From: Candidatus Methanoperedens sp.
GTDB taxonomy: Archaea > Halobacteriota > Methanosarcinia > Methanosarcinales > Methanoperedenaceae
NCBI GenBank assembly: GCA_027460585.1
Contig: JAPZAP010000104.1
Location: forward strand, 1 to 49,051
Direction of reading: 5' to 3'
Length of the DNA: 49,051 nt
Part shown: piece by piece, positions 1-49,051 of the stretch
Layout of the letters: each line of letters opens with the position of its first letter
How positions within the stretch are numbered: the first letter of the stretch is position 1
Notes under the pieces: model-generated
Databases searched by the model: none
Seen by the model: the letters and a program-made list of their open reading frames with translations, nothing else
Told to the model about the DNA's origin: nothing
Made by a program: the position numbers and the translations under genes

Positions 1-1195
1 CATCCAGCCTGTAGAAAGTCCCGTCGCATTCCATAGCATCGATCACGCCGGGTATTACGACATCAGAAGCTAATGTTGTCGGGCATGGTGCAATGTCAAT
101 GCATGACATGGGTATCTCCTTGAGGTATTCAGCACACGTTGCGGGGAAATGGGAGACAAGATCAGCCGACATCACAAACGCAGCATCCACATCCCTTTCC
201 CTGAGTAGATCAACAGCCGTGTACTCACCCGGATTATATCGTGGGAATCCGCGGGCAAAGTCCAGCCCGAAGGGGTAGCCGTATAGATAAGATGCTATCT
301 GGTTAAATCCCGCCACATTGCAATGACCGCGAAGTGCTCCGATTACGAACTTGGTGTGGTTGTTGAGTTCTTTTACAAGGTTTAATGCAAGCTCGGTATT
401 CCTGTGTTTACCATATGATGATGCTAATCCCAGGCCAACGTATATCGAACCGAAGTTGGTGCTTTTCATCATCTCAAGCATCTGTTCCATAGTAGAAATG
501 GAAACTCCCGTTATCTCTTCAACCGAAGGATGAGGCTTCTTACCGTGCAGAAGTGTCAGGAGGGCTGACAGCAGTTCATAATCCGTGTTAGGTTTAAGTT
601 GCACATGCAGGTCTGAAGCATCTGCGGTGATCGACTTCCTCGGATCAACAGTGATTATAGTCCTGTCAAACCTTCCTCTCTTTGTCCAGTATCCCCGCGG
701 GAATACGCTGTAACGCGACATATGCCTTGGCATGGATTCAAGCGGATTGGCTCCCCAGTAAATCGCAAGGCTGCTCCTGAGCTTTGGCTGGCCCGCAGTG
801 GATCCGACCCTTCCGGCTTCCTGAATACCCATAGCAGTCGGCCCATGGCACTCAGTAGCGTTGGAATCAACCACTGCACCAAGGTATTCGGCAATATGCA
901 GACCCACTTCCATTGCTTCGCATGAGGTCTCACTTCCCATGAAAAGAAGAGGACGTTTTGCGTTAACAAGGATTTCGGCAGCCTTGTCCAGTGCTTCATT
1001 CCATTGCGCTTTCCTGAAGGTTCCGTTTTCTTTTATCTGCGGCTCTTTTATCCTGTGATGGCTTACAATTTCATGGAATTTGGCATTGCCCATCTTGCAG
1101 GCGTTCTTCACAGTAATGTTTTCGCCATCGTAATCCACCTGTATATCATCACATGATGCCCCGCACACCGGGCAGATAATGTTCTTGCTGATCAT
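1..1195 (-). CDS. fwdB: Formylmethanofuran dehydrogenase subunit B (partial, 3' end outside window)
   Basis: This is the molybdopterin-containing catalytic subunit that reduces CO2 to formate (or the reverse) for transfer to the FwdA active site. About 398 residues are present; the family is usually about 430, so only the last few tens are missing. The N-terminus carries the [4Fe-4S] ligands C8, C11, C15 and C33. The active-site motif ECHGPT has Cys at residue 116, where some methanogens use selenocysteine, so this is the cysteine form. ATG at 1195 is one base from the fwdD stop. It is the last gene visible in an operon that starts with a tungstate-binding protein, which favours tungsten over molybdenum as the metal; that metal choice is an inference. 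Confidence 0.95.
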   Translation of the reverse strand, partial: MISKNIICPVCGASCDDIQVDYDGENITVKNACKMGNAKFHEIVSHHRIKEPQIKENGTFRKAQWNEALDKAAEILVNAKRPLLFMGSETSCEAMEVGLHIAEYLGAVVDSNATECHGPTAMGIQEAGRVGSTAGQPKLRSSLAIYWGANPLESMPRHMSRYSVFPRGYWTKRGRFDRTIITVDPRKSITADASDLHVQLKPNTDYELLSALLTLLHGKKPHPSVEEITGVSISTMEQMLEMMKSTNFGSIYVGLGLASSYGKHRNTELALNLVKELNNHTKFVIGALRGHCNVAGFNQIASYLYGYPFGLDFARGFPRYNPGEYTAVDLLRERDVDAAFVMSADLVSHFPATCAEYLKEIPMSCIDIAPCPTTLASDVVIPGVIDAMECDGTFYRLD

Positions 1196-1196
1196 G

Positions 1197-1592
1197 TTAT
1201 CTCCTTCCTGCATAGAGTTTCAATACAATGTCTTCTGCAGTTTTCACTTCTTCTTCCGTGGCTTCTATGAACACCGGACTTCCCTTGTAGAGAGGAGACC
1301 CTGTGGAGAAAGTCTCAGGTTCTACAACCACATTTGGCCATATCGATCTTGGCATGAATATCTGTTCCTCTGTCACCGAATCCTCACATTTTGCAGTGAC
1401 AACGACCTCGCGCGTTTCATCACGTGAAATTATCTTAACACGCTGCGGACAGCCAAGTTCTTTGAATATCCTGGGATGGATCACCGCCACCGCACATTCC
1501 TCCTGGTATTCAGGTGAAAGTTTGTCTCCGCCCTTGGCAAGCCTGCCTTCGTTAATCGTGCTTCCTGAGTTCAATAATACCCTGATCCTCAT
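1197..1592 (-). CDS. fwdD: Formylmethanofuran dehydrogenase subunit D
   Basis: A 131-residue molybdopterin-dinucleotide-binding subunit, the small beta-barrel partner that in many relatives is the C-terminal domain of formate dehydrogenases. The start MRIRVLLNSG and the region around 'ECAVAVIHPRIFKELG' fit FwdD. Length is typical of the family. Three bases separate it from the fwdC stop upstream and it abuts fwdB downstream, so translation is probably coupled. Together FwdB and FwdD hold the tungstopterin cofactor at the CO2-reducing site. Confidence 0.93.
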   Translation of the reverse strand: MRIRVLLNSGSTINEGRLAKGGDKLSPEYQEECAVAVIHPRIFKELGCPQRVKIISRDETREVVVTAKCEDSVTEEQIFMPRSIWPNVVVEPETFSTGSPLYKGSPVFIEATEEEVKTAEDIVLKLYAGRR

Positions 1593-1595
1593 TCT

Positions 1596-2414
1596 TCACA
1601 CCTCCTCATTGGCATCTTTTGATGCATACAAAATTCCTTTTGGTGATTTACTTATCGCATAGTCGCCCGTGAATTTCATGAATTCTCCTGACAGCACCGT
1701 TTCACCGGCTTTCGGGTTCTTTTCAGTGCCTGCATACTCAAATCCTGGCGATAATTGTTTGATCTTCCCGCTTACGACAAAAATACCGCCTGACATTTGC
1801 GCGCCCACGCCGCGAATGGCATCGCCTTTTACGACAATCAGGCCATTATTCATTCTTATCCCTGCGAAATTCTCAACGCTTCCGCCAACATGGATCTCTC
1901 CGCCGCTCATTCCGCCTCCGAGCTGGCTCCTGGCGTTACCGTCGATAATTATCTTCCCTCCATTCATTCCGCGCCAGCTTCCCCTGTAGGCGCACCCAAC
2001 GTGGTCGCCGGCATTTCCAATTATATGCAAAGTCCCGCCCTTCATCTCCATGCCAGCCCATGAGCCTGCATCGCCTTTCACGAGGATACTTCCTCCTGTC
2101 ATTTCAGAGCCCACATGCATGCCAGCAGAGCCTTCTACCACTATCTCACCAGCATTCATGCCATGTCCGATATGCTTCACCCTGGGGACATCACCCTGGA
2201 CAATGATCTTTGTATCCGCCGCTGCGCTACCTGCGCTTCCTTCAACATCGAAGAACTCGGAAAGCGCAAGTTGTTTTGCTCCCTGCCACACGATCATCTC
2301 TTCTATTTCACTTGTCGTTTTTCCCGCAAAGATATCCGGGTTTATTACCTCTGCTTCTACCATGATATCGATGCTTCCTTTTGGCCGCAGTATTATTTCA
2401 GTCATCACTTTCAC
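1596..2414 (-). CDS. fwdC: Formylmethanofuran dehydrogenase subunit C
   Basis: A 272-residue protein made largely of the glutamate-synthase alpha-subunit C-terminal (GXGXG) beta-helix fold. The repeats are visible as successive 'G-x-I-x-V-x-G-x-A' turns such as MNAGEIVVEG, MTGGSILVKG, MNGGKIIIDG and MSGGEIHVGG. In the enzyme complex this subunit is a structural scaffold between the FwdA amidohydrolase and the FwdB/D module. Its ATG at 2414 overlaps the fwdA stop by 4 bases (ATGA), the usual sign of translational coupling. Confidence 0.95.
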   Translation of the reverse strand: MKVMTEIILRPKGSIDIMVEAEVINPDIFAGKTTSEIEEMIVWQGAKQLALSEFFDVEGSAGSAAADTKIIVQGDVPRVKHIGHGMNAGEIVVEGSAGMHVGSEMTGGSILVKGDAGSWAGMEMKGGTLHIIGNAGDHVGCAYRGSWRGMNGGKIIIDGNARSQLGGGMSGGEIHVGGSVENFAGIRMNNGLIVVKGDAIRGVGAQMSGGIFVVSGKIKQLSPGFEYAGTEKNPKAGETVLSGEFMKFTGDYAISKSPKGILYASKDANEEV

Positions 2415-4186
2415 CTCACCACGATCGCTTCAAGAGGTTTGTTTACCTGCACAGGCGAAGGATTACGAATATACTTGTCAGGTACCGGGTAATTCGCAAA
2501 GCCCAGGGTGTAGTACTTGAACCACTGTTTAACGTCTTTCAACATTTCTTTCTCAATCCCGTCATCCATATGAGCTTCGCTGAAGAATGTCCTTCCCTGG
2601 GGAACCGATAGAATCTGCCCGTCCTGTGCCACAACTCCGCCGTCCTTTATGGTGTAAGCGGCATTCTGGAACCCTCGTATGATCTTTGTATAGTCATTAG
2701 CATCAAATGTCGCCGGATCGAAGTCGTATATGGTAACATCTCCATCCGCTCCTGCTCCAAGGTGTCCTTTCCTGTGAGCTATCCCGACAGTCTTTGCAGG
2801 ATTTGCCCTTGTAAGGATCGCTATATCGTTAAGTGTCATCTCCCGGTCAGTGCCACCAAGGCTGCTTCTATCCTGCGCCCACTTGTGGCATTGCGCAAAA
2901 GTGGCATCTCTTGCTTTCTTTGACATGAGCCATGTGATAACCTGCGGGTATTTTGTGAATGGACCTCCGTTAGGATGGTCTGTTGTCATAATGGTCTTCC
3001 AGGGATCGTTGACAAGAAGCAATAGCTCAAGCCCTATAGCCCATTCCACGCTGTGTACCGGATTTGCTTTCAGGTAATTGAATGAAAGTATGCCAGAACC
3101 ACACTCAAGCTCAATGTCCTTATTAGACCACTTGTTGCCGGTTAATTTATAAAGATGATGTATTGCAGGTCCATCCCCGGTCATTACGGTTGCAGGCCCG
3201 AAGGGAACAGCGCCATTATCAATCACTACATGATCCGTCTTATTTACATAATCTATAATACCCTTTGCCCCGGACTCAAAATCTCCCCATGAAGTACCAC
3301 CGAACGAGTTGAACTGGGCATGCGCCATATATACACTCTGTTTTCTCTGTGGATCGATTTTTGTCTTTTGCCATTCTACATCCATCTTGCATTTGACTTT
3401 CACATCTCGTGTCACTTCAAGAGAATCCCTTGTAGTTTCCCAGCATCCGGGATGTCCCAGATTATTGGCATGAAGGTGCAATGACATGGGCATTCCCAGC
3501 ATTTCGTTTACTTCTGCAAGTCCGTGAATAACTTCCCTTGGAGTTATCCCAAAATGTATATTTGGCTCATCAAGGGAACTCACGTTTTGTCCCCAGCCCC
3601 AGTTCTCAACCCCCGCCGGATTGACGCACTTTATGCCGTATGCTTTATGCGTTCTCATCATCCATGCGGTGTATGCTGCGGCTTTCTCGATGTTCCCTTC
3701 CTTGAGGTAGCGCATAATGAACCAGTTATTGCCAAGTACCAGATATCCGCCCATGTCCAGGATAGGTGTGTTGCGAATCTCTTCATGGGTATGCCGGGCT
3801 TCCATAGGAGGTATCGCCGCTTCAAAGACTGTTGTATATCCCATTTTTGCATAATCATAGCCCTGGACGTAAACCGAAGGCACAGTATTCCCGCTGCCGC
3901 TGTGAGTGATGTCCGTTTTCTTTGTCACCCATTTATAGCGGTCTTCGGGACACATCATCCTTCCTCCATTCACCTTTGCGCCGGCGACATGAGAGTGCGA
4001 ATCAACCCCTCCTGGCATTACCGTCTTGCCCTTTGCATCAATAACTTTTGCATCCCGCAAGCTGCTGCCTTTGAGATCATCTACGATCTTACCATCTTTG
4101 ATAAATATGTCTTTTATTTCCCCATCAATTTCATTCAACGGATCAAAAACATATCCGTTTCTAATAACCATTGTGCCTGGCATCAT
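2411..4186 (-). CDS. fwdA: Formylmethanofuran dehydrogenase subunit A (amidohydrolase subunit)
   Basis: This 591-residue subunit condenses formate with methanofuran at a binuclear metal centre (or hydrolyses formyl-methanofuran in the reverse direction). It has amidohydrolase landmarks: the HxH pair H64/H66 in 'GGVDSHSHVAGAK', a likely carboxylated lysine K186 in 'YGIKCVNPAG', H237/H239 in 'SLHLHANN' and D403 in 'TTDHPNGGPF'. Residue roles are assigned by analogy to the Methanothermobacter enzyme, not tested. It overlaps fwdF by 4 bases upstream and fwdC by 4 bases downstream. Confidence 0.96.
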   Translation of the reverse strand: MMPGTMVIRNGYVFDPLNEIDGEIKDIFIKDGKIVDDLKGSSLRDAKVIDAKGKTVMPGGVDSHSHVAGAKVNGGRMMCPEDRYKWVTKKTDITHSGSGNTVPSVYVQGYDYAKMGYTTVFEAAIPPMEARHTHEEIRNTPILDMGGYLVLGNNWFIMRYLKEGNIEKAAAYTAWMMRTHKAYGIKCVNPAGVENWGWGQNVSSLDEPNIHFGITPREVIHGLAEVNEMLGMPMSLHLHANNLGHPGCWETTRDSLEVTRDVKVKCKMDVEWQKTKIDPQRKQSVYMAHAQFNSFGGTSWGDFESGAKGIIDYVNKTDHVVIDNGAVPFGPATVMTGDGPAIHHLYKLTGNKWSNKDIELECGSGILSFNYLKANPVHSVEWAIGLELLLLVNDPWKTIMTTDHPNGGPFTKYPQVITWLMSKKARDATFAQCHKWAQDRSSLGGTDREMTLNDIAILTRANPAKTVGIAHRKGHLGAGADGDVTIYDFDPATFDANDYTKIIRGFQNAAYTIKDGGVVAQDGQILSVPQGRTFFSEAHMDDGIEKEMLKDVKQWFKYYTLGFANYPVPDKYIRNPSPVQVNKPLEAIVVR

Positions 4187-5286
4187 GCCACCTCCTTTTT
4201 CTCAATTTGGATCGCATTTTTCATCTGTTCCGGAGTTATGACCTTATACTCGTAGGATTTTGGTAAATCCCTTTTCTCAAGCCATATCGCATCCGTGGGA
4301 CATATCATGCTGCATGTGGCACATGAGCCGCATACTTCCTGATCCACTACTTTCACTTTGCCGTTCTCAACCTCAAGCAGCGGCTTGATGTCGATTTCAT
4401 TCAGATGTCCGGCCCCAAGATAAGGATCCGATAAAGAGTTAACGGGACAGGCAATTACGCAGTTGCCACATCCGAGGCATGCCTCCTCGTCCGTGATGAG
4501 CGTTGAGGTCAGGATAGGTCTCGGAGTTGCATGCGCGGTTAGCTTTTTCTCAAATATCTGTTTTTTCTTCATATCAGGAACTATTGCAGTCTTCCTAACT
4601 GTTATTGCTCCCACCGGGCAGGCCACGGAACAGGCGCCGCAGTATATGCAGGCGTCAGGCCTGTGTGTAACTTTCTCGACCCTTTCCCCAGCCTTCCATT
4701 CCTTGTTAAAAAGAGCATCGCACGGACAGGTATTCACGCAGGTGCGGCATGCCTGGCACACACTCTCATCCCTTGAAAATTCCCCTGAAAATGGTTTTTC
4801 CATTGTTATAGCTTCGACCGGACAAATGGAGGCGCACCATCCGCAATGCACGCAGCATTTCTGGTCGATCATGGTTTTTCCTTCTATGCTGAGGCTTCCA
4901 TCCTGGGCAAGCTTGCGCTTTTGCACTTCGATACATTCCTGCGGGCATACTTCTTCGCACATCCCGCAGCGGACGCATTTTTCATTAACTATAGTGGGCT
5001 TCAAAGACCCGTAGAGGTAGGAATCGTCCATCTCAGCCTTGCCTGCTTTTCGTACTTCAAGCGCACCTGTGGGGCATACCTTTGAACACATACCGCATAC
5101 GAGACATCCACCTTTTCCTTTCTGGAGAAAGTCCTTGTTGATAAGCCCCCGTGCTACCGCTCCCACAGAACCTATCACCAGATCGTCTTTGGGACACATC
5201 ATCGTACATGTCGCACATCCTATACACTTTTCCGGAAGATATACCAGAGTCTTATCTTCCTTTGTTTCAAACACTACCTCTTTCAT
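4183..5286 (-). CDS. fwdF: Formylmethanofuran dehydrogenase polyferredoxin subunit F
   Basis: A 367-residue polyferredoxin. Eight consecutive CxxCxxCxxxC(P) motifs can be counted (first CIGCATCTMMC, last CGSCATCSMIC), enough for eight [4Fe-4S] clusters arranged as four double-cluster units. In characterised Fwd complexes this subunit wires electrons to the tungstopterin site. A clear Shine-Dalgarno sequence AAGGAG sits upstream of ATG 5286. It is downstream of the FmdE-like gene by 3 bases and upstream of fwdA with a 4-base overlap. Confidence 0.95.
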   Translation of the reverse strand: MKEVVFETKEDKTLVYLPEKCIGCATCTMMCPKDDLVIGSVGAVARGLINKDFLQKGKGGCLVCGMCSKVCPTGALEVRKAGKAEMDDSYLYGSLKPTIVNEKCVRCGMCEEVCPQECIEVQKRKLAQDGSLSIEGKTMIDQKCCVHCGWCASICPVEAITMEKPFSGEFSRDESVCQACRTCVNTCPCDALFNKEWKAGERVEKVTHRPDACIYCGACSVACPVGAITVRKTAIVPDMKKKQIFEKKLTAHATPRPILTSTLITDEEACLGCGNCVIACPVNSLSDPYLGAGHLNEIDIKPLLEVENGKVKVVDQEVCGSCATCSMICPTDAIWLEKRDLPKSYEYKVITPEQMKNAIQIEKKEVA

Positions 5287-5289
5287 TTG

Positions 5290-5970
5290 TTACTCCTTTA
5301 ATACTCCAATATTTTCCATACAGGCAAGGCACAGAGCCCCACCGTTTTTCTGAACAAAACTCTCACCGCAATTGATACACAGAGCTATACGTTTGTCTGG
5401 TTTCTTCGGCAATTCAATGTCCATGAATTTATATGAGTACACACTTTCCCCGGCATCTATCAGCAGGGAGATAGCCTCTTCGTGAGGAACTTTCCCGGTA
5501 TTCATGTACCATTCATGAAGTCTGGGATATTGCACCGTTTTTGCAGGATCAAGCACTATCCTGACGCTTCTAACCAGCATCTGATCTTCTGGCGCTTTCT
5601 TGTTGACAACGACTGCCATCTTGCCAAAGTCCCTGATCTTCAGTTTCTTGTTCCCGATAGTGCACCCGGCAAGGATCTGGAACGGGTCCGGAAGGCAGCT
5701 ATACGTTTCACAGGCGACGTACAGTTGTTCTCCGGGATCGGCTTCCAGCAGCCTTTTTGCGATGTTGAGCATCTGAATCCCAATGAATGCGCCTGTGCTA
5801 AGATATCCGTGGAATGAACTCACCTGCTTTATCTGAAAAAGAAGATAGGGATCAGTGATTTTTTTTAAGACATCATCCATGAAGATTTCCTTTCCCGGAT
5901 TTACTTTGAAAGGGTTGCCATAATCTGAATGGATGCAAACACGGGGAGCAGATTTATTCAAATTTGTCAC
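5290..5970 (-). CDS. FmdE family protein (formylmethanofuran dehydrogenase subunit E-like)
   Basis: An FmdE-domain protein of up to 226 residues with the family core 'ACETYSCLPDPFQ..AGCTIGN' and a C-terminal four-cysteine zinc-ribbon-like element (CINC ... CLAC). FmdE proteins are found with molybdenum and tungsten formylmethanofuran dehydrogenases, but their function is not settled. The usual HGHxCPG motif reads HGYLSTG here, so the second His and the Cys are missing. The longest frame starts at GTG 5970. A GAGGTGA box placed 5 bases before TTG 5961 makes that start equally likely, and ATG 5880 with an AAGGAAAT box is a third option. It lies between tupA and fwdF in the operon. Confidence 0.82.
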   Translation of the reverse strand: MTNLNKSAPRVCIHSDYGNPFKVNPGKEIFMDDVLKKITDPYLLFQIKQVSSFHGYLSTGAFIGIQMLNIAKRLLEADPGEQLYVACETYSCLPDPFQILAGCTIGNKKLKIRDFGKMAVVVNKKAPEDQMLVRSVRIVLDPAKTVQYPRLHEWYMNTGKVPHEEAISLLIDAGESVYSYKFMDIELPKKPDKRIALCINCGESFVQKNGGALCLACMENIGVLKE

Positions 5971-5986
5971 CTCTAAAGAAATATTT

Positions 5987-6877
5987 TCAGGGACTGGTTA
6001 CGTTGCCAGCGTCTTCTTCAGGAACGAAAAGCGCTTCCCCGAATTTATCCTTGCCATAATTTCTTATGATGTCCTGTCCCTGCGCAGATGTCGCATAGTT
6101 AATATATTTCATTGCAAGGTCGTATTTCACATTAGGGAATTTGGCAGGATTCACAGCCATGACATGATAAGGATTGAACAGATATTTCTGGTCAGACTCG
6201 AAAAGGATAGTCAGTTTTATTTTATCTTTCATTGCAAGATAAGTTCCCCGGTCTGAGAGCGTATAGCCATTCATTATGTCGGCAGTCGTGATAGTGTCTC
6301 CCATACCTTTTCCTATTGATTGGTACCATGTTCCTGCCGGGGTGATGTTAGCGGATTTCCAAATCGATAATTCCATTATCTGTGTGCCTGAATTGTCGCC
6401 TCTGGACACGAATGGTGACTGCTTTGCTGCGACCTTCCTGAACGCATCGGTTGCATTGCTTGCATTCCTGATCCCCGCAGGGTCATTATCAGGTCCGATG
6501 ATCACGAAATAATTGTACATCATATAAGTGCGATTAATGAAACTTCCGTTAGCTACGGCTTTTAATTCAGCCTGTACTGCATGAACCATTAATACGTCTG
6601 CTGCACCGAGTTCGCCATTGGCTATTGCCTTGCCTGTACCCTCGCATAGCGTTGATATTTTTACATTATTTTCCTGCTCGAACTTTTTGTTAAAGACGTC
6701 CAGCAGCCCTGTATCGCATGTAGAAGTTGTTGTGGATAAACGCAATTCCGAGGGAGAGGAAGTTGTTGTTGGAGTTGAGGTCGGAGTTGTATTCCCAGCC
6801 GGTGCCTGCTGGACGCAGCCAGCAAAAAGTGATATCAAAACTGATACTAATAATATCTTTGCAAATAGATTCTTCAT
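5987..6877 (-). CDS. tupA: Tungstate-binding lipoprotein, ABC transporter substrate-binding protein (TupA-like)
   Basis: A 296-residue extracytoplasmic binding protein. A signal peptide ends in the lipobox LFAGC (Cys21), followed by a Thr/Ser/Pro-rich linker to residue about 43. The mature protein opens with LSTTTSTCDTGLLD, where TTTST is the oxyanion-binding signature of TupA-type tungstate receptors, and it contains RGDNSGTQ later. It is the first gene of the fwd operon, 16 bases before the FmdE-like gene. That placement links tungstate capture with synthesis of the tungsten enzyme. No TupB permease or TupC ATPase gene is in the window. A Shine-Dalgarno-like GGCGGT precedes ATG 6877. Confidence 0.9.
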   Translation of the reverse strand: MKNLFAKILLVSVLISLFAGCVQQAPAGNTTPTSTPTTTSSPSELRLSTTTSTCDTGLLDVFNKKFEQENNVKISTLCEGTGKAIANGELGAADVLMVHAVQAELKAVANGSFINRTYMMYNYFVIIGPDNDPAGIRNASNATDAFRKVAAKQSPFVSRGDNSGTQIMELSIWKSANITPAGTWYQSIGKGMGDTITTADIMNGYTLSDRGTYLAMKDKIKLTILFESDQKYLFNPYHVMAVNPAKFPNVKYDLAMKYINYATSAQGQDIIRNYGKDKFGEALFVPEEDAGNVTSP

Positions 6878-6889
6878 ATTATTACCGCC

Positions 6890-6909
6890 TTATGTTTACT
6901 CAAACATAA
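6890..6909 (-). promoter_or_regulatory. Candidate ModE/TupR-type operator of the tup-fwd operon
   Basis: The 20 bases TTATGTTTACTCAAACATAA form a perfect inverted repeat (8-bp arms, 4-base spacer) 12 bases before the tupA start codon. Read on the minus strand the site is GTTATGTTT-N4-AAACATAA, reminiscent of the bacterial ModE box (CGTTATAT...ATATAACG). An AT-rich TATA-like stretch lies at about 6911-6923 on the minus-strand side. The palindrome would therefore cover the expected transcription start, a position suited to repression. The nearby ModE-like gene is the obvious candidate ligand-dependent binder; this is inference. Confidence 0.55.
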
Positions 6910-6986
6910 CGCATATTAATAAAAGTTTCGAAAAAAGTCTGATAATTATATTTGCTTAATTCTTTTCAAGAACAATGGAAATTCAA

Positions 6987-7053
6987 GACAGGATAGACAG
7001 GATTGACAGGATACGAGCAAATTGCATATCCTGTTTATCCTGTAAATCCTGTC
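6987..7053. repeat. Imperfect inverted repeat of GACAGGAT units
   Basis: Three tandem variants of 'GACAGGAT(T/A)' on one side are mirrored by 'ATCCTGT(T/A)' units on the other around a short centre near 7018-7028. The element sits between the ModE-like gene stop and the tup-fwd promoter. It could fold as a stem in the mRNA of the upstream operon and help end transcription. It also resembles dispersed palindromic repeats of the kind seen elsewhere in this window. Confidence 0.6.
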
Positions 7054-7080
7054 AAAAGAATAGAGTGCAGAAAATATAAT

Positions 7081-7626
7081 TCACTCTTTCCCGATCATAA
7101 CTTCCGTAGCCTTTACGATCGCTGCAACCGTATCGTCTTTCTTAAGATCGAGAGAATCCGCAGCCTCTTTTGTAATTACAGCGGTTATTATCGTCGGTTC
7201 GATCGCTATCTTTACTTTTGCGATGAGACCTTCCTTCTCGACTTCAAGCACCTTTCCCTTCATCTGGTTCCTTGCCGATATTTTCATGCCAATCACCTCC
7301 CAGAAAGTTTTATCATAGATGGTTTCCGTTAATATATTCTGGTAATTATTATATTCTTCAAGTAAGGATATTGATTTCTGTGTAAGGAACGTACCCTGGT
7401 CCATGCCCCCTCGTTTTTTTATAATTATTGGTTCCCCGATTATCTCCTCGATCTCTTTGAGAAGAAGCCATGCATGTTTATAAGATATACCCATTTTCTT
7501 ACATGCCTTATTTAATGACCCCTCATCATTTATCGCTTTTAAAAGAGCCGCTTTTCCCTCCCCGATAATCGGCTCGTCTTTGTCGCTTACCAGCCACAAT
7601 TTAGCCCTGGCAAGAGTTCGTGTCAT
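7081..7626 (-). CDS. ModE-like molybdate/tungstate-responsive transcriptional regulator
   Basis: 181 residues in two parts. Residues about 5-80 are the LysR-like winged helix of ModE (SLNKACKKMGISYKHAWLLLKEIEE, then the 'KKRGGMDQGT' wing). Residues about 115-180 are one Mop/TOBE oxyanion-binding domain (SARNQMKGKVLEVEKEGLIAKVKI..). The order DNA-binding then Mop is that of ModE, with a single rather than a double Mop domain, so a dimer would be needed to form the binding sites. It overlaps the roadblock gene by 4 bases and lies upstream of the tungstate/fwd operon, its likely target. Confidence 0.88.
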   Translation of the reverse strand: MTRTLARAKLWLVSDKDEPIIGEGKAALLKAINDEGSLNKACKKMGISYKHAWLLLKEIEEIIGEPIIIKKRGGMDQGTFLTQKSISLLEEYNNYQNILTETIYDKTFWEVIGMKISARNQMKGKVLEVEKEGLIAKVKIAIEPTIITAVITKEAADSLDLKKDDTVAAIVKATEVMIGKE

Positions 7627-7988
7627 AACTCCTTTATCTTTTGTGCGGCTTTTTGGACATTCATAATTACAAGACCCATCTGGACATTCCTGCCAGTCAA
7701 TGCGATGAGGAGGGCATGCTCGCCGGCTCGGACGGTTACCACCATATGATTCTTTGATTCATATAATAGCATATCGATATTCTCACCTGAGAGTTCTTCC
7801 ATGGTATCACCGGCACGTTTATAGGTAGCTGCTCCATAAGCCGCAAATATTTCCTTTTGCCTTAAATCCGACCTGGTGCACGCCATGATTAGCCCATCAT
7901 GCGTCACGATAGCAGTGCTAATGATGTCCCCGGTGGAATTTTCCAATTCTGAAAGTGCAATTAAATACAATTCGGCTTTGGTGGTCAT
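7623..7988 (-). CDS. Roadblock/LC7 domain protein
   Basis: A 121-residue single-domain protein of the Roadblock/LC7 (MglB-like) family. Visible features are 'ALSELENSTGDIISTAIVTHDGLIMACT', the central strand 'NHMVVTVRAGEHALLIALTGRNVQMGLVI' and a C-terminal helix. Such proteins dimerise and usually regulate small GTPases or act as scaffolds; no GTPase gene is adjacent. It lies in an operon between a 7-TM protein (7-base gap) and the ModE-like regulator (4-base overlap), suggesting a membrane-signal relay. Its specific role is unknown. Confidence 0.85.
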   Translation of the reverse strand: MTTKAELYLIALSELENSTGDIISTAIVTHDGLIMACTRSDLRQKEIFAAYGAATYKRAGDTMEELSGENIDMLLYESKNHMVVTVRAGEHALLIALTGRNVQMGLVIMNVQKAAQKIKEL

Positions 7989-7995
7989 GTCAAGT

Positions 7996-8706
7996 TCACG
8001 AGATTCGATTGGACAAATTAATAAACATTTTTCTCAGGACAATCATGGACATAATCGCAAACACACCGAATAATGTCTCCATTATCTCACGTATGGAATA
8101 AGGCACGGGACAACTCAGATTGTTGAGCAATCCCAGGAATTTCCATAAAAGGGCAAAAATAGCTGCAAAATGGAAAAACATATAGAAATTTATAAAACCT
8201 CCTGTTGATTTTATTCCAAGCAAATATGTCGTATAGATAGTAATTGAACTCCCAATTATCCATACAATATTTTCCAGGTTAGACATTATGCCTGTAATTT
8301 CTTCTGTTCTTTTCCCGGAAAAAATGAGGAATATGAAGATGACCGGAACCAGGAACATCAATGCAAACGGGGGAATGATCATCGGTCCTGAAATCGTTTT
8401 TCTCATATATAATTTAATATATATGAAGATCATGGCAGAAGTCATAAATATTGCAGACCACACGCCGAAGATGTATCTTACTGAGTCTAAGAACGGCGAT
8501 TTGGTCAGGTGACCCAGTTCACGTACACCGAAAAATAAAAAAGTCATAAATAAGAAAGACCATACCAATTCACCCACATTCCAGATATGCCGGTACCTGT
8601 ATGCTGATATGACAAGGATGAGGGATCCCCACCAGAAAATGTTGGAGAGGATAACGTGTAATCCGATGGTTTCTTCGACCCCATACAAAAAAGAATTCTC
8701 AATCAT
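7996..8706 (-). CDS. Seven-transmembrane-helix protein of unknown function
   Basis: 236 residues with about seven hydrophobic segments (near residues 18-36, 43-60, 76-97, 107-127, 145-164, 170-193 and 206-226) and short loops. It has no kinase or other cytoplasmic output domain. The layout resembles the N-terminal 7-TM sensor module of some archaeal histidine kinases, but here it stands alone. It is the first gene of an operon with a roadblock protein and a ModE-like regulator, so it may sense a signal and pass it to the roadblock partner. This role is inferred only from context. Confidence 0.75.
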   Translation of the reverse strand: MIENSFLYGVEETIGLHVILSNIFWWGSLILVISAYRYRHIWNVGELVWSFLFMTFLFFGVRELGHLTKSPFLDSVRYIFGVWSAIFMTSAMIFIYIKLYMRKTISGPMIIPPFALMFLVPVIFIFLIFSGKRTEEITGIMSNLENIVWIIGSSITIYTTYLLGIKSTGGFINFYMFFHFAAIFALLWKFLGLLNNLSCPVPYSIREIMETLFGVFAIMSMIVLRKMFINLSNRIS

Positions 8707-8756
8707 TAGAACTATTATTATTTAATCTGATATATGAGTCTTTTCGCTTAATAAAG

Positions 8757-8768
8757 GTTTAATATACC
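8757..8768 (+). promoter_or_regulatory. TATA box for the TusA-like gene
   Basis: GTTTAATATACC is a good archaeal TATA element. Its centre is about 27 bases before ATG 8790, so the transcript probably starts at or just before the start codon and is leaderless. Confidence 0.55.
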
Positions 8769-8789
8769 TGTCATTCATAATGGTTGATC

Positions 8790-9008
8790 ATGGAATGCCT
8801 TGACCTTCAGGGTAAAGTATGCCCCTTTGTATTATTTTATACAAAGAAAAAACTGGAAACAATACCGTGTGGTGAAAAACTGGAAGTAATAACGGACGAT
8901 CCCACTGCAAAAGAAACTATTTCGGGCTGGTGCAAGTCGCACCGCCATGAGATATTGGATATTAGCGCGGCGGATCGGCATTTGAAAATCATTATTTTGA
9001 AAAAATAG
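8790..9008 (+). CDS. TusA/SirA-like sulfur carrier protein
   Basis: A 72-residue small protein with the family pattern 'CLDLQGKVCPFVLFYTKKKLETIPCGEKLEVITDDPTAKE'. The conserved CP motif carries the sulfur-carrier Cys. ATG 8790 is preferred over the in-frame TTG 8784 because a TATA box lies about 27 bases upstream and gives a leaderless start at this ATG. Members deliver persulfide sulfur for tRNA thiolation, molybdenum cofactor or other sulfur transfers; the archaeal role is mostly unproven. It is followed 44 bases later by a U32-family gene. Confidence 0.83.
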   Translation: MECLDLQGKVCPFVLFYTKKKLETIPCGEKLEVITDDPTAKETISGWCKSHRHEILDISAADRHLKIIILKK

Positions 9009-9052
9009 AGCGTGCAAAACATTTATCCTGATTGGAACTAACAGGGAAAAAC

Positions 9053-10093
9053 ATGAAGCTTTTCGTCCCATCACCGGGAGACATCAACAGCCTCAAGGAA
9101 TTAATGACTGCAAAGGAGAAGATATACTCCATTTTCATGGCAGGCTCGCCTGATTATATCGGTACCGGAAGAAGCAACCTTGCCTCTCCCCAGCTTGAAG
9201 ATATTAAGGAGCAGACTGATTTTGTCCATAAGAACGGTGTGAAGATGGAACTTGTTCTTAATTCAAGCTGCATGGGCGGACGCCAGCTTACTCCTGAAGG
9301 TTACAGGATAAACAACTGGTATATCGAAAAACTGGTGGATATCGGGATTGACTCAATTGTCGTTGCCGACCCTTATCTTGTGGAGACCATTTCAAATAAT
9401 TTTGATGTTGATGTGGTAGTTTCGGTGCTTGCTTTTGTGGATTCCCCCCAGAAAGCTGAATTCTTCCAGGACCTGGGCGCAAGTTCAATTGTCATAGATT
9501 CGAATGTAAACCGTCATTTTGATGTGCTTCATGCAATAAGGGATTCGGTGGATTGCGAACTAAAGCTTCTTATCAACGAAGGATGCCTGTACCGATGTCC
9601 TTTCAGGTATGCGCACTTTAATTTCTTCTCCCATGCTTTCGGGCCGGAGCCAAGACCCAATGTGCTGGACGATTATTATTACCTGAAATGTCTTGAGTTA
9701 AGGATCGAAGCACCCGAACAGATCATAAAATCCCCGTGGATACGACCTGAGGATATCAAGCTTTATAAGGATATTACCGATGTTTACAAAATAGGCGGAA
9801 GGACTCATTTCGTGGATTGGATCCTTAATTGTGTGAATGCTTACCACAATGAAAGCTATGACGGGAATCTCATGGATCTCCTGGATTGCCCGAAGGATCT
9901 GAAAGACCTGTTCTATATTCCCAATAAAAGCCTCGATGGCATCCTTGAAAAACAGTGGATGAACTGTAAGAAGGTATGCAACAAGTGCGGTTATTGCAGG
10001 AATCTTACAAAGAAAGTAACGCAGGTATATTCAAACGGCGGAACAGATACAGAGAAGTGCATGCCATGGGAAACATATTCGGTGAAAACATGA
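9053..10093 (+). CDS. Peptidase U32 family protein (UbiU/RlhA-like)
   Basis: 346 residues with the U32 barrel signatures 'FVPSPGD', 'AGSPDYIGTG' and 'INEGCLYRCPFRYAHFNFFSH', where conserved cysteines are expected to ligate an Fe-S cluster. A C-terminal tail has CxxxCxxCGYC, a second cysteine cluster. Members of the family act in hydroxylation of tRNA, rRNA or quinone precursors rather than as true peptidases. The start at ATG 9053 (MKLFVPSPGD) is chosen over TTG 9032 because the conserved domain begins here. The stop overlaps the next start (ATGA), so the two are co-translated. Confidence 0.82.
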   Translation: MKLFVPSPGDINSLKELMTAKEKIYSIFMAGSPDYIGTGRSNLASPQLEDIKEQTDFVHKNGVKMELVLNSSCMGGRQLTPEGYRINNWYIEKLVDIGIDSIVVADPYLVETISNNFDVDVVVSVLAFVDSPQKAEFFQDLGASSIVIDSNVNRHFDVLHAIRDSVDCELKLLINEGCLYRCPFRYAHFNFFSHAFGPEPRPNVLDDYYYLKCLELRIEAPEQIIKSPWIRPEDIKLYKDITDVYKIGGRTHFVDWILNCVNAYHNESYDGNLMDLLDCPKDLKDLFYIPNKSLDGILEKQWMNCKKVCNKCGYCRNLTKKVTQVYSNGGTDTEKCMPWETYSVKT

Positions 10094-10473
10094 TCACGAC
10101 AGAACTTTTAAAGAACAGGGCAGGATTTGAAGAAAAGATACGAAAACTGATAGGCAGGCCAATACTTTTGATAGAACTTGACCTATTTGCACTCCCATGC
10201 GGATGCGCAGGGATAACAGCGAACATGCGCGGGCTGGAAGTAGACGACCTTGAGGTTTTTGAGCCGCAACTGATAGCGCTTCTTAAGGAAATGGCAGCAA
10301 ACCTGGATGTCAAACCGACTGTAAGTTTTGCACGCCTTGTACCCGGAAGTTCGATCGTGGCATCCCTTAACTGGCGAACGCTGTGCCAGCGCTGCTATCC
10401 TGAATTCGCACGGGGGGAAGGGAAAACACCAAGACCGGATCTTTATTTATTGCAGTTTGAGCGGCGAAAATAG
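10090..10473 (+). CDS. Conserved small cysteine-containing protein of unknown function
   Basis: 127 residues starting at ATG 10090, which overlaps the stop of the U32 gene by 4 bases; an earlier in-frame ATG at 10066 would overlap it by 28 bases and is less likely. Two cysteine pairs are visible: 'LPCGCAGITANM' near residue 37 and 'LCQRCYPEF' near residue 98, perhaps a metal site. No family is recognised with confidence. Coupling to a U32 protein suggests a partner in the same modification or Fe-S process. Confidence 0.7.
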   Translation: MITTELLKNRAGFEEKIRKLIGRPILLIELDLFALPCGCAGITANMRGLEVDDLEVFEPQLIALLKEMAANLDVKPTVSFARLVPGSSIVASLNWRTLCQRCYPEFARGEGKTPRPDLYLLQFERRK

Positions 10474-10732
10474 GTCTTCATGGAAATATTACAAATTTTA
10501 ACGGATTAATCTTCCAATTATTCCTTCAAGTTCAAATTTCGCCAGATAGCGTTTTCGCCTACTATTGGCGGCTTGCCTTTCTGCCTTTCGCTATGTCATT
10601 GGCTCAATCATCAGTTCTAATTAATATAAACTGTTTTCAACCAAAAGAATTAATACCTTTATGAACTTTATATAAACCAGGAATGTAATTGTTCCAAAAA
10701 CGGTTGTGGGAATTTTTGAGTGGTGATAAAGA
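10474..10732. promoter_or_regulatory. Promoter region of the beta-helix surface protein
   Basis: No gene is seen here. A TATA element (CTTTATATAAACC) lies near 10668-10680, giving a 5' leader of about 30-40 bases. A GGTGAT ribosome-binding site stands just before ATG 10733. Confidence 0.5.
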
Positions 10733-13700
10733 ATGGTTAGTAATAAATTGTGCGGAGGGCATGCCCTCAGGATAGCGGTTGGAATAACTACGCTGGTATT
10801 GTTGATGGCGTGCGGGGCGGAGGCGCTTTCAAACAGGAATATATCGTCACAAGGTGATATTAATAATAGCTTTATTATGCATCGCCTGGATGCGGGGATA
10901 ACCTCTAATCGGGATTCAGGCATGATGTTCAGAAATGCAACCGGGGAGTTGACTTCAAAAGGATTGAAAGCTGAATCCCGCATTGGGCGCATACAAGAAA
11001 ACAAAAACCTTCATGTCAAGAGTATAGAAGAGGCGGCGGTTAGGATACCGGCATATTCAGATTGGTTCATCAACGACAATGCAACAGGCGGGGACTGCAT
11101 CTCTATTGGTACATGGAATGTTGTATCGAAGACTTGCACGCTGACAACTGACTTAACCAGAACAATAGAGATTGGTAGCGACAGCATAACCCTTGACGGC
11201 AATGGTCATACAATAACAGGAAGCAGCTCAAGTTACGGGATTTATCTTTCAGGAAGAAGTGGTGTCACGATAAAGAATACAAATGTCAGGTCCTTCTACT
11301 ACGGCATATATCTGGACCATTCCAATAACAATACACTGAGCGGTAACAATGCTTCGAACAATAGGGGAGGGGACGGCATAAATTTGTACGATTCCAATTA
11401 CAATATGCTAAGCGGCAATATTGCAAACTCGAACAACGATGACGGTATCGAATTGTACTCGTCCGGCAACAACACGCTAAGCGGCAACAAGGCGTCGAAC
11501 AATAGAGAAGGGGACGGCATATATTTGTGCGATTCCAATAACAACATGTTAAGCGGCAATAATGCGAACTCGAACAACGATGACGGCATCGAATTGTACT
11601 CGTCCGGCAACAATACGCTGAGCGGTAACAGTGCCTCGAATAACTCAAACGGCATATATCTGTACTATTCCAGCTACAACATACTCTTTAACAACACAAT
11701 GGAGGAAAATTCAATTAATTTTGGATTATTCGGATGGTCAGAGTCAGATTTTAACAACCAGATTGACTTTGGCAATACTGTAGATGGGAAGCCGGTATAT
11801 TATGTTAAAAATGGAAAGAATAATGTGTATGATTCTTCGACTAATGCAGGAACCTTCTACTGTATAAGCTGTCTAAATGTCACCATAAAAGATATAGGAT
11901 TATTAAAAAATGATGTCGGAATACTCTTCTGGAACACCACAAGTTCAAAAATACAAAACGTAACCGTTTCAAACAACGGCGACGGCATCGTTTTGTTAGA
12001 ATCCGGCAATAACACACTGAGCGGCAACAATGTTTACTCAAACGACTACGACGGCATCGAATTGTACTCGTCCGGCAGCAACACGCTAAGCGGCAACAAT
12101 GCCAACTTGAACGACTACGACGGCATATATCTGGAATCTTCCAGTTACAACACGCTAAGAGGCAACAATGCTACCTCGAACAACGACGATGGAATCGATT
12201 TGGACGATTCAAACAATAATACGATCAGCGGTAACAATGCCTCGAATAATTCCTACGGCATATATCTGTACGATTCGGGCAACAACATTCTCTTTAACAA
12301 TACAATGACAGCAAATTCATTTAATTTTGGTTTATCCGGATCGTCAGATTCAGACTTTAACAACCAGGTTGACTACAGCAATACTGTGGATGACAAGCCA
12401 ATATATTACGTTAAAAACGCAAACAATACTGTTTATGATTTTACGACCAATGCAGGAACCTTCTACTGCATAAGCTGTCTAAATGTCACCATAAAAGACA
12501 TGGAATTATCAAAAAATGAGGTCGGAATACTCTTCTGGAACACCTCCATTTCAAAAATACAAAATGTAACCGTTTCGAACAACTCTGAAGGCATCGTTTT
12601 GTTGGAGTCCGGCAACAGCACGCTGAGCAGAAACAATGCCTCGAACAACGGCGTCGGCATCGAATTGTACCTGTCCGGTAACAACACGATGAGCGACAAC
12701 AAAGTTAACTCAAACAACGACGCCGGCATCGTTTTGTTGGATTCCGGCAACAGCACGCTGAGCAGCAACAATGCTTCGAACAACTTTGACGGCATCGTTT
12801 TGTTGGATTCAAGCAAAAGCACGCTGAGCGGCAATATTGCGTCGAACAACGACGTCGGGATCGTTTTGTTACAGTCCGGCAGCAGCACGCTGAGCGGCAA
12901 CAATCTCTCAAACAGCTATGACGGCATCGTTTTGTTGGATTCCGGCAACAGCAGGCTGATCGACAACAATGCCTCGAATAACTCCTACGGCATATATCTG
13001 GAATATTCCAGCAACAACACGCTCAGCGGCAACAATGCTTCGAATAATACCTATGGAATATATATGGACTCTTCCAGCAACAACATGCTCTTTAACAACA
13101 CAATGACGGAAAATTCATTTAATTTTGGTTTATACGGATGGTCAGAGTCAGATTTTAACAACCAGATTGACTACAGCAATACGGTAGATGGTAAGCCGAT
13201 ATATTATGTTAAAAATGCAAAGAATACTGTTTATGATTCTTCGACCAATGCAGGAACCTTCTACTGCATAAGCTGTCTAAATGTCACCATAAAAGACATA
13301 GAATTACTAAGAAACGATGTCGGAATACTCTTCTGGAACACCACAAGTTCAAAAATACAAAACGTAAACGTTTCAAACAATGACGATGGCATCGTTTTGT
13401 TGGATTCCGGCAACAACATCCTGAGCGGCAACAATGTCAACTCGAACAAAGACGACGGCATATATCTGGACTCTTCCAGTAACAACACGCTAAGCGGCAA
13501 TAATGCTAACTTGAACCACGACGACGGCATGTATCTGGGCTATTCAAGCAACAACATGCTCAGAGGTAACAATGCTGACTCGAACAAAGACTTCGGCATA
13601 TACCTGGACAGTACCAGCAACAATATACTTTTTAACAACACAATGACAGAAAATTCATTCAATTTTGGTTTATATGGATGGTCAGATTCAGATTTTAATA

Positions 13701-15082
13701 ACCAGATTGACCGCACCAATACTGTAGATGGTAAGCCGATATATTACGTTAAAAATGCAATCAATACCGTTTATGATTCTTCGACAAATGCAGGAATCTT
13801 CTACTGCATAAGCTGTCTAAATGTCACCATAAAAGACATAGAGGTATTAAAAAACGATATCGGAATACTCTTCTGGAACACCACAAGTTCAAAAATACAA
13901 AACGTAACCATTTCAAACAACGACGACGGCATCGTTTTGTTGGAGTCCGGCAACAACATGCTGACTGGCAACAATATTAAATCGAACGACTATGACGGTA
14001 TATATATGGACTCTTCCAGTTACAACACGTTGAATGGCAACAATGTTAACTCGAACAACGACGCTGGCATCATTTTGTACGATTCAGGCAACAACCAAAT
14101 TTATGACAACGTATTTAACAACACTAACAATTTTTATTTAGACGAATCGGTAAGTATCTGGAACATCAAGAAAACACCGGGTACAAATATCATCGGCGGT
14201 TCATACCTGGGCGGCAACTTCTGGGCAAATCCATCTGGCACCGGCTTCAGCCAGACCTGCTCAGATGCAAATAGCGATGAGTTATGCGATTCAGAATATG
14301 TACTTGATAGTAACAATATAGATTATCTGCCGCTTTCAATGAACCTGGAAACTATAGTTCCACTGCCGATTGACCCGGCTACAGGTAAAGTAAATGCCAC
14401 GATCATCCCATTGTCAGGGAACGTATCAATAACAATTCCAAATGGAACGGTAGCCGTTGATGAAAATGGAAATTCACTGATAAATCTATCGATTGATACA
14501 AGTGTCAGTCTTACAACGAATGCTACCTTAAAATTGTCAGACAATGATGGGGTGACAGGATCTGCCATAGAGTTAAAACCCGAAGGCGCCAGGTTTGATC
14601 CGCCGATCCAGATAAGATTTAACTATTCTCATCCATTACCAGGAGGGGTCGATGAGAATAGCCTGACTGTCCGCTACTTTAACACCACTTTAAATGGTTG
14701 GGAAGTTATGCATACGGTTGAGCTTAATACGGCCCAAAATTATATAATAGCGAATATTTCCCATTTCAGTACATTTGCCCTGATTGGAACAAAACCCATA
14801 TCTGGCGGAGGAGGTGGAAGCAGCAGCGGCGGCACATACCCGCCAGGTTATGGCACCACTACAACAACGAAAACACCAGCACCAACAACGACTTCGGTGG
14901 CTACGGCAACACCGGCGTCGCAGAGTCCGGAAGTGCCCACGCAAACGGTCAAACCTGAAGTAACAGTGACAACAGCGACCCCGGCGCCAACAGCAAAATC
15001 GTCAGGTTTTGGAGCAATAATTGCTGTATTTGCAATAGCAATGATCGCCTCACTGTTAAAGAACAATAGAAATAGAAGATGA
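10733..15082 (+). CDS. Large secreted parallel beta-helix (NosD/CASH-like) surface protein with PGF-CTERM-like anchor
   Basis: 1449 residues. A signal peptide (hydrophobic stretch near residues 14-28) is followed by 'DNATGGDCISIGTWNVVSKTC..TTDL' and then about 1000 residues of right-handed beta-helix turns of the type SGNNTLSGNNASNN.DGIYL. The helix is interrupted four times by one ~100-residue module (FNFGL..W.ESDFNNQID..NTVDGKPIYYVKN .. GTFYCISCLNVTIKD .. GILFWNTTSSKIQN). A beta-sandwich-like domain spans roughly residues 1200-1350. A Gly/Ser then Thr/Pro-rich stalk leads to the tail SGFGAIIAVFAIAMIASLLKNNRNRR, a hydrophobic helix followed by Arg, close to the PGF-CTERM signal processed by archaeosortase. 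The role is probably cell-surface carbohydrate binding, adhesion or sheath structure; no catalytic residues can be named. Confidence 0.88.
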   Translation: MVSNKLCGGHALRIAVGITTLVLLMACGAEALSNRNISSQGDINNSFIMHRLDAGITSNRDSGMMFRNATGELTSKGLKAESRIGRIQENKNLHVKSIEEAAVRIPAYSDWFINDNATGGDCISIGTWNVVSKTCTLTTDLTRTIEIGSDSITLDGNGHTITGSSSSYGIYLSGRSGVTIKNTNVRSFYYGIYLDHSNNNTLSGNNASNNRGGDGINLYDSNYNMLSGNIANSNNDDGIELYSSGNNTLSGNKASNNREGDGIYLCDSNNNMLSGNNANSNNDDGIELYSSGNNTLSGNSASNNSNGIYLYYSSYNILFNNTMEENSINFGLFGWSESDFNNQIDFGNTVDGKPVYYVKNGKNNVYDSSTNAGTFYCISCLNVTIKDIGLLKNDVGILFWNTTSSKIQNVTVSNNGDGIVLLESGNNTLSGNNVYSNDYDGIELYSSGSNTLSGNNANLNDYDGIYLESSSYNTLRGNNATSNNDDGIDLDDSNNNTISGNNASNNSYGIYLYDSGNNILFNNTMTANSFNFGLSGSSDSDFNNQVDYSNTVDDKPIYYVKNANNTVYDFTTNAGTFYCISCLNVTIKDMELSKNEVGILFWNTSISKIQNVTVSNNSEGIVLLESGNSTLSRNNASNNGVGIELYLSGNNTMSDNKVNSNNDAGIVLLDSGNSTLSSNNASNNFDGIVLLDSSKSTLSGNIASNNDVGIVLLQSGSSTLSGNNLSNSYDGIVLLDSGNSRLIDNNASNNSYGIYLEYSSNNTLSGNNASNNTYGIYMDSSSNNMLFNNTMTENSFNFGLYGWSESDFNNQIDYSNTVDGKPIYYVKNAKNTVYDSSTNAGTFYCISCLNVTIKDIELLRNDVGILFWNTTSSKIQNVNVSNNDDGIVLLDSGNNILSGNNVNSNKDDGIYLDSSSNNTLSGNNANLNHDDGMYLGYSSNNMLRGNNADSNKDFGIYLDSTSNNILFNNTMTENSFNFGLYGWSDSDFNNQIDRTNTVDGKPIYYVKNAINTVYDSSTNAGIFYCISCLNVTIKDIEVLKNDIGILFWNTTSSKIQNVTISNNDDGIVLLESGNNMLTGNNIKSNDYDGIYMDSSSYNTLNGNNVNSNNDAGIILYDSGNNQIYDNVFNNTNNFYLDESVSIWNIKKTPGTNIIGGSYLGGNFWANPSGTGFSQTCSDANSDELCDSEYVLDSNNIDYLPLSMNLETIVPLPIDPATGKVNATIIPLSGNVSITIPNGTVAVDENGNSLINLSIDTSVSLTTNATLKLSDNDGVTGSAIELKPEGARFDPPIQIRFNYSHPLPGGVDENSLTVRYFNTTLNGWEVMHTVELNTAQNYIIANISHFSTFALIGTKPISGGGGGSSSGGTYPPGYGTTTTTKTPAPTTTSVATATPASQSPEVPTQTVKPEVTVTTATPAPTAKSSGFGAIIAVFAIAMIASLLKNNRNRR
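11680..13945 (+). repeat. Four copies of a ~300-bp module inside the beta-helix gene
   Basis: Near-identical blocks begin at about 11685, 12285, 13085 and 13625. Each runs from 'ctctttaacaa.acaatg' through the shared phrase 'GTFYCISCLNVTIKD' to 'aaaatacaaaa.gtaac'. Both DNA and protein are strongly conserved, while the short helix turns between them vary. This points to recent duplication or gene conversion. Each copy has two cysteines (CISC) that could form a disulfide. Confidence 0.8.
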
Positions 15083-15106
15083 GTGAGATCATCTTCTCCT
15101 TTTTTT
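15074..15106 (+). terminator. Hairpin terminator overlapping the stop codon of the beta-helix gene
   Basis: AGAAGATGA (15074-15082, containing the TGA stop) pairs with TCATCTTCT (15089-15097) across a 6-base loop. A run of seven T follows. The same hairpin ends two other genes in this window (35316 and 38965). Confidence 0.75.
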
Positions 15107-15591
15107 AGTAATTATATAACAACACCTTTAAGCTTGAATATGTTAAAAAATCATCAAAAACCGATGCAGTAGCAGTAATTATGTTTATCGCACCTGATTG
15201 AATGGATATTACCTGACATTAAGGATTTAAAAGGCTGCAAAATCTTGTTTTTTATGAGGAATCATCGAGGATATTTATTAAGGAAGAATCACATATAAAA
15301 TCATCATGTTTCCAAATAATTCTCCCGTTGTCCAATTTCCCCCAAGAATGGCGTTGAGGAGGATGCACCCTGAGCCCTGAAAGGAGTTCTATTCAAAATA
15401 TAGTCAAGAACCTAATTTATTTCACAAAATGCCAAACACTTTGCGCTCTTTGCGTCCTTTGCGGTGCACGATTTTTTTCACCGCAAAGATCGCAAAGGAC
15501 GCAAAGATAGTTTGAATTGTTTGGTATTCAACTATAAATCTGAAAAACAGAGAAAAACAACAAAAAAAATACTAAAAAAGACACGAATTTT
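15107..15591. other. Intergenic region with a possible tiny ORF and a dispersed palindrome
   Basis: This 485-base gap has no recognised gene. A 24-codon frame at 15306-15380 (begins MFPNNSPVVQ, ends RRMHPEP) has an AT-rich TATA-like stretch about 30 bases upstream. It is too short to support by itself. The right part holds the inverted repeat at 15439-15508. Confidence 0.4.
15439..15508. repeat. Dispersed inverted repeat, CACCGCAAAG family
   Basis: CTTTGCGxxCTTTGCG...GCGGTG is mirrored by CACCGCAAAGATCGCAAAGGACGC. The core unit CGCAAAG occurs at roughly 8-9-base spacing. Related copies lie at 16271-16343 and 30600-30628. It sits only in intergenic DNA here. Confidence 0.65.
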
Positions 15592-16152
15592 ATGGACTTC
15601 ACCCCTCTCATTTCAACATTCGCTCTTATCGCCCTGGCTGAACTTGGCGATAAAACACAGCTCACAGTAATTGCATTATCCGCAAGATACGATCGGAAAA
15701 AAGTATTCTCAGGCGTTGTCCTTGCCTTTGTACTTGTGACAGGGCTTGGCGTCCTGGTGGGCGAAGGATTATTAAAGATAATTCCGGAACACATGATAAA
15801 AATTATCGCCGGCATTATGTTCGTGGTCTTCGGGATATGGATGCTTCTATCAAAGGAAAATTGCGAAAAAGAAGAAAATCCGCGTGTCCTCAATCCTTTC
15901 ATTTCCACATTCAGTATGATATCACTGGCAGAAATGGGGGATAAGACGCAGCTTACAGCGATCACACTTTCGGCGAAATATGATTCTCCTTATCTTGTTT
16001 TCCTTGGGGCTGTCTTTGCCCTTGTAATGATAAGCCTTCTTGGGATATTTGCCGGCAGGAAGCTTTGTGAGATAGCGCCGCTGGCAAAGATCAAGCTGGG
16101 TGCAGCGGTAATGTTTATTTTTTTCGGGATAATGTTCATTGCGGGGTATTAG
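15592..16152 (+). CDS. TMEM165/GDT1 family membrane protein (UPF0016), putative Mn2+/Ca2+ transporter
   Basis: 186 residues built as an internal duplication. Each half has the family signature E-x-GD-K-T: 'LAELGDKTQLTVIALSARYD' near residue 17 and 'EMGDKTQLTAITLSAKYD' near residue 114. Each signature is followed by two hydrophobic helices, about six membrane segments in total. Relatives export manganese or exchange calcium for protons. It stands alone between dispersed repeats, so no operon context helps to fix the substrate. Confidence 0.9.
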   Translation: MDFTPLISTFALIALAELGDKTQLTVIALSARYDRKKVFSGVVLAFVLVTGLGVLVGEGLLKIIPEHMIKIIAGIMFVVFGIWMLLSKENCEKEENPRVLNPFISTFSMISLAEMGDKTQLTAITLSAKYDSPYLVFLGAVFALVMISLLGIFAGRKLCEIAPLAKIKLGAAVMFIFFGIMFIAGY

Positions 16153-16199
16153 AGAGACTTATTATTGTTTTCTGGTTATGAACAAAAAAAACCACCGAG

Positions 16200-16250
16200 C
16201 GCACAGAGGACACAGAGAACGATTACCTCTGTGATCTGTGCGTACTCTGT
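16200..16250. repeat. Inverted repeat with CACAGAG units
   Basis: CGCACAGAGGACACAGAG on the left is mirrored by CTCTGTGATCTGTGCGTACTCTGT on the right. It is intergenic and of the same general style as the CGCAAAG palindromes nearby. Confidence 0.5.
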
Positions 16251-16270
16251 CGATTCCTGATATAAAAATC

Positions 16271-16343
16271 TCACCGCAAAGAACGCTAAGTTCGCAAAGA
16301 TTATTGCAGCTATGCTTTGCGTTATTTGCGAACTTCGCGGTGA
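16271..16343. repeat. Dispersed inverted repeat, CACCGCAAAG family
   Basis: TCACCGC at 16271 pairs perfectly with GCGGTGA at 16337-16343. The internal CGCAAAG and CTTTGCG units pair imperfectly. It is the second member of the family in the GDT1-ruvA interval. Confidence 0.65.
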
Positions 16344-16413
16344 TTAATTCTTAGCAAGGTACATGGATGGAACCCCGATCTCTTTATACCAAAGAAATAT
16401 AATAAGATGATAT

Positions 16414-16989
16414 ATGATTTCACACATCTTTGGTGAGATAGCGCAATCCGGCGAAGGGTATGTCGTAATTGATGTGGCGGGTATCGGATACCATGTGAAC
16501 GTTCCAAAATCGATATCACAAGAACTTGCAGGCAGGAAAGAAAAAGTGAAACTCCATACATACCTCCATGTCAGGGAAGATGCTCTTATTCTCTATGGTT
16601 TCCTGGAACAGAGCCAGCTTGAGATGTTCAAGCTACTGATAAGCGTTACAAGAGTTGGACCTGCTATCGCAATGAACATTTTGTCCCAGATAAAGATAGA
16701 AGAGCTTGCAGCTGCCATAATCCATGAGGATGAAAAAGTCCTTACACACATATCTGGTGTGGGTGCAAAGAATGCTAAAAGGCTGATACTTGAATTGAAG
16801 GATAAGATGAAAAAGAAAATGGAAGGAGTTACACTTGCGGTTAGCAGCGTAAATTATGATGCGGTATCTGCGCTTGTTTCGCTTGGATTCCCAAGACAGG
16901 AAGCGCAAAGGGCGGTGGAAGCTGTTTCGGTAGGTGGTGGTTCCGTGGAAGCGATCATCAAGGCGGCGCTGTTGAAGATGAGGGAATGA
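16414..16989 (+). CDS. ruvA: Holliday junction branch-migration protein RuvA
   Basis: 191 residues, the usual RuvA length. The N-terminal OB-fold is MISHIFGEIAQSGEGYVVIDVAGIGYHV; the middle has two helix-hairpin-helix motifs ('LLISVTRVGPAIAMNIL' and 'LTHISGVGAKNAKRLILELKDKM'); domain III is 'DAVSALVSLGFPRQEAQRAV'. RuvA binds four-way junctions and loads the RuvB motor, but no ruvB or ruvC is in the window. A TATA box (CTTTATACC near 16381-16389) about 28 bases upstream suggests a leaderless transcript. RuvA is essentially bacterial and patchy in archaea, so ancient transfer is plausible. Confidence 0.92.
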   Translation: MISHIFGEIAQSGEGYVVIDVAGIGYHVNVPKSISQELAGRKEKVKLHTYLHVREDALILYGFLEQSQLEMFKLLISVTRVGPAIAMNILSQIKIEELAAAIIHEDEKVLTHISGVGAKNAKRLILELKDKMKKKMEGVTLAVSSVNYDAVSALVSLGFPRQEAQRAVEAVSVGGGSVEAIIKAALLKMRE

Positions 16990-17121
16990 ACAGGATTGGA
17001 AGATAAGACGTAATTCTTGATGCGATAAACATAGTTTTTTATTCTTTAAAATACTATAATAAATTACTTTAGTCTCTTGATACGATATTTAAGAGAAATA
17101 AGATATTAGTGGGAGCCAAGC

Positions 17122-18273
17122 ATGAATGATAGCGAAAAGAATGCTGATGAGATATTGCCGCAAGCTGATGCCTTGTTCCAGAGCCTTTTTGATTTGGCTC
17201 CTGATGCAATAATTGTATTAAACAATACAGGGCTCATATTGCAGGCAAACGCACGGGCTGAGAAAATATTTGGCTATATAAAAAAAGAACTAATCGGTAA
17301 ACCGGTTGATATCCTGATACCCGAACGGTTCAGGAAAAGCCATGATGAACACGTGAAAAATTATGTACAAAATCCCCGTAAACGCTTCATGGGAGAGGAG
17401 CTTGGATTGTACGGCCTGCGAAAGGATGGTACTGAATTTCCCGTTGATATAGCACTCAGTTATGTGTCGACAAAAGATGGCATTATAATTTCAAGTATTG
17501 TCCGGGATATCACACAACACAAACAGATGGAAGAAGCGATTCGAGTGAGCGAGGAAAAATTCCGCAGGATCTTTGAGAATGCTGCCGAAGGGATTTTCCA
17601 GATATCTACGGATTGGCGCATACTTGCGGCAAATCCTGCTTGTGTGAACCTCCTGGGTTACGCTTCCTCCGAGGAACTTATTGCAGGCGTCCCCGACGTT
17701 CGGAAATTATACGCAGAACCCGGAAGACGCCTGCATCTTTTGCGAATGATCAAGGAAAAGGGCTTAGTTTCTGATTTTGAAGCTGTTGTCAGTAGAAAGG
17801 ATGGAAGCAAGATATGGGTTTCAATAAATGCCCATGCATTGAGAGATACGAATGATAATATCATTGGTCTTGAAGGCATGGTAATTGATATAACCCGTCG
17901 CAAGCGAGCCCAGAAGAATTTCCAGATGCTGATAGACGGGACTCCGGATGCAATTATTGCGATCGAGAGGAATTCCAATATACTTCTTATCAATTCAAAA
18001 ACTGAAAAATTATTTGGATATAACAGACTGGAATTGTTGGGGCGTCCTTATGATATCCTCATACCAATGCGATACCGGAAGAAACATGTTGAATATTGCA
18101 TGAGTTATTTTGAAAATCCATCAACAAAAATAATGGCTCTTCATCTAAGTTCTGTTGCAAAGTGCAAGGATGGCAGTGAATTCCCGGTGGAGATCAATAT
18201 GAGTCCCGTGGAAACTGATGAGGGGATAATTGCTGTAATTGATATTCGCGATATCTCGGAGAAAAAGGAATAA
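17122..18273 (+). CDS. Triple-PAS-domain sensor protein without an output domain
   Basis: 383 residues containing three PAS domains at about 22-135, 145-265 and 270-383. The first and third are close copies (PDAIIVLNNTG..ANARAEKIFGY..LIPERFRKSH versus PDAIIAIERNSN..NSKTEKLFGY..LIPMRYRKKH). Linkers such as 'RDITQHKQMEEAI' are typical of signalling PAS proteins. The protein ends right after the third PAS ('IDIRDISEKKE') without HisKA, HATPase, GGDEF or other output, so it must act by binding a partner or as a decoy. A GGGAG ribosome-binding site precedes the start. It is monocistronic. Confidence 0.85.
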   Translation: MNDSEKNADEILPQADALFQSLFDLAPDAIIVLNNTGLILQANARAEKIFGYIKKELIGKPVDILIPERFRKSHDEHVKNYVQNPRKRFMGEELGLYGLRKDGTEFPVDIALSYVSTKDGIIISSIVRDITQHKQMEEAIRVSEEKFRRIFENAAEGIFQISTDWRILAANPACVNLLGYASSEELIAGVPDVRKLYAEPGRRLHLLRMIKEKGLVSDFEAVVSRKDGSKIWVSINAHALRDTNDNIIGLEGMVIDITRRKRAQKNFQMLIDGTPDAIIAIERNSNILLINSKTEKLFGYNRLELLGRPYDILIPMRYRKKHVEYCMSYFENPSTKIMALHLSSVAKCKDGSEFPVEINMSPVETDEGIIAVIDIRDISEKKE

Positions 18274-18592
18274 AAAATTCAGGGTCAGTTTCGTTCTGAG
18301 ATGCTTAGAATAATAACTTATTCAATTATTGCTCCAATTATATCAGCCATTTAACTATTTTCACAGACATCTGAGTGTTTAGATGGAATATTTTAATAAT
18401 TGGGTTATTTTTTAAACCTTTTATTCATAAAAGTATTTTAGTAAAGGATTAAAAAATAAAATAATCTCATATAAACCTTAAAAACCCAAAAACCTTGAAA
18501 AACTCTCAGCATCCTTAAATCAAAAATTGTCATACCTTTTGCATTGTGCTAAGATGCATTATTGCATCTCAAGCAGATATAGGTGAAAAAGA
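18274..18592. promoter_or_regulatory. Intergenic region with two small perfect palindromes
   Basis: No gene is seen. CTTTTAT-TC-ATAAAAG occupies 18418-18433 and AGATGCA-TTAT-TGCATCT occupies 18552-18569, the second 23 bases before the next start codon. They could be regulator sites or mRNA leader hairpins for the Ig-like protein gene. A Shine-Dalgarno AGGTG sits at about 18581. Confidence 0.4.
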
Positions 18593-19588
18593 ATGAAAAA
18601 AATAAAACAAATGAACACTAAATTGAAAATCGGGATGCTACTCTTAATAGTGGCTCTGGTAATTGTGCCGGGAGCATCAGCGGTTTCCAGTTATGTAACA
18701 CCTCTAAATACTTTGTACGGGCCTGGCCTTTCATGTGGAACATGCCATGTCAATCCAGCAGGAGGAGGCTCAAGGAATGCCTACGGCAGTGCATTTTCAA
18801 CTGCAATGAAGGGGGGATTAACTGTAACACAGGCATTGACCTCTATAGGTTCCCCTTCAGGAGTAACTACACCAACTTCGACCTCAACACCTGTACTGAA
18901 AACCATAACGGTCTCTCCCGTAAGAGCATCGAAATTAGTGGGTGCAACACAGACCTTTACGGCGGCAGGTTCAGACCAGAACGGAGGATCCATATTGATT
19001 AGCCCTGCAACGGTTTGGAGCAGCACCAATACCACAGTTGGAACAATCGATTCGTCAGGTATGTTTACAGCACTTGAACCAGGAATAACAACTATAATCG
19101 CCACAAATGGAACTGATGGAACCGTCATCGGAATGGCAAGCGCAACTGTAATAGCTCCGGGAGATCTGGGAGTGACAACCATAAAGGTTTCACCTTCAAC
19201 CAGGTCGCTGGCAGTTAACGGCACACAAATCTTTACAGCAACTGCATTTGACCAGCTGGGAAACGTTATCGCGGCAATATTTTCATGGGTGAGCAACAAC
19301 CCGGCTGTTGGTACCATTGATTCCACAGGCAAGTTCACGGCATTATCAGCAGGAACTACCACTATCTCAGCAGCAAATGGAACCACCATTGGTAGTGCAA
19401 TCGTTTCAGTGGGAACAGCACCTGTAGGCCATAATGGCACGCATGAGCAGGAAGAGAACGAGCAACAGGACGAGCAAGAGCATACCAGCAGACAAGCACA
19501 TAACAACACGAAAGAGCATACCGACATACACAAGCATATCAATACACAAAGGCACACAGAGACAACCGGCAAGAACGAAAATGACTAA
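18593..19588 (+). CDS. Secreted protein with one CxxCH haem site, two Ig-like (Big_2) domains and a His-rich tail
   Basis: 331 residues. The signal peptide ends near 'VPGASA' (residue about 30). One CxxCH motif (GLSCGTCHVNPAGGG, near residue 48) could bind a single c-type haem. Two bacterial Ig-like domains follow (about 100-195 and 200-285), each with the pattern 'T..VSP...L.VG.TQ.FTA.....G...' and 'GTIDS.G.FTAL..GTTTI.A.NGT'. The last ~50 residues are very polar (Glu, Gln, His, Thr, Asn, Lys) with repeated H-x-n spacing, suggesting metal or mineral binding. There is no C-terminal anchor. Its role may be as an extracellular electron-transfer accessory; this is inference. Confidence 0.8.
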   Translation: MKKIKQMNTKLKIGMLLLIVALVIVPGASAVSSYVTPLNTLYGPGLSCGTCHVNPAGGGSRNAYGSAFSTAMKGGLTVTQALTSIGSPSGVTTPTSTSTPVLKTITVSPVRASKLVGATQTFTAAGSDQNGGSILISPATVWSSTNTTVGTIDSSGMFTALEPGITTIIATNGTDGTVIGMASATVIAPGDLGVTTIKVSPSTRSLAVNGTQIFTATAFDQLGNVIAAIFSWVSNNPAVGTIDSTGKFTALSAGTTTISAANGTTIGSAIVSVGTAPVGHNGTHEQEENEQQDEQEHTSRQAHNNTKEHTDIHKHINTQRHTETTGKNEND

Positions 19589-19689
19589 TAAAAGGATGAT
19601 TAATCTTCAATACTAGATTTAATCAACCTTTCTTTTTTTATTTTTCCAGTAATACCCTTTGATGAAAAATCATTTTTGTTTTTACTAAT

Positions 19690-20298
19690 TTAATGTGCCG
19701 TGGGAACAGGAACCTCAGCCTCTGGAAACAATTTTTTGGATTTCATGAAATCTCTTGCATTCTTGATAGCCGTTGAATATACGAACATCCACCCCTCATT
19801 GATAAATATCGTTCCATCCCGGATCGTTTCATTACTGAGTGTCTCGACCCCGAATTCCATCAATAACTGGATGGTGGCAATGCAGGCTGCCGAATATTCA
19901 TCGATGTCCATGGATTCTGTGGTAATATCATGAAGCAGCATCTTAAAAAGGCTCCTGAATTTATTTGAAGGTATGAATTGTTTATCGCCAATTTTTACCA
20001 TAGCATTTATCTGAGAAAGATCTGAGATCAGTTTGTTGATCTTGTCTTCACTCCAGTGTTCCGTAGGAGAATCGGTGAGCTCATATTCAGCCCAGACATT
20101 CTTTAGATGTTCATCGATTTTATCCTTTTTCTCAACCCTCTTTAAAGCATATTCAGAAGATTTCAATTCCGGTATGGTTGAAACATAAAGCCTGAAGAGA
20201 TTCCTGAGTTTCTCACCGTCTTCCCCCTCCACGACCCGCATTTTCTTGAGTATCTCATACTCAAGATCATTAAGGGTTACTACAAGGTCTTTTGGCAT
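19690..20298 (-). CDS. Conserved hypothetical protein
   Basis: 202 residues from ATG 20298 (MPKDLVVTLNDLEYEILKKMR); an in-frame TTG at 20313 is a weaker alternative, and an AGGA box precedes the ATG. It looks like a soluble, helical, charged protein. No transmembrane segment, cysteine cluster or enzyme motif is visible. It is followed on the same strand side by no close partner; the upstream neighbour at 20379 is 80 bases away and may share transcription. No function can be assigned. Confidence 0.6.
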   Translation of the reverse strand: MPKDLVVTLNDLEYEILKKMRVVEGEDGEKLRNLFRLYVSTIPELKSSEYALKRVEKKDKIDEHLKNVWAEYELTDSPTEHWSEDKINKLISDLSQINAMVKIGDKQFIPSNKFRSLFKMLLHDITTESMDIDEYSAACIATIQLLMEFGVETLSNETIRDGTIFINEGWMFVYSTAIKNARDFMKSKKLFPEAEVPVPTAH

Positions 20299-20378
20299 TT
20301 TATTCCTGACCAAAATCTAACCGTTCTTCGCAATTTGACATGATAGTTCATATTTATAAATATTATATCCCACCATAC

Positions 20379-20756
20379 TCATTCAAATAGCTCCGCAACA
20401 AAGATGCACTCATTTTGGCCCTCAAGGATGCATTCGCCGCTTTTTCTGCAATAAAATCTCGGATCGACATGTTTCTTTGATATGCCTCCGAAAAACCCTC
20501 TCAAAATATCGCAGTACCTGCATTTTTTGCCAGAAATAGGCAGACCTTTTACATGAAATGTGATCTTTTTTTCTGTTATTTCTATCGAAGTGGTGATCCC
20601 TTCCTTAGCAAACGCAATATTAATATCTTCAATTTTCAGGGTTCTTATACTGAGGGCTGCCTGTTCCCCCGCTTCAAACATCAGTACAGTGTTGGCTGCC
20701 TCAGTAACAATATTATTGCAGACCTCAACATATGATTCCAGAAATCTCCTGAACAA
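20379..20756 (-). CDS. Small protein resembling the C-terminal part of a V4R/hydrocarbon-binding-like domain
   Basis: 125 residues. The C-terminal half has a cysteine arrangement, 'CRYCDILRGFFGG', 'FYCRKSGECILEGQNECIF', close to the metal site of V4R (4-vinyl reductase-like) proteins that sense small molecules. The frame opens only with TTG 20756 immediately after an in-frame TAA, with no ATG near. The gene may therefore use TTG or be an N-terminally shortened copy. Sense of the match is moderate and the ligand is unknown. Confidence 0.55.
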   Translation of the reverse strand: MFRRFLESYVEVCNNIVTEAANTVLMFEAGEQAALSIRTLKIEDINIAFAKEGITTSIEITEKKITFHVKGLPISGKKCRYCDILRGFFGGISKKHVDPRFYCRKSGECILEGQNECIFVAELFE

Positions 20757-20881
20757 TTATTCACGCCCTTTATTTCTATAATAATAGTCGAATTGCATTC
20801 CTAATAAGGCTTTCTCTTATTGTCTCTTAAGCCTGAATTAAGAATAACTTTTAATATCCGTATCCCCATTTTACCCCCAAG

Positions 20882-21766
20882 ATGCTAAAACGTGAAGATA
20901 TACTCATAGAAGCGCTCCCGTATATTCGTGATTTCCATGACTCGATGATGCTGATCAAGATGGGAGGACATGCCATTGTCAACCCGGAAATAATGGAGAA
21001 AATAGTTCAGGATATCGTGCTTCTCAAATTTGTGGGCATCCACCCGGTTATAGTGCATGGGGGCGGACCTGAGATCACAGACAAGATGGAACGGATGGGA
21101 AAAAAGGCTGAATTCGTTGCGGGATTAAGGGTCACGGATGATGAGACCATGGAGATCGCAAGGATGGTTCTTGTAGGAAATGTTAACAGTAAAATAGTTT
21201 CACTTATCAGCAAGCATGGAGGGAAAGGTATAGGATTGTCGGGTAGCGATGGCAGGCTTATCGTAGCAAAAAAACTTGCGCTAAAGAAAGTAACCGTGGG
21301 CGGGATTGAGAAAATGATAGACCTTGGCTGGGTAGGTGAAACAGAGTCTATCAATCCTGAAGTGGTCATGATACTTGCAGGTAAAGGATATATCCCGGTC
21401 ATTTCACCGATCGCCACGGATGAAAAAGGAAATGATCTTAATGTGAATGCAGATACCGTTGCGGGAGATATCGCATCTGCCATCGGGGCAAGGAAACTTG
21501 TTTCATTAACTGATGTGCCTGGCGTACTCCGTGACCAGAAAGATCCGAAAACCCGCATTTCAAGGATTGCATTTGATGAAATAGAACAACTTATTGCCGA
21601 TAACATCATTAGCGGCGGCATGATACCCAAGATCATGTCAAGTGCTGCCGCGCTAAAAGGCGGTGTGAGCCAGGTACACATTATAGATGGTGGAAGCCCG
21701 CATTCCCTGCTTATCGAATTGTTCACGAATGAAGGCATCGGCACGATGATATATAATAAAGAGTGA
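20882..21766 (+). CDS. argB: Acetylglutamate kinase
   Basis: 294 residues, typical for ArgB. It phosphorylates N-acetylglutamate in arginine synthesis. Signatures are the Lys/Gly loop 'MLIKMGGHAIVN', 'VIVHGGGPEI', 'GLRVTDDETMEIARMVLVGNVN' and 'NVNADTVAGDIASAIGARKLVSLTDVPGV', followed by 'SGGMIPKIMSSAAALKGGV'. A TATA element CTTTTAATATCC about 28 bases upstream of ATG 20882 suggests a leaderless start. It heads a probable operon with a small membrane protein and ABCE1. Confidence 0.95.
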   Translation: MLKREDILIEALPYIRDFHDSMMLIKMGGHAIVNPEIMEKIVQDIVLLKFVGIHPVIVHGGGPEITDKMERMGKKAEFVAGLRVTDDETMEIARMVLVGNVNSKIVSLISKHGGKGIGLSGSDGRLIVAKKLALKKVTVGGIEKMIDLGWVGETESINPEVVMILAGKGYIPVISPIATDEKGNDLNVNADTVAGDIASAIGARKLVSLTDVPGVLRDQKDPKTRISRIAFDEIEQLIADNIISGGMIPKIMSSAAALKGGVSQVHIIDGGSPHSLLIELFTNEGIGTMIYNKE

Positions 21767-21772
21767 ATTATT

Positions 21773-22120
21773 TTGACTGAAAAAGAATCAAATACAGAAT
21801 CAATTAAAGAAATAGTAGTTATTCCCAAAACTCCTGCTGAGAAAAAGCGATTATTGATAGAAGGGATAAAAAAAACCGTTGTCCCTGCGTTCATAAGTGT
21901 GTTTTTTGCAGTTGTATTCTTCGTTAAATTCGGGAATGCCTCCGGAATTGCATGGTTTTCAGTATTTTTACTGGTCCTTCTTGTTTCATATTATATCCAG
22001 AAATTGATTTATCCAACACTTGGCGTACAGGTGAAGGACTTTGAAATAAAAGACTGGTTTTATGTGGAAATCCTCGTTGTAATATATTTCTTGGTGTTCT
22101 GGACGCTTTTATTGAATTAA
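21773..22120 (+). CDS. Small three-helix membrane protein, possibly archaeal EMC6-like
   Basis: 115 residues starting at TTG 21773, six bases after the argB stop; no ATG is available near it. A charged cytoplasmic-looking N-terminus of about 30 residues precedes three hydrophobic segments (about 37-53, 58-76 and 95-113). The charged C-terminal loop 'QVKDFEIKDWFYVEIL' and size recall the archaeal EMC6-type membrane-insertase component. The match is from general appearance, not alignment. It sits between argB and ABCE1. Confidence 0.6.
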   Translation: MTEKESNTESIKEIVVIPKTPAEKKRLLIEGIKKTVVPAFISVFFAVVFFVKFGNASGIAWFSVFLLVLLVSYYIQKLIYPTLGVQVKDFEIKDWFYVEILVVIYFLVFWTLLLN

Positions 22121-22132
22121 TAAGGTGTTATT

Positions 22133-23899
22133 ATGCGACTTGCTGTTTTAGACCGCGACAGGTGCCAGCCAAAGATGTGCGGGCTCCAGTGCATTAAATT
22201 CTGCCCGAGGGTAAGGACTGGAGACGAGACTATAGTTTTAGGAGATGATGAAAAACCTGTAATTTCTGAGGAATTATGCGCAGGATGCGGAATTTGTGTC
22301 AACCGATGTCCTTTCGGTTCAATTATGATCATAAGCCTTCCTGAAAAACTTGAAGAGGCGACACACAGGTATGGCAAGAACGGGTTTTCGCTATATGGTC
22401 TTCCTGTGCCGACTGTGGGAAAGGTCACTGGTATCCTTGGGCCTAACGGTATTGGAAAAAGCACGGCTATAAACATACTTTCAGGAACATTGAAGCCCAA
22501 TCTGGGACGTGGGAGGATCGGGTGGGAAGAGATACTTGAATATTATTCAGGAAGCATTATTCATGATTATCTTCTTAATGTTTCACAGAAAAAAGTCAAG
22601 ACCTCGCAAAAACCACAATATGTTGATATGATCCCCAAGAAATTCAAAGGGAGCGTATCCCAGTTATTGTCAAAAACAGATGAAAGGGGGATCCTCAAGG
22701 AACTTATCACCAAACTGGATATTTCAGATATCATCGAGCATAAGATCGAAGAATTAAGCGGCGGTGAACTCCAGAGAGTGGCGCTTGCGGCATGCGTGGC
22801 GCGAGATGCTGATTTCTATTTTATTGATGAAATAAGCCCTTATCTTGATATTTACCAGAGAATTAAAGCAGCACAGTTGATCAGGGAACTTGCAGTGGAT
22901 AAAGCCGTGATGGTTGTGGAACATGACCTTGCCATCCTTGACCTTCTTGCTGATGTTGTCCATGTCGCATACGGAACGCCAGGCGCTTTCGGTGTGATAA
23001 CCCATCCCAAAGGAGTGCGCGTCGGGATAAACGAATATTTGAAAGGATTCCTGCGCGAGGAAAATGTGCGCATCAGGACTGAAGCCATAAAATTCGATGT
23101 GCATGCGCCCCAGACTACGAAGGAAATATCAAATCTTTTGAAATTCGGGAAATTCGAAAAGAAATACGAGGGAGGATTTGAGCTCGTTGCAAATGGCGGT
23201 GACATACGAAAAAGCGAAGTAACAGGAATAGTAGGACCAAATGGTATTGGGAAATCCACTTTCGTAAAGATACTGGCAGGTGAGTTCGAACCGACAGTGG
23301 GTAAGCTGGAAATGAAGATCAAAGTTTCTTACAAACCACAATATATCAAGGCTGAAGACCCGATCCTGGTTTCCGATTACCTGCAGTCACTCAGTAAACA
23401 GGTGGGCACGAGTTATTACGAGACCGAAATCATCAGGCCGCTGCAGCTTGAAAGATTGATGAAACAGAAGCTTGATGACTTAAGCGGCGGGGAACTCCAG
23501 AGAGTTGCAATAGCAGCATGTCTCTCGCGAACGGCAGACCTGTATCTCCTTGATGAACCCTCGGCGCATCTTGACGTTGAGCAAAGAGTGCTTGCCACGA
23601 AAGTGATCCGGCGCTTTGCCGAGAACAATAAGGTTACTGCGATGGTTGTTGACCACGATATTTACATGATCGATATGCTCAGTGACAGGCTTCTTGTTTT
23701 TGAAGGTGAGCCTATGAAAAGAGGAGAAGTGCACGGGCCTTTTGACATGCGCCAGGGCATGAACAGGTTCCTTAAAGGCATCGGGATAACCTTCAGGCGC
23801 GATGAGGAGACAAAGAGACCCAGGGTCAATAAGCTTGATTCACAGCTTGACAGGACACAGAAGTCGGAAGGGGAGTATTATTATAGTGTGGAGAAGTAG
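22133..23899 (+). CDS. Ribosome recycling ATPase ABCE1 (RNase L inhibitor homologue, RLI)
   Basis: 588 residues, full length. The N-terminal Fe-S domain has C11, C16, C20, C24 and C49, C52, C55, C59, two [4Fe-4S] clusters. Two ABC cassettes follow: Walker A GPNGIGKST near residue 103 and again near 367, each with an LSGGELQRVA signature. ABCE1 splits ribosomes after termination or Pelota-driven rescue, and a Pelota gene lies about 5 kb downstream. It begins 12 bases after the small membrane protein gene and probably shares its transcript. Confidence 0.97.
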   Translation: MRLAVLDRDRCQPKMCGLQCIKFCPRVRTGDETIVLGDDEKPVISEELCAGCGICVNRCPFGSIMIISLPEKLEEATHRYGKNGFSLYGLPVPTVGKVTGILGPNGIGKSTAINILSGTLKPNLGRGRIGWEEILEYYSGSIIHDYLLNVSQKKVKTSQKPQYVDMIPKKFKGSVSQLLSKTDERGILKELITKLDISDIIEHKIEELSGGELQRVALAACVARDADFYFIDEISPYLDIYQRIKAAQLIRELAVDKAVMVVEHDLAILDLLADVVHVAYGTPGAFGVITHPKGVRVGINEYLKGFLREENVRIRTEAIKFDVHAPQTTKEISNLLKFGKFEKKYEGGFELVANGGDIRKSEVTGIVGPNGIGKSTFVKILAGEFEPTVGKLEMKIKVSYKPQYIKAEDPILVSDYLQSLSKQVGTSYYETEIIRPLQLERLMKQKLDDLSGGELQRVAIAACLSRTADLYLLDEPSAHLDVEQRVLATKVIRRFAENNKVTAMVVDHDIYMIDMLSDRLLVFEGEPMKRGEVHGPFDMRQGMNRFLKGIGITFRRDEETKRPRVNKLDSQLDRTQKSEGEYYYSVEK

Positions 23900-24000
23900 G
23901 CTTGGGCTTCTGTAATCTTTGTTGGTAGCCATCTTATACAAAATCAAATGAAAAGATATTAATTCATAAAAAATAAGTAATGAAAAACAGAGGATATTAA

Positions 24001-24351
24001 ATGGAGAATTTGTCATTGATCTCATTGAAAGCCGGTAGTTCTATAGTCCTTGGATTGATCGGGCTTTATTTAGTCATAAGAATATGGACGAAATGGCAAA
24101 TAATGGATCTTGATATTATCAAAGCTCGCGTTTTTCTTAACAGGAAGTTCCTGATAAAGAACTGGCTATATACTTTTTTATCAGGCGCCTCCCTGGTAAC
24201 GCACCAATTCCTGGATTTATCTGTTTCAATGAATTATCTCGAAAACACGCTTTTAATCGAGACATTATCAAGCTTCTCTGTTTTAATGGCTCTTGGCTTT
24301 CTCGTCCTGCTGGCCTTTGAATGGTATGTAATGTTGCTTCAAAAAAAATAA
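24001..24351 (+). CDS. Small membrane protein of unknown function
   Basis: 116 residues with three hydrophobic segments (about 9-27, 55-75 and 89-112) and a basic stretch between the first two. A GAGGAT ribosome-binding site stands 5 bases before ATG 24001. It ends 6 bases from the convergent valS stop. No family is recognised. Confidence 0.65.
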   Translation: MENLSLISLKAGSSIVLGLIGLYLVIRIWTKWQIMDLDIIKARVFLNRKFLIKNWLYTFLSGASLVTHQFLDLSVSMNYLENTLLIETLSSFSVLMALGFLVLLAFEWYVMLLQKK

Positions 24352-24357
24352 AAACCT

Positions 24358-26916
24358 TTATCGCACGATCACGATCGTTGAGTTTCCCACTTCCAGGATA
24401 TCTACTGCTTTACCTTTCAGCAGCCTTTCCTTTTCAACCGTGAAACAGGATGAGTCAAGAGTTATCTCTTCACCTTCAACCTGAAGGGTAATGCTTCCGG
24501 CGCAGGCAAGATTCAAATCAGCATTGACAAGCGCCTCTGCAATGGATTTTGCCCTGTTCCTGTAAGTCTTGCCAAGCACCTTCATATTTGGTTTTATCTG
24601 CTTTGCAACCATTTCAAAATCCGGCACACCGGATTTTAGTTTGATTGTTGAATTAGAAGCTCCGGCGATATCTGATGCATCCGTGATAGTGGAATATATC
24701 TCTATTTCGTTAAGCGGGGCATTCAGGGGCATTCCATTTTCTGCTTTATAACGCCTGATAGCGGAAGTCATCTCTTTTATCAATTCACCTGTTGATTCAG
24801 CATCAGCATCAATAAGAGATTCATTAACCTGTGGCCATGGCTGGAGATGAATGCTTTCCTGCTTTATGTGTGAATATATCTCTTCGGAAAAATACGGAAG
24901 GAACGGTGCAAGAAGCTTTGAGATGGTTTCAATGGCCACAAAAAGCGTGTATTGTGCTGCTTGCTTTCCTTTCCCGTCCTCCCCGTAAAGCCTCGATTTT
25001 GCAAGTTCAATATAATTATCCGCAAGGATATCCCATGCAAATCCCCTGATAGCCTTGAAAGTCTCATCGAACTGGTATGCATCCATCTTTTCGGTGGTCT
25101 CTTTTACGAGCCTGTTCAATTTGCTAATGAGCCACAGGTCAATGGGTGTAAAGGATGCAGGCTTTTCCGAAATATGGGGAAGCGAGAACCTCACGATACT
25201 CCACATTTTCTGTAAGAAGCGCGATCCTGCGACCACATCCTTCCATAAGAAAATAATATCAGAGCCAGTCGTCCCGCCGATGGCAGCCCATTGCCTGAAT
25301 GCATCAGCGCCATGCTTTGTGATAACTTCTTCCGGAATCACGAAGTTGTCGCGGGATTTGCTCATCTTGTGGCCGTCTTCGCCCAGCACCATGCCATTCA
25401 AGAGGATAGTATCCCAGGGCCTCTTATCAAGAAGTGCTTTTGATCTCAGGATGGTATAAAAAGACCATGTCCGGATAATATCATACCCCTGGGGACGAAG
25501 CTGCGCCGGAAGAAGAAGCGGATGATCGCTTAGCCAGCCTGACACATGAAGAGCGGATATGGATGAATCCATCCATGTGTCAAGGACATCCGCTTCTCCC
25601 CTGAATTCCGAGGAACCGCATTCACAGGCTTCGAGGGGCTGTGTTTGTGTTGGATCAAGGGGAAGCCATTCCTCTTTTGCGACTTTTGTTTTTCCGCAGC
25701 TTGTGCAATACCAGGCAGGAATTGGAGTTGCAAAGATCCTCTGCCTTGAGATACACCAGTCCCATTCCATAGTTCCTGTCCAGTTCTCAAGCCTGACTTT
25801 CATATAATCGGGAACCCAGGTGACCTCGTTAGCGGTATTCAGGATATCATCCTGCTTTATCTTAACAAACCACTGTCTCTCGGAGAGTATTTCAATTACT
25901 GTTTTGCAGCGCCAGCAAAGTCCCACGTTCTGGGGCAGTTCTTCCTGTTTGTACAGAATCCCGCTTTCCTTCATATCCGCGATTATGGCTTTCTTGCATT
26001 CCGTTGTGCTCATCCCTTTGTATTTTCCTGCAAGTTCTGTCATCTTTCCGGTCTTATCAATCGCTTTTCGAAGCGGGAGGCTGTGCTCGACCCACCATCG
26101 CACATCCTGCTTGTCGCCGAACGTGCATATCATAACGACGCCTGTACCGAATGTGGGGTCAACGTTCTTATCTGAGATGACTTTGACATTGTGACCAAAA
26201 ACAGGGACTTTTAATTCGGTATTCACATAGCTATTATATCTTTCATCATCGGGATTTACTGCCACAGCAACACATGCTGCAAGCAGTTCAGGTCTTGTGG
26301 TTGCGATCTTGAGTTTGTCAAAATTAAGATAATTCAAGGCAGTGCTTCGTGAATCATATTCCACTTCTGCAAAAGCGATAGCAGTCTCACATCGCGGGCA
26401 CCAGTTCACAGGATGGTTCTGCTGGTAGATCATGCCGCTGTTGTGCATCTGGACGAATGAGCGCTGGGTTTTCCCGAAATAAGCAGGCTCCATCGTTATG
26501 TATTCATTGCTCCAGTCGATAGAAAAACCAAGGCGCCTGAGGCTTTTTCTCATGCGGGTGATGTTTGTTTCAGTCAGTTCCACGCACAAGCGCCGGAATT
26601 CCTCCCTCGATACCTGGCTTTTAGTGATGCCGTGTTTTTCCTCCACTTTCACTTCAGTTGGAAGACCATGGCAGTCCCAGCCTTCGGGAAACATCACATT
26701 ATAACCGCGCATCCGCTTGTAGCGCGCCACAAAGTCTATATAACACCAGTTAAGGGCATTGCCGATATGGAAATTCCCGGTCGGATATGGCGGAGGCGTG
26801 TCGATTATGAACTGGGGCTTCTGTGAGTCCCAGTCGAAATAATACATGGAATCCTGCCATGTGTTCATCCATTTTTCTTCAAGTGTGTTATGATCGTATT
26901 CTTTCGGGAGTTCCAT
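24358..26916 (-). CDS. valS: Valyl-tRNA synthetase
   Basis: 852 residues, a class I aminoacyl-tRNA synthetase. The HIGH motif appears as '[13 protein letters not shown]' (residues 46-58) and the KMSKS loop as '[10 protein letters not shown]'. The editing domain lies between them, and zinc-ribbon cysteines are visible in 'CPRC', 'CWRC' and 'CTSCGK..CECGS'. The anticodon-binding region and a lysine-rich C-terminal part complete it. It is monocistronic and convergent with the membrane protein gene at 24001. Confidence 0.97.
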
Positions 26917-27340
26917 AATCCGTTTTGATTATTTGCATGATTAATAGAATTATCGGTTTTATGGACTGAACTTCAAATATAGAACATAGATTATACGGAT
27001 GACACAGATGTAAGCAGACAATTTAGGATTTTAATACAATATTTTCAAGAAAAACATGTGAATAACTGTGTTAACAAAAAATAAAGCTTACCCCTTCGTT
27101 TCCACTGGAAAAATATTATAAGCAAAAATTAGGTGTTAAATGAAATAATAAACTATAAAATACATTATAATATTTAAAAAACGTATTAAAATATCTAATT
27201 ACTGAAAATAACAGACCTATTATCCTTATTTAATAAATATGTCATAAAACCATCATTTCTACTGAAAGTTTAAATACAAATAAGGACATCTATTCACGTG
27301 CGTTCACAAACATGAACAACATTTACCGAAAAGGAGACAT
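26917..27340. promoter_or_regulatory. AT-rich intergenic region with a TATA box
   Basis: No gene is seen. The stretch is strongly AT-rich at about 27080-27270. A TATA-like GTTTAAATAC lies near 27267-27276, predicting a transcript start near 27300 and a leader of about 110 bases for the gene at 27409. GTTCA-N6-TGAAC at about 27302-27317 is a small palindrome near that start. Confidence 0.45.
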
Positions 27341-27400
27341 CGGAGGGGAAATCCGCATGTGAAGCTGCCTGTCGCGATGGGCGGGCAGCACTCCAATTTT
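27341..27400 (+). ncRNA. Candidate structured 5' leader RNA
   Basis: Within the predicted leader, GCTGCCTG (27364-27371) pairs with CGGGCAGC (27382-27389). GGAG (27342-27345) can pair with CTCC (27391-27394) to close a multi-branch fold that also includes a GGA/TCC mini-hairpin. Five T follow at once, then an AAGGA ribosome-binding site and ATG 27409. This layout could be a riboswitch-like or autoregulatory element; no known RNA family is recognised. Confidence 0.4.
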
Positions 27401-27408
27401 TAAGGATT

Positions 27409-27936
27409 ATGAAAATAAGCATTGAAATCGAAGGGAAAAACGCATGCAGTGTAAACTATAAAGGGCCTGATAGTGTTGACCTTGCAATAGCTTATCTAAA
27501 TTCTATCGAAGCCGATGAAGTACAGGTGCGCATTGCCAGGGACGATGGAACGAAAGCAGATGCAGAATTCGAGGGTGAATTCCCCCTGATATCAGCCACA
27601 AAATTCATTACCTCGGTTGCAGGAAAAAATTCACAAGTGTTACCACAATCAACGATCACAAGCAGCATCATTGGATCAGGAACACTGTCAATAAAAGAGA
27701 GATTGGAGATGTTCCTGAGATTTGAATATCCCAGGGCCTGGTTCTCTTCACTTGATGTGAAAAGCCAATATGAGAATGTGTATGGCAAAATAGGGTTGAG
27801 CACGGTATCAACATACCTCGCAAGGATGTGCCATGAAAATATACTGATCAGAAGAGGTAATCGTAACCAGAGAGAATACCACTTCAAAGAAGAGAATATT
27901 ATGTCCCCTAATATGGAAATCGGCCTTATAAAATAA
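27409..27936 (+). CDS. Putative winged-helix protein of unknown function
   Basis: 175 residues. The first ~60 residues form a small alpha/beta region (MKISIEIEGKNACSVNYKG..). Residues about 90-160 look like a winged helix ('SIKERLEMFLRFEYPRAWFSSLDVKSQYENVYG..LSTVSTYLARMCHENILIRRGNRNQREY'), ending in the basic wing. A DNA- or RNA-binding regulator is likely. The gene has an unusual structured leader, so it may control its own translation. No close family is named. Confidence 0.65.
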   Translation: MKISIEIEGKNACSVNYKGPDSVDLAIAYLNSIEADEVQVRIARDDGTKADAEFEGEFPLISATKFITSVAGKNSQVLPQSTITSSIIGSGTLSIKERLEMFLRFEYPRAWFSSLDVKSQYENVYGKIGLSTVSTYLARMCHENILIRRGNRNQREYHFKEENIMSPNMEIGLIK

Positions 27937-28350
27937 TAAAATAATTAATGTTTATCAAAATATGGAGGGGTTGATGAGCCGACCCTTTGATTTTCCGAAG
28001 GGCTTGCAGCACCCTCGCAACACTAAAATTTGTGCTGGCTTTGCTGCAAATTGCGCTTCCTGCGCTTTCTTGAAGCACCCATTTTTGGGAGAGATCCCAG
28101 TTGAGTCACTTCCTTTTAGACCTTGTTTGGTCACAGGACATTTACGCCCGGGAAACTTGGAAATTTAATTATATTTCCAATATGACTTTTCTGCCGATTC
28201 TCGCTAGCTCATCATAGCGTGCTCCATATCACATTTCTTCGTGATATGGTAATTGATTATTTTCGTTTATCAAGGTAAATAGTTTTTGATAACAAAACGG
28301 ATAAATATTATGGTACTAATCGAGATTCCAAAATCAGGAGATATTCTAGC
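27937..28350. other. Intergenic region with consecutive hairpins
   Basis: No supported gene lies in these 414 bases. CGCTA-N8-TAGCG (28202-28219) and a perfect CCATATCAC-N8-GTGATATGG (28224-28249) sit side by side, with GGAAAT...ATTTCC at about 28155-28175 before them. Composition at 27970-28150 is more GC-rich than the flanks. A small open frame at 27962-28168 has no family resemblance and was not called. Confidence 0.45.
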
Positions 28351-28605
28351 TCAATTTACAGAAATCCCAAGTTCTCCCAACAGATCTTTAGCAATTTCGA
28401 TCGATTCTTCCTTTGTTTTTGCTTTAATAAGCATCCTGCCGCTTGGATACAATGAAACTTCGACGCCGTTGTAATCAAGTAATACTATATGTTTTGTCGC
28501 CACTCTTGATTTAAAAAGACTGCCGGCTTTGATAAGATCGACCCTTATATTAGTGCTCACTTCAAATGCAGTTCTTCCTGAACATACCCTTACTGAAATT
28601 ACCAT
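28351..28605 (-). CDS. Small TBP-fold-like protein
   Basis: 84 residues from ATG 28605. The C-terminal half 'GVEVSLYPSGRMLIKAKTKEESIEIAKDLLGELG' closely follows the pattern of one TATA-binding-protein repeat (strand, 'SG(K/R)', strand, 'AK(T/S)xEE', helix). The length equals a single repeat, half of a normal TBP. ATG 28605 is chosen because the longer frame to 28707 runs through the promoter and signal peptide of the divergent gene, and because a TATA box lies about 30 bases upstream, giving a leaderless start. It may be a nucleic-acid- or ligand-binding protein. Confidence 0.6.
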   Translation of the reverse strand: MVISVRVCSGRTAFEVSTNIRVDLIKAGSLFKSRVATKHIVLLDYNGVEVSLYPSGRMLIKAKTKEESIEIAKDLLGELGISVN

Positions 28606-28631
28606 ATTGATTTTCCAGTGAAGTGCTATGG

Positions 28632-28642
28632 AAATATATAAG
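28632..28642. promoter_or_regulatory. Shared TATA element of a divergent gene pair
   Basis: AAATATATAAG is nearly self-complementary and stands about 30 bases from both the minus-strand start at 28605 and the plus-strand start region at 28673. One TATA sequence may serve both directions. Confidence 0.45.
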
Positions 28643-28672
28643 CATGCATACAAACTCATTAAAAAGAATATA

Positions 28673-29194
28673 ATGCACAGAAAAATAGTCACTTTAGTCA
28701 TGTTCATATTTCTACTTACTTCTTCCGCGTCTGCTGCAAGCGATATTCTTCTTAACGGGACAAGTTTATATCTTTCTAACGGAGGTTCTTATGGTCTCTA
28801 CCAGGGATACGTAATTACAGTAAAAAGCGTGAGCAACGACGGCTCGGCCTGGCTTGAACTGACATCCAACGATACCTTCGTAAAAAGCGAGATAGTGCAC
28901 ATCAAGGGTTTTTTCACATACAATAAAACCAACCGGACAATATTATCCATGAGACTTGACAATATATATTCAGGTTCCAATGATAAGGTCCTTGTTTCTT
29001 TTTTCCCTGCGTACCAGTATATAGATCCCGATATGCCGGCACTAAAAATAATAGACATAACCCCGGAAGAAACACAGGGTCAGGAAAATAACAGCACGCT
29101 CCCAAAACAAAAAGATGTGCCTGAAACTGTAATCGCAGTAATTGGAATCTTTTTTATCCTGTTCATATTTTATATCATTCGCAAATTATGGTGA
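28673..29194 (+). CDS. Secreted membrane-anchored protein, S-layer-domain-like
   Basis: 173 residues from ATG 28673 (MHRKIVTLVMFIFLLTSSASA signal peptide); an in-frame ATG at 28628 falls on the promoter and is rejected. The ectodomain is beta-rich with 'GYVITVKSVSNDGSAWLELTSNDTFVKSEIV' and 'FFPAYQYIDPDMP', reminiscent of methanogen S-layer repeat domains. A C-terminal membrane helix (about 148-168) ends in RKLW. It directly precedes pelA (4 bases between stop and start), an unexpected pairing. Confidence 0.7.
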   Translation: MHRKIVTLVMFIFLLTSSASAASDILLNGTSLYLSNGGSYGLYQGYVITVKSVSNDGSAWLELTSNDTFVKSEIVHIKGFFTYNKTNRTILSMRLDNIYSGSNDKVLVSFFPAYQYIDPDMPALKIIDITPEETQGQENNSTLPKQKDVPETVIAVIGIFFILFIFYIIRKLW

Positions 29195-29198
29195 CGAA

Positions 29199-30245
29199 AT
29201 GAAAGTGTTAAAAAAAGAACTGCGTTTCAATGAAGGTGAGATATCACTCATGATGGAATCGCTGGATGACCTCTGGCACCTGAAATACATCCTTGAACCG
29301 CAAGACTTGGTTTATTCAGTAACAAAACGCAGGACAGAAGGAGCTACTGATAAATTAAGACCCGAAAAAGCAGATAAGAAAACAATGCGCCTTGGTATAT
29401 TGGTCGAGAAGGTGGAATTTCATAAGTTTTCAAACCGACTTCGTGTACATGGCACCATCGCTGATGGGATCGACACCGGCGCATACCATACCCTGAATAT
29501 CGAGGAGGGCACTGATATTTCTATAATTAAGAAATGGAAGAATGACCAGTTAGAAAGAGTAAAAGAAGCCCAGATCGCATCAAAGCGCCCGAAGGTGATA
29601 ATCGCAACGATAGAAGAGGGAGAAGCTTCAATAGGAATGGTGCGGCAGTTCGGGGTAGAGGAATCATCATCACTGAGGCAGTCACTTGGAAAAGGGGAAG
29701 GAAATAACAGGAATGAATTCTTTGGGGAACTTGCATCACAATTAAAATGGGCAGCTGAAAAAGTGGATGCTGTCATAATCGCAGGTCCGGGATTTACAAA
29801 AGAAGATTTTCTTGAATTCATACGAACAAGAGAGCCGGAACTCACAAAAAAGGCTGTTCTTGAAGATACGACATCAATAGGCGTATCAGGATTCCAGGAA
29901 GTTTTGAGGCGCGGGGCAGTAGATCGGATAATGGAAGAATCAAGGATCGGAAGAGAAGCAAAACTTATCGAGGAATTGATGAAAGAGATATCTATGAACG
30001 GGAAAGTATCCTATGGCATGGCAGATGTCAGGAATGCCCAGTCTCTTGGCGCGATTCACACTCTTTTGATAGCTGACGAACTGCTCCGCACCGAGCGTGA
30101 AGACAACTCCATCGATGCTTTTTTAAAAGACGTGGAGCATTCACAGGGAAAAATAGTAGTATTTAGCACAGAGTTTGAGCCTGGAAAGAAACTTGAATCA
30201 CTTGGAGGCATAGCCGCCCTTTTGCGTTTCAGGGTGAATCCATGA
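29199..30245 (+). CDS. pelA: Pelota (aPelota, Dom34) ribosome rescue factor
   Basis: 348 residues with the three Pelota domains: an Sm-like N-terminal domain to about 130 (MKVLKKELRFNEGEISLMMESLDDLWHLKYI), the central eRF1_2-like domain ('IIATIEEGEASIGMVRQFGVEE' and 'VIIAGPGFTKEDF'), and the C-terminal eRF1_3-like domain ('GAIHTLLIADELLR'). It lacks the GGQ motif, as expected for Pelota. ATG 29199 is the conserved start. It works with ABCE1, encoded about 5 kb upstream, in splitting stalled ribosomes. Confidence 0.95.
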   Translation: MKVLKKELRFNEGEISLMMESLDDLWHLKYILEPQDLVYSVTKRRTEGATDKLRPEKADKKTMRLGILVEKVEFHKFSNRLRVHGTIADGIDTGAYHTLNIEEGTDISIIKKWKNDQLERVKEAQIASKRPKVIIATIEEGEASIGMVRQFGVEESSSLRQSLGKGEGNNRNEFFGELASQLKWAAEKVDAVIIAGPGFTKEDFLEFIRTREPELTKKAVLEDTTSIGVSGFQEVLRRGAVDRIMEESRIGREAKLIEELMKEISMNGKVSYGMADVRNAQSLGAIHTLLIADELLRTEREDNSIDAFLKDVEHSQGKIVVFSTEFEPGKKLESLGGIAALLRFRVNP

Positions 30246-30599
30246 GCTTTGATGATATCCACATTGCTCAATGCCTGAATTACTTCCAACATCAAATAAA
30301 ACAAAACAACCGCAAATTATTCGGACAAATATCTGCGTTTATCATGCCGAAACCCTGCGGGTTCTCGACTCCGCGCACACGTATGCCTGCGGGCATACTG
30401 CGCAGCGATATCCACGTATGGCAACAGCCATACTTGTGTGCGACGTCAACTGGCGCAACGGTTGACGTGGGACACGCCCTCCAGAGGCGTGACTCTGGGC
30501 GCTATCATCTGCGGCTAATATTCGTTTCATTGAGCGATAGAACCCAGAAAATTCAATATAAACTATTCCCTATAACTAATGAAAATGGTGTGACTAAAT

Positions 30600-30628
30600 C
30601 ACCGCAAAGTACGCAAAGAGCGCAAAAC
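30600..30628. repeat. CACCGCAAAG-family repeat, single arm
   Basis: CACCGCAAAGTACGCAAAGAGCGCAAA matches one arm of the palindromes at 15439 and 16271. No opposing arm is seen nearby. Confidence 0.55.
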
Positions 30629-30677
30629 TCAACGATACCTGCTACGACGTATGAAAAGGCAGCAGTATCACGATTCA

Positions 30678-30742
30678 GAACACGGATGACGCGGATCGCG
30701 CGGATTTTCACGGATCCGTTTGCATCCGCACAATCCGTGTTC
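30678..30742. repeat. Inverted repeat with perfect 10-bp ends
   Basis: GAACACGGAT at 30678-30687 is mirrored by ATCCGTGTTC at 30733-30742, with further GCGGAT/ATCCGC pairing inside. It ends 24 bases before the next gene and belongs with the ACACGGAT-type element at 44358. Confidence 0.6.
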
Positions 30743-30765
30743 CTTCCCGCGATCAGGACGGCAGT

Positions 30766-31638
30766 ATGAAAAAGATCGGCATCTCCATGACAGATTCAAC
30801 TGATTGGACATGTGTTGCCTTATGTAATTCCATCCGGCAATCCGGGATGGAACCAATAATATTCAGCCTGGGGGATGCGACATCGAACATCGCATCGGGC
30901 AGGTTATATTCAGGGAATATCGATCTTACAATCCTTGATGCCATTGTAGTGAGAGACCTTGGGCCAGCAACAAAGAATGATGTCTCTTTCAGGTTTGATA
31001 TCCTGTGCCAGCTTGAAGAGCTTGGAATAGCGGTCATCAATTCACCGGATTCAATAGCAAAAGCTGCCAATAAGTATGTTTCAAGTTACATCTTCCGTAA
31101 AAATGGCATTACTACGCCCAGGACTGTCGTGACGAATTGCCTTGATGAAGCGCTTTTTGCATTGGCATCATTTGGCACAAGCGTGACGAAACCGGTTTTT
31201 GGGTATAAAGGGATTGGCGTTGAATGTTTAATGAATAATAAGTCAGGGATATTAAGACTCAAGAAATTAATGGAAAAGAACGGCCTGGTATATATACAAG
31301 AATTCATTGTTAATCCCGGAAGAGACATAAGAGTATTTATTGTGAATAATAAAGTCGTGGGATCGATATACAGGATAGCTCCAGAAGGGTGCTGGATCAA
31401 TAACCTGAGCCAGGGCGGAACTGCAAAATCCTGCAAATTAACCGATGAACAGGAGAATTTGAGCCTTAAAGCTTCGAAAGTTATCGGAACAACATATGCG
31501 GGCGTAGATATCATTGAAGGGGACAGGCCTTATGTTATTGAGATCAATGGAACGCCTTCGGGTAAAGGTATATTTGAGGCGACAGGAGTGGATGTTACGG
31601 TTGGAATCGCTGAATATTTGTTGGATCTGGTCACATAA
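30766..31638 (+). CDS. RimK-like ATP-grasp ligase, possibly tetrahydromethanopterin:glutamate ligase (MptN-type)
   Basis: 290 residues of the RimK/MptN/CofF ATP-grasp family. Visible parts are the preATP-grasp fold (to about 95), the ATP-grasp region 'VTKPVFGYKGIGV', 'YIQEFI..PGRDIRVFIVNNKVVGSIYRIAP', the 'NLSQGGTAK' loop and the metal-binding 'GVDIIE....YVIEINGTPSG'. Sarcinapterin-using archaea need such a ligase to add glutamate to tetrahydromethanopterin, so MptN is a fair guess. RimK-type protein modification or CofF cannot be excluded from sequence alone. It is monocistronic. Confidence 0.75.
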   Translation: MKKIGISMTDSTDWTCVALCNSIRQSGMEPIIFSLGDATSNIASGRLYSGNIDLTILDAIVVRDLGPATKNDVSFRFDILCQLEELGIAVINSPDSIAKAANKYVSSYIFRKNGITTPRTVVTNCLDEALFALASFGTSVTKPVFGYKGIGVECLMNNKSGILRLKKLMEKNGLVYIQEFIVNPGRDIRVFIVNNKVVGSIYRIAPEGCWINNLSQGGTAKSCKLTDEQENLSLKASKVIGTTYAGVDIIEGDRPYVIEINGTPSGKGIFEATGVDVTVGIAEYLLDLVT

Positions 31639-31769
31639 TCGTCCTGAGACAGATTTTCCAATCCATAATTATTCCCGGTTCACTATTCTTGAAATTCAAT
31701 GATATTTTTGAGAATAGTGAACTGGATAATGTTTTGATATCATTTCTTTTATCAGTTATATGGATTAAA

Positions 31770-31991
31770 TGTTGTTCAATTATACCGAAAATTATATACG
31801 TGGTCAATCCATGATAATAAATTACAATAACTAGATTTATTGTAATCCGGGATAGAAATGTCATGATTGGAAGTTCGGATATTAAAAATGTAGGATAACT
31901 TTGCCGAATTTTATTTTCATGAGTTACATGAAATCAATACGGAGATAGAATAAAACATAGATAGAAAAAACGGAGATAGAATAAAACGGAG
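31770..31991 (+). promoter_or_regulatory. Promoter and long leader of cytochrome cassette 1
   Basis: This region is repeated almost word for word at 35442-35628. A TATA box (AATTATATAC near 31790-31799) is followed by the palindrome at 31822-31845. Downstream conserved pieces are 'TAATCCGGGATAGAA', 'ACTTTGCCGAATTTTATTTT' and TTCATG-N5-CATGAA (about 31917-31933). The leader would be about 170 bases long. Conservation outside coding DNA suggests regulatory content or a recent duplication. Confidence 0.6.
31822..31845. promoter_or_regulatory. Candidate operator, cassette 1
   Basis: TTACAATAA-N6-TTATTGTAA is a perfect 9-bp inverted repeat with spacer CTAGAT. It lies about 27 bases after the TATA box, where transcription should start. 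The same palindrome is at 35496-35517. Confidence 0.55.
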
Positions 31992-34664
31992 ATGAAAATT
32001 TTGAAAAACAGAATTCTATTAGGAATAGGAATATTAATAATACTGCTAGCGCTGGCAGGAACAGGAAGCGCAAAAAGTGCTTACTCAGCAGCAGGAGCGG
32101 ATTGCGGCGTCTGTCATACGAGTATTGTTGATGGCAATTACACGTTAACAGCTGAAGGAAGCTATTTCAGGGACGTTCATAAATTCAACGGCAATACAGT
32201 ACCATCAAGCGCAAGCAGCTGTTTGACATGTCATCCTGACCTGACTTCATTCCTGCCGCTTACATCGGTTGGTTCATCATATAATCAAACTCACAGGTAT
32301 AATGCAGCCACACTGGCAGCTAAAATGTTACCAGTGCCCGGATGTGCGAACTGCCATGTGAATGCCATTGGTAACAATTTTAGTTTCATTACAGGCGCTC
32401 CAACATACCTGACATCTTCGGTATGCCAGGATTGCCACCCGGCGAAGTACAATAACTGGGCGAACACAACGCATGCTCATATGTTAACGCCAGCGGCTAA
32501 AGCCCAGACAATGGGACTTCCAACCCCGCCTGGTTATTCCTGGTCGGACATATCATATGTACTAGTAACCAAATTCCAATTGTCATATATCAACGCAACT
32601 GGATATTGGCTTGCCCAGAATAATACTTATAATACCGAAACACAGGCATGGGCAAATGGTGAAACTGCTGGTGGCAAATACACTTGTGCATCATGTCATA
32701 CAACTGGCTATAGTGCAACTGGTGTTAATAGCTTACCAGGCATTACCGGAACCTTTACAGAAACAGGAATTGCATGTGAGAGATGTCATGGACCGGCAGG
32801 CAACGGGCATCAGGTAACTGTTAATTATTCTGGAACTTTATGTACAGAATGCCATAGCGGTTCCCATCATGGAACTGGCTGGGAAAACAGTGCTCATGCG
32901 CCACCTGCACTTCAAAACCGTACATCCTGTACGAAATGTCATTCGCCGTTTGATAATTATCTAAATAATACTCCGACATTAGCAAAAGCTACAGATGTGT
33001 CGTGCGGTGTGTGCCACAATACACATGATATAACTGATATGAAATACGCAGATACATTCTCAAAAGGTATTTTCAATCAAACAGCCTGGTCTAAGCCTGC
33101 AAATGCAAAGTTAAGTTTCTTCAATGCAACTGCTTCAATTGCAGCGAAAACCGATGTCTTCGATGATCTGGCAATCCAGGTCCTGATAATACCTGGTAGC
33201 AGCTCACTTTTAGGCCCAATGAATCTTACAGGCAAGCCTGTTTCAGAAGTGCTGTGCTCCAAGTGCCATTTCAATCATGGATTAGACCATATGAAAGGGG
33301 TTCCACTGAGCCATGGCAAACCGGGTGAATGGGCAACTTGCACAGACTGTCATATGAGTGGAGCTAATGCAACTGTAGGTAGAGATATGATGGCGAACCA
33401 TGCGATGAATCCAAAGACATCATCGTCCTGTCTCCCTTGCCATAAGACTAATCCAGCAATAATCAGAGAGTGGACTGCAACCGCACACAACGACAAACAG
33501 GTAGCTGTAGGTACAGGCGGCCTCGGGCCTAACCATTTCTATGGTACTCTCAACACAACCACAGGCATCGCAAATGCACAACCAAATATGTGTCTCAAAT
33601 GCAAGGATCCGATGCACTTTAACCCTGCTATAGCGGAAAATGTAACTACCAAAATAAACCTGACTGATAGCTTCAGGGGTATTACATGTGCTGTTTGCCA
33701 TAACATCCACGACATGGCTGACTGGCTCAACAATACCAAAGCGGTTTACGGAGTGTCAAAGCCCTATGCTTGGTATAATGTTACTACAAAGAACTACACC
33801 ATGATGGCCAACACAACAGAGTTATGCGGCCACTGCCATGTGAATACCAGATATGGCAATACAGGCCCAGGCTGGGTAGCTGGTGCAGCCAACCCAATAG
33901 GGGCGCATGGTCTCCCCGCAGCGGACATGTTTGAAGGCTCATGGAAGCAGACAGGCTTTTTGAAATTTGAGTGCACCAGTTGTCATTTTGCAAAACAGAC
34001 AAGAAATTTCACGACTGGGGCAAGTTTGACAGCCGACGAGAGGATTGGAGGTCACTCATTCAAAGTGAACACGACTATATTGATGAACGGCACAGCATGT
34101 TCAAGCTGCCATGTAACAGGAAGCACACTTGGTAATCTGAGCTACACGATTAATAAAGTGAAGACAGATACTCAGGCTAAGTGGAATACCACCAACGCAA
34201 CAGTAATGGCTGCATTGGCAACCGTTAAGGCATATACCGGTGAGAAGAGTATGAGCCGTGATCAGATTGCTCAAGCATATTGGAACATCAAATTGTTTAC
34301 TTCAGGAGGAGCAACGAGCTGGGGTGTACATAATCCGACCAAAGCAAATGATCTCCTGGATCAAGCATCAGCACTGGCGACCTCTGCCGTTCAAAATCTT
34401 GGTGTGGCCAGCAGTTCAAGTGTGCAATTATATGCAGGCTGGAACCTTGTGTCGCTAAATGCAACACCGGCAAGTACATCACCAATATCTGTGATGTCTT
34501 CGGTATCGAGCAACTTGACTATTGTCTGGGGTCTGAATGCTGCGACCCAAACATGGGTAATGTATAACCCGGCAAGACCTGTCGATATGAATACATTGAC
34601 AAGTATGGCCAAGGGTGTAAGCTATGAGATAAAAGTAGCAAATAATTGTATGTGGACGGTTTAA
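31992..34664 (+). CDS. Secreted multiheme c-type cytochrome with 16 CxxCH and one CxxCK site (cassette 1)
   Basis: 890 residues. The signal peptide ends at 'GTGSAKSAYS' (about residue 28). Sixteen CxxCH motifs can be counted, from CGVCH near residue 39 to CSSCH near residue 705. A seventeenth site is CLKCK (C534-C537, Lys538), the motif type of the catalytic haem in NrfA nitrite reductase. The early part resembles cytochrome c554-like proteins ('VCQDCHPAKYNNWANTTHAHML', 'GIACERCHGPAGNGHQ'). The last ~80 residues form a haem-free domain ('GWNLVSLNATPASTSPISV..VWGLNAATQTW'). The start is drawn at ATG 31992, but GGAGATGA placed 5 bases before TTG 32001 may mark the true start. A likely extracellular electron carrier or reductase. 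Confidence 0.93.
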   Translation: MKILKNRILLGIGILIILLALAGTGSAKSAYSAAGADCGVCHTSIVDGNYTLTAEGSYFRDVHKFNGNTVPSSASSCLTCHPDLTSFLPLTSVGSSYNQTHRYNAATLAAKMLPVPGCANCHVNAIGNNFSFITGAPTYLTSSVCQDCHPAKYNNWANTTHAHMLTPAAKAQTMGLPTPPGYSWSDISYVLVTKFQLSYINATGYWLAQNNTYNTETQAWANGETAGGKYTCASCHTTGYSATGVNSLPGITGTFTETGIACERCHGPAGNGHQVTVNYSGTLCTECHSGSHHGTGWENSAHAPPALQNRTSCTKCHSPFDNYLNNTPTLAKATDVSCGVCHNTHDITDMKYADTFSKGIFNQTAWSKPANAKLSFFNATASIAAKTDVFDDLAIQVLIIPGSSSLLGPMNLTGKPVSEVLCSKCHFNHGLDHMKGVPLSHGKPGEWATCTDCHMSGANATVGRDMMANHAMNPKTSSSCLPCHKTNPAIIREWTATAHNDKQVAVGTGGLGPNHFYGTLNTTTGIANAQPNMCLKCKDPMHFNPAIAENVTTKINLTDSFRGITCAVCHNIHDMADWLNNTKAVYGVSKPYAWYNVTTKNYTMMANTTELCGHCHVNTRYGNTGPGWVAGAANPIGAHGLPAADMFEGSWKQTGFLKFECTSCHFAKQTRNFTTGASLTADERIGGHSFKVNTTILMNGTACSSCHVTGSTLGNLSYTINKVKTDTQAKWNTTNATVMAALATVKAYTGEKSMSRDQIAQAYWNIKLFTSGGATSWGVHNPTKANDLLDQASALATSAVQNLGVASSSSVQLYAGWNLVSLNATPASTSPISVMSSVSSNLTIVWGLNAATQTWVMYNPARPVDMNTLTSMAKGVSYEIKVANNCMWTV

Positions 34665-34683
34665 TGACCGTCCATTTTTTTTT
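34654..34683 (+). terminator. Stop-codon hairpin with T-run after cytochrome 1
   Basis: GGACGGT (34654-34660) pairs with ACCGTCC (34667-34673). The TAA stop is in the six-base loop and nine T follow. The next gene starts only 12 bases later, so this can act as a partial terminator that sets the ratio of the two products. An identical hairpin is at 38306. Confidence 0.7.
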
Positions 34684-34694
34684 GGAGTGATCTC

Positions 34695-35324
34695 ATGAAA
34701 AAAAATATATTATTCGTTTTACTTTTGCTTTTTATCCCACTTGCCCAGGCAGTACCGCCTGTGACATCATACTGGGGTACTGTGACATTAGATGGTTTAA
34801 CAATACCAAATGCTGCAGTAACCGTCGTTGATTCCTCAGGTAATACAGTTGCAAGTGCAACTACTGACTCAAGCTCTCGATATTCGGTCGTTGTGCCATG
34901 GGCTGATTCATACACTTCGAGTGTTTCATTGACATTCAAAGTTAATGGGTATACAGCAACCTCAACGACAATAGGCGCTCAGGGCGACGATATAAATCTT
35001 AACCTTGCAGCAAGCAGCAGCAGTGGCGGAAGCAGCGGTGGAGGCGGCGGTGGAAGCAGCAGCGGTGGAACCTACCCCTCTGGCTCTACCAGCTCGGGAG
35101 GAGCAGCACAAGCAACTTCGAGTGCAGTAAAGACATCTACAGCTACACCAGTGCCTGCGACTACTGAAGTACCGGTCACTACAACGGCCAAACCTGTAGT
35201 TACAGAAACAACAAAACCGAGTTCAGCGTCTTCAGCAAAATCGCCAGGGTTTGAAGCAATAATCGCTGTATTTGCAATAGCAATGATTGCTTCACTGTTA
35301 AAGAACAATAGATTTAGAAGATGA
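34695..35324 (+). CDS. CnaB/carboxypeptidase-regulatory-like surface protein with PGF-CTERM anchor (cassette 1)
   Basis: 209 residues. The signal peptide (MKKNILFVLLLLFIPLAQA) is followed by one ~80-residue beta-sandwich domain of the carboxypeptidase-regulatory/CnaB kind ('GTVTLDGLTIPNAAVTVVDSSGNTVASATTDSSSRYSVVVPWADS'). A Gly/Ser stretch and a Thr/Pro stalk, probably glycosylated, precede the tail 'SPGFEAIIAVFAIAMIASLL' plus KNNRFRR, a clear PGF-CTERM archaeosortase signal. The ribosome-binding site GGAGTGAT sits 4 bases before ATG. Placed right after the cytochrome, it may anchor or organise it at the cell surface. Confidence 0.85.
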   Translation: MKKNILFVLLLLFIPLAQAVPPVTSYWGTVTLDGLTIPNAAVTVVDSSGNTVASATTDSSSRYSVVVPWADSYTSSVSLTFKVNGYTATSTTIGAQGDDINLNLAASSSSGGSSGGGGGGSSSGGTYPSGSTSSGGAAQATSSAVKTSTATPVPATTEVPVTTTAKPVVTETTKPSSASSAKSPGFEAIIAVFAIAMIASLLKNNRFRR

Positions 35325-35348
35325 TTTAGATCATCTTCTCTTTTTTTT
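35316..35348 (+). terminator. Hairpin terminator overlapping the stop codon
   Basis: AGAAGATGAT (35316-35325, with the TGA stop) pairs with ATCATCTTCT (35330-35339), then C and eight T. It ends cassette 1. Confidence 0.75.
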
Positions 35349-35441
35349 ATTCGACGTAAATTTACAATTGAAATCTACTTGCTTTCATTGATATTAGTGT
35401 TCTGATATAATCTATTATCTATCATATAAAGATTGAATGAA

Positions 35442-35628
35442 TGTTGTTCAATTAAAACCGAAAATTATATATGTAGTCAATCCTTCATAAACACTACAAT
35501 AACTAGATTTATTGTAATCCGGGATAGAATAATCGTGAAGAAATTCGGATAATGAAAAACGGGAGAACTTTGCCGAATTTTATTTTCATGAATTACATGA
35601 AATCGATAGGAGATAGTATACTAAGGAG
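35442..35628 (+). promoter_or_regulatory. Promoter and leader of cytochrome cassette 2
   Basis: Duplicate of the region at 31770-31991: TATA box AATTATATATG near 35464-35474, the palindrome at 35496, the 'ACTTTGCCGAATTTTATTTT' block and TTCATG-N5-CATGAA. It is slightly shorter, because a repeated 'ggagatagaata' stretch before the gene is not expanded here. The presence of its own promoter indicates that cassette 2 can be expressed independently. Confidence 0.6.
35496..35517. promoter_or_regulatory. Candidate operator, cassette 2
   Basis: TACAATAA-N6-TTATTGTA, an 8-bp perfect inverted repeat with the same CTAGAT spacer as in cassette 1. It sits at the predicted transcription start. Confidence 0.55.
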
Positions 35629-38316
35629 ATGAAAAATGTGAAAAAAAGATTTGTATTAGGAATAGGAATTTTAATTTTACTGCTGGCGCTGGCAGGAACA
35701 GGAAGCGCGAAAAGTGCTTACTCGGGAGCAGATTGCGGCGTCTGTCATGTAAGCATTGTGGGTGGCGATTATACATTAACATCTGATGGAAGCTATTTCA
35801 GGGATGTTCATAAATTCAACGGAAATACAGTCCCTTCAAGTGCAAGCAGCTGTCTGACATGTCATCCTGACATGACTTCATTCCTGCCGCTTACATCGGT
35901 TGGTTCATCATATAATCAAACTCACAGGTATAATGCAACCACGCTGGCAGCTAAAATGTTACCAGTGCCCGGTTGTGCGAACTGCCATGTGAATGCCGTT
36001 GCTAACAATTTTAGTTTCATTACAGGTACTCCAACATACCTGACATCTTCTGTATGCCAGGATTGCCATAAACCAAAATATGACAATTGGACCAATACAT
36101 TGCATCGTGTAATGTTAACGCCGAAGGATAAAGCCCAGGCAATGGGACTTCCAACTCCTCCAGGTGGCTGGGCGGGCATATCCTATGTAGTTGTATCCAA
36201 ATTCGCATTTGCATATATCAACACAACTGGATATTTCCTTGCTACGAATGATACATATAATACTGAAACTGAAGAGTTTGAAAATGGTCATGCAGGCGCA
36301 GCGTACGGCACCTGTGGAAGATGCCATACTACTGGCTGGGATACGAGCAGTAAACTCTTACCAGGCTTTGCCGGAACCTTTGCCGAGCCGGGAATTGGCT
36401 GTGAGAGATGTCATAAACCAGGAGGCAACGGGCATCAGGTAGTTGTGAATTATTCCGGAACTTTATGTACTGAATGCCACACTGGTGGAAATCATGGAAC
36501 AGGCTGGGAAAACAGCGAACATGCGCCACCTCCATATGAGATCGGCAGCAGTTGTATGTTCTGTCATTCCTCGTTTGATCAATATAAAAATCAGAATGCG
36601 AGTTTTGCTAACGCGACAGGCGTATCGTGCGGAGTATGTCACAATATCCATGATATGACAGATAGCAAATATGCGGCAACATTCTCGCAAGGCACCTTCA
36701 ATCCAACAACATGGTCAAAGGTCGCAGATTCGAAATTAGCTTTCTTCAATGCAACTGCTTCACTAGCAGCAGGCACAGATGTTTTCGATAACCTTTCCAC
36801 AATAACCTCGTTATATCCTGGAACGATTTCCGACAGGAAAGATGCAAGCTATGGTACAGCGCCAATAAATCTCACAGGTCGTCCTGTATCAGAAGTACTG
36901 TGCTCAGAGTGCCATTACAGGCATGGGATAGCCCATATTGCAGGGGTTAACCTGACACATGGCGCCCCAAGTCGGAAAGCAACCTGCACAGACTGCCACA
37001 TGAGTGGATATAATGCTGCGGTGGGTAAAGATTTGATGAAGAATCATGCGATGGACCCACTGACACCAACATCCTGCAAGTGCCACTCGTCGGTACCTGC
37101 ATTAATTAAAGAATGGAACAGAAGCGTACATAACGATAAAGTAGTTGGATTAAGTGGCGGTGCTAACCATTTCTTTGGTACTCTCAACAAAACCACAGGC
37201 GTCGCTAGTGCACAACCAAATTCCTGCCTCAAATGCAAGGATCCGATGAACTGGAACCCTGCTATAGCAGAAAATGTAACTACCAAAGTAAACCTGACTG
37301 ATAGCTTCAAGGGTATTACATGTGCGGTTTGCCATAACATCCACGACATGGGTGACTGGCTCGCCAAGACAAAAGCGATGTTCGGAGCTTCAAAGCCCTA
37401 TGCATGGTATAATAAGGATGCAATTTTGACCGGAACCCGGTTCAAAGCAAACTACACCATAGAGGAATCAACAACAGAGCTATGCGGCAACTGTCATTCG
37501 AATATCAGATATGGCAGTACAGGCCCGGGCTGGGCAAGTGCTACTGCAACTTCCCCAATAAAGCCACACGGATTCCCGGCAAAGGACTTGTTCGTTGGCT
37601 CGTGGAAGGAGACGGGCTTGTTGAAATTTGAGTGTGTCGATTGTCATTTTGCAAAAATGAGCAGAGACGCGAATGGGACAAGTCTGCCTGCCGACAAGAG
37701 GGTAGTAGGTCACTCATTTAAAGTGAACACTACTATACTGATGAACGGCACAAAATGTTCAAGCTGCCATGTAACCGGAAGCGAACTGGGCAACCTGAGC
37801 ACCACGATCGAGGATGTACAGGACGAAACCCACGCTAAGTGGAACAGCACAAACGCAATCGTTTCAGGCGCATTGGCAAATTATAATGCATATAACGGTA
37901 CGAAGAACTTCAGCCGTACATTGATTGCCCAGGCGTACTGGAATGTACAATGGGTGTCATCAGATGAAAGCTGGGGTGTACATAATCCATCCAAAGTAAA
38001 TGATCTTCTGGATCAAGCTGTAGCACTGGCGATATCTTCGAACCAGTCTCTTGGCATGGCCGGCAGTTCAAATGTGCAATTATATAAAGGTTGGAACCTT
38101 GTGTCGTTAAACGCAACACCAGCAAGTACATCACCAATATCGGTAATGTCTTCGGTATCGGGCAATTTGAATATTGTCTGGGGCCTGAATGCTGCAACCC
38201 AAACATGGGTAATGTATAACCCGGCAAGACCTGCCGATATGAATACCTTGACGAGTATGGTCAAGGGTGTAAGCTATGAGATAAAAGTAGCGAATAATTG
38301 TATATGGACGGTTTAA
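35629..38316 (+). CDS. Secreted multiheme c-type cytochrome with 15 CxxCH, one CxCH and one CxxCK site (cassette 2)
   Basis: 895 residues, a close paralogue of the cytochrome at 31992 along its whole length. It has the same signal peptide, the same order of haem sites and the same haem-free C-terminal domain. Fifteen CxxCH motifs are intact. The site equal to CLPCH of the paralogue is CKCH (C483, C485, H486), one residue shorter and perhaps not haem-binding. CLKCK is kept (C533-C536, Lys537). The middle region (about residues 370-430) differs most. ATG 35629 is drawn, but GGAGATGA 5 bases before GTG 35638 suggests that start. Probably extracellular, with electron-transfer or reductase function. 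Confidence 0.93.
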   Translation: MKNVKKRFVLGIGILILLLALAGTGSAKSAYSGADCGVCHVSIVGGDYTLTSDGSYFRDVHKFNGNTVPSSASSCLTCHPDMTSFLPLTSVGSSYNQTHRYNATTLAAKMLPVPGCANCHVNAVANNFSFITGTPTYLTSSVCQDCHKPKYDNWTNTLHRVMLTPKDKAQAMGLPTPPGGWAGISYVVVSKFAFAYINTTGYFLATNDTYNTETEEFENGHAGAAYGTCGRCHTTGWDTSSKLLPGFAGTFAEPGIGCERCHKPGGNGHQVVVNYSGTLCTECHTGGNHGTGWENSEHAPPPYEIGSSCMFCHSSFDQYKNQNASFANATGVSCGVCHNIHDMTDSKYAATFSQGTFNPTTWSKVADSKLAFFNATASLAAGTDVFDNLSTITSLYPGTISDRKDASYGTAPINLTGRPVSEVLCSECHYRHGIAHIAGVNLTHGAPSRKATCTDCHMSGYNAAVGKDLMKNHAMDPLTPTSCKCHSSVPALIKEWNRSVHNDKVVGLSGGANHFFGTLNKTTGVASAQPNSCLKCKDPMNWNPAIAENVTTKVNLTDSFKGITCAVCHNIHDMGDWLAKTKAMFGASKPYAWYNKDAILTGTRFKANYTIEESTTELCGNCHSNIRYGSTGPGWASATATSPIKPHGFPAKDLFVGSWKETGLLKFECVDCHFAKMSRDANGTSLPADKRVVGHSFKVNTTILMNGTKCSSCHVTGSELGNLSTTIEDVQDETHAKWNSTNAIVSGALANYNAYNGTKNFSRTLIAQAYWNVQWVSSDESWGVHNPSKVNDLLDQAVALAISSNQSLGMAGSSNVQLYKGWNLVSLNATPASTSPISVMSSVSGNLNIVWGLNAATQTWVMYNPARPADMNTLTSMVKGVSYEIKVANNCIWTV

Positions 38317-38335
38317 TGACCGTCCATTTTTTTTT
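38306..38335 (+). terminator. Stop-codon hairpin with T-run after cytochrome 2
   Basis: GGACGGT-TTAATG-ACCGTCC followed by nine T, identical to the element at 34654. It stands 11 bases before the next start codon. Confidence 0.7.
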
Positions 38336-38346
38336 GGAGTGAACTC

Positions 38347-38973
38347 ATGAAAAAAAATATATTATTTGTTTTACTTTTGCTTTTTATCCCACTTGCCCAG
38401 GCAGTACCGCCTGTGACATCATACTGGGGTACTGTGACATTAGATGGTTTAACAATACCAAATGCTGCAGTAACCGTCGTTGATTCTTCAGGCAATACAG
38501 TGGCCACTGCAACAACTGATTCGAGCTCTCGATATTCGGTCGTTGTGCCATGGGCTGATTCATACACTTCGAGTGTATCATTGACATTCAAAGTTAATGG
38601 GTATATAGCAACCACAGCGACAATAGGCGCTCAGGGGGATGATATAAATCTTAACCTTGCAGCAAGCAGCAGCAGTGGCGGAAGCAGCGGTGGAGGCGGC
38701 GGTGGGAGCAGCAGCGGTGGAACCTACCCATCTGGCTATTCCAACACGGGAGGAGCAGCACAAGCAACCACAGTACAGACATCTACAGCTACACCGGTGG
38801 GTGGGAAAACCGAAGTACCGACCACAACGGCCACACCTGTAGTAACAGAAACAACAACGGCTACAACAAAACCGACTTCAGCGCCATCAACTCCAGCGTT
38901 TGAAGCAATAATCGCTGTATTTGCAATAGCAATGATTGCTTCAGTGTTAAAGAACAATAGATATAGAAGATGA
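38347..38973 (+). CDS. CnaB/carboxypeptidase-regulatory-like surface protein with PGF-CTERM-like anchor (cassette 2)
   Basis: 208 residues, nearly identical to the protein at 34695 up to about residue 130. The stalk then differs in Thr/Pro content. The tail reads 'TPAFEAIIAVFAIAMIASVL' plus KNNRYRR, so the PGF of the paralogue is PAF here; whether archaeosortase still accepts it is unknown. GGAGTGA precedes ATG 38347. It completes the duplicated cassette. Confidence 0.84.
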   Translation: MKKNILFVLLLLFIPLAQAVPPVTSYWGTVTLDGLTIPNAAVTVVDSSGNTVATATTDSSSRYSVVVPWADSYTSSVSLTFKVNGYIATTATIGAQGDDINLNLAASSSSGGSSGGGGGGSSSGGTYPSGYSNTGGAAQATTVQTSTATPVGGKTEVPTTTATPVVTETTTATTKPTSAPSTPAFEAIIAVFAIAMIASVLKNNRYRR

Positions 38974-38997
38974 GTTAGATCATCTTCTTCTTTTTTT
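38965..38997 (+). terminator. Hairpin terminator overlapping the stop codon
   Basis: AGAAGATGA (38965-38973) pairs with TCATCTTCT (38980-38988), then TC and seven T. It is the third copy of this terminator type in the window. Confidence 0.75.
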
Positions 38998-39026
38998 ATT
39001 CGTCATATAAACTGTCGAAGTTTCAA

Positions 39027-39509
39027 TCATTGTATCCAATTCTGGGATTTTACCCTTTCCAAGATATTTTTCCAGTGGCTCCCCTGCCAATAAACCTGTC
39101 CGCAATTATCGCATATCCAGAACTCTGTCCCGTTTTCAAGTCTTTCCGGATAGATATACTCTTAAGTCTTTAATATCTCTATTTCGGAAGTGTCGATTTT
39201 TCGAATTAAAGAGTTGCAAATCGTACATCTATCCATTCTGGGCTCAAAAGACAATTTAAATTGCGTCCGGATCTCACAAAGCTGTTCCATGATATTGGGG
39301 GACTGGACATCATACGCGCCCAGACCTTTTTTTATGGCTTTGCGGATTAGGATAGCATCTCTGGAAATAAGAATCCTGTCCTCTTTTTCCGCAAGTTCAA
39401 GAAGTAAATCATCCTCATTTTCCTGCTTTTTGATCTCAAGAGTGTCATACCCGAAAAGGCGAAGCCAGCGCGACAGCCTTCCCAGCATCCTGTCAGCAAT
39501 GAATTTCAT
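39027..39509 (-). pseudogene. Mut7-C RNase domain protein interrupted by an in-frame TAA
   Basis: From ATG 39509 the frame gives 'MKFIADRMLGRLSRWLRLFGYDT', the Mut7-C PIN-like RNase start. Conserved acidic residues and the first zinc pair 'CTIC' follow. At 39162-39164 (codon 116) there is a TAA. The same frame then continues without break through 'WICDNCGQVYWQGSHW', which is exactly the missing second zinc pair and C-terminal signature, to a TGA at 39027. So one nonsense change cuts off about 45 residues. Either the gene is decaying, the base is a sequencing error, or the stop is bypassed. It is 16 bases downstream of the MFS gene. Confidence 0.8.
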
Positions 39510-39525
39510 AATGCATCCCCTGAAC

Positions 39526-40893
39526 TCATTCGCTTTTCGGTCTGGTTCGCACAAGCGAAACTACTACCGCAATTCCACAAATGATCGCAGAAACAACGAA
39601 GGTGTCATGAAATGCCGGCAGGAATGAACTCTTGATATTTCCATAGAAAACATACCTGTTCGAGAAAACAGCCCCGGAAACCGCAACGCCAATAACCATA
39701 CCCATATTTCTCATCGTTCCCATGATCCCTGCCGAGATGCCCAGTTGTTCCTTTGGGAGTGAACCCATGATTATACTGTTATTGGGCGGCTGGAAAAGCC
39801 CCATCCCAAGACCAAGAAGAGATAATCGAAAGGCTACTTCGGTGAAACTTGAATTATCATTCAGGTACCCAAGGGAGAGGATGGATAATGCTGCGATGCC
39901 TATCCCTATTGAACTTAGCACATGCGAATTCGTCCGATCGGATAACCAGCCGCTTAATGGCGATACTACCGACATTACAAGAGGCACTGCCATGAAAACA
40001 ATACCTACGTCCTGTGGTGAATATTTAAGCTCATCCTGAAGCAAGAAAGGCATCAAAAGTATAACGCTATACATTGCCATAAAACTTATAAGAGCGCTGA
40101 TGTTTGCTGCCGCAAAAGGCCTGTTCCTGAAATGCCGAAGATCAAGAACTGGCTGCTTTGCCCTGATTTCAATGGTAACAAAAATAATAAAAACTACCAG
40201 AGATGATACAAACAAGAATATAATGAAGCTTGAGCCCCAGCCCTTTTCCTGGCCTTCGCTTAATGCAAGCAGTAATGCGATCAGGCTGACGAACAGTGTG
40301 AGGGCACCAGGAATGTCAAATTCCTGGCCTTTACTTTTTTCATCATTATGAAGCACTTTGAGCGCCATAATCGTACCCACTATCCCCACCGGGATATTTA
40401 TATAGAAAATAGATTGCCATCCGACTCTCTGGATCAGGAAACCGCCCAGTACAGGTCCGGTCATCGAACCTATTGCAACGACCGTTCCGATCAATCCCAT
40501 AGCTTTTCCTCTTTCACGGGGAGGGAATGTATGTGTTATTATCGCAACTCCTGTCGCCATCAACATGGCTGCGCCTATTCCCTGGAATATCCTGAAAAGT
40601 ATCAGTTGCCCTTCAGTCGTTGAAAACGCGCACAATCCGGAACCGACCGTGAAAATAGCAAGTCCCCCGGCAAAAATTATTTTCCTGCCGATCATGTCCG
40701 ATATCCTTCCGAGGCTCAGGAGCAGGCTTGTTATGGTCACAAGATATGCCATTACGACCCATTCGATAGTGGTTATGTCAGTTTTAAAATAATCGGTAAG
40801 CGTGGGTAAAGCGACATTCACGATGCTCCCGTCAAGGGTAGCCATAAATATCCCTATCCAGACGACCGCCATCGCTTTCCACTTATATTCCAT
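39526..40893 (-). CDS. MFS drug exporter, DHA2 (EmrB/QacA-like) family
   Basis: 455 residues with 12-14 predicted membrane helices. Family motifs seen are 'LDGSIVNVALPTL' in helix 1 (motif D1), 'GRISDMIGRKIIF' (motif A) and 'GSMTGPVLGGFLI' (motif C of drug/H+ antiporters). It probably extrudes a small hydrophobic compound with proton exchange; the substrate is unknown. It starts at the base next to the moaB stop, so the two are co-transcribed. Confidence 0.9.
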   Translation of the reverse strand: MEYKWKAMAVVWIGIFMATLDGSIVNVALPTLTDYFKTDITTIEWVVMAYLVTITSLLLSLGRISDMIGRKIIFAGGLAIFTVGSGLCAFSTTEGQLILFRIFQGIGAAMLMATGVAIITHTFPPRERGKAMGLIGTVVAIGSMTGPVLGGFLIQRVGWQSIFYINIPVGIVGTIMALKVLHNDEKSKGQEFDIPGALTLFVSLIALLLALSEGQEKGWGSSFIIFLFVSSLVVFIIFVTIEIRAKQPVLDLRHFRNRPFAAANISALISFMAMYSVILLMPFLLQDELKYSPQDVGIVFMAVPLVMSVVSPLSGWLSDRTNSHVLSSIGIGIAALSILSLGYLNDNSSFTEVAFRLSLLGLGMGLFQPPNNSIIMGSLPKEQLGISAGIMGTMRNMGMVIGVAVSGAVFSNRYVFYGNIKSSFLPAFHDTFVVSAIICGIAVVVSLVRTRPKSE

Positions 40894-41427
40894 TCAATTT
40901 CCCTTCACATGTTTCAGGATATGCCCCATTTCAGGAAGGATAAGTTCAAGTGCCAGTTTTACAGCATTGGGCGATCCCGGAAGGCAAAAAATTACTTTTC
41001 CGCGGGCGATCCCAGCTAGAGCTCTTGTAAGCATTACGGAATTCCCAACCTGCTCGATGCTTTTTGACCTGAAGAGCTCACCAAATCCCGGCATTTCTTT
41101 CTCTATGAATGGTGTAACAGCTTCTATCGTCACATCCGCTGGCGATAGACCCGTTCCCCCGCTTGAAATTATTACGTCAGCGTCTGAATATAATGAACTT
41201 TTAAAGGCGTCCCTTATCATTTCCATATTATCGGGGATCAATTCATAATTTGATATCCTGCCGCCTTTGACCTGTGCCATCCCCCATACGAGTTTTCCCG
41301 ATACATCCTCGGCACGCTCAGGACGGTCTATTTTCCCGTATTTTTCATATCGGGAGGTGCTTATGGTCAATATTGCGCACTTATAATTTACCGGCGCATT
41401 TTCCTTATGAAGCAGCGAGGTATCCAT
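40894..41427 (-). CDS. moaB: Molybdenum cofactor biosynthesis protein MoaB
   Basis: 177 residues of the MoaB/MogA family, which adenylylates molybdopterin before metal insertion. Signatures are 'ILTISTSRY', 'VIISSGGTGLSPADVTIEAVTP' and 'FCLPGSPNAVKLALELILPEMGHIL'. In this window the pterin cofactor has an obvious consumer in FwdB, although the genes are 36 kb apart. It is the first gene of a three-gene run with the MFS exporter and the broken Mut7-C gene. Confidence 0.93.
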   Translation of the reverse strand: MDTSLLHKENAPVNYKCAILTISTSRYEKYGKIDRPERAEDVSGKLVWGMAQVKGGRISNYELIPDNMEMIRDAFKSSLYSDADVIISSGGTGLSPADVTIEAVTPFIEKEMPGFGELFRSKSIEQVGNSVMLTRALAGIARGKVIFCLPGSPNAVKLALELILPEMGHILKHVKGN

Positions 41428-41528
41428 GAGGGTTCATATAGTTTAAGTATATTATAAAATTACTCATAAGGGACCGCATTTGGCTATGATTAAATACTTT
41501 AAACACTTTATATTTTGCAATTGAATGA

Positions 41529-41846
41529 TTGGATGATATTTTGGATATAGATTATATTCTTGAATGTTTGTCAAAACTTAGTGCAAGCGATCTGCATTCC
41601 ACAAAACATTTTGAGTTAAGAGTTAGCCTGCGTCGAAATTATATTATTTCTGACGTAGATAGTATACGTTCAATAATCCTAAACGATAAGCCAGTTGGTA
41701 TTTTAAAGCAAACTGAAACAAAATTTAAACTTATATATAAAATATATGATGAATATGATTTAACAATAATTATAAGTAGTACCGCTCTTATTCCAATATC
41801 ATTTAATTTAGTAACAATTTCATTGAGAAATCTAATAAGAGGTTGA
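41529..41846 (+). CDS. Putative DUF4258-like toxin
   Basis: 105 residues starting at TTG 41529 (or TTG 41541, which would fit a leaderless start from a TATA box near 41507-41516). The pattern 'HSTKHFELRVSLRRNYIISDVDSIRSIIL..KPVG' then 'KFKLIYKIYDEYDLTIII' recalls DUF4258/MqsR-like small RNases. It is more AT-rich than its neighbours. The next gene follows at once and looks like a DUF2283 antitoxin, the usual partner. Family assignment is moderate. Confidence 0.55.
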   Translation: MDDILDIDYILECLSKLSASDLHSTKHFELRVSLRRNYIISDVDSIRSIILNDKPVGILKQTETKFKLIYKIYDEYDLTIIISSTALIPISFNLVTISLRNLIRG

Positions 41847-41855
41847 GTGAAGATA

Positions 41856-42239
41856 ATGAGTGAGTCGAATGAGTGCCTTTTGAAAGTGAAGGCAGACGAG
41901 TATGATTTTCAAAATGATAGTCTATTATTTTATAAAGAAGGTGAAAAGTACAAGTCATCAATAGAATTTAATGGTATAATTCTTGATTTCAATGAAAATG
42001 ATACTATAATGAGCCTTGAAATGTTAGACGTATCAGAAAAATTTCATGTTTCAAAAACAGAACTTCTTAATATAAAAAACTTTGATGCAACCATAGAAAT
42101 CAACGAAAAAAACATAAAATTAACCATGAAAATGGAAATAATCAAAAGAAACAAAGTTTTAGCTAAATGTTTGGAAGCATTAACAATAAATAATACAAAT
42201 CTTCCATCCAGCACGCAAGAAATTGCTGTTACCTGCTGA
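41856..42239 (+). CDS. Putative DUF2283-like antitoxin
   Basis: 127 residues from ATG 41856 (GTG 41847 is also possible). The core 'VKADEYDFQNDSLLFYKEGEKYKSSIEFNGIILDFNENDTIMSLEMLDVS' matches the DUF2283 pattern in which a strand pair leads to 'DFDexgxIVGIEILDAS'. DUF2283 proteins commonly follow DUF4258 toxins. A C-terminal extension of about 60 polar residues is longer than usual for the family. It starts 9 bases after the toxin stop. Confidence 0.5.
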   Translation: MSESNECLLKVKADEYDFQNDSLLFYKEGEKYKSSIEFNGIILDFNENDTIMSLEMLDVSEKFHVSKTELLNIKNFDATIEINEKNIKLTMKMEIIKRNKVLAKCLEALTINNTNLPSSTQEIAVTC

Positions 42240-42304
42240 AACTTAAGACGTTACAGTCCTTCATATACAAATCTTCTATCAGTGCCAATCATAAACAAAG
42301 TCTT

Positions 42305-43345
42305 TCATGGCACCACAAATATCCCTTTCGCAGTTTTAACGATCTTAACCTCATTTCCCGCCTCTGCACTCAGGAATTCAGGTCGTTTGATGGTGATAGT
42401 TTCATAGGTCTCAGGATCAAGTACCTGTATCGTCCTCTCTTCGTCCGCAACGAGAACTGCTAGAACAGCATCCTGTTTCCGGCTCAGTTTTTTCACATCT
42501 ATCAGGTCATTGAAATTCTCCATGAACCTTTTTCCCGTTTCAAGGTCTATCCCGGTCACATGTTTTCCACAATTCTGGACTTCAATTACCTTATCACCAA
42601 CGATTATTATATCACCCCGGACAAATTCCGGAAGGCGAAGAGCAAATGTTATGCGGTAAAGATCTACCCCGTTCTTCTGGCCTACAAGCTTCGGGGATTC
42701 CAGGAATTTTCCCCCATAAACATCAATTATTGCCTTGCATATCTGTTTTCCAAGTTTCATCGACCCGACATAATAATCGACACCTTCGTCAAGCTCAAGT
42801 ATACTTGCAATGAACGAAAGCCTGTCCCCCTTAACACGTGAGCGCGATGCAACATCCTCGGCGATCTGTGTGCATTTTCCTAACTCTTCGCTCGTGGGAA
42901 TGCGCTTATCAGCGCGGATCTGGACAATGCCTTCAAAATAACCGCCGGCTATCCTGCTGCATGTATCGCATGTCTCCCGGCTTATTCTCACTTCAGTATC
43001 AAGCGCAACTTCGATCGGGGCGCCTTTGATCTTCCCGCTTCCTTCTATATGCACTTTGTATCTTGAATAATCCATCGGTTTTAGTGTAAAATCCAATTTC
43101 ACATCATGAGCTTCGGGGTCATGTTCAAGCGATCCGTTCACACATTCCATGATCGTTTTTTCTTCATCTTCCCCTGAAGACCATTTTCCTCTCTTGAATA
43201 CCGAGCCGCAGGTCGCACATATGCGTGTATACAGGACTTGTGCGCATTTGATCAATGTTCTGTTTTGTGTAAAGCACTGCTTGCATACATTATCAAAAAA
43301 GACGTCGGTATCTTTACCGCATTTTGGACAGAATAAAGTTGCCAT
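42305..43345 (-). CDS. NMD3 family 60S/50S ribosome-associated protein
   Basis: 346 residues. The N-terminus has the NMD3 zinc ribbons (CPKC at 6-9 and CKQC near 17-20), then 'CATCGSVFKRGKW' and a later 'CDTCSRIAGGYFEGIVQIR', the hallmark of the family. An OB-like region closes the protein ('GDIIIVGDKVIEV'). In eukaryotes NMD3 is the large-subunit export adaptor; the archaeal form probably works in large-subunit maturation. The start ATG overlaps the stop of the epimerase gene (TAATG). Confidence 0.92.
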   Translation of the reverse strand: MATLFCPKCGKDTDVFFDNVCKQCFTQNRTLIKCAQVLYTRICATCGSVFKRGKWSSGEDEEKTIMECVNGSLEHDPEAHDVKLDFTLKPMDYSRYKVHIEGSGKIKGAPIEVALDTEVRISRETCDTCSRIAGGYFEGIVQIRADKRIPTSEELGKCTQIAEDVASRSRVKGDRLSFIASILELDEGVDYYVGSMKLGKQICKAIIDVYGGKFLESPKLVGQKNGVDLYRITFALRLPEFVRGDIIIVGDKVIEVQNCGKHVTGIDLETGKRFMENFNDLIDVKKLSRKQDAVLAVLVADEERTIQVLDPETYETITIKRPEFLSAEAGNEVKIVKTAKGIFVVP

Positions 43346-44289
43346 TATTGTTTTTCCAGTGTACTTCTTGTCGCAGCAATTACGCTGCTTTTTGAATTAT
43401 GCGAGGGATTCCAGCCAAGCTTCTGCAATTTATCAATGGAAAGAAGCATTTTTGGCACATCGCCTTTCCAGCCGCGATTTCCACCTGTATAAGTGAATTT
43501 AACGTCATGCAGCCCCATTTCTTTCACTATCAACTCTCCGATCTGTGTCGAATTGATAGTGTCAGTAGAACCGATATTGAATATATTTGCCATTTCATCG
43601 CTGTTGTTTACAGCAAACAGGATGCCTTCTATACAATCGGAAACGTGGATATATGATTTTCGCTGCTGCCCATCGCCAAGGATCTCAAGTGCCTTCGGGT
43701 TTGTCTTCAATTTGTTGATAAAATCGATGATTATCCCGTGAGTTCCCCGCTCACCCACGATATTTGCAAAACGGAAGATCCATGATCTCATCTCAAATGT
43801 ATGACAATATGAAGTTATGAGCGCTTCACAGGCAAGTTTCGATGCCCCGTATAATGATATCGGAATAAGCGGGCCATAATTTTCAGGTGTGGGAATAATA
43901 GATGCTTCGCCATAGACTGTGGATGTTGATGTAAATACGATATTTTGCTGTTTATTCATCCGCATCGATTCAAGCAGGTTATAAGTAACCATTATATTCT
44001 GTTCAAGATGGACCTTTGTATTCTCCGCGCCAAGACGTACATCAGGATTTGCGGCAAGATGATAAACCATGTCAGCGCCTTTGATCGCCTGTTTTAATTT
44101 TTCAAGTTCCAGCATATCAAGTTTGACTAATTTGAAATTTGGATCCTGATCGTGATGTTCTATGAACTCCATTTTTCCGGAACTCAGGTTGTCGATAACT
44201 GTAACTTCATTTCCACCTGCGATCAATTTATCGACCAGGTGGCTTCCAATGAAACCTGCTCCTCCGGTAACTATTATTTTTCTTTTCAT
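43345..44289 (-). CDS. NAD-dependent sugar-nucleotide epimerase (UDP-glucose 4-epimerase-like)
   Basis: 314 residues of the extended SDR family. The NAD site is 'VTGGAGFIGSHLVDKL' at residues 6-21. The catalytic triad is visible as 'FTSTSTVYGE' (Ser/Thr) and 'SLYGASKLACE' (YxxxK). It probably makes a UDP-sugar for surface glycans. It is upstream of and overlaps NMD3 by one base; the two may be co-transcribed without functional link. Confidence 0.9.
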   Translation of the reverse strand: MKRKIIVTGGAGFIGSHLVDKLIAGGNEVTVIDNLSSGKMEFIEHHDQDPNFKLVKLDMLELEKLKQAIKGADMVYHLAANPDVRLGAENTKVHLEQNIMVTYNLLESMRMNKQQNIVFTSTSTVYGEASIIPTPENYGPLIPISLYGASKLACEALITSYCHTFEMRSWIFRFANIVGERGTHGIIIDFINKLKTNPKALEILGDGQQRKSYIHVSDCIEGILFAVNNSDEMANIFNIGSTDTINSTQIGELIVKEMGLHDVKFTYTGGNRGWKGDVPKMLLSIDKLQKLGWNPSHNSKSSVIAATRSTLEKQ

Positions 44290-44357
44290 TTAGACCTCAA
44301 TGCCTTGCTTAAGTTGTAGTTTGTTATCATAAATATTGCTGATTGCGAGATTGTAAT

Positions 44358-44446
44358 AATCTGTGTTAATCCGTGTCTTGGGATTGTGTTTTTCCTTACA
44401 TCCCAGGTTTATACAATCTCTTTTTAGACACGGATTAACGCAGATT
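44358..44446. repeat. Inverted repeat with 21-base arms (AATCCGTGT type)
   Basis: The arms 44358-44378 and 44426-44446 match with a single difference, and both contain GTTAATCCGTGTCT or its complement. The 47-base loop is AT-rich. It lies between the DUF531 and epimerase genes and could end transcription from the right. It is related in wording to the element at 30678. Confidence 0.65.
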
Positions 44447-44482
44447 TACACGGATTTAATGTCAAATTCTTTTTTGTTCATT

Positions 44483-45031
44483 CTATTTTTGTATACTATT
44501 TTTTATCTTGTTACTTTCCAGGCATCCTGAGATGAGCGCTGGAACCGCGCCTATTGCCGTGCAGGTTTCAAGTGAAACACCTTTTGAGGTTATATCCAGA
44601 TGATATTGGGCCATCTCGAAAAGTTCTTTTGGGAGACCTTTATGACCTAATCCTATGAGGAATAGGAATGATTTCTTCCTAATAATATTTTCCGAAAGGG
44701 CAGCGATATTGATCTCCTTTTTACAGTCAGGTTTTGAGGTAGTGACCACAGGCGAGCCAAACTGCGGCTGGAAACCTTTTTCGGGCAGATCGAATACATG
44801 GAACCTGCCAGAACTGAAAAGCTCAACGAGATATTTCCCGGAGCCGCCAATAGTTGTTTTGTCTTTTACGAAATTAACGAGTTCTTCGGCATTCAGTTTA
44901 AACGGATAATCAAAAAGAGCAAGGTTAAAACCAAAAGCATACGCGATCGGCGCCGCCCTTGCAATGCTGCGGTAATGAGCTTCATGGATTTTTATTTTAT
45001 CATACGTGTTGACGATCCCAAGAGTTAACAT
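44483..45031 (-). CDS. DUF531 family archaeal protein, SPOUT-like
   Basis: 182 residues matching the archaeal DUF531 family. The C-terminal 'FLIGLGHKGLPKELFEMAQYHLDITSKGVSLETCTAIGAVPALI' has the look of the knotted SAM-binding part of SPOUT methyltransferases. A tRNA- or rRNA-modifying role is plausible but untested. It is downstream of the winged-helix gene by 43 bases on the same strand. Confidence 0.78.
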   Translation of the reverse strand: MLTLGIVNTYDKIKIHEAHYRSIARAAPIAYAFGFNLALFDYPFKLNAEELVNFVKDKTTIGGSGKYLVELFSSGRFHVFDLPEKGFQPQFGSPVVTTSKPDCKKEINIAALSENIIRKKSFLFLIGLGHKGLPKELFEMAQYHLDITSKGVSLETCTAIGAVPALISGCLESNKIKNSIQK

Positions 45032-45074
45032 GCACTTAATATATTAAATTGAAACCGTCACCATTTGAAAAGGA

Positions 45075-45449
45075 TTATTTGCCCAGTTCTTTTAGCCGTC
45101 TGATCTTCTTTTGCGATTCTTCAACCGCTTTTTTCTGTTCCTTTTCAAGCTGGGCTACAATTTCATCAAACCCGACTTTAAGCGTATATATCTTGAATGG
45201 TCTGCCTTTCCCCGGTTTTTTCTCTTCCCGCTCATCCACCCAATCACGTTCCTTTAATTCCCTCATGGCAATACTTACTTCGGGCTGGCGTAACCTGGCT
45301 GACCTTTCAAGGTCAAGGGATGTGGCTGTATTCATATTTTGTAGAAATGCAAGCGACATGGAAATATTCCTGCTCAAACCCAGGGACATAAGTGCATCTG
45401 CTATCTCTTCGCCTTTTTCATCAAGCTGTTTGATTTTAAGATTTTTCAT
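45075..45449 (-). CDS. Winged-helix transcriptional regulator
   Basis: 124 residues. Residues about 28-85 form a winged helix of the MarR/TrmB kind ('ATSLDLERSARLRQPEVSIAMRELKERDWVDEREEKKPGKGRPFKIYTL'), with the wing ending in KGRPFK. A Lys/Glu-rich coiled coil (about 95-124) probably makes the dimer. The gene has its own AT-rich upstream region and is followed by DUF531. No effector site is visible. Confidence 0.8.
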   Translation of the reverse strand: MKNLKIKQLDEKGEEIADALMSLGLSRNISMSLAFLQNMNTATSLDLERSARLRQPEVSIAMRELKERDWVDEREEKKPGKGRPFKIYTLKVGFDEIVAQLEKEQKKAVEESQKKIRRLKELGK

Positions 45450-45484
45450 ATTGACTCTATTATATATTAGAATTTAGTATTATT

Positions 45485-46318
45485 TTAATCTTTCGATGCA
45501 AATTTGATTTTTTTGGAGTGTCTGGCATTATTTTTCGTTCTTCCTCCCGTTATCCCCAGCTTCTTGATGTTCCCGATCGTGCCCAGATTTGTCCCGTCAA
45601 GCAGGAATACAGATGCTTTTTCAAGCTCTATTGCATGGTTTGCAAAAACAGGGCCAAGTAAATCCTCATGGATGGACTCATTAAATGGTATCCCACCGCA
45701 CAATTCGTTAAAAGCTGGCATTATGATGACTTCCGGGTCTCTCCATATAATATCGCCGAAATATTCCTTAATGGCTTTCTCAATAAACCGGGTCTTGATC
45801 CACACCTGCTCAGAAACGGCATGCCCAAGAGTATCCTTAAGCCTGACCGTAGGATGGTTATGGGACATTACAACCTGCCTGGCCGACAATAATTCCACAT
45901 CAGGCCAGGTATGACCGTGAAAATAACCCACCCCGTCAAGCACAAAACCCCGCGCCCCATGAATTGAGACATTTTCCGGCATAAGCTCCTCGATATCCCC
46001 ATCATGATTCCCTGGCACGATATCAACAGGCGCATAAGCCGCCAGGGTTTTAAGAAAATCCGGGACTTCCTTTTTTTCCTGCCAGGATGTCCTTGGCACA
46101 TTATGCTTTATATCGCCAAGAAGCACGATCCGGTCTGGTTTTACGGACATAATATACTCCAGCATGCGCTTCTTTCTTTTTTCCACCTGGCTGGGGATCG
46201 AGAAACCCTTGTGATAAAGCTCCCATTCTATGCCAAGGTGAACATCTGCGATCACAAGAACCTTGATAGAGTTCTCAATGACAAGAGCGGGTTCGTTTAG
46301 AATGGGGGTGGCGGTCAT
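45485..46318 (-). CDS. Metallophosphoesterase (COG1407-type, YfcE-like)
   Basis: 277 residues with the calcineurin-type motifs in order: DVH (25-27), 'LLGDIKHN', 'VPGNHDGD', 'FHGHTWPD' and 'SHNHPT'. These bind two metals for phosphoester hydrolysis. Archaeal members of this group are often coded next to helicase genes and called predicted phosphohydrolases, but no such gene is here. The C-terminal basic tail is short. The substrate is unknown. Confidence 0.88.
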   Translation of the reverse strand: MTATPILNEPALVIENSIKVLVIADVHLGIEWELYHKGFSIPSQVEKRKKRMLEYIMSVKPDRIVLLGDIKHNVPRTSWQEKKEVPDFLKTLAAYAPVDIVPGNHDGDIEELMPENVSIHGARGFVLDGVGYFHGHTWPDVELLSARQVVMSHNHPTVRLKDTLGHAVSEQVWIKTRFIEKAIKEYFGDIIWRDPEVIIMPAFNELCGGIPFNESIHEDLLGPVFANHAIELEKASVFLLDGTNLGTIGNIKKLGITGGRTKNNARHSKKIKFASKD

Positions 46319-46452
46319 TTATGGTGTCGTTTCAGGTTGTGGTTATAGATATAACGATTGATACAAAGAGGGCGTTACAATTGGTGTTGGTAGTTCGGTC
46401 AATGCGCAACACATACCTTCGCATAAAACTTTTTGTTGGCAGTTTTCCTATT

Positions 46453-47034
46453 TTACAATTTATTTTTTTTTTTAGAAAAAATTTCAGATAAAGAAAGATT
46501 CCTTGAGATACCTAAAAAGGAAAATATAACTATTGAGGCAATTGCCAAGCAAAATAGAATCGTAAATAGTATAATCGTGTGTATTGGTTGACCCAAAATT
46601 GGGGCTATGTCATTGAATAAAAAATAACCTAATTCTATACCTAAAATAATCATTGTAAGCCATATTCCGAATGCAGTTAAAATCCAATTTCCAAGATGAC
46701 TACCAATAGATGTTAATAAAAATATTATGAGACTTATTATAATTAATAGGACTCCAAACTCTAATTTATCAAATTGAAAAATAAAAATCAGACCATTCAC
46801 TACCAATAGAAATAGGGATTCTATAGAAAATACGTAATAAAAATCATTATAAAAATTCTCAAAAATCCTCTTAAGATCTTCTTTAACTGAATCAGGATTT
46901 GATTCAAGGTTCGATTGGAATAAAAATATTTTTTTTAAATTAGACCCTTCCAAAATTCCCTTTAGAAAAAAACCGATTAGAAATAAAAAACTTGGTATTG
47001 AAACGACTAATTTGAATGCAAAAGGTGATTCCAT
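46453..47034 (-). CDS. Hypothetical multi-pass membrane protein
   Basis: 193 residues with about five hydrophobic segments (near 7-27, 70-85, 90-110, 114-140 and 145-172), in markedly AT-rich DNA. No family is recognised. It begins the accessory end of the window, next to repeats and toxin-antitoxin genes, which hints at recent acquisition. Confidence 0.6.
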   Translation of the reverse strand: MESPFAFKLVVSIPSFLFLIGFFLKGILEGSNLKKIFLFQSNLESNPDSVKEDLKRIFENFYNDFYYVFSIESLFLLVVNGLIFIFQFDKLEFGVLLIIISLIIFLLTSIGSHLGNWILTAFGIWLTMIILGIELGYFLFNDIAPILGQPIHTIILFTILFCLAIASIVIFSFLGISRNLSLSEIFSKKKNKL

Positions 47035-47785
47035 GATAATTAGGCTAAAATGGCAGTATGCATATTTAAATGCTATCTAATAGTTCTAAATCCAAAGCTT
47101 TTATAATTTATATAATATGCATTTAAGGAATCCTATCCAATGATTATAATTTTGTGGCACAGACACGGCGAAAAATGACCCAGCAAAGGTTAATAATAAT
47201 GCTATTGAATTATTCTACCCTTTATAATCAACAAACACGCTGGACGAACGCCCCGTTTCCGCTTCGTGTGCAAAAACGGACGAGCGCCTTTCGTCGAAGC
47301 CGTGGGTGCGGGAAACCAAGGTTAAGCCCTGTGCAGCAGTGTATAGTTATTTCGGATAGAGCGCCAATTTAACAATCGCGCCGGACAACGTGCGCGATAG
47401 TTAAATCGGGAGGTTGGGCGATAATGCGAACTGCGCATAATCGCGTTTTTCCTTTATCTTATTGTTAAACTGCTTTTATGAACCCCAACGCTTCACATAT
47501 GTTAATTTGCATTGCGATGTCACGGAAATTATCAAGATTGAAACCCCGCCGTAAACAGCCCAACAGCCTTCTCATCACGCCTCTCCATCCGCGTGAGCCA
47601 CCCACGCTCTCAAACGTCCCATCGATAAATATGCGCGAATCTGTGAAATCTGCGGATTGTCCTTTGAAGTTTTATCCACAGATTGAGTAGTTACTCTGGT
47701 CGAGGAACATCTGCGCGATGCACTTATTAAATCATGAGATTGGAGTGACAATATATTTAAATAATCACGAAGATAAATTACTATT
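47035..47785. other. Non-coding accessory region with repeat element
   Basis: No supported gene in 750 bases. It contains one copy of the ~135-bp direct repeat (47361-47497) and the small inverted repeat 'AATCTGTG...CACAGATT' around 47637-47686. GC content jumps at 47235-47450 against AT-rich flanks. Short frames crossing it are basic and low-complexity, and unlike proteins. Confidence 0.5.
47361..47497 (+). repeat. Direct repeat copy 1 with internal palindromes
   Basis: It shares almost all bases with 48259-48388. It contains a stem ATTTAACAATCGCGC (47367-47381) with GCGCGATAGTTAAAT (47392-47406), one mismatch, and a second stem GCGATAATGCG with CGCATAATCGC. The two copies bracket the RelBE-like genes. 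Confidence 0.75.
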
Positions 47786-47983
47786 ATGACAGAAGTTAAT
47801 TTGGAAGGAAGAATATTTCGTGACCTTGAATTTATTAAAGCTGAATTGATAAGTATAAAAGAGCATATGGTAGATGCAGATACCTTTCTCAGCGAAGAAG
47901 AAAAAATGCTTGTAAAAGAAAGTTTTGAGCATGAAAAGGAAGGAAAACTGCTTTCTATTTCTGATTTTAAAAAAAATTTGTAA
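47786..47983 (+). CDS. RelB-like antitoxin
   Basis: 65 residues, acidic and helical (MTEVNLEGRIFRDLEFIKAELISIKEHMVDADTFLSEEEKML), ending in the phrase 'GKLLSISDFKKNL' typical of antitoxins that wrap RelE. It stands 6 bases before the RelE-like gene. It lacks an obvious DNA-binding domain, so autoregulation may need another partner. Confidence 0.75.
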   Translation: MTEVNLEGRIFRDLEFIKAELISIKEHMVDADTFLSEEEKMLVKESFEHEKEGKLLSISDFKKNL

Positions 47984-47989
47984 CCTGAC

Positions 47990-48247
47990 ATGTTTGAAAT
48001 TTATCTAGACATTCCAGCACAAAAATTTCTAAAAAAAACCGATAGGATTACCGCAGAAAGAATTATAGAATCTATCAACAAACTTGCTGAAGACCCAATA
48101 CCCCATGATTCAAAAAGGGTAATTGGAATGAACGAAAAAGTATTCAGGATCAGAGCTGGAAAGTATCGTGTCCTTTACAGAGTTGATTATAAAAATTTTA
48201 TTGTAGTTATCATCAAGATTGATTTGAGAAAGCATGTTTATTTATAA
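47990..48247 (+). CDS. relE: RelE/ParE family toxin
   Basis: 85 residues with the RelE fold pattern: 'AQKFLKKTDRITAERIIESINKLAEDPIPHDSKRVIGMNEKVFRIRAGKYRVLYRVDYKNFIVVIIKIDLRKHVY'. Basic and Arg/Tyr residues at 'RIRAGKYRVLYRV' and near the end (LRKHVYL) are those used for mRNA cleavage on the ribosome. It is paired with the antitoxin and flanked by direct repeats. Confidence 0.88.
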   Translation: MFEIYLDIPAQKFLKKTDRITAERIIESINKLAEDPIPHDSKRVIGMNEKVFRIRAGKYRVLYRVDYKNFIVVIIKIDLRKHVYL

Positions 48248-48258
48248 ATGACTTCCCC

Positions 48259-48388
48259 GCGCCAATTTAACAATCACGCCGGACAACGTGCGCGATTGTT
48301 AAATCGGGAGGTTGGGTGATAATGCGACTGCGCATAATCGCTTTTTTTCTTATTGTTAAACTGTTTTTATGAATCCCAACGCTTCACA
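48259..48388 (+). repeat. Direct repeat copy 2 with internal palindromes
   Basis: It matches copy 1 at 47361 from GCGCCAATTTAACAATC to CGCTTCACA, with a few substitutions and short deletions. It starts 11 bases after the RelE stop. The first stem is complete here too (ATTTAACAATCACGC with GCGCGATTGTTAAAT). Confidence 0.75.
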
Positions 48389-48429
48389 ATAACGCAAGAA
48401 TTAATTACATTTAATTACAATGTATTATT

Positions 48430-48738
48430 ATGGAAAGTGTACAGATAAGGATCGATGAAGAAAATATGAAGAGTTTGAATGAGCTTGCGCAAATGCTCAG
48501 TTCATCCAGATCGGTAGTTTTGCGAAGGATAATAGACGGGGGTATCAGGGAGTTACGGATGAAAATTGCCATGGAGAAATATATTGATGAAGAATTTTCT
48601 TTATGCAGAGCAGCAGAATTCTCCAATGTATCTATACAGCAGATGGCAAGATATCTCTCCCAAAGAGGTATTCCGTTTTTTAAGCAAAGTATAGAGGAGA
48701 GCGAAAAGGATGTATTAGAGGCTCAAACCTGGCTATAA
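48430..48738 (+). CDS. UPF0175 family antitoxin
   Basis: 102 residues. The N-terminus looks like a ribbon-helix-helix ('SVQIRIDEENMKSLNELAQMLSSSRSVVLRRIIDGGIREL'). The C-terminal half, 'EFSLCRAAEFSNVSIQQMARYLSQRGIPFF', is the UPF0175 helix-turn-helix. Such proteins are the antitoxins of DUF3368 PIN toxins. The toxin start follows one base after its stop, but that toxin is broken. Confidence 0.82.
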   Translation: MESVQIRIDEENMKSLNELAQMLSSSRSVVLRRIIDGGIRELRMKIAMEKYIDEEFSLCRAAEFSNVSIQQMARYLSQRGIPFFKQSIEESEKDVLEAQTWL

Positions 48739-48739
48739 A

Positions 48740-48862
48740 ATGCGCGTACTCATTGATTCATCCACTCTTATCGCTCTTGCAAAAATAGGCAAACTCAACA
48801 TACTTGAGATTATCTTCAAAGAGATATTTATCAATACAGCCCATATTTCGCACATCTTTTAA
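48740..48862 (+). pseudogene. Truncated DUF3368 PIN-domain toxin
   Basis: Forty codons from ATG 48740 (MRVLIDSSTLIALAKIGKLN..IFKEIFINTA) match the first quarter of a DUF3368 PIN toxin, including the first catalytic Asp (D6). After INTA the sequence diverges and ends at TAA 48860. The family is about 150-170 residues, so the catalytic domain is lost. This is a remnant downstream of the intact UPF0175 gene. Confidence 0.75.
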
Positions 48863-49051
48863 TCATAATTAGATTTTTTATTAACCCATAATGATAAAAA
48901 ACCATCATTTGACAGGATTAGCGTACTATTAACACTTTTGGTCTATTTGCGCTTTATGGCGCCGGGGTTGCGACCCCAGACCCCGGTGAGGCGCCGCCTA
49001 TGGCGGGGTTTATTGAAAGACCCTTGGTTACATAAAATCAATATCCACATA
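48863..49051. other. Non-coding window end with a GC-rich hairpin
   Basis: No gene. GGCGCCGGGGT near 48958 and ACCCCGG...GGCGCC near 48980-48995 can form a stem in otherwise AT-rich DNA, just after the point where the PIN toxin is cut off. It may be the edge of another element that continues beyond the window. Confidence 0.4.

Follow-up and report, generated by a model that had tools for sequence, protein, structure and literature searches.

A tandemly duplicated multihaem cytochrome gene of Candidatus Methanoperedens is paired with the gene of a small membrane-anchored partner with an apparent match to the cytochrome's end tag

Two cytochrome/surface-protein units lie in direct order at ~31.8–39.0 kb of the window, by which we mean the whole 49,051-nucleotide stretch of Candidatus Methanoperedens sp. 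DNA analysed here. The cytochrome gene and the surface protein gene are separated by exactly 30 nt in each unit, and the start-to-start spacing of the units is 3.63–3.67 kb; a preliminary description of this DNA had recognized the two direct units but gave ~3.57 kb for them. The features are as follows.

31785..31800, + strand: unit A BRE/TATA resembling an archaeal promoter (CCGAAAATTATATAC), predicted from the sequence and conserved in unit B
31822..31845, + strand: palindrome A, TTACAATAA-CTAGAT-TTATTGTAA, exact in the two units only; fold z -3.6
31992..34664, + strand: cytA, secreted multihaem cytochrome with 16 CXXCH and 1 CXXCK; probable start TTG 32001
34428..34661, + strand: C-terminal GW domain of cytA (residues ~813–890, type I), the proposed docking tag (profile A1, E 1.2e-37)
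34652..34675, + strand: cytA hairpin spanning the stop codon, followed by a T-run to 34684
34695..35324, + strand: surfA, the partner, with signal peptide, putative CnaB/TTR-like N-domain (residues ~20–105), Gly/Ser/Thr linker and PGF-CTERM-like tail
35316..35350, + strand: hairpin and T-run closing surfA, spanning the stop codon
35495..35516, + strand: palindrome B, TACAATAA-CTAGAT-TTATTGTA, an exact copy shared with unit A
35629..38316, + strand: cytB, secreted multihaem cytochrome with 15 CXXCH and 1 CXXCK; probable start GTG 35638
38080..38313, + strand: C-terminal GW domain of cytB (profile A1, E 3.3e-37)
38304..38327, + strand: cytB hairpin spanning the stop codon, followed by a T-run to 38336
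38347..38973, + strand: surfB, the partner, with PAF replacing PGF in its tail
38965..38997, + strand: hairpin and T-run closing surfB, spanning the stop codon

Aligned segment by segment, the units are 87% identical in the promoter and leader, 79% in the cytochrome genes (72% in amino acids), 97% in the intergenic hairpin segment and 93% in the surface genes (87–90% in the proteins), and identity drops to 59% in the sequence 5′ of the units, bearing out the proposed duplication. An assembly duplicate is excluded, since the cytochrome copies differ by 28% in protein. In sequence the two cytochrome bodies have moved apart (dS 0.50, dN 0.195) while the GW ending and the partner remained alike, and constraint between the copies is highest in the partner N-domain and the cytochrome GW domain. 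Dosage or divergent redox roles, proposed earlier as reasons for retaining both copies, may apply. Both units also carry the same promoter with its palindrome, as described before, and an assembly-wide search found TACAATAA-N6-TTATTGTA exactly in units A and B with no other copy. Palindrome A is close to the expected transcript start and is a candidate operator or 5′ stem-loop; a role as the operator of a wider regulon was considered and rejected, as additional close copies do not exceed the control level. The true starts of cytA and cytB are probably the TTG and GTG codons located behind GGAGATGA, three codons past the listed ATGs.

The CXXCK site is CLKCK in both cytochromes, and one haem site of cytB has decayed to CKCH, such that the ~17 haem sites previously attributed to each copy are present in cytA but not in cytB. 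Both match PF22113 (MtrC/MtrF domains II/IV) at 63 and 56 bits, respectively, against a cut-off of 30. Neither cytA nor cytB has an S-layer domain match, no lipobox cysteine was seen by eye at their signal peptides, and no cytochrome examined has a membrane helix past the signal peptide. Sequence matches of cytA to solved structures were restricted to 6i5b and a nitrite reductase and include no nanowire cytochrome, and an AlphaFold2 model of cytA built with 10 sequences has a pLDDT of 37.8, too low for use. No relatives of the cytochrome were found in viral contigs, and an Rfam search returned chance-level matches only. The C-terminal GW domain is ~80 residues long, has no Pfam or NCBIfam match, and gave no convincing relative in a profile search of the PDB. 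It is single in the 16-haem cytochromes and double in a set of non-haem proteins, and double-GW cytochromes (L082 and L083) also exist.

The surfA tail has the form SPGF-hydrophobic-RR, with the PGF motif, helix and basic tail all present, and scores 18.2 bits with PF18204 against a cut-off of 18.8. There is no PF18204 match in surfB, where the motif is PAF, and the PGF-CTERM tail assigned earlier to both copies is borderline, just below threshold, in surfA and non-canonical in surfB. Partners in relatives consist of an N-domain, a linker, a PGF-pre-PGF domain (TIGR04213, 131–152 bits in those scanned) and a C-terminal helix; surfA and surfB have no TIGR04213 match, the PGF-pre-PGF domain having been lost from both and the N-domain kept. 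All 22 of 22 partners have a membrane helix, which in several members of the class is a plain helix without PGF, and archaeosortase A (TIGR04125) is present in 31/31 genomes (E 1.3e-74 in G000). The earlier description of the N-domain as CnaB-like is a plausible candidate assignment: a modelled partner of a relative aligns with CnaB2 (8bdw; Foldseek, TMt 0.57, E 0.014), and the CarboxypepD_reg sequence match is below its cut-off (1.2e-5). A PDB search with the partner profile gave no convincing relative, the matches resembling Gly/Ser linkers, and neither the two window cytochromes nor their partners have a Pfam match to cohesin or dockerin.

The pairing recurs, clearly contradicting the non-recurrence that the preliminary description had named as grounds for refutation: in methane-eating archaea, a 16-haem cytochrome without its own anchor nearly always has the gene of a small membrane-anchored protein next to its own. 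The partner is adjacent in 13/13 single-GW cytochromes of Methanoperedens, and a 14th pair sits in another family, such that pairing is complete (14/14) among the GW-ending members of this cytochrome family. In every pair the two genes share a strand, 12 having the partner downstream (30–33 nt gap) and two having it upstream. Complete homologues of the same cytochrome family that lack GW have a partner in 0/7 cases, whereas a neighbour of this kind is also found beside non-haem proteins in which the GW domain is doubled; altogether 22/27 GW places in Methanoperedens are paired. No neighbouring partner was found for L082 or L083, and GW-like domains in more distant archaea are mostly without one. 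A tree of the haem bodies requires three changes of the paired state, of which two or more are forced, and the window copies fall among unpaired GW-less forms. The tree contradicts an association of the partner with the haem body; partner presence instead tracks the GW ending. The complete pairing and this dependence on the GW ending therefore give the earlier suggestion of a dedicated partner or anchor good support as genomics, from which binding and anchoring are inferred.

The membrane-anchored partner also appears matched to the end tag of the cytochrome. Partner N-domains are 61% identical within a client type and 20% between types, whereas the PGF-pre-PGF domain (54–57% within versus 46% between) shows no client-type dependence, and the N-domain matching holds inside single genomes as well. 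The window copies have a type I GW domain, and L103 is an example of type II. Co-inheritance of the operon could by itself explain the type match. The partner might instead be an independent adhesin or S-layer component, beside the cytochrome solely because a cluster of surface genes is regulated together; PGF-pre-PGF proteins are indeed common, with matches in 30/31 genomes, and large surface proteins are encoded upstream of the pair in several relatives. We consider this improbable, as it accounts neither for the partner tracking the GW ending each time the pairing was gained or lost nor for the N-domain alone changing with client type.

A gene for a 22-haem S-layer cytochrome adjoins the pair in 8 of the 12 genomes in which this could be judged. 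The protein has PF07752/TIGR01567 S-layer matches, a hydrophobic C-terminus, and a single CXXCH at residue 749–771 between the S-layer stretches; its S-layer domain, linker haem motif and C-terminal helix are those of ANME MHC type A.

The previously noted stop-codon hairpins of the cytochrome genes are well supported, with folds of -15.9 and -15.6 kcal/mol (z = -4.7) that no shuffle equalled. Registers vary among species, and conservation was therefore judged by frequency against other genes rather than by position-by-position covariation: a hairpin with a T-run is present at 16/20 GW-partner junctions versus 4/158 other junctions, and at cytochrome/partner junctions it often lies across the stop codon. 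It possibly does no more than end the cytochrome mRNA in the usual way, with no effect on protein ratio, the partner promoter lying inside the cytochrome gene, and we lean somewhat against this. Similar hairpins end the surface genes, and the cytochrome gene is still closed by the same kind of hairpin in G015 and G024, in which it follows the partner; yet a T-run terminator before a co-directional gene is otherwise rare while being standard at GW-partner junctions, and the 30-nt gap is too small for a promoter of the partner's own.

We favour, with some reservation, a reading in which the two genes of each unit together make up a surface electron-transfer module. The cytochrome would be exported without an anchor, its GW domain serving as a docking tag, and the adjacent gene would supply a small adaptor whose CnaB/TTR-like N-domain binds the tag. 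The C-terminal helix of the adaptor, either of the PGF-CTERM/archaeosortase type or a plain transmembrane helix, would keep it at the outside of the cytoplasmic membrane, and the cytochrome would thus be tethered between membrane and S-layer, from where electrons would pass to the cytochrome that spans the S-layer and is encoded next to the pair in most relatives. The junction hairpin and T-run probably stop some transcripts once the cytochrome has been transcribed, presumably by attenuation, so that cytochrome would exceed anchor. Here the unit has been duplicated, with the cytochrome bodies diverging and the tag and adaptor staying alike. Alternatively, the partner could be a membrane-held maturation or assembly helper for GW-ending proteins (in folding, haem loading or export) that then releases a cytochrome working free or in filaments. 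Obligate pairing and matched types would be expected under this reading too, the non-haem clients would fit a general export or folding role, and the hairpin suggests less partner than client. However, the helix, linker and surface-protein layout of the partner match those of anchored surface proteins, and nothing would keep a released cytochrome beside the linked S-layer conduit, and we regard a helper as rather unlikely.

The way in which ANME archaea retain their numerous extracellular cytochromes between membrane and S-layer is an unsettled question, those in the papers examined having either an S-layer domain fusion or their own sorting signal. The near-constant pairing and the apparent tag match suggest a previously undescribed means by which electron-transfer proteins are attached at the cell surface. 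If tethering by the partner is correct, a separate client-specific anchor explains how unanchored 16-haem cytochromes stay beside the S-layer conduit, and the proposed contact between GW and N-domain is directly testable with two domains of ~80–90 residues. More broadly, and with about even chances, archaeal cell surfaces may have a modular docking system in which C-terminal GW tags are matched by adaptors held in the membrane, whose N-domains are exchangeable and sit on a shared PGF-pre-PGF stalk (GAIN-like fold), loading cytochromes under the S-layer conduit in Methanoperedens. In Ca. M. nitroreducens an extracellular 16-haem cytochrome is the most iron-induced of the extracellular ones (38-fold; PMC10542353). 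A GW pair with a 16-haem cytochrome (L117) is present in this organism, and as a lead L117 may be the iron-induced protein, Methanoperedens_00214.

Several known systems share parts of this arrangement. The surface cytochromes MtrC/OmcA and the nanowires OmcZ/OmcS are likewise extracellular and multihaem, and the PF22113 matches of cytA and cytB are above the cut-off, but no lipobox was seen as for MtrC/OmcA and no nanowire cytochrome is among the sequence matches of cytA to solved structures. Partners in relatives belong with the PGF-CTERM/archaeosortase A and PGF-pre-PGF proteins (TIGR04213) by their signal peptide, linker, PGF-pre-PGF domain, helix and basic tail, and differ in having a client-specific N-domain and a fixed gene neighbour, the window copies also lacking PGF-pre-PGF. 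As in cohesin–dockerin systems, the proposal has a secreted protein tagged at its C-terminus and a type-specific, surface-held receptor domain, although neither of those domains was found here and each client would have an adaptor of its own, encoded next to it. The ANME multihaem cytochromes of types A and B with S-layer domains (PMC9012536) are also large and extracellular and occur in the same organisms; cytA and cytB, in contrast, have neither an S-layer domain nor a C-terminal helix, and their anchor would be a separate protein.

The duplication of a cytochrome and surface-protein cassette recognized in the preliminary description is borne out, with two direct units of matching parts at 31.8-39.0 kb of the window (contig C104 of a genome from the genus of Ca. 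Methanoperedens nitroreducens), each consisting of a promoter and leader, a multihaem cytochrome, a stop-codon hairpin, a small surface protein and a terminator hairpin. The genes are:

31992-34664, (+): cytA, multihaem cytochrome of unit A
34695-35324, (+): surfA, small surface protein of unit A
35629-38316, (+): cytB, multihaem cytochrome of unit B
38347-38973, (+): surfB, small surface protein of unit B

The units are 87% identical in the leader, 79% in the cytochrome genes (72% for the proteins), 97% in the junction hairpins and 93% in the surface genes. There are 16 CXXCH motifs and one CXXCK in cytA and 15 CXXCH and one CXXCK in cytB, and the Pfam matches are to Cytochrome_C7, MtrC/MtrF II-IV and C554-type domains. 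The CXXCK site corresponds to CXXCH in relatives, reading CLKCK at 33591-33605 (cytA residue 534) and 37225-37239 (cytB residue 533) and CXKCH in all aligned relatives. A lysine at this site is reminiscent of the catalytic haem in the nitrite reductase NrfA; alternatively, it may signal an altered axial ligand.

The tandem double copy is present only in this genome among those examined, and cytA and cytB are each other's closest relatives in a haem-body tree. Between the copies, dS is 0.6-0.9 over large parts of the haem body. It falls to 0.14-0.24 in three stretches of the cytochrome (residues 76-150, 526-600 and 826-890), and for the surface gene it is 0.15. The most constrained segments are the first 70 residues of the surface protein (dN 0.006) and the last 65 of the cytochrome (dN 0.034). 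Since synonymous divergence is this uneven, we read the history as one of probable gene conversion, chiefly near the unit ends, while the haem bodies drifted apart.

The pairing also recurs in related genomes, where the preliminary description had proposed to look for it. When 60 related genomes were searched with each protein and the neighbourhoods read, a cytochrome with an adjacent surface protein (the partner) was found in eleven further genomes of the genus. The partner lies 3' of the cytochrome with a gap of 30-33 nt in nine of them and 5' by 70 nt in G015 and G024. A pair of the same layout is present in another family (G079, locus L192, a bin with 3% contamination), and in the pair carried by the Ca. 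M. nitroreducens genome (L117) the cytochrome is a 16-haem one.

Every paired cytochrome has at its C terminus an 80-residue domain (A1, the GW domain) marked by an invariant GWN and a W close to the end; no match to it was obtained with Pfam or NCBIfam models. A profile of this domain finds 27 places in 31 genomes of the genus. All 13 GW cytochromes are paired; the other 14 places mostly have two GW domains and few or no haems, nine with a neighbouring partner, one with a decayed partner (L105) and four with none, two of these four being weak profile matches. No partner follows any of the seven complete same-family cytochromes with other endings, a count that leaves aside three truncated at contig ends. 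In the haem-body tree, built with the GW domain left out, the paired state requires three changes, at least two of them forced by well-supported branches, and cytA and cytB are placed among unpaired, GW-less forms, which argues that the GW ending and the partner were gained or lost jointly.

Outside the genus, double-GW proteins with a PGF-pre-PGF neighbour occur in G031 and G037 (closed genome, other family), and in most other distant genomes the GW-like proteins lack such a neighbour. One locus in another family of the order (L194; G054:C85) encodes four or more double-GW surface proteins in tandem, without partners. At L111:1875-7128 a 29-haem cytochrome that lacks the GW domain at its end has a 359-residue PGF-pre-PGF protein encoded 10 nt after it, which makes one more pair of cytochrome and partner, of a different type. 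In G009 a MarR-type regulator resembling the redox sensors RrpA/RrpB is encoded 3' of a cytochrome homologue that has no partner (L085:2979-3329).

Partners in relatives have 340-375 residues, arranged as signal peptide, N-domain, Ser/Gly linker, PGF-pre-PGF (TIGR04213; the scanned examples score 131-152 bits), second linker, C-terminal helix and basic tail. PGF, PGL or SGF precedes the helix in most partners adjoining cytochromes, and the helix is plain in those adjoining double-GW proteins and in those of G015 and G024. The PGF-pre-PGF domain has been lost from surfA and surfB and, independently, from one double-GW partner (G005). A structure model of a full-length partner (L113:9743-10816, m56d5522efdfd; mean pLDDT 71.5) matches CnaB2 domains over ~100 columns and, surprisingly, GAIN domains of the adhesion GPCRs BAI3 and CD97 (probability 1.0, E ~0.001); we take the GAIN-like portion to be the PGF-pre-PGF part. 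Its FSPFAI end motif is reminiscent of the GPS motif, with no catalytic histidine evident.

The N-domain is of two types that track the client, type I with single-GW cytochromes and type II with double-GW proteins. N-domains of one type share 61% identity and those of different types 20%, even inside one genome; the PGF-pre-PGF domains of the same partners share 54-57% and 46%, respectively. Such a pattern would be expected of an adaptor whose stalk is common and whose head is specific to the client. The pair is a conserved, type-matched module whose clients extend beyond cytochromes, and the earlier suggestion that the surface protein is a dedicated partner or anchor holds and can be widened accordingly. 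A fragmented remnant of a type II partner lies 3' of a double-GW gene (L105:1-485). In G021 a double-GW cytochrome and a type II partner both occur as orphans, at separate loci (L083, L090), and may act for one another in trans.

No cytochrome examined has a membrane-helix-grade hydrophobic stretch beyond the signal peptide, all 22 partners have one, and archaeosortase A is encoded in every genome examined, from which we infer that the partner would supply the cytochrome's missing membrane anchor. On this proposal the partner would dock and anchor the cytochrome, which would pass electrons on towards the S-layer-spanning cytochrome.

A stem spanning the stop codon with a T-run is found at 22 of 401 gene ends in the fetched loci, 20 of them belonging to the cytochromes or partners described here (13 of 15 once duplicate loci are removed). 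Hairpin and T-run are present at 16 of 20 GW-to-partner junctions versus 4 of the 158 remaining junctions between closely spaced same-strand genes; of these four, two are partner-to-22-haem (Fisher p 9e-16, descriptive only since the rows are related). The window stems have a fold z of -4.7, and in double-GW genes the hairpin directly follows the stop. Because only ~30 nt separate the genes, read-through is the simplest route to partner expression, and we therefore propose partial termination that would favour the cytochrome over the partner.

Elsewhere in the window, 10733-15082 encodes a 1449-residue NosD-like parallel beta-helix surface protein that has a Gly/Ser/Thr linker and tail in common with the partner (60% identity over 95 residues), and its gene likewise closes with a stop-codon-spanning hairpin, which gives tail and terminator the look of a cassette common to both. 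Dispersed-repeat-like DNA at 30601-30725 (ACCGCAAAGTACGCAAAGAGCGCAAA; ACGGATGACGCGGATCGCGCGGATTTTCACGGAT), with related matches at 15448-15497, lies within the ORF 30242-30769, which is thus probably not a gene.

No description of the cytochrome-partner pair was found in the published literature searched. Timmers et al. 2017 counted PGF-pre-PGF domains and noted that some cytochromes bear their own sorting signals (PMC5244752). Zhang et al. 2023 reported that iron induces an extracellular 16-haem cytochrome of Ca. M. nitroreducens 38-fold (PMC10542353); it comes from the same species as the L117 cytochrome and may be the same gene. A 22-haem cytochrome with S-layer domains adjoins the pair in 8 of 12 judgeable genomes and in this genome is encoded apart from it, on contig C39; in Ca. 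M. manganicus, expression of a 22-haem/S-layer cytochrome was high on manganese (PMC7082337). In the neighbouring 22-haem proteins that were scanned there are S-layer matches, a single CXXCH located between S-layer stretches, and a helix at the C terminus, features that agree with how ANME MHC type A has been defined (PMC9012536).

Follow-up and report, generated by a model that had tools for sequence, protein, structure and literature searches.

What does a single CxxCK haem motif signify in a large multihaem cytochrome of Candidatus Methanoperedens? ANME-2d archaea export electrons via many cytochromes, the roles of which are mostly guesses. Two paralogous cytochrome genes, here P1 and P2, lie in the window, by which we mean the whole 49,051-nucleotide stretch analyzed (contig C104 of genome G000; the genome is 2.47 Mb and 84% complete). 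A preliminary description noted CLKCKDPM in both proteins, equated it with the catalytic haem motif of the nitrite reductase NrfA, and took its presence in both copies as a sign of a special haem and possibly of an enzyme rather than only a wire. The analysis below suggests that the odd Lys motif marks what looks like an open haem inherited by a protein of electron export, and that it is not proof of an enzyme.

The CxxCK site and its genes

The motif is present in frame in both open reading frames, as originally described: TGTCTCAAATGCAAG (33591-33605, + strand) encodes CLKCKDPM of P1 (residues 534-541) and TGCCTCAAATGCAAG (37225-37239, + strand) that of P2 (residues 533-540). As a bare DNA pattern, CxxCK occurs nine times in the window against an expectation of 4.66 ± 1.85, little above chance; the meaning of the motif rests on its position in alignments. 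Each cytochrome gene is followed by one for a small secreted protein, and as both proteins are close copies, a two-gene cassette appears to have been duplicated (Table 1). The terminal tails of the two small proteins resemble that of a 1449-aa NosD/beta-helix surface protein encoded at 10733-15082 (+ strand).

Table 1. Features of the two cytochrome cassettes in the window.
Feature	Position	Strand	Remarks
P1	31992..34664	+	890 aa, secreted cytochrome, 16 CxxCH + 1 CxxCK
OcwA-like N-terminal stretch, P1	32379..33035	+	about residues 130-348, from haem 4; A2 profile match
Haems 8-12 of P1	32913..33446	+	putative second, degenerate NrfA-like core; CxxCH at haem-1 position
NrfA-like pentahaem core and C-terminal helix bundle, P1	33447..34427	+	residues 486-812, modelled stretch
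CLKCK haem motif of P1	33591..33605	+	residues 534-538; haem 13 of 17; NrfA haem-1 position by alignment
Arg620 of P1	33849..33851	+	adjoins haem 15; R 23/24, K 1/24
His639 of P1	33906..33908	+	invariant 24/24; candidate distal-pocket His
Small secreted protein paired with P1	34695..35324	+	CarboxypepD_reg-like, PGF-CTERM-like tail; both Pfam matches just under cut-off
P2	35629..38316	+	895-aa paralogue, 15 CxxCH + 1 CxxCK + CXCH at haem-12 site
NrfA-like pentahaem core, P2	37102..38073	+	counterpart of P1 core
CLKCK haem motif of P2	37225..37239	+	residues 533-537; same position as in P1
Small secreted protein paired with P2	38347..38973	+	second cassette copy

Full-length relatives were collected by profile from 118 related genomes at more than 400 bits, giving a family of 24 that includes P1 and P2. 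An alignment scan of the genome contigs returned 79 loci; the same scan with a single protein as query returned no match, nor did tblastn against plasmids.

The last five haems form an NrfA-like core

In all 24 family members, the last five haems and the helices behind them match PF02335 (Cytochrom_C552, the NrfA family). Among solved structures, the core profile matches OcwA (E = 9.6e-09) and Geobacter NrfA (1.4e-08 and 3.5e-07), as well as Desulfovibrio NrfA, octahaem nitrite reductase and MccA. Matches to photosynthetic reaction-centre cytochromes (2.8e-06 and weaker) are probably due to the haem motifs alone.

An AlphaFold2 model of P1 residues 486-812, built without haem from 54 aligned rows, reached a pLDDT of 82.1 and a pTM of 0.80; a full-length model from 24 rows (pLDDT 44.8) was set aside. 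The top Foldseek matches of the core model are octahaem nitrite reductases, OcwA and NrfA, with a TM-score of about 0.5 and an rmsd of 6-9 Å. With VIA-align, the whole core model gave Z-scores of 15.4-17.3 to NrfA and octahaem nitrite reductases, 13.5 to OcwA, 12.3 to 6qvm, 10.5 to MccA and 7.5 to HAO.

Profile-profile alignment with the three genuine Methanoperedens NrfAs (L084-L086) places CLKCK on the NrfA CxxCK (E = 1.1e-12), and CLKCK also aligns with the CAKCK of the giant modules described below. Four of the 22 single-domain relatives (L076, L081, L092 and L100) were left out of the A3 alignment; five octahaem-like rows were used in the alignment with NrfA and six in the core-only tree. 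Haem 1 of NrfA is its catalytic haem, and by this alignment the CLKCK motif corresponds to it. The proposed link to the NrfA catalytic motif is thus upheld for position: the motif sits at haem 1 of a real NrfA-like pentahaem domain (PF02335 in 24/24, Z 15-17).

Active-site residues

The residues essential in NrfA include Lys126, Arg106, Tyr216, Gln263, His264, Glu215 and Lys261, with R106 and Y216 in E. coli numbering (PMC4683180, in extract). In the family, the Arg106 column holds Ser in 21 and Thr in three of 24 rows, with an Arg one residue later in four; the Tyr216 column holds Ile, Pro, Val, Thr, Lys, Ala or a gap in every row; and the column of Glu215, at the Ca site, is Asn or Ser. The KxQ before His639 is absent from the family, with Gln at 638 in one of 24. 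All three Methanoperedens NrfAs carry both the Tyr and the Arg.

His639 lies in the stretch that holds His264 of NrfA and the His pair of OcwA. Automatic alignments place it two columns off the NrfA residue, so its equivalence to His264 is regional only. Searching for the NrfA set of His, Tyr and Arg yielded one His in the right region; Arg, Tyr and the Ca-site Glu are missing from the columns where NrfA has them. His639 may in turn be a ligand of haem 13, and Arg620 (Arg in 23 of 24) may be a further candidate active-site residue. Neighbouring haems could draw their distal ligands from the other invariant His residues (499, 573, 688 and 780). A His-His pair over the counterpart of OcwA haem 5 was not found in P1 or P2, which have the single His639; the pair is present in the shorter OcwA-like relatives L073, L079, L083 and L094.

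The last haem seems to have lost its distal His. Position 651 of P1, which from the ligand order we take to be that of the NrfA haem-5 distal His, is Trp, Phe, Pro, Tyr or Val across the family, and the adjoining Lys652 is invariant (33942-33947). Lys652 as the distal ligand of haem 17 was considered and set aside, because the giant cytochromes keep a Lys there beside their own His.

Lys and His exchange at one haem

Both cysteines of the CxxCK site are kept in all 24 family members, and next to the second one stands His in 20 and Lys in four (P1, P2, L006 from G022 and L041 from G028), with no other residue seen. Among the named genomes, His is found in M. nitroreducens ANME-2d, BLZ2 and FeB_1, among others, and Lys solely in Methanoperedenaceae clean1623 (L041). 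As a control, the other 16 haem sites read His in 378 of 378 cases in which both cysteines are present, the rows being related to each other; Lys thus arises at one particular haem only.

P1 and P2 form a sister pair of tandem duplicates (support 100/99, 72% aligned identity), and their agreement is accordingly weak evidence of constraint. The four Lys rows form one group in the full-length tree with weak support (77/70), and in the core-only tree the His-bearing L003 is sister to P1 and P2 (95/87); as the trees differ, one or two His/Lys changes are implied. Lys is nested in a His background, and the NrfA, octahaem and giant-module relatives carry Lys. From these sequences, the site likely went from Lys to His and back to Lys, or was exchanged repeatedly.

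Conservation of the Lys, on which the preliminary description leaned, does not hold: 20 of 24 relatives have His, and the agreement of two sister copies says little. Homologues that replace the Lys do exist, although within the 24 the replacement is always His. What survives of the special haem is the confinement of Lys to this one site (0/378 elsewhere), not the argument from conservation.

Assembly error as the source of the Lys was rejected, as it occurs in both copies and again in two further genomes, and so was a convergent chance motif, the position being homologous. Among five OcwA-like proteins of 445-470 aa of the same order, the haem-1 position is Met in L073, Gln in L094 and His in three.

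Giant cytochromes with tandem CxxCK modules

At E ≤ 1e-20, the giant-module profile A4 identified 16 stretches of giant type, spread over 10 of the 118 relatives; a 17th match at this threshold is a member of the window family. When 392 genomes were drawn evenly from the phylum, four had a match at E ≤ 1e-8, all of them from the same genus or G034, with G000 and G022 matching via the window family only. The site is covered by 15 of the 16 stretches, all of which read CA[KR]CKSP; the G023 match begins past the site and was left uncounted.

Two contigs, G009:C44 and G005:C19 (L097, L072 and L199), each carry three tandem CxxCK modules about 420 residues apart. The eight tabulated giant ORFs contain 12 CxxCK motifs, all at this site, versus 164 CxxCH, these haem counts being partial as several of the ORFs are cut by locus ends. 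Large multihaem ORFs without any CxxCK (L037, L038 and L040) were not counted as giants. No giant module was found at 1e-20 in the Lys-type genomes G000, G022 and G028 (G000 being 84% and G028 68% complete).

Rest of the protein and known systems

Positions 130-348 of the A2 profile match OcwA residues 14-322, and positions 130-341 match 6qvm residues 221-437; the front part of P1 and P2 hence resembles the c554-like half of OcwA. The A1 profile matches 32913-33149 in the haems 8-12 region of P1 (E = 4.5e-7), and from the haem order the remainder of that stretch may be a second NrfA-like core. P1 and P2 could then be regarded as OcwA-like proteins in which the NrfA-type core has been duplicated. 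The N-terminal two thirds of P1 and P2 have weak relatives only. Neither an S-layer domain (PF07752) nor a pectin-lyase domain was found in either protein. The PGF-CTERM match (Table 1) is below its cut-off.

The closest known architecture is that of OcwA from Thermincola potens (6i5b), a cell-surface protein of extracellular electron transfer with a c554-like front and an NrfA-like pentahaem end, whose haem 5 is at the position of the P1/P2 CxxCK haem. OcwA is bacterial and has nine haems rather than 17, haems 1-3 and 8-12 of P1 and P2 being extra. As an OcwA-type surface reductase it has two five-coordinate haems, 2 and 5. Haem 5, the counterpart of NrfA haem 1, is a five-coordinate CxxCH haem; OcwA reduces nitrite at about one per min and both reduces and oxidizes hydroxylamine (PMC6703420, in extract). 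Unlike P1 and P2, it has a CxxCH motif at the open haem and a pair of His residues above it, and the extract of that paper reports no Lys variant (PMC6703420).

NrfA (PF02335) shares the five-haem order, the three-helix C-terminus and CxxCK at haem 1 with the core (Z 15-17). However, the P1/P2 core is fused behind 12 more haems and lacks the Arg, Tyr and Ca ligands of NrfA, most P1/P2 relatives have His for Lys, and the neighbouring ORFs that were read in the window include no NrfH. Octahaem nitrite reductase (TvNiR, 8rv0) is the best fold match (Z 16.6-17.3) and likewise has a catalytic-haem Lys (PMC12285233, in extract), but it has 3+5 haems, a Tyr-based active site and different extra haems. 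The undecahaem S-layer cytochrome of Carboxydothermus ferrireducens, 6qvm, which is probably OmhA judging from title, haem number and host, is also a surface protein of extracellular electron transfer and matches both the front and the core of P1 and P2 (Z 12.3), with 11 haems in place of 17. The large ANME cytochromes MHC-A/B/C are from the same host group, extracellular and rich in haems (PMC9012536, in extract); P1 and P2 differ from them in having no S-layer or pectin-lyase domain. In the extract of that paper, CxxCK is mentioned once, for NrfE/NrfA (PMC9012536). In one Methanoperedens genome, 15 of 33 multihaem genes were upregulated on electrodes (PMC10874420, in extract). Among the papers that our searches of an open-access library listed, none describes CxxCK beyond NrfA in these organisms.

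Genome context and haem maturation

The flanks of 19 named relatives (L101-L119) were surveyed. A small surface-type protein is encoded beside the gene in 11, and these coincide exactly with the relatives whose C-terminus is short; the remaining eight have a longer tail or meet a contig end (L107, L109 and L113 run off), and all are without the small protein. The eight tails were searched, and seven gave Ig-like, SdrD_B, CHRD, FG-GAP or similar matches, weak to strong, with none in L032. The small protein accompanies 11 of 11 short-form and none of eight long-form or truncated cytochromes, as if the anchor were either separate or fused. S-layer-domain multihaem ORFs lie in the flanks of five of the 19 (L105, L110, L114, L115 and L119).

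A PF02335 search of the window genome (84% complete) detected no NrfA beyond P1 and P2, with weak partial matches in other multihaem proteins, and G022 and G028 likewise gave no separate NrfA by PF02335. No NarG scored over the cut-off in the window genome; a 959-aa frame on contig C60 gives piecemeal matches to the NarG model, the best scoring 206 bits against a cut-off of 1084. The lack of a separate NrfA match and of a NarG over cut-off in the window genome, which is incomplete, favours electron export over nitrite respiration.

In E. coli the CxxCK of NrfA requires NrfEFG for its maturation and in Wolinella NrfI, whereas CcmF/CcmI of the plain Ccm system apparently suffice in Shewanella (PMC12285233, in extract). 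The window genome encodes CcmC, a 781-aa CcmF/NrfE-family protein (226 bits to TIGR03145) and two short CcmF-like proteins of 326-328 aa. The search for a CxxCK-capable lyase thus yielded one CcmF/NrfE-family and two short CcmF-like proteins, candidates at most; on sequence grounds, such a lyase is possible in this genome. PF01578 counts were positive in 31 of 31 genomes (1 to 11 each), of which G000 was the only Lys genome, and provided no usable link to CxxCK.

Function of haem 13

Position, homology, predicted fold and the Lys/His distribution together make it fairly probable that P1 and P2 are OcwA-like surface electron-transfer cytochromes with an NrfA-type haem 13 that is ligated by Lys or His and is open or weakly closed distally. 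They would be 17-haem proteins of extracellular electron transfer, secreted and probably anchored at the surface, with the C-terminal five haems as an NrfA-derived core behind an OcwA/c554-like front. Haem 13, presumably the former NrfA active-site haem, is most likely still covalently bound, and its proximal ligand would be the motif Lys or His, the two being exchangeable. Its distal side may be open or weakly closed near His639. Electrons would come in along the haem chain and exit at exposed haem 13, as proposed for OcwA, and reduction of nitrite, NO or hydroxylamine would be a side activity at most. Since a CxxCH version of true NrfA also works (PMC12285233, in extract), Lys/His exchange need not end catalysis, and the His-to-Lys swap among close relatives could be neutral.

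It is rather unlikely that haem 13 is just one more wire haem, six-coordinate through Lys or His and His639 or another ligand, with Lys/His exchange as neutral drift or potential tuning. The interchange of the two residues among close relatives, the missing NrfA Arg, Tyr and Ca residues and the invariant His near the expected distal site would all suit such a haem. However, no other haem of the family has Lys and the giants have it at this site only (15/15), consistent with a site freed from bis-His ligation, and the OcwA counterpart haem is open (PMC6703420, in extract). The early suggestion of an enzyme rather than only a wire is sustained in part: the NrfA-like core and the confinement of Lys to the catalytic-haem position speak for it, while the absent NrfA Arg, Tyr and Ca residues and the His of most relatives do not.

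That P1 and P2 are true NrfA-type nitrite reductases, reducing nitrite to ammonium, is very unlikely. CxxCK does occupy the NrfA catalytic position within an NrfA fold, and OcwA weakly reduces nitrite (PMC6703420, in extract), but counterparts of Arg106, Tyr216, Glu215 and KxQ are absent, no NrfA model is among the NCBIfam families listed at E ≤ 0.01, no NarG over cut-off is present in the window genome to supply nitrite, and Lys is lost in 20 of 24 relatives. Least probable is that the motif binds no haem, its cysteines being free or disulfide-bonded because the host Ccm could not handle Lys: E. coli and Wolinella do need the special lyases NrfE and NrfI (PMC12285233, in extract) and the short CcmF-like proteins encoded here are at most candidate CxxCK lyases, but all 24 members retain the two cysteines together with the entire haem fold, Shewanella apparently matures CxxCK by plain Ccm (PMC12285233) and the genome has a CcmF/NrfE-family protein (226 bits to TIGR03145).

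CxxCK by itself is accordingly no marker of nitrite reductase. The family and the giants with tandem modules are tied to the NrfA/OcwA fold, which offers a structural template; one haem of seventeen is singled out as the likely open site; and natural Lys/His variants of one protein provide a means to probe the role of the proximal Lys. More speculatively, and with considerable doubt, Methanoperedens may reuse the NrfA catalytic core as a module for extracellular electron transfer, with one intact core and its Lys-ligated open haem in P1 and P2 and up to three CxxCK cores per giant, whose several enzyme-like open haems would let these surface proteins directly reduce small molecules or minerals, the genomes of P1/P2 type showing no NrfA.

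Spacing also drifts at the haem just before the core. Twenty of the 24 family members read CX5CH at haem 12; the spacing is CX4CH in L004, CX2CH in P1 (residues 480-484, 33429-33443) and L041, and CX1CH in P2.
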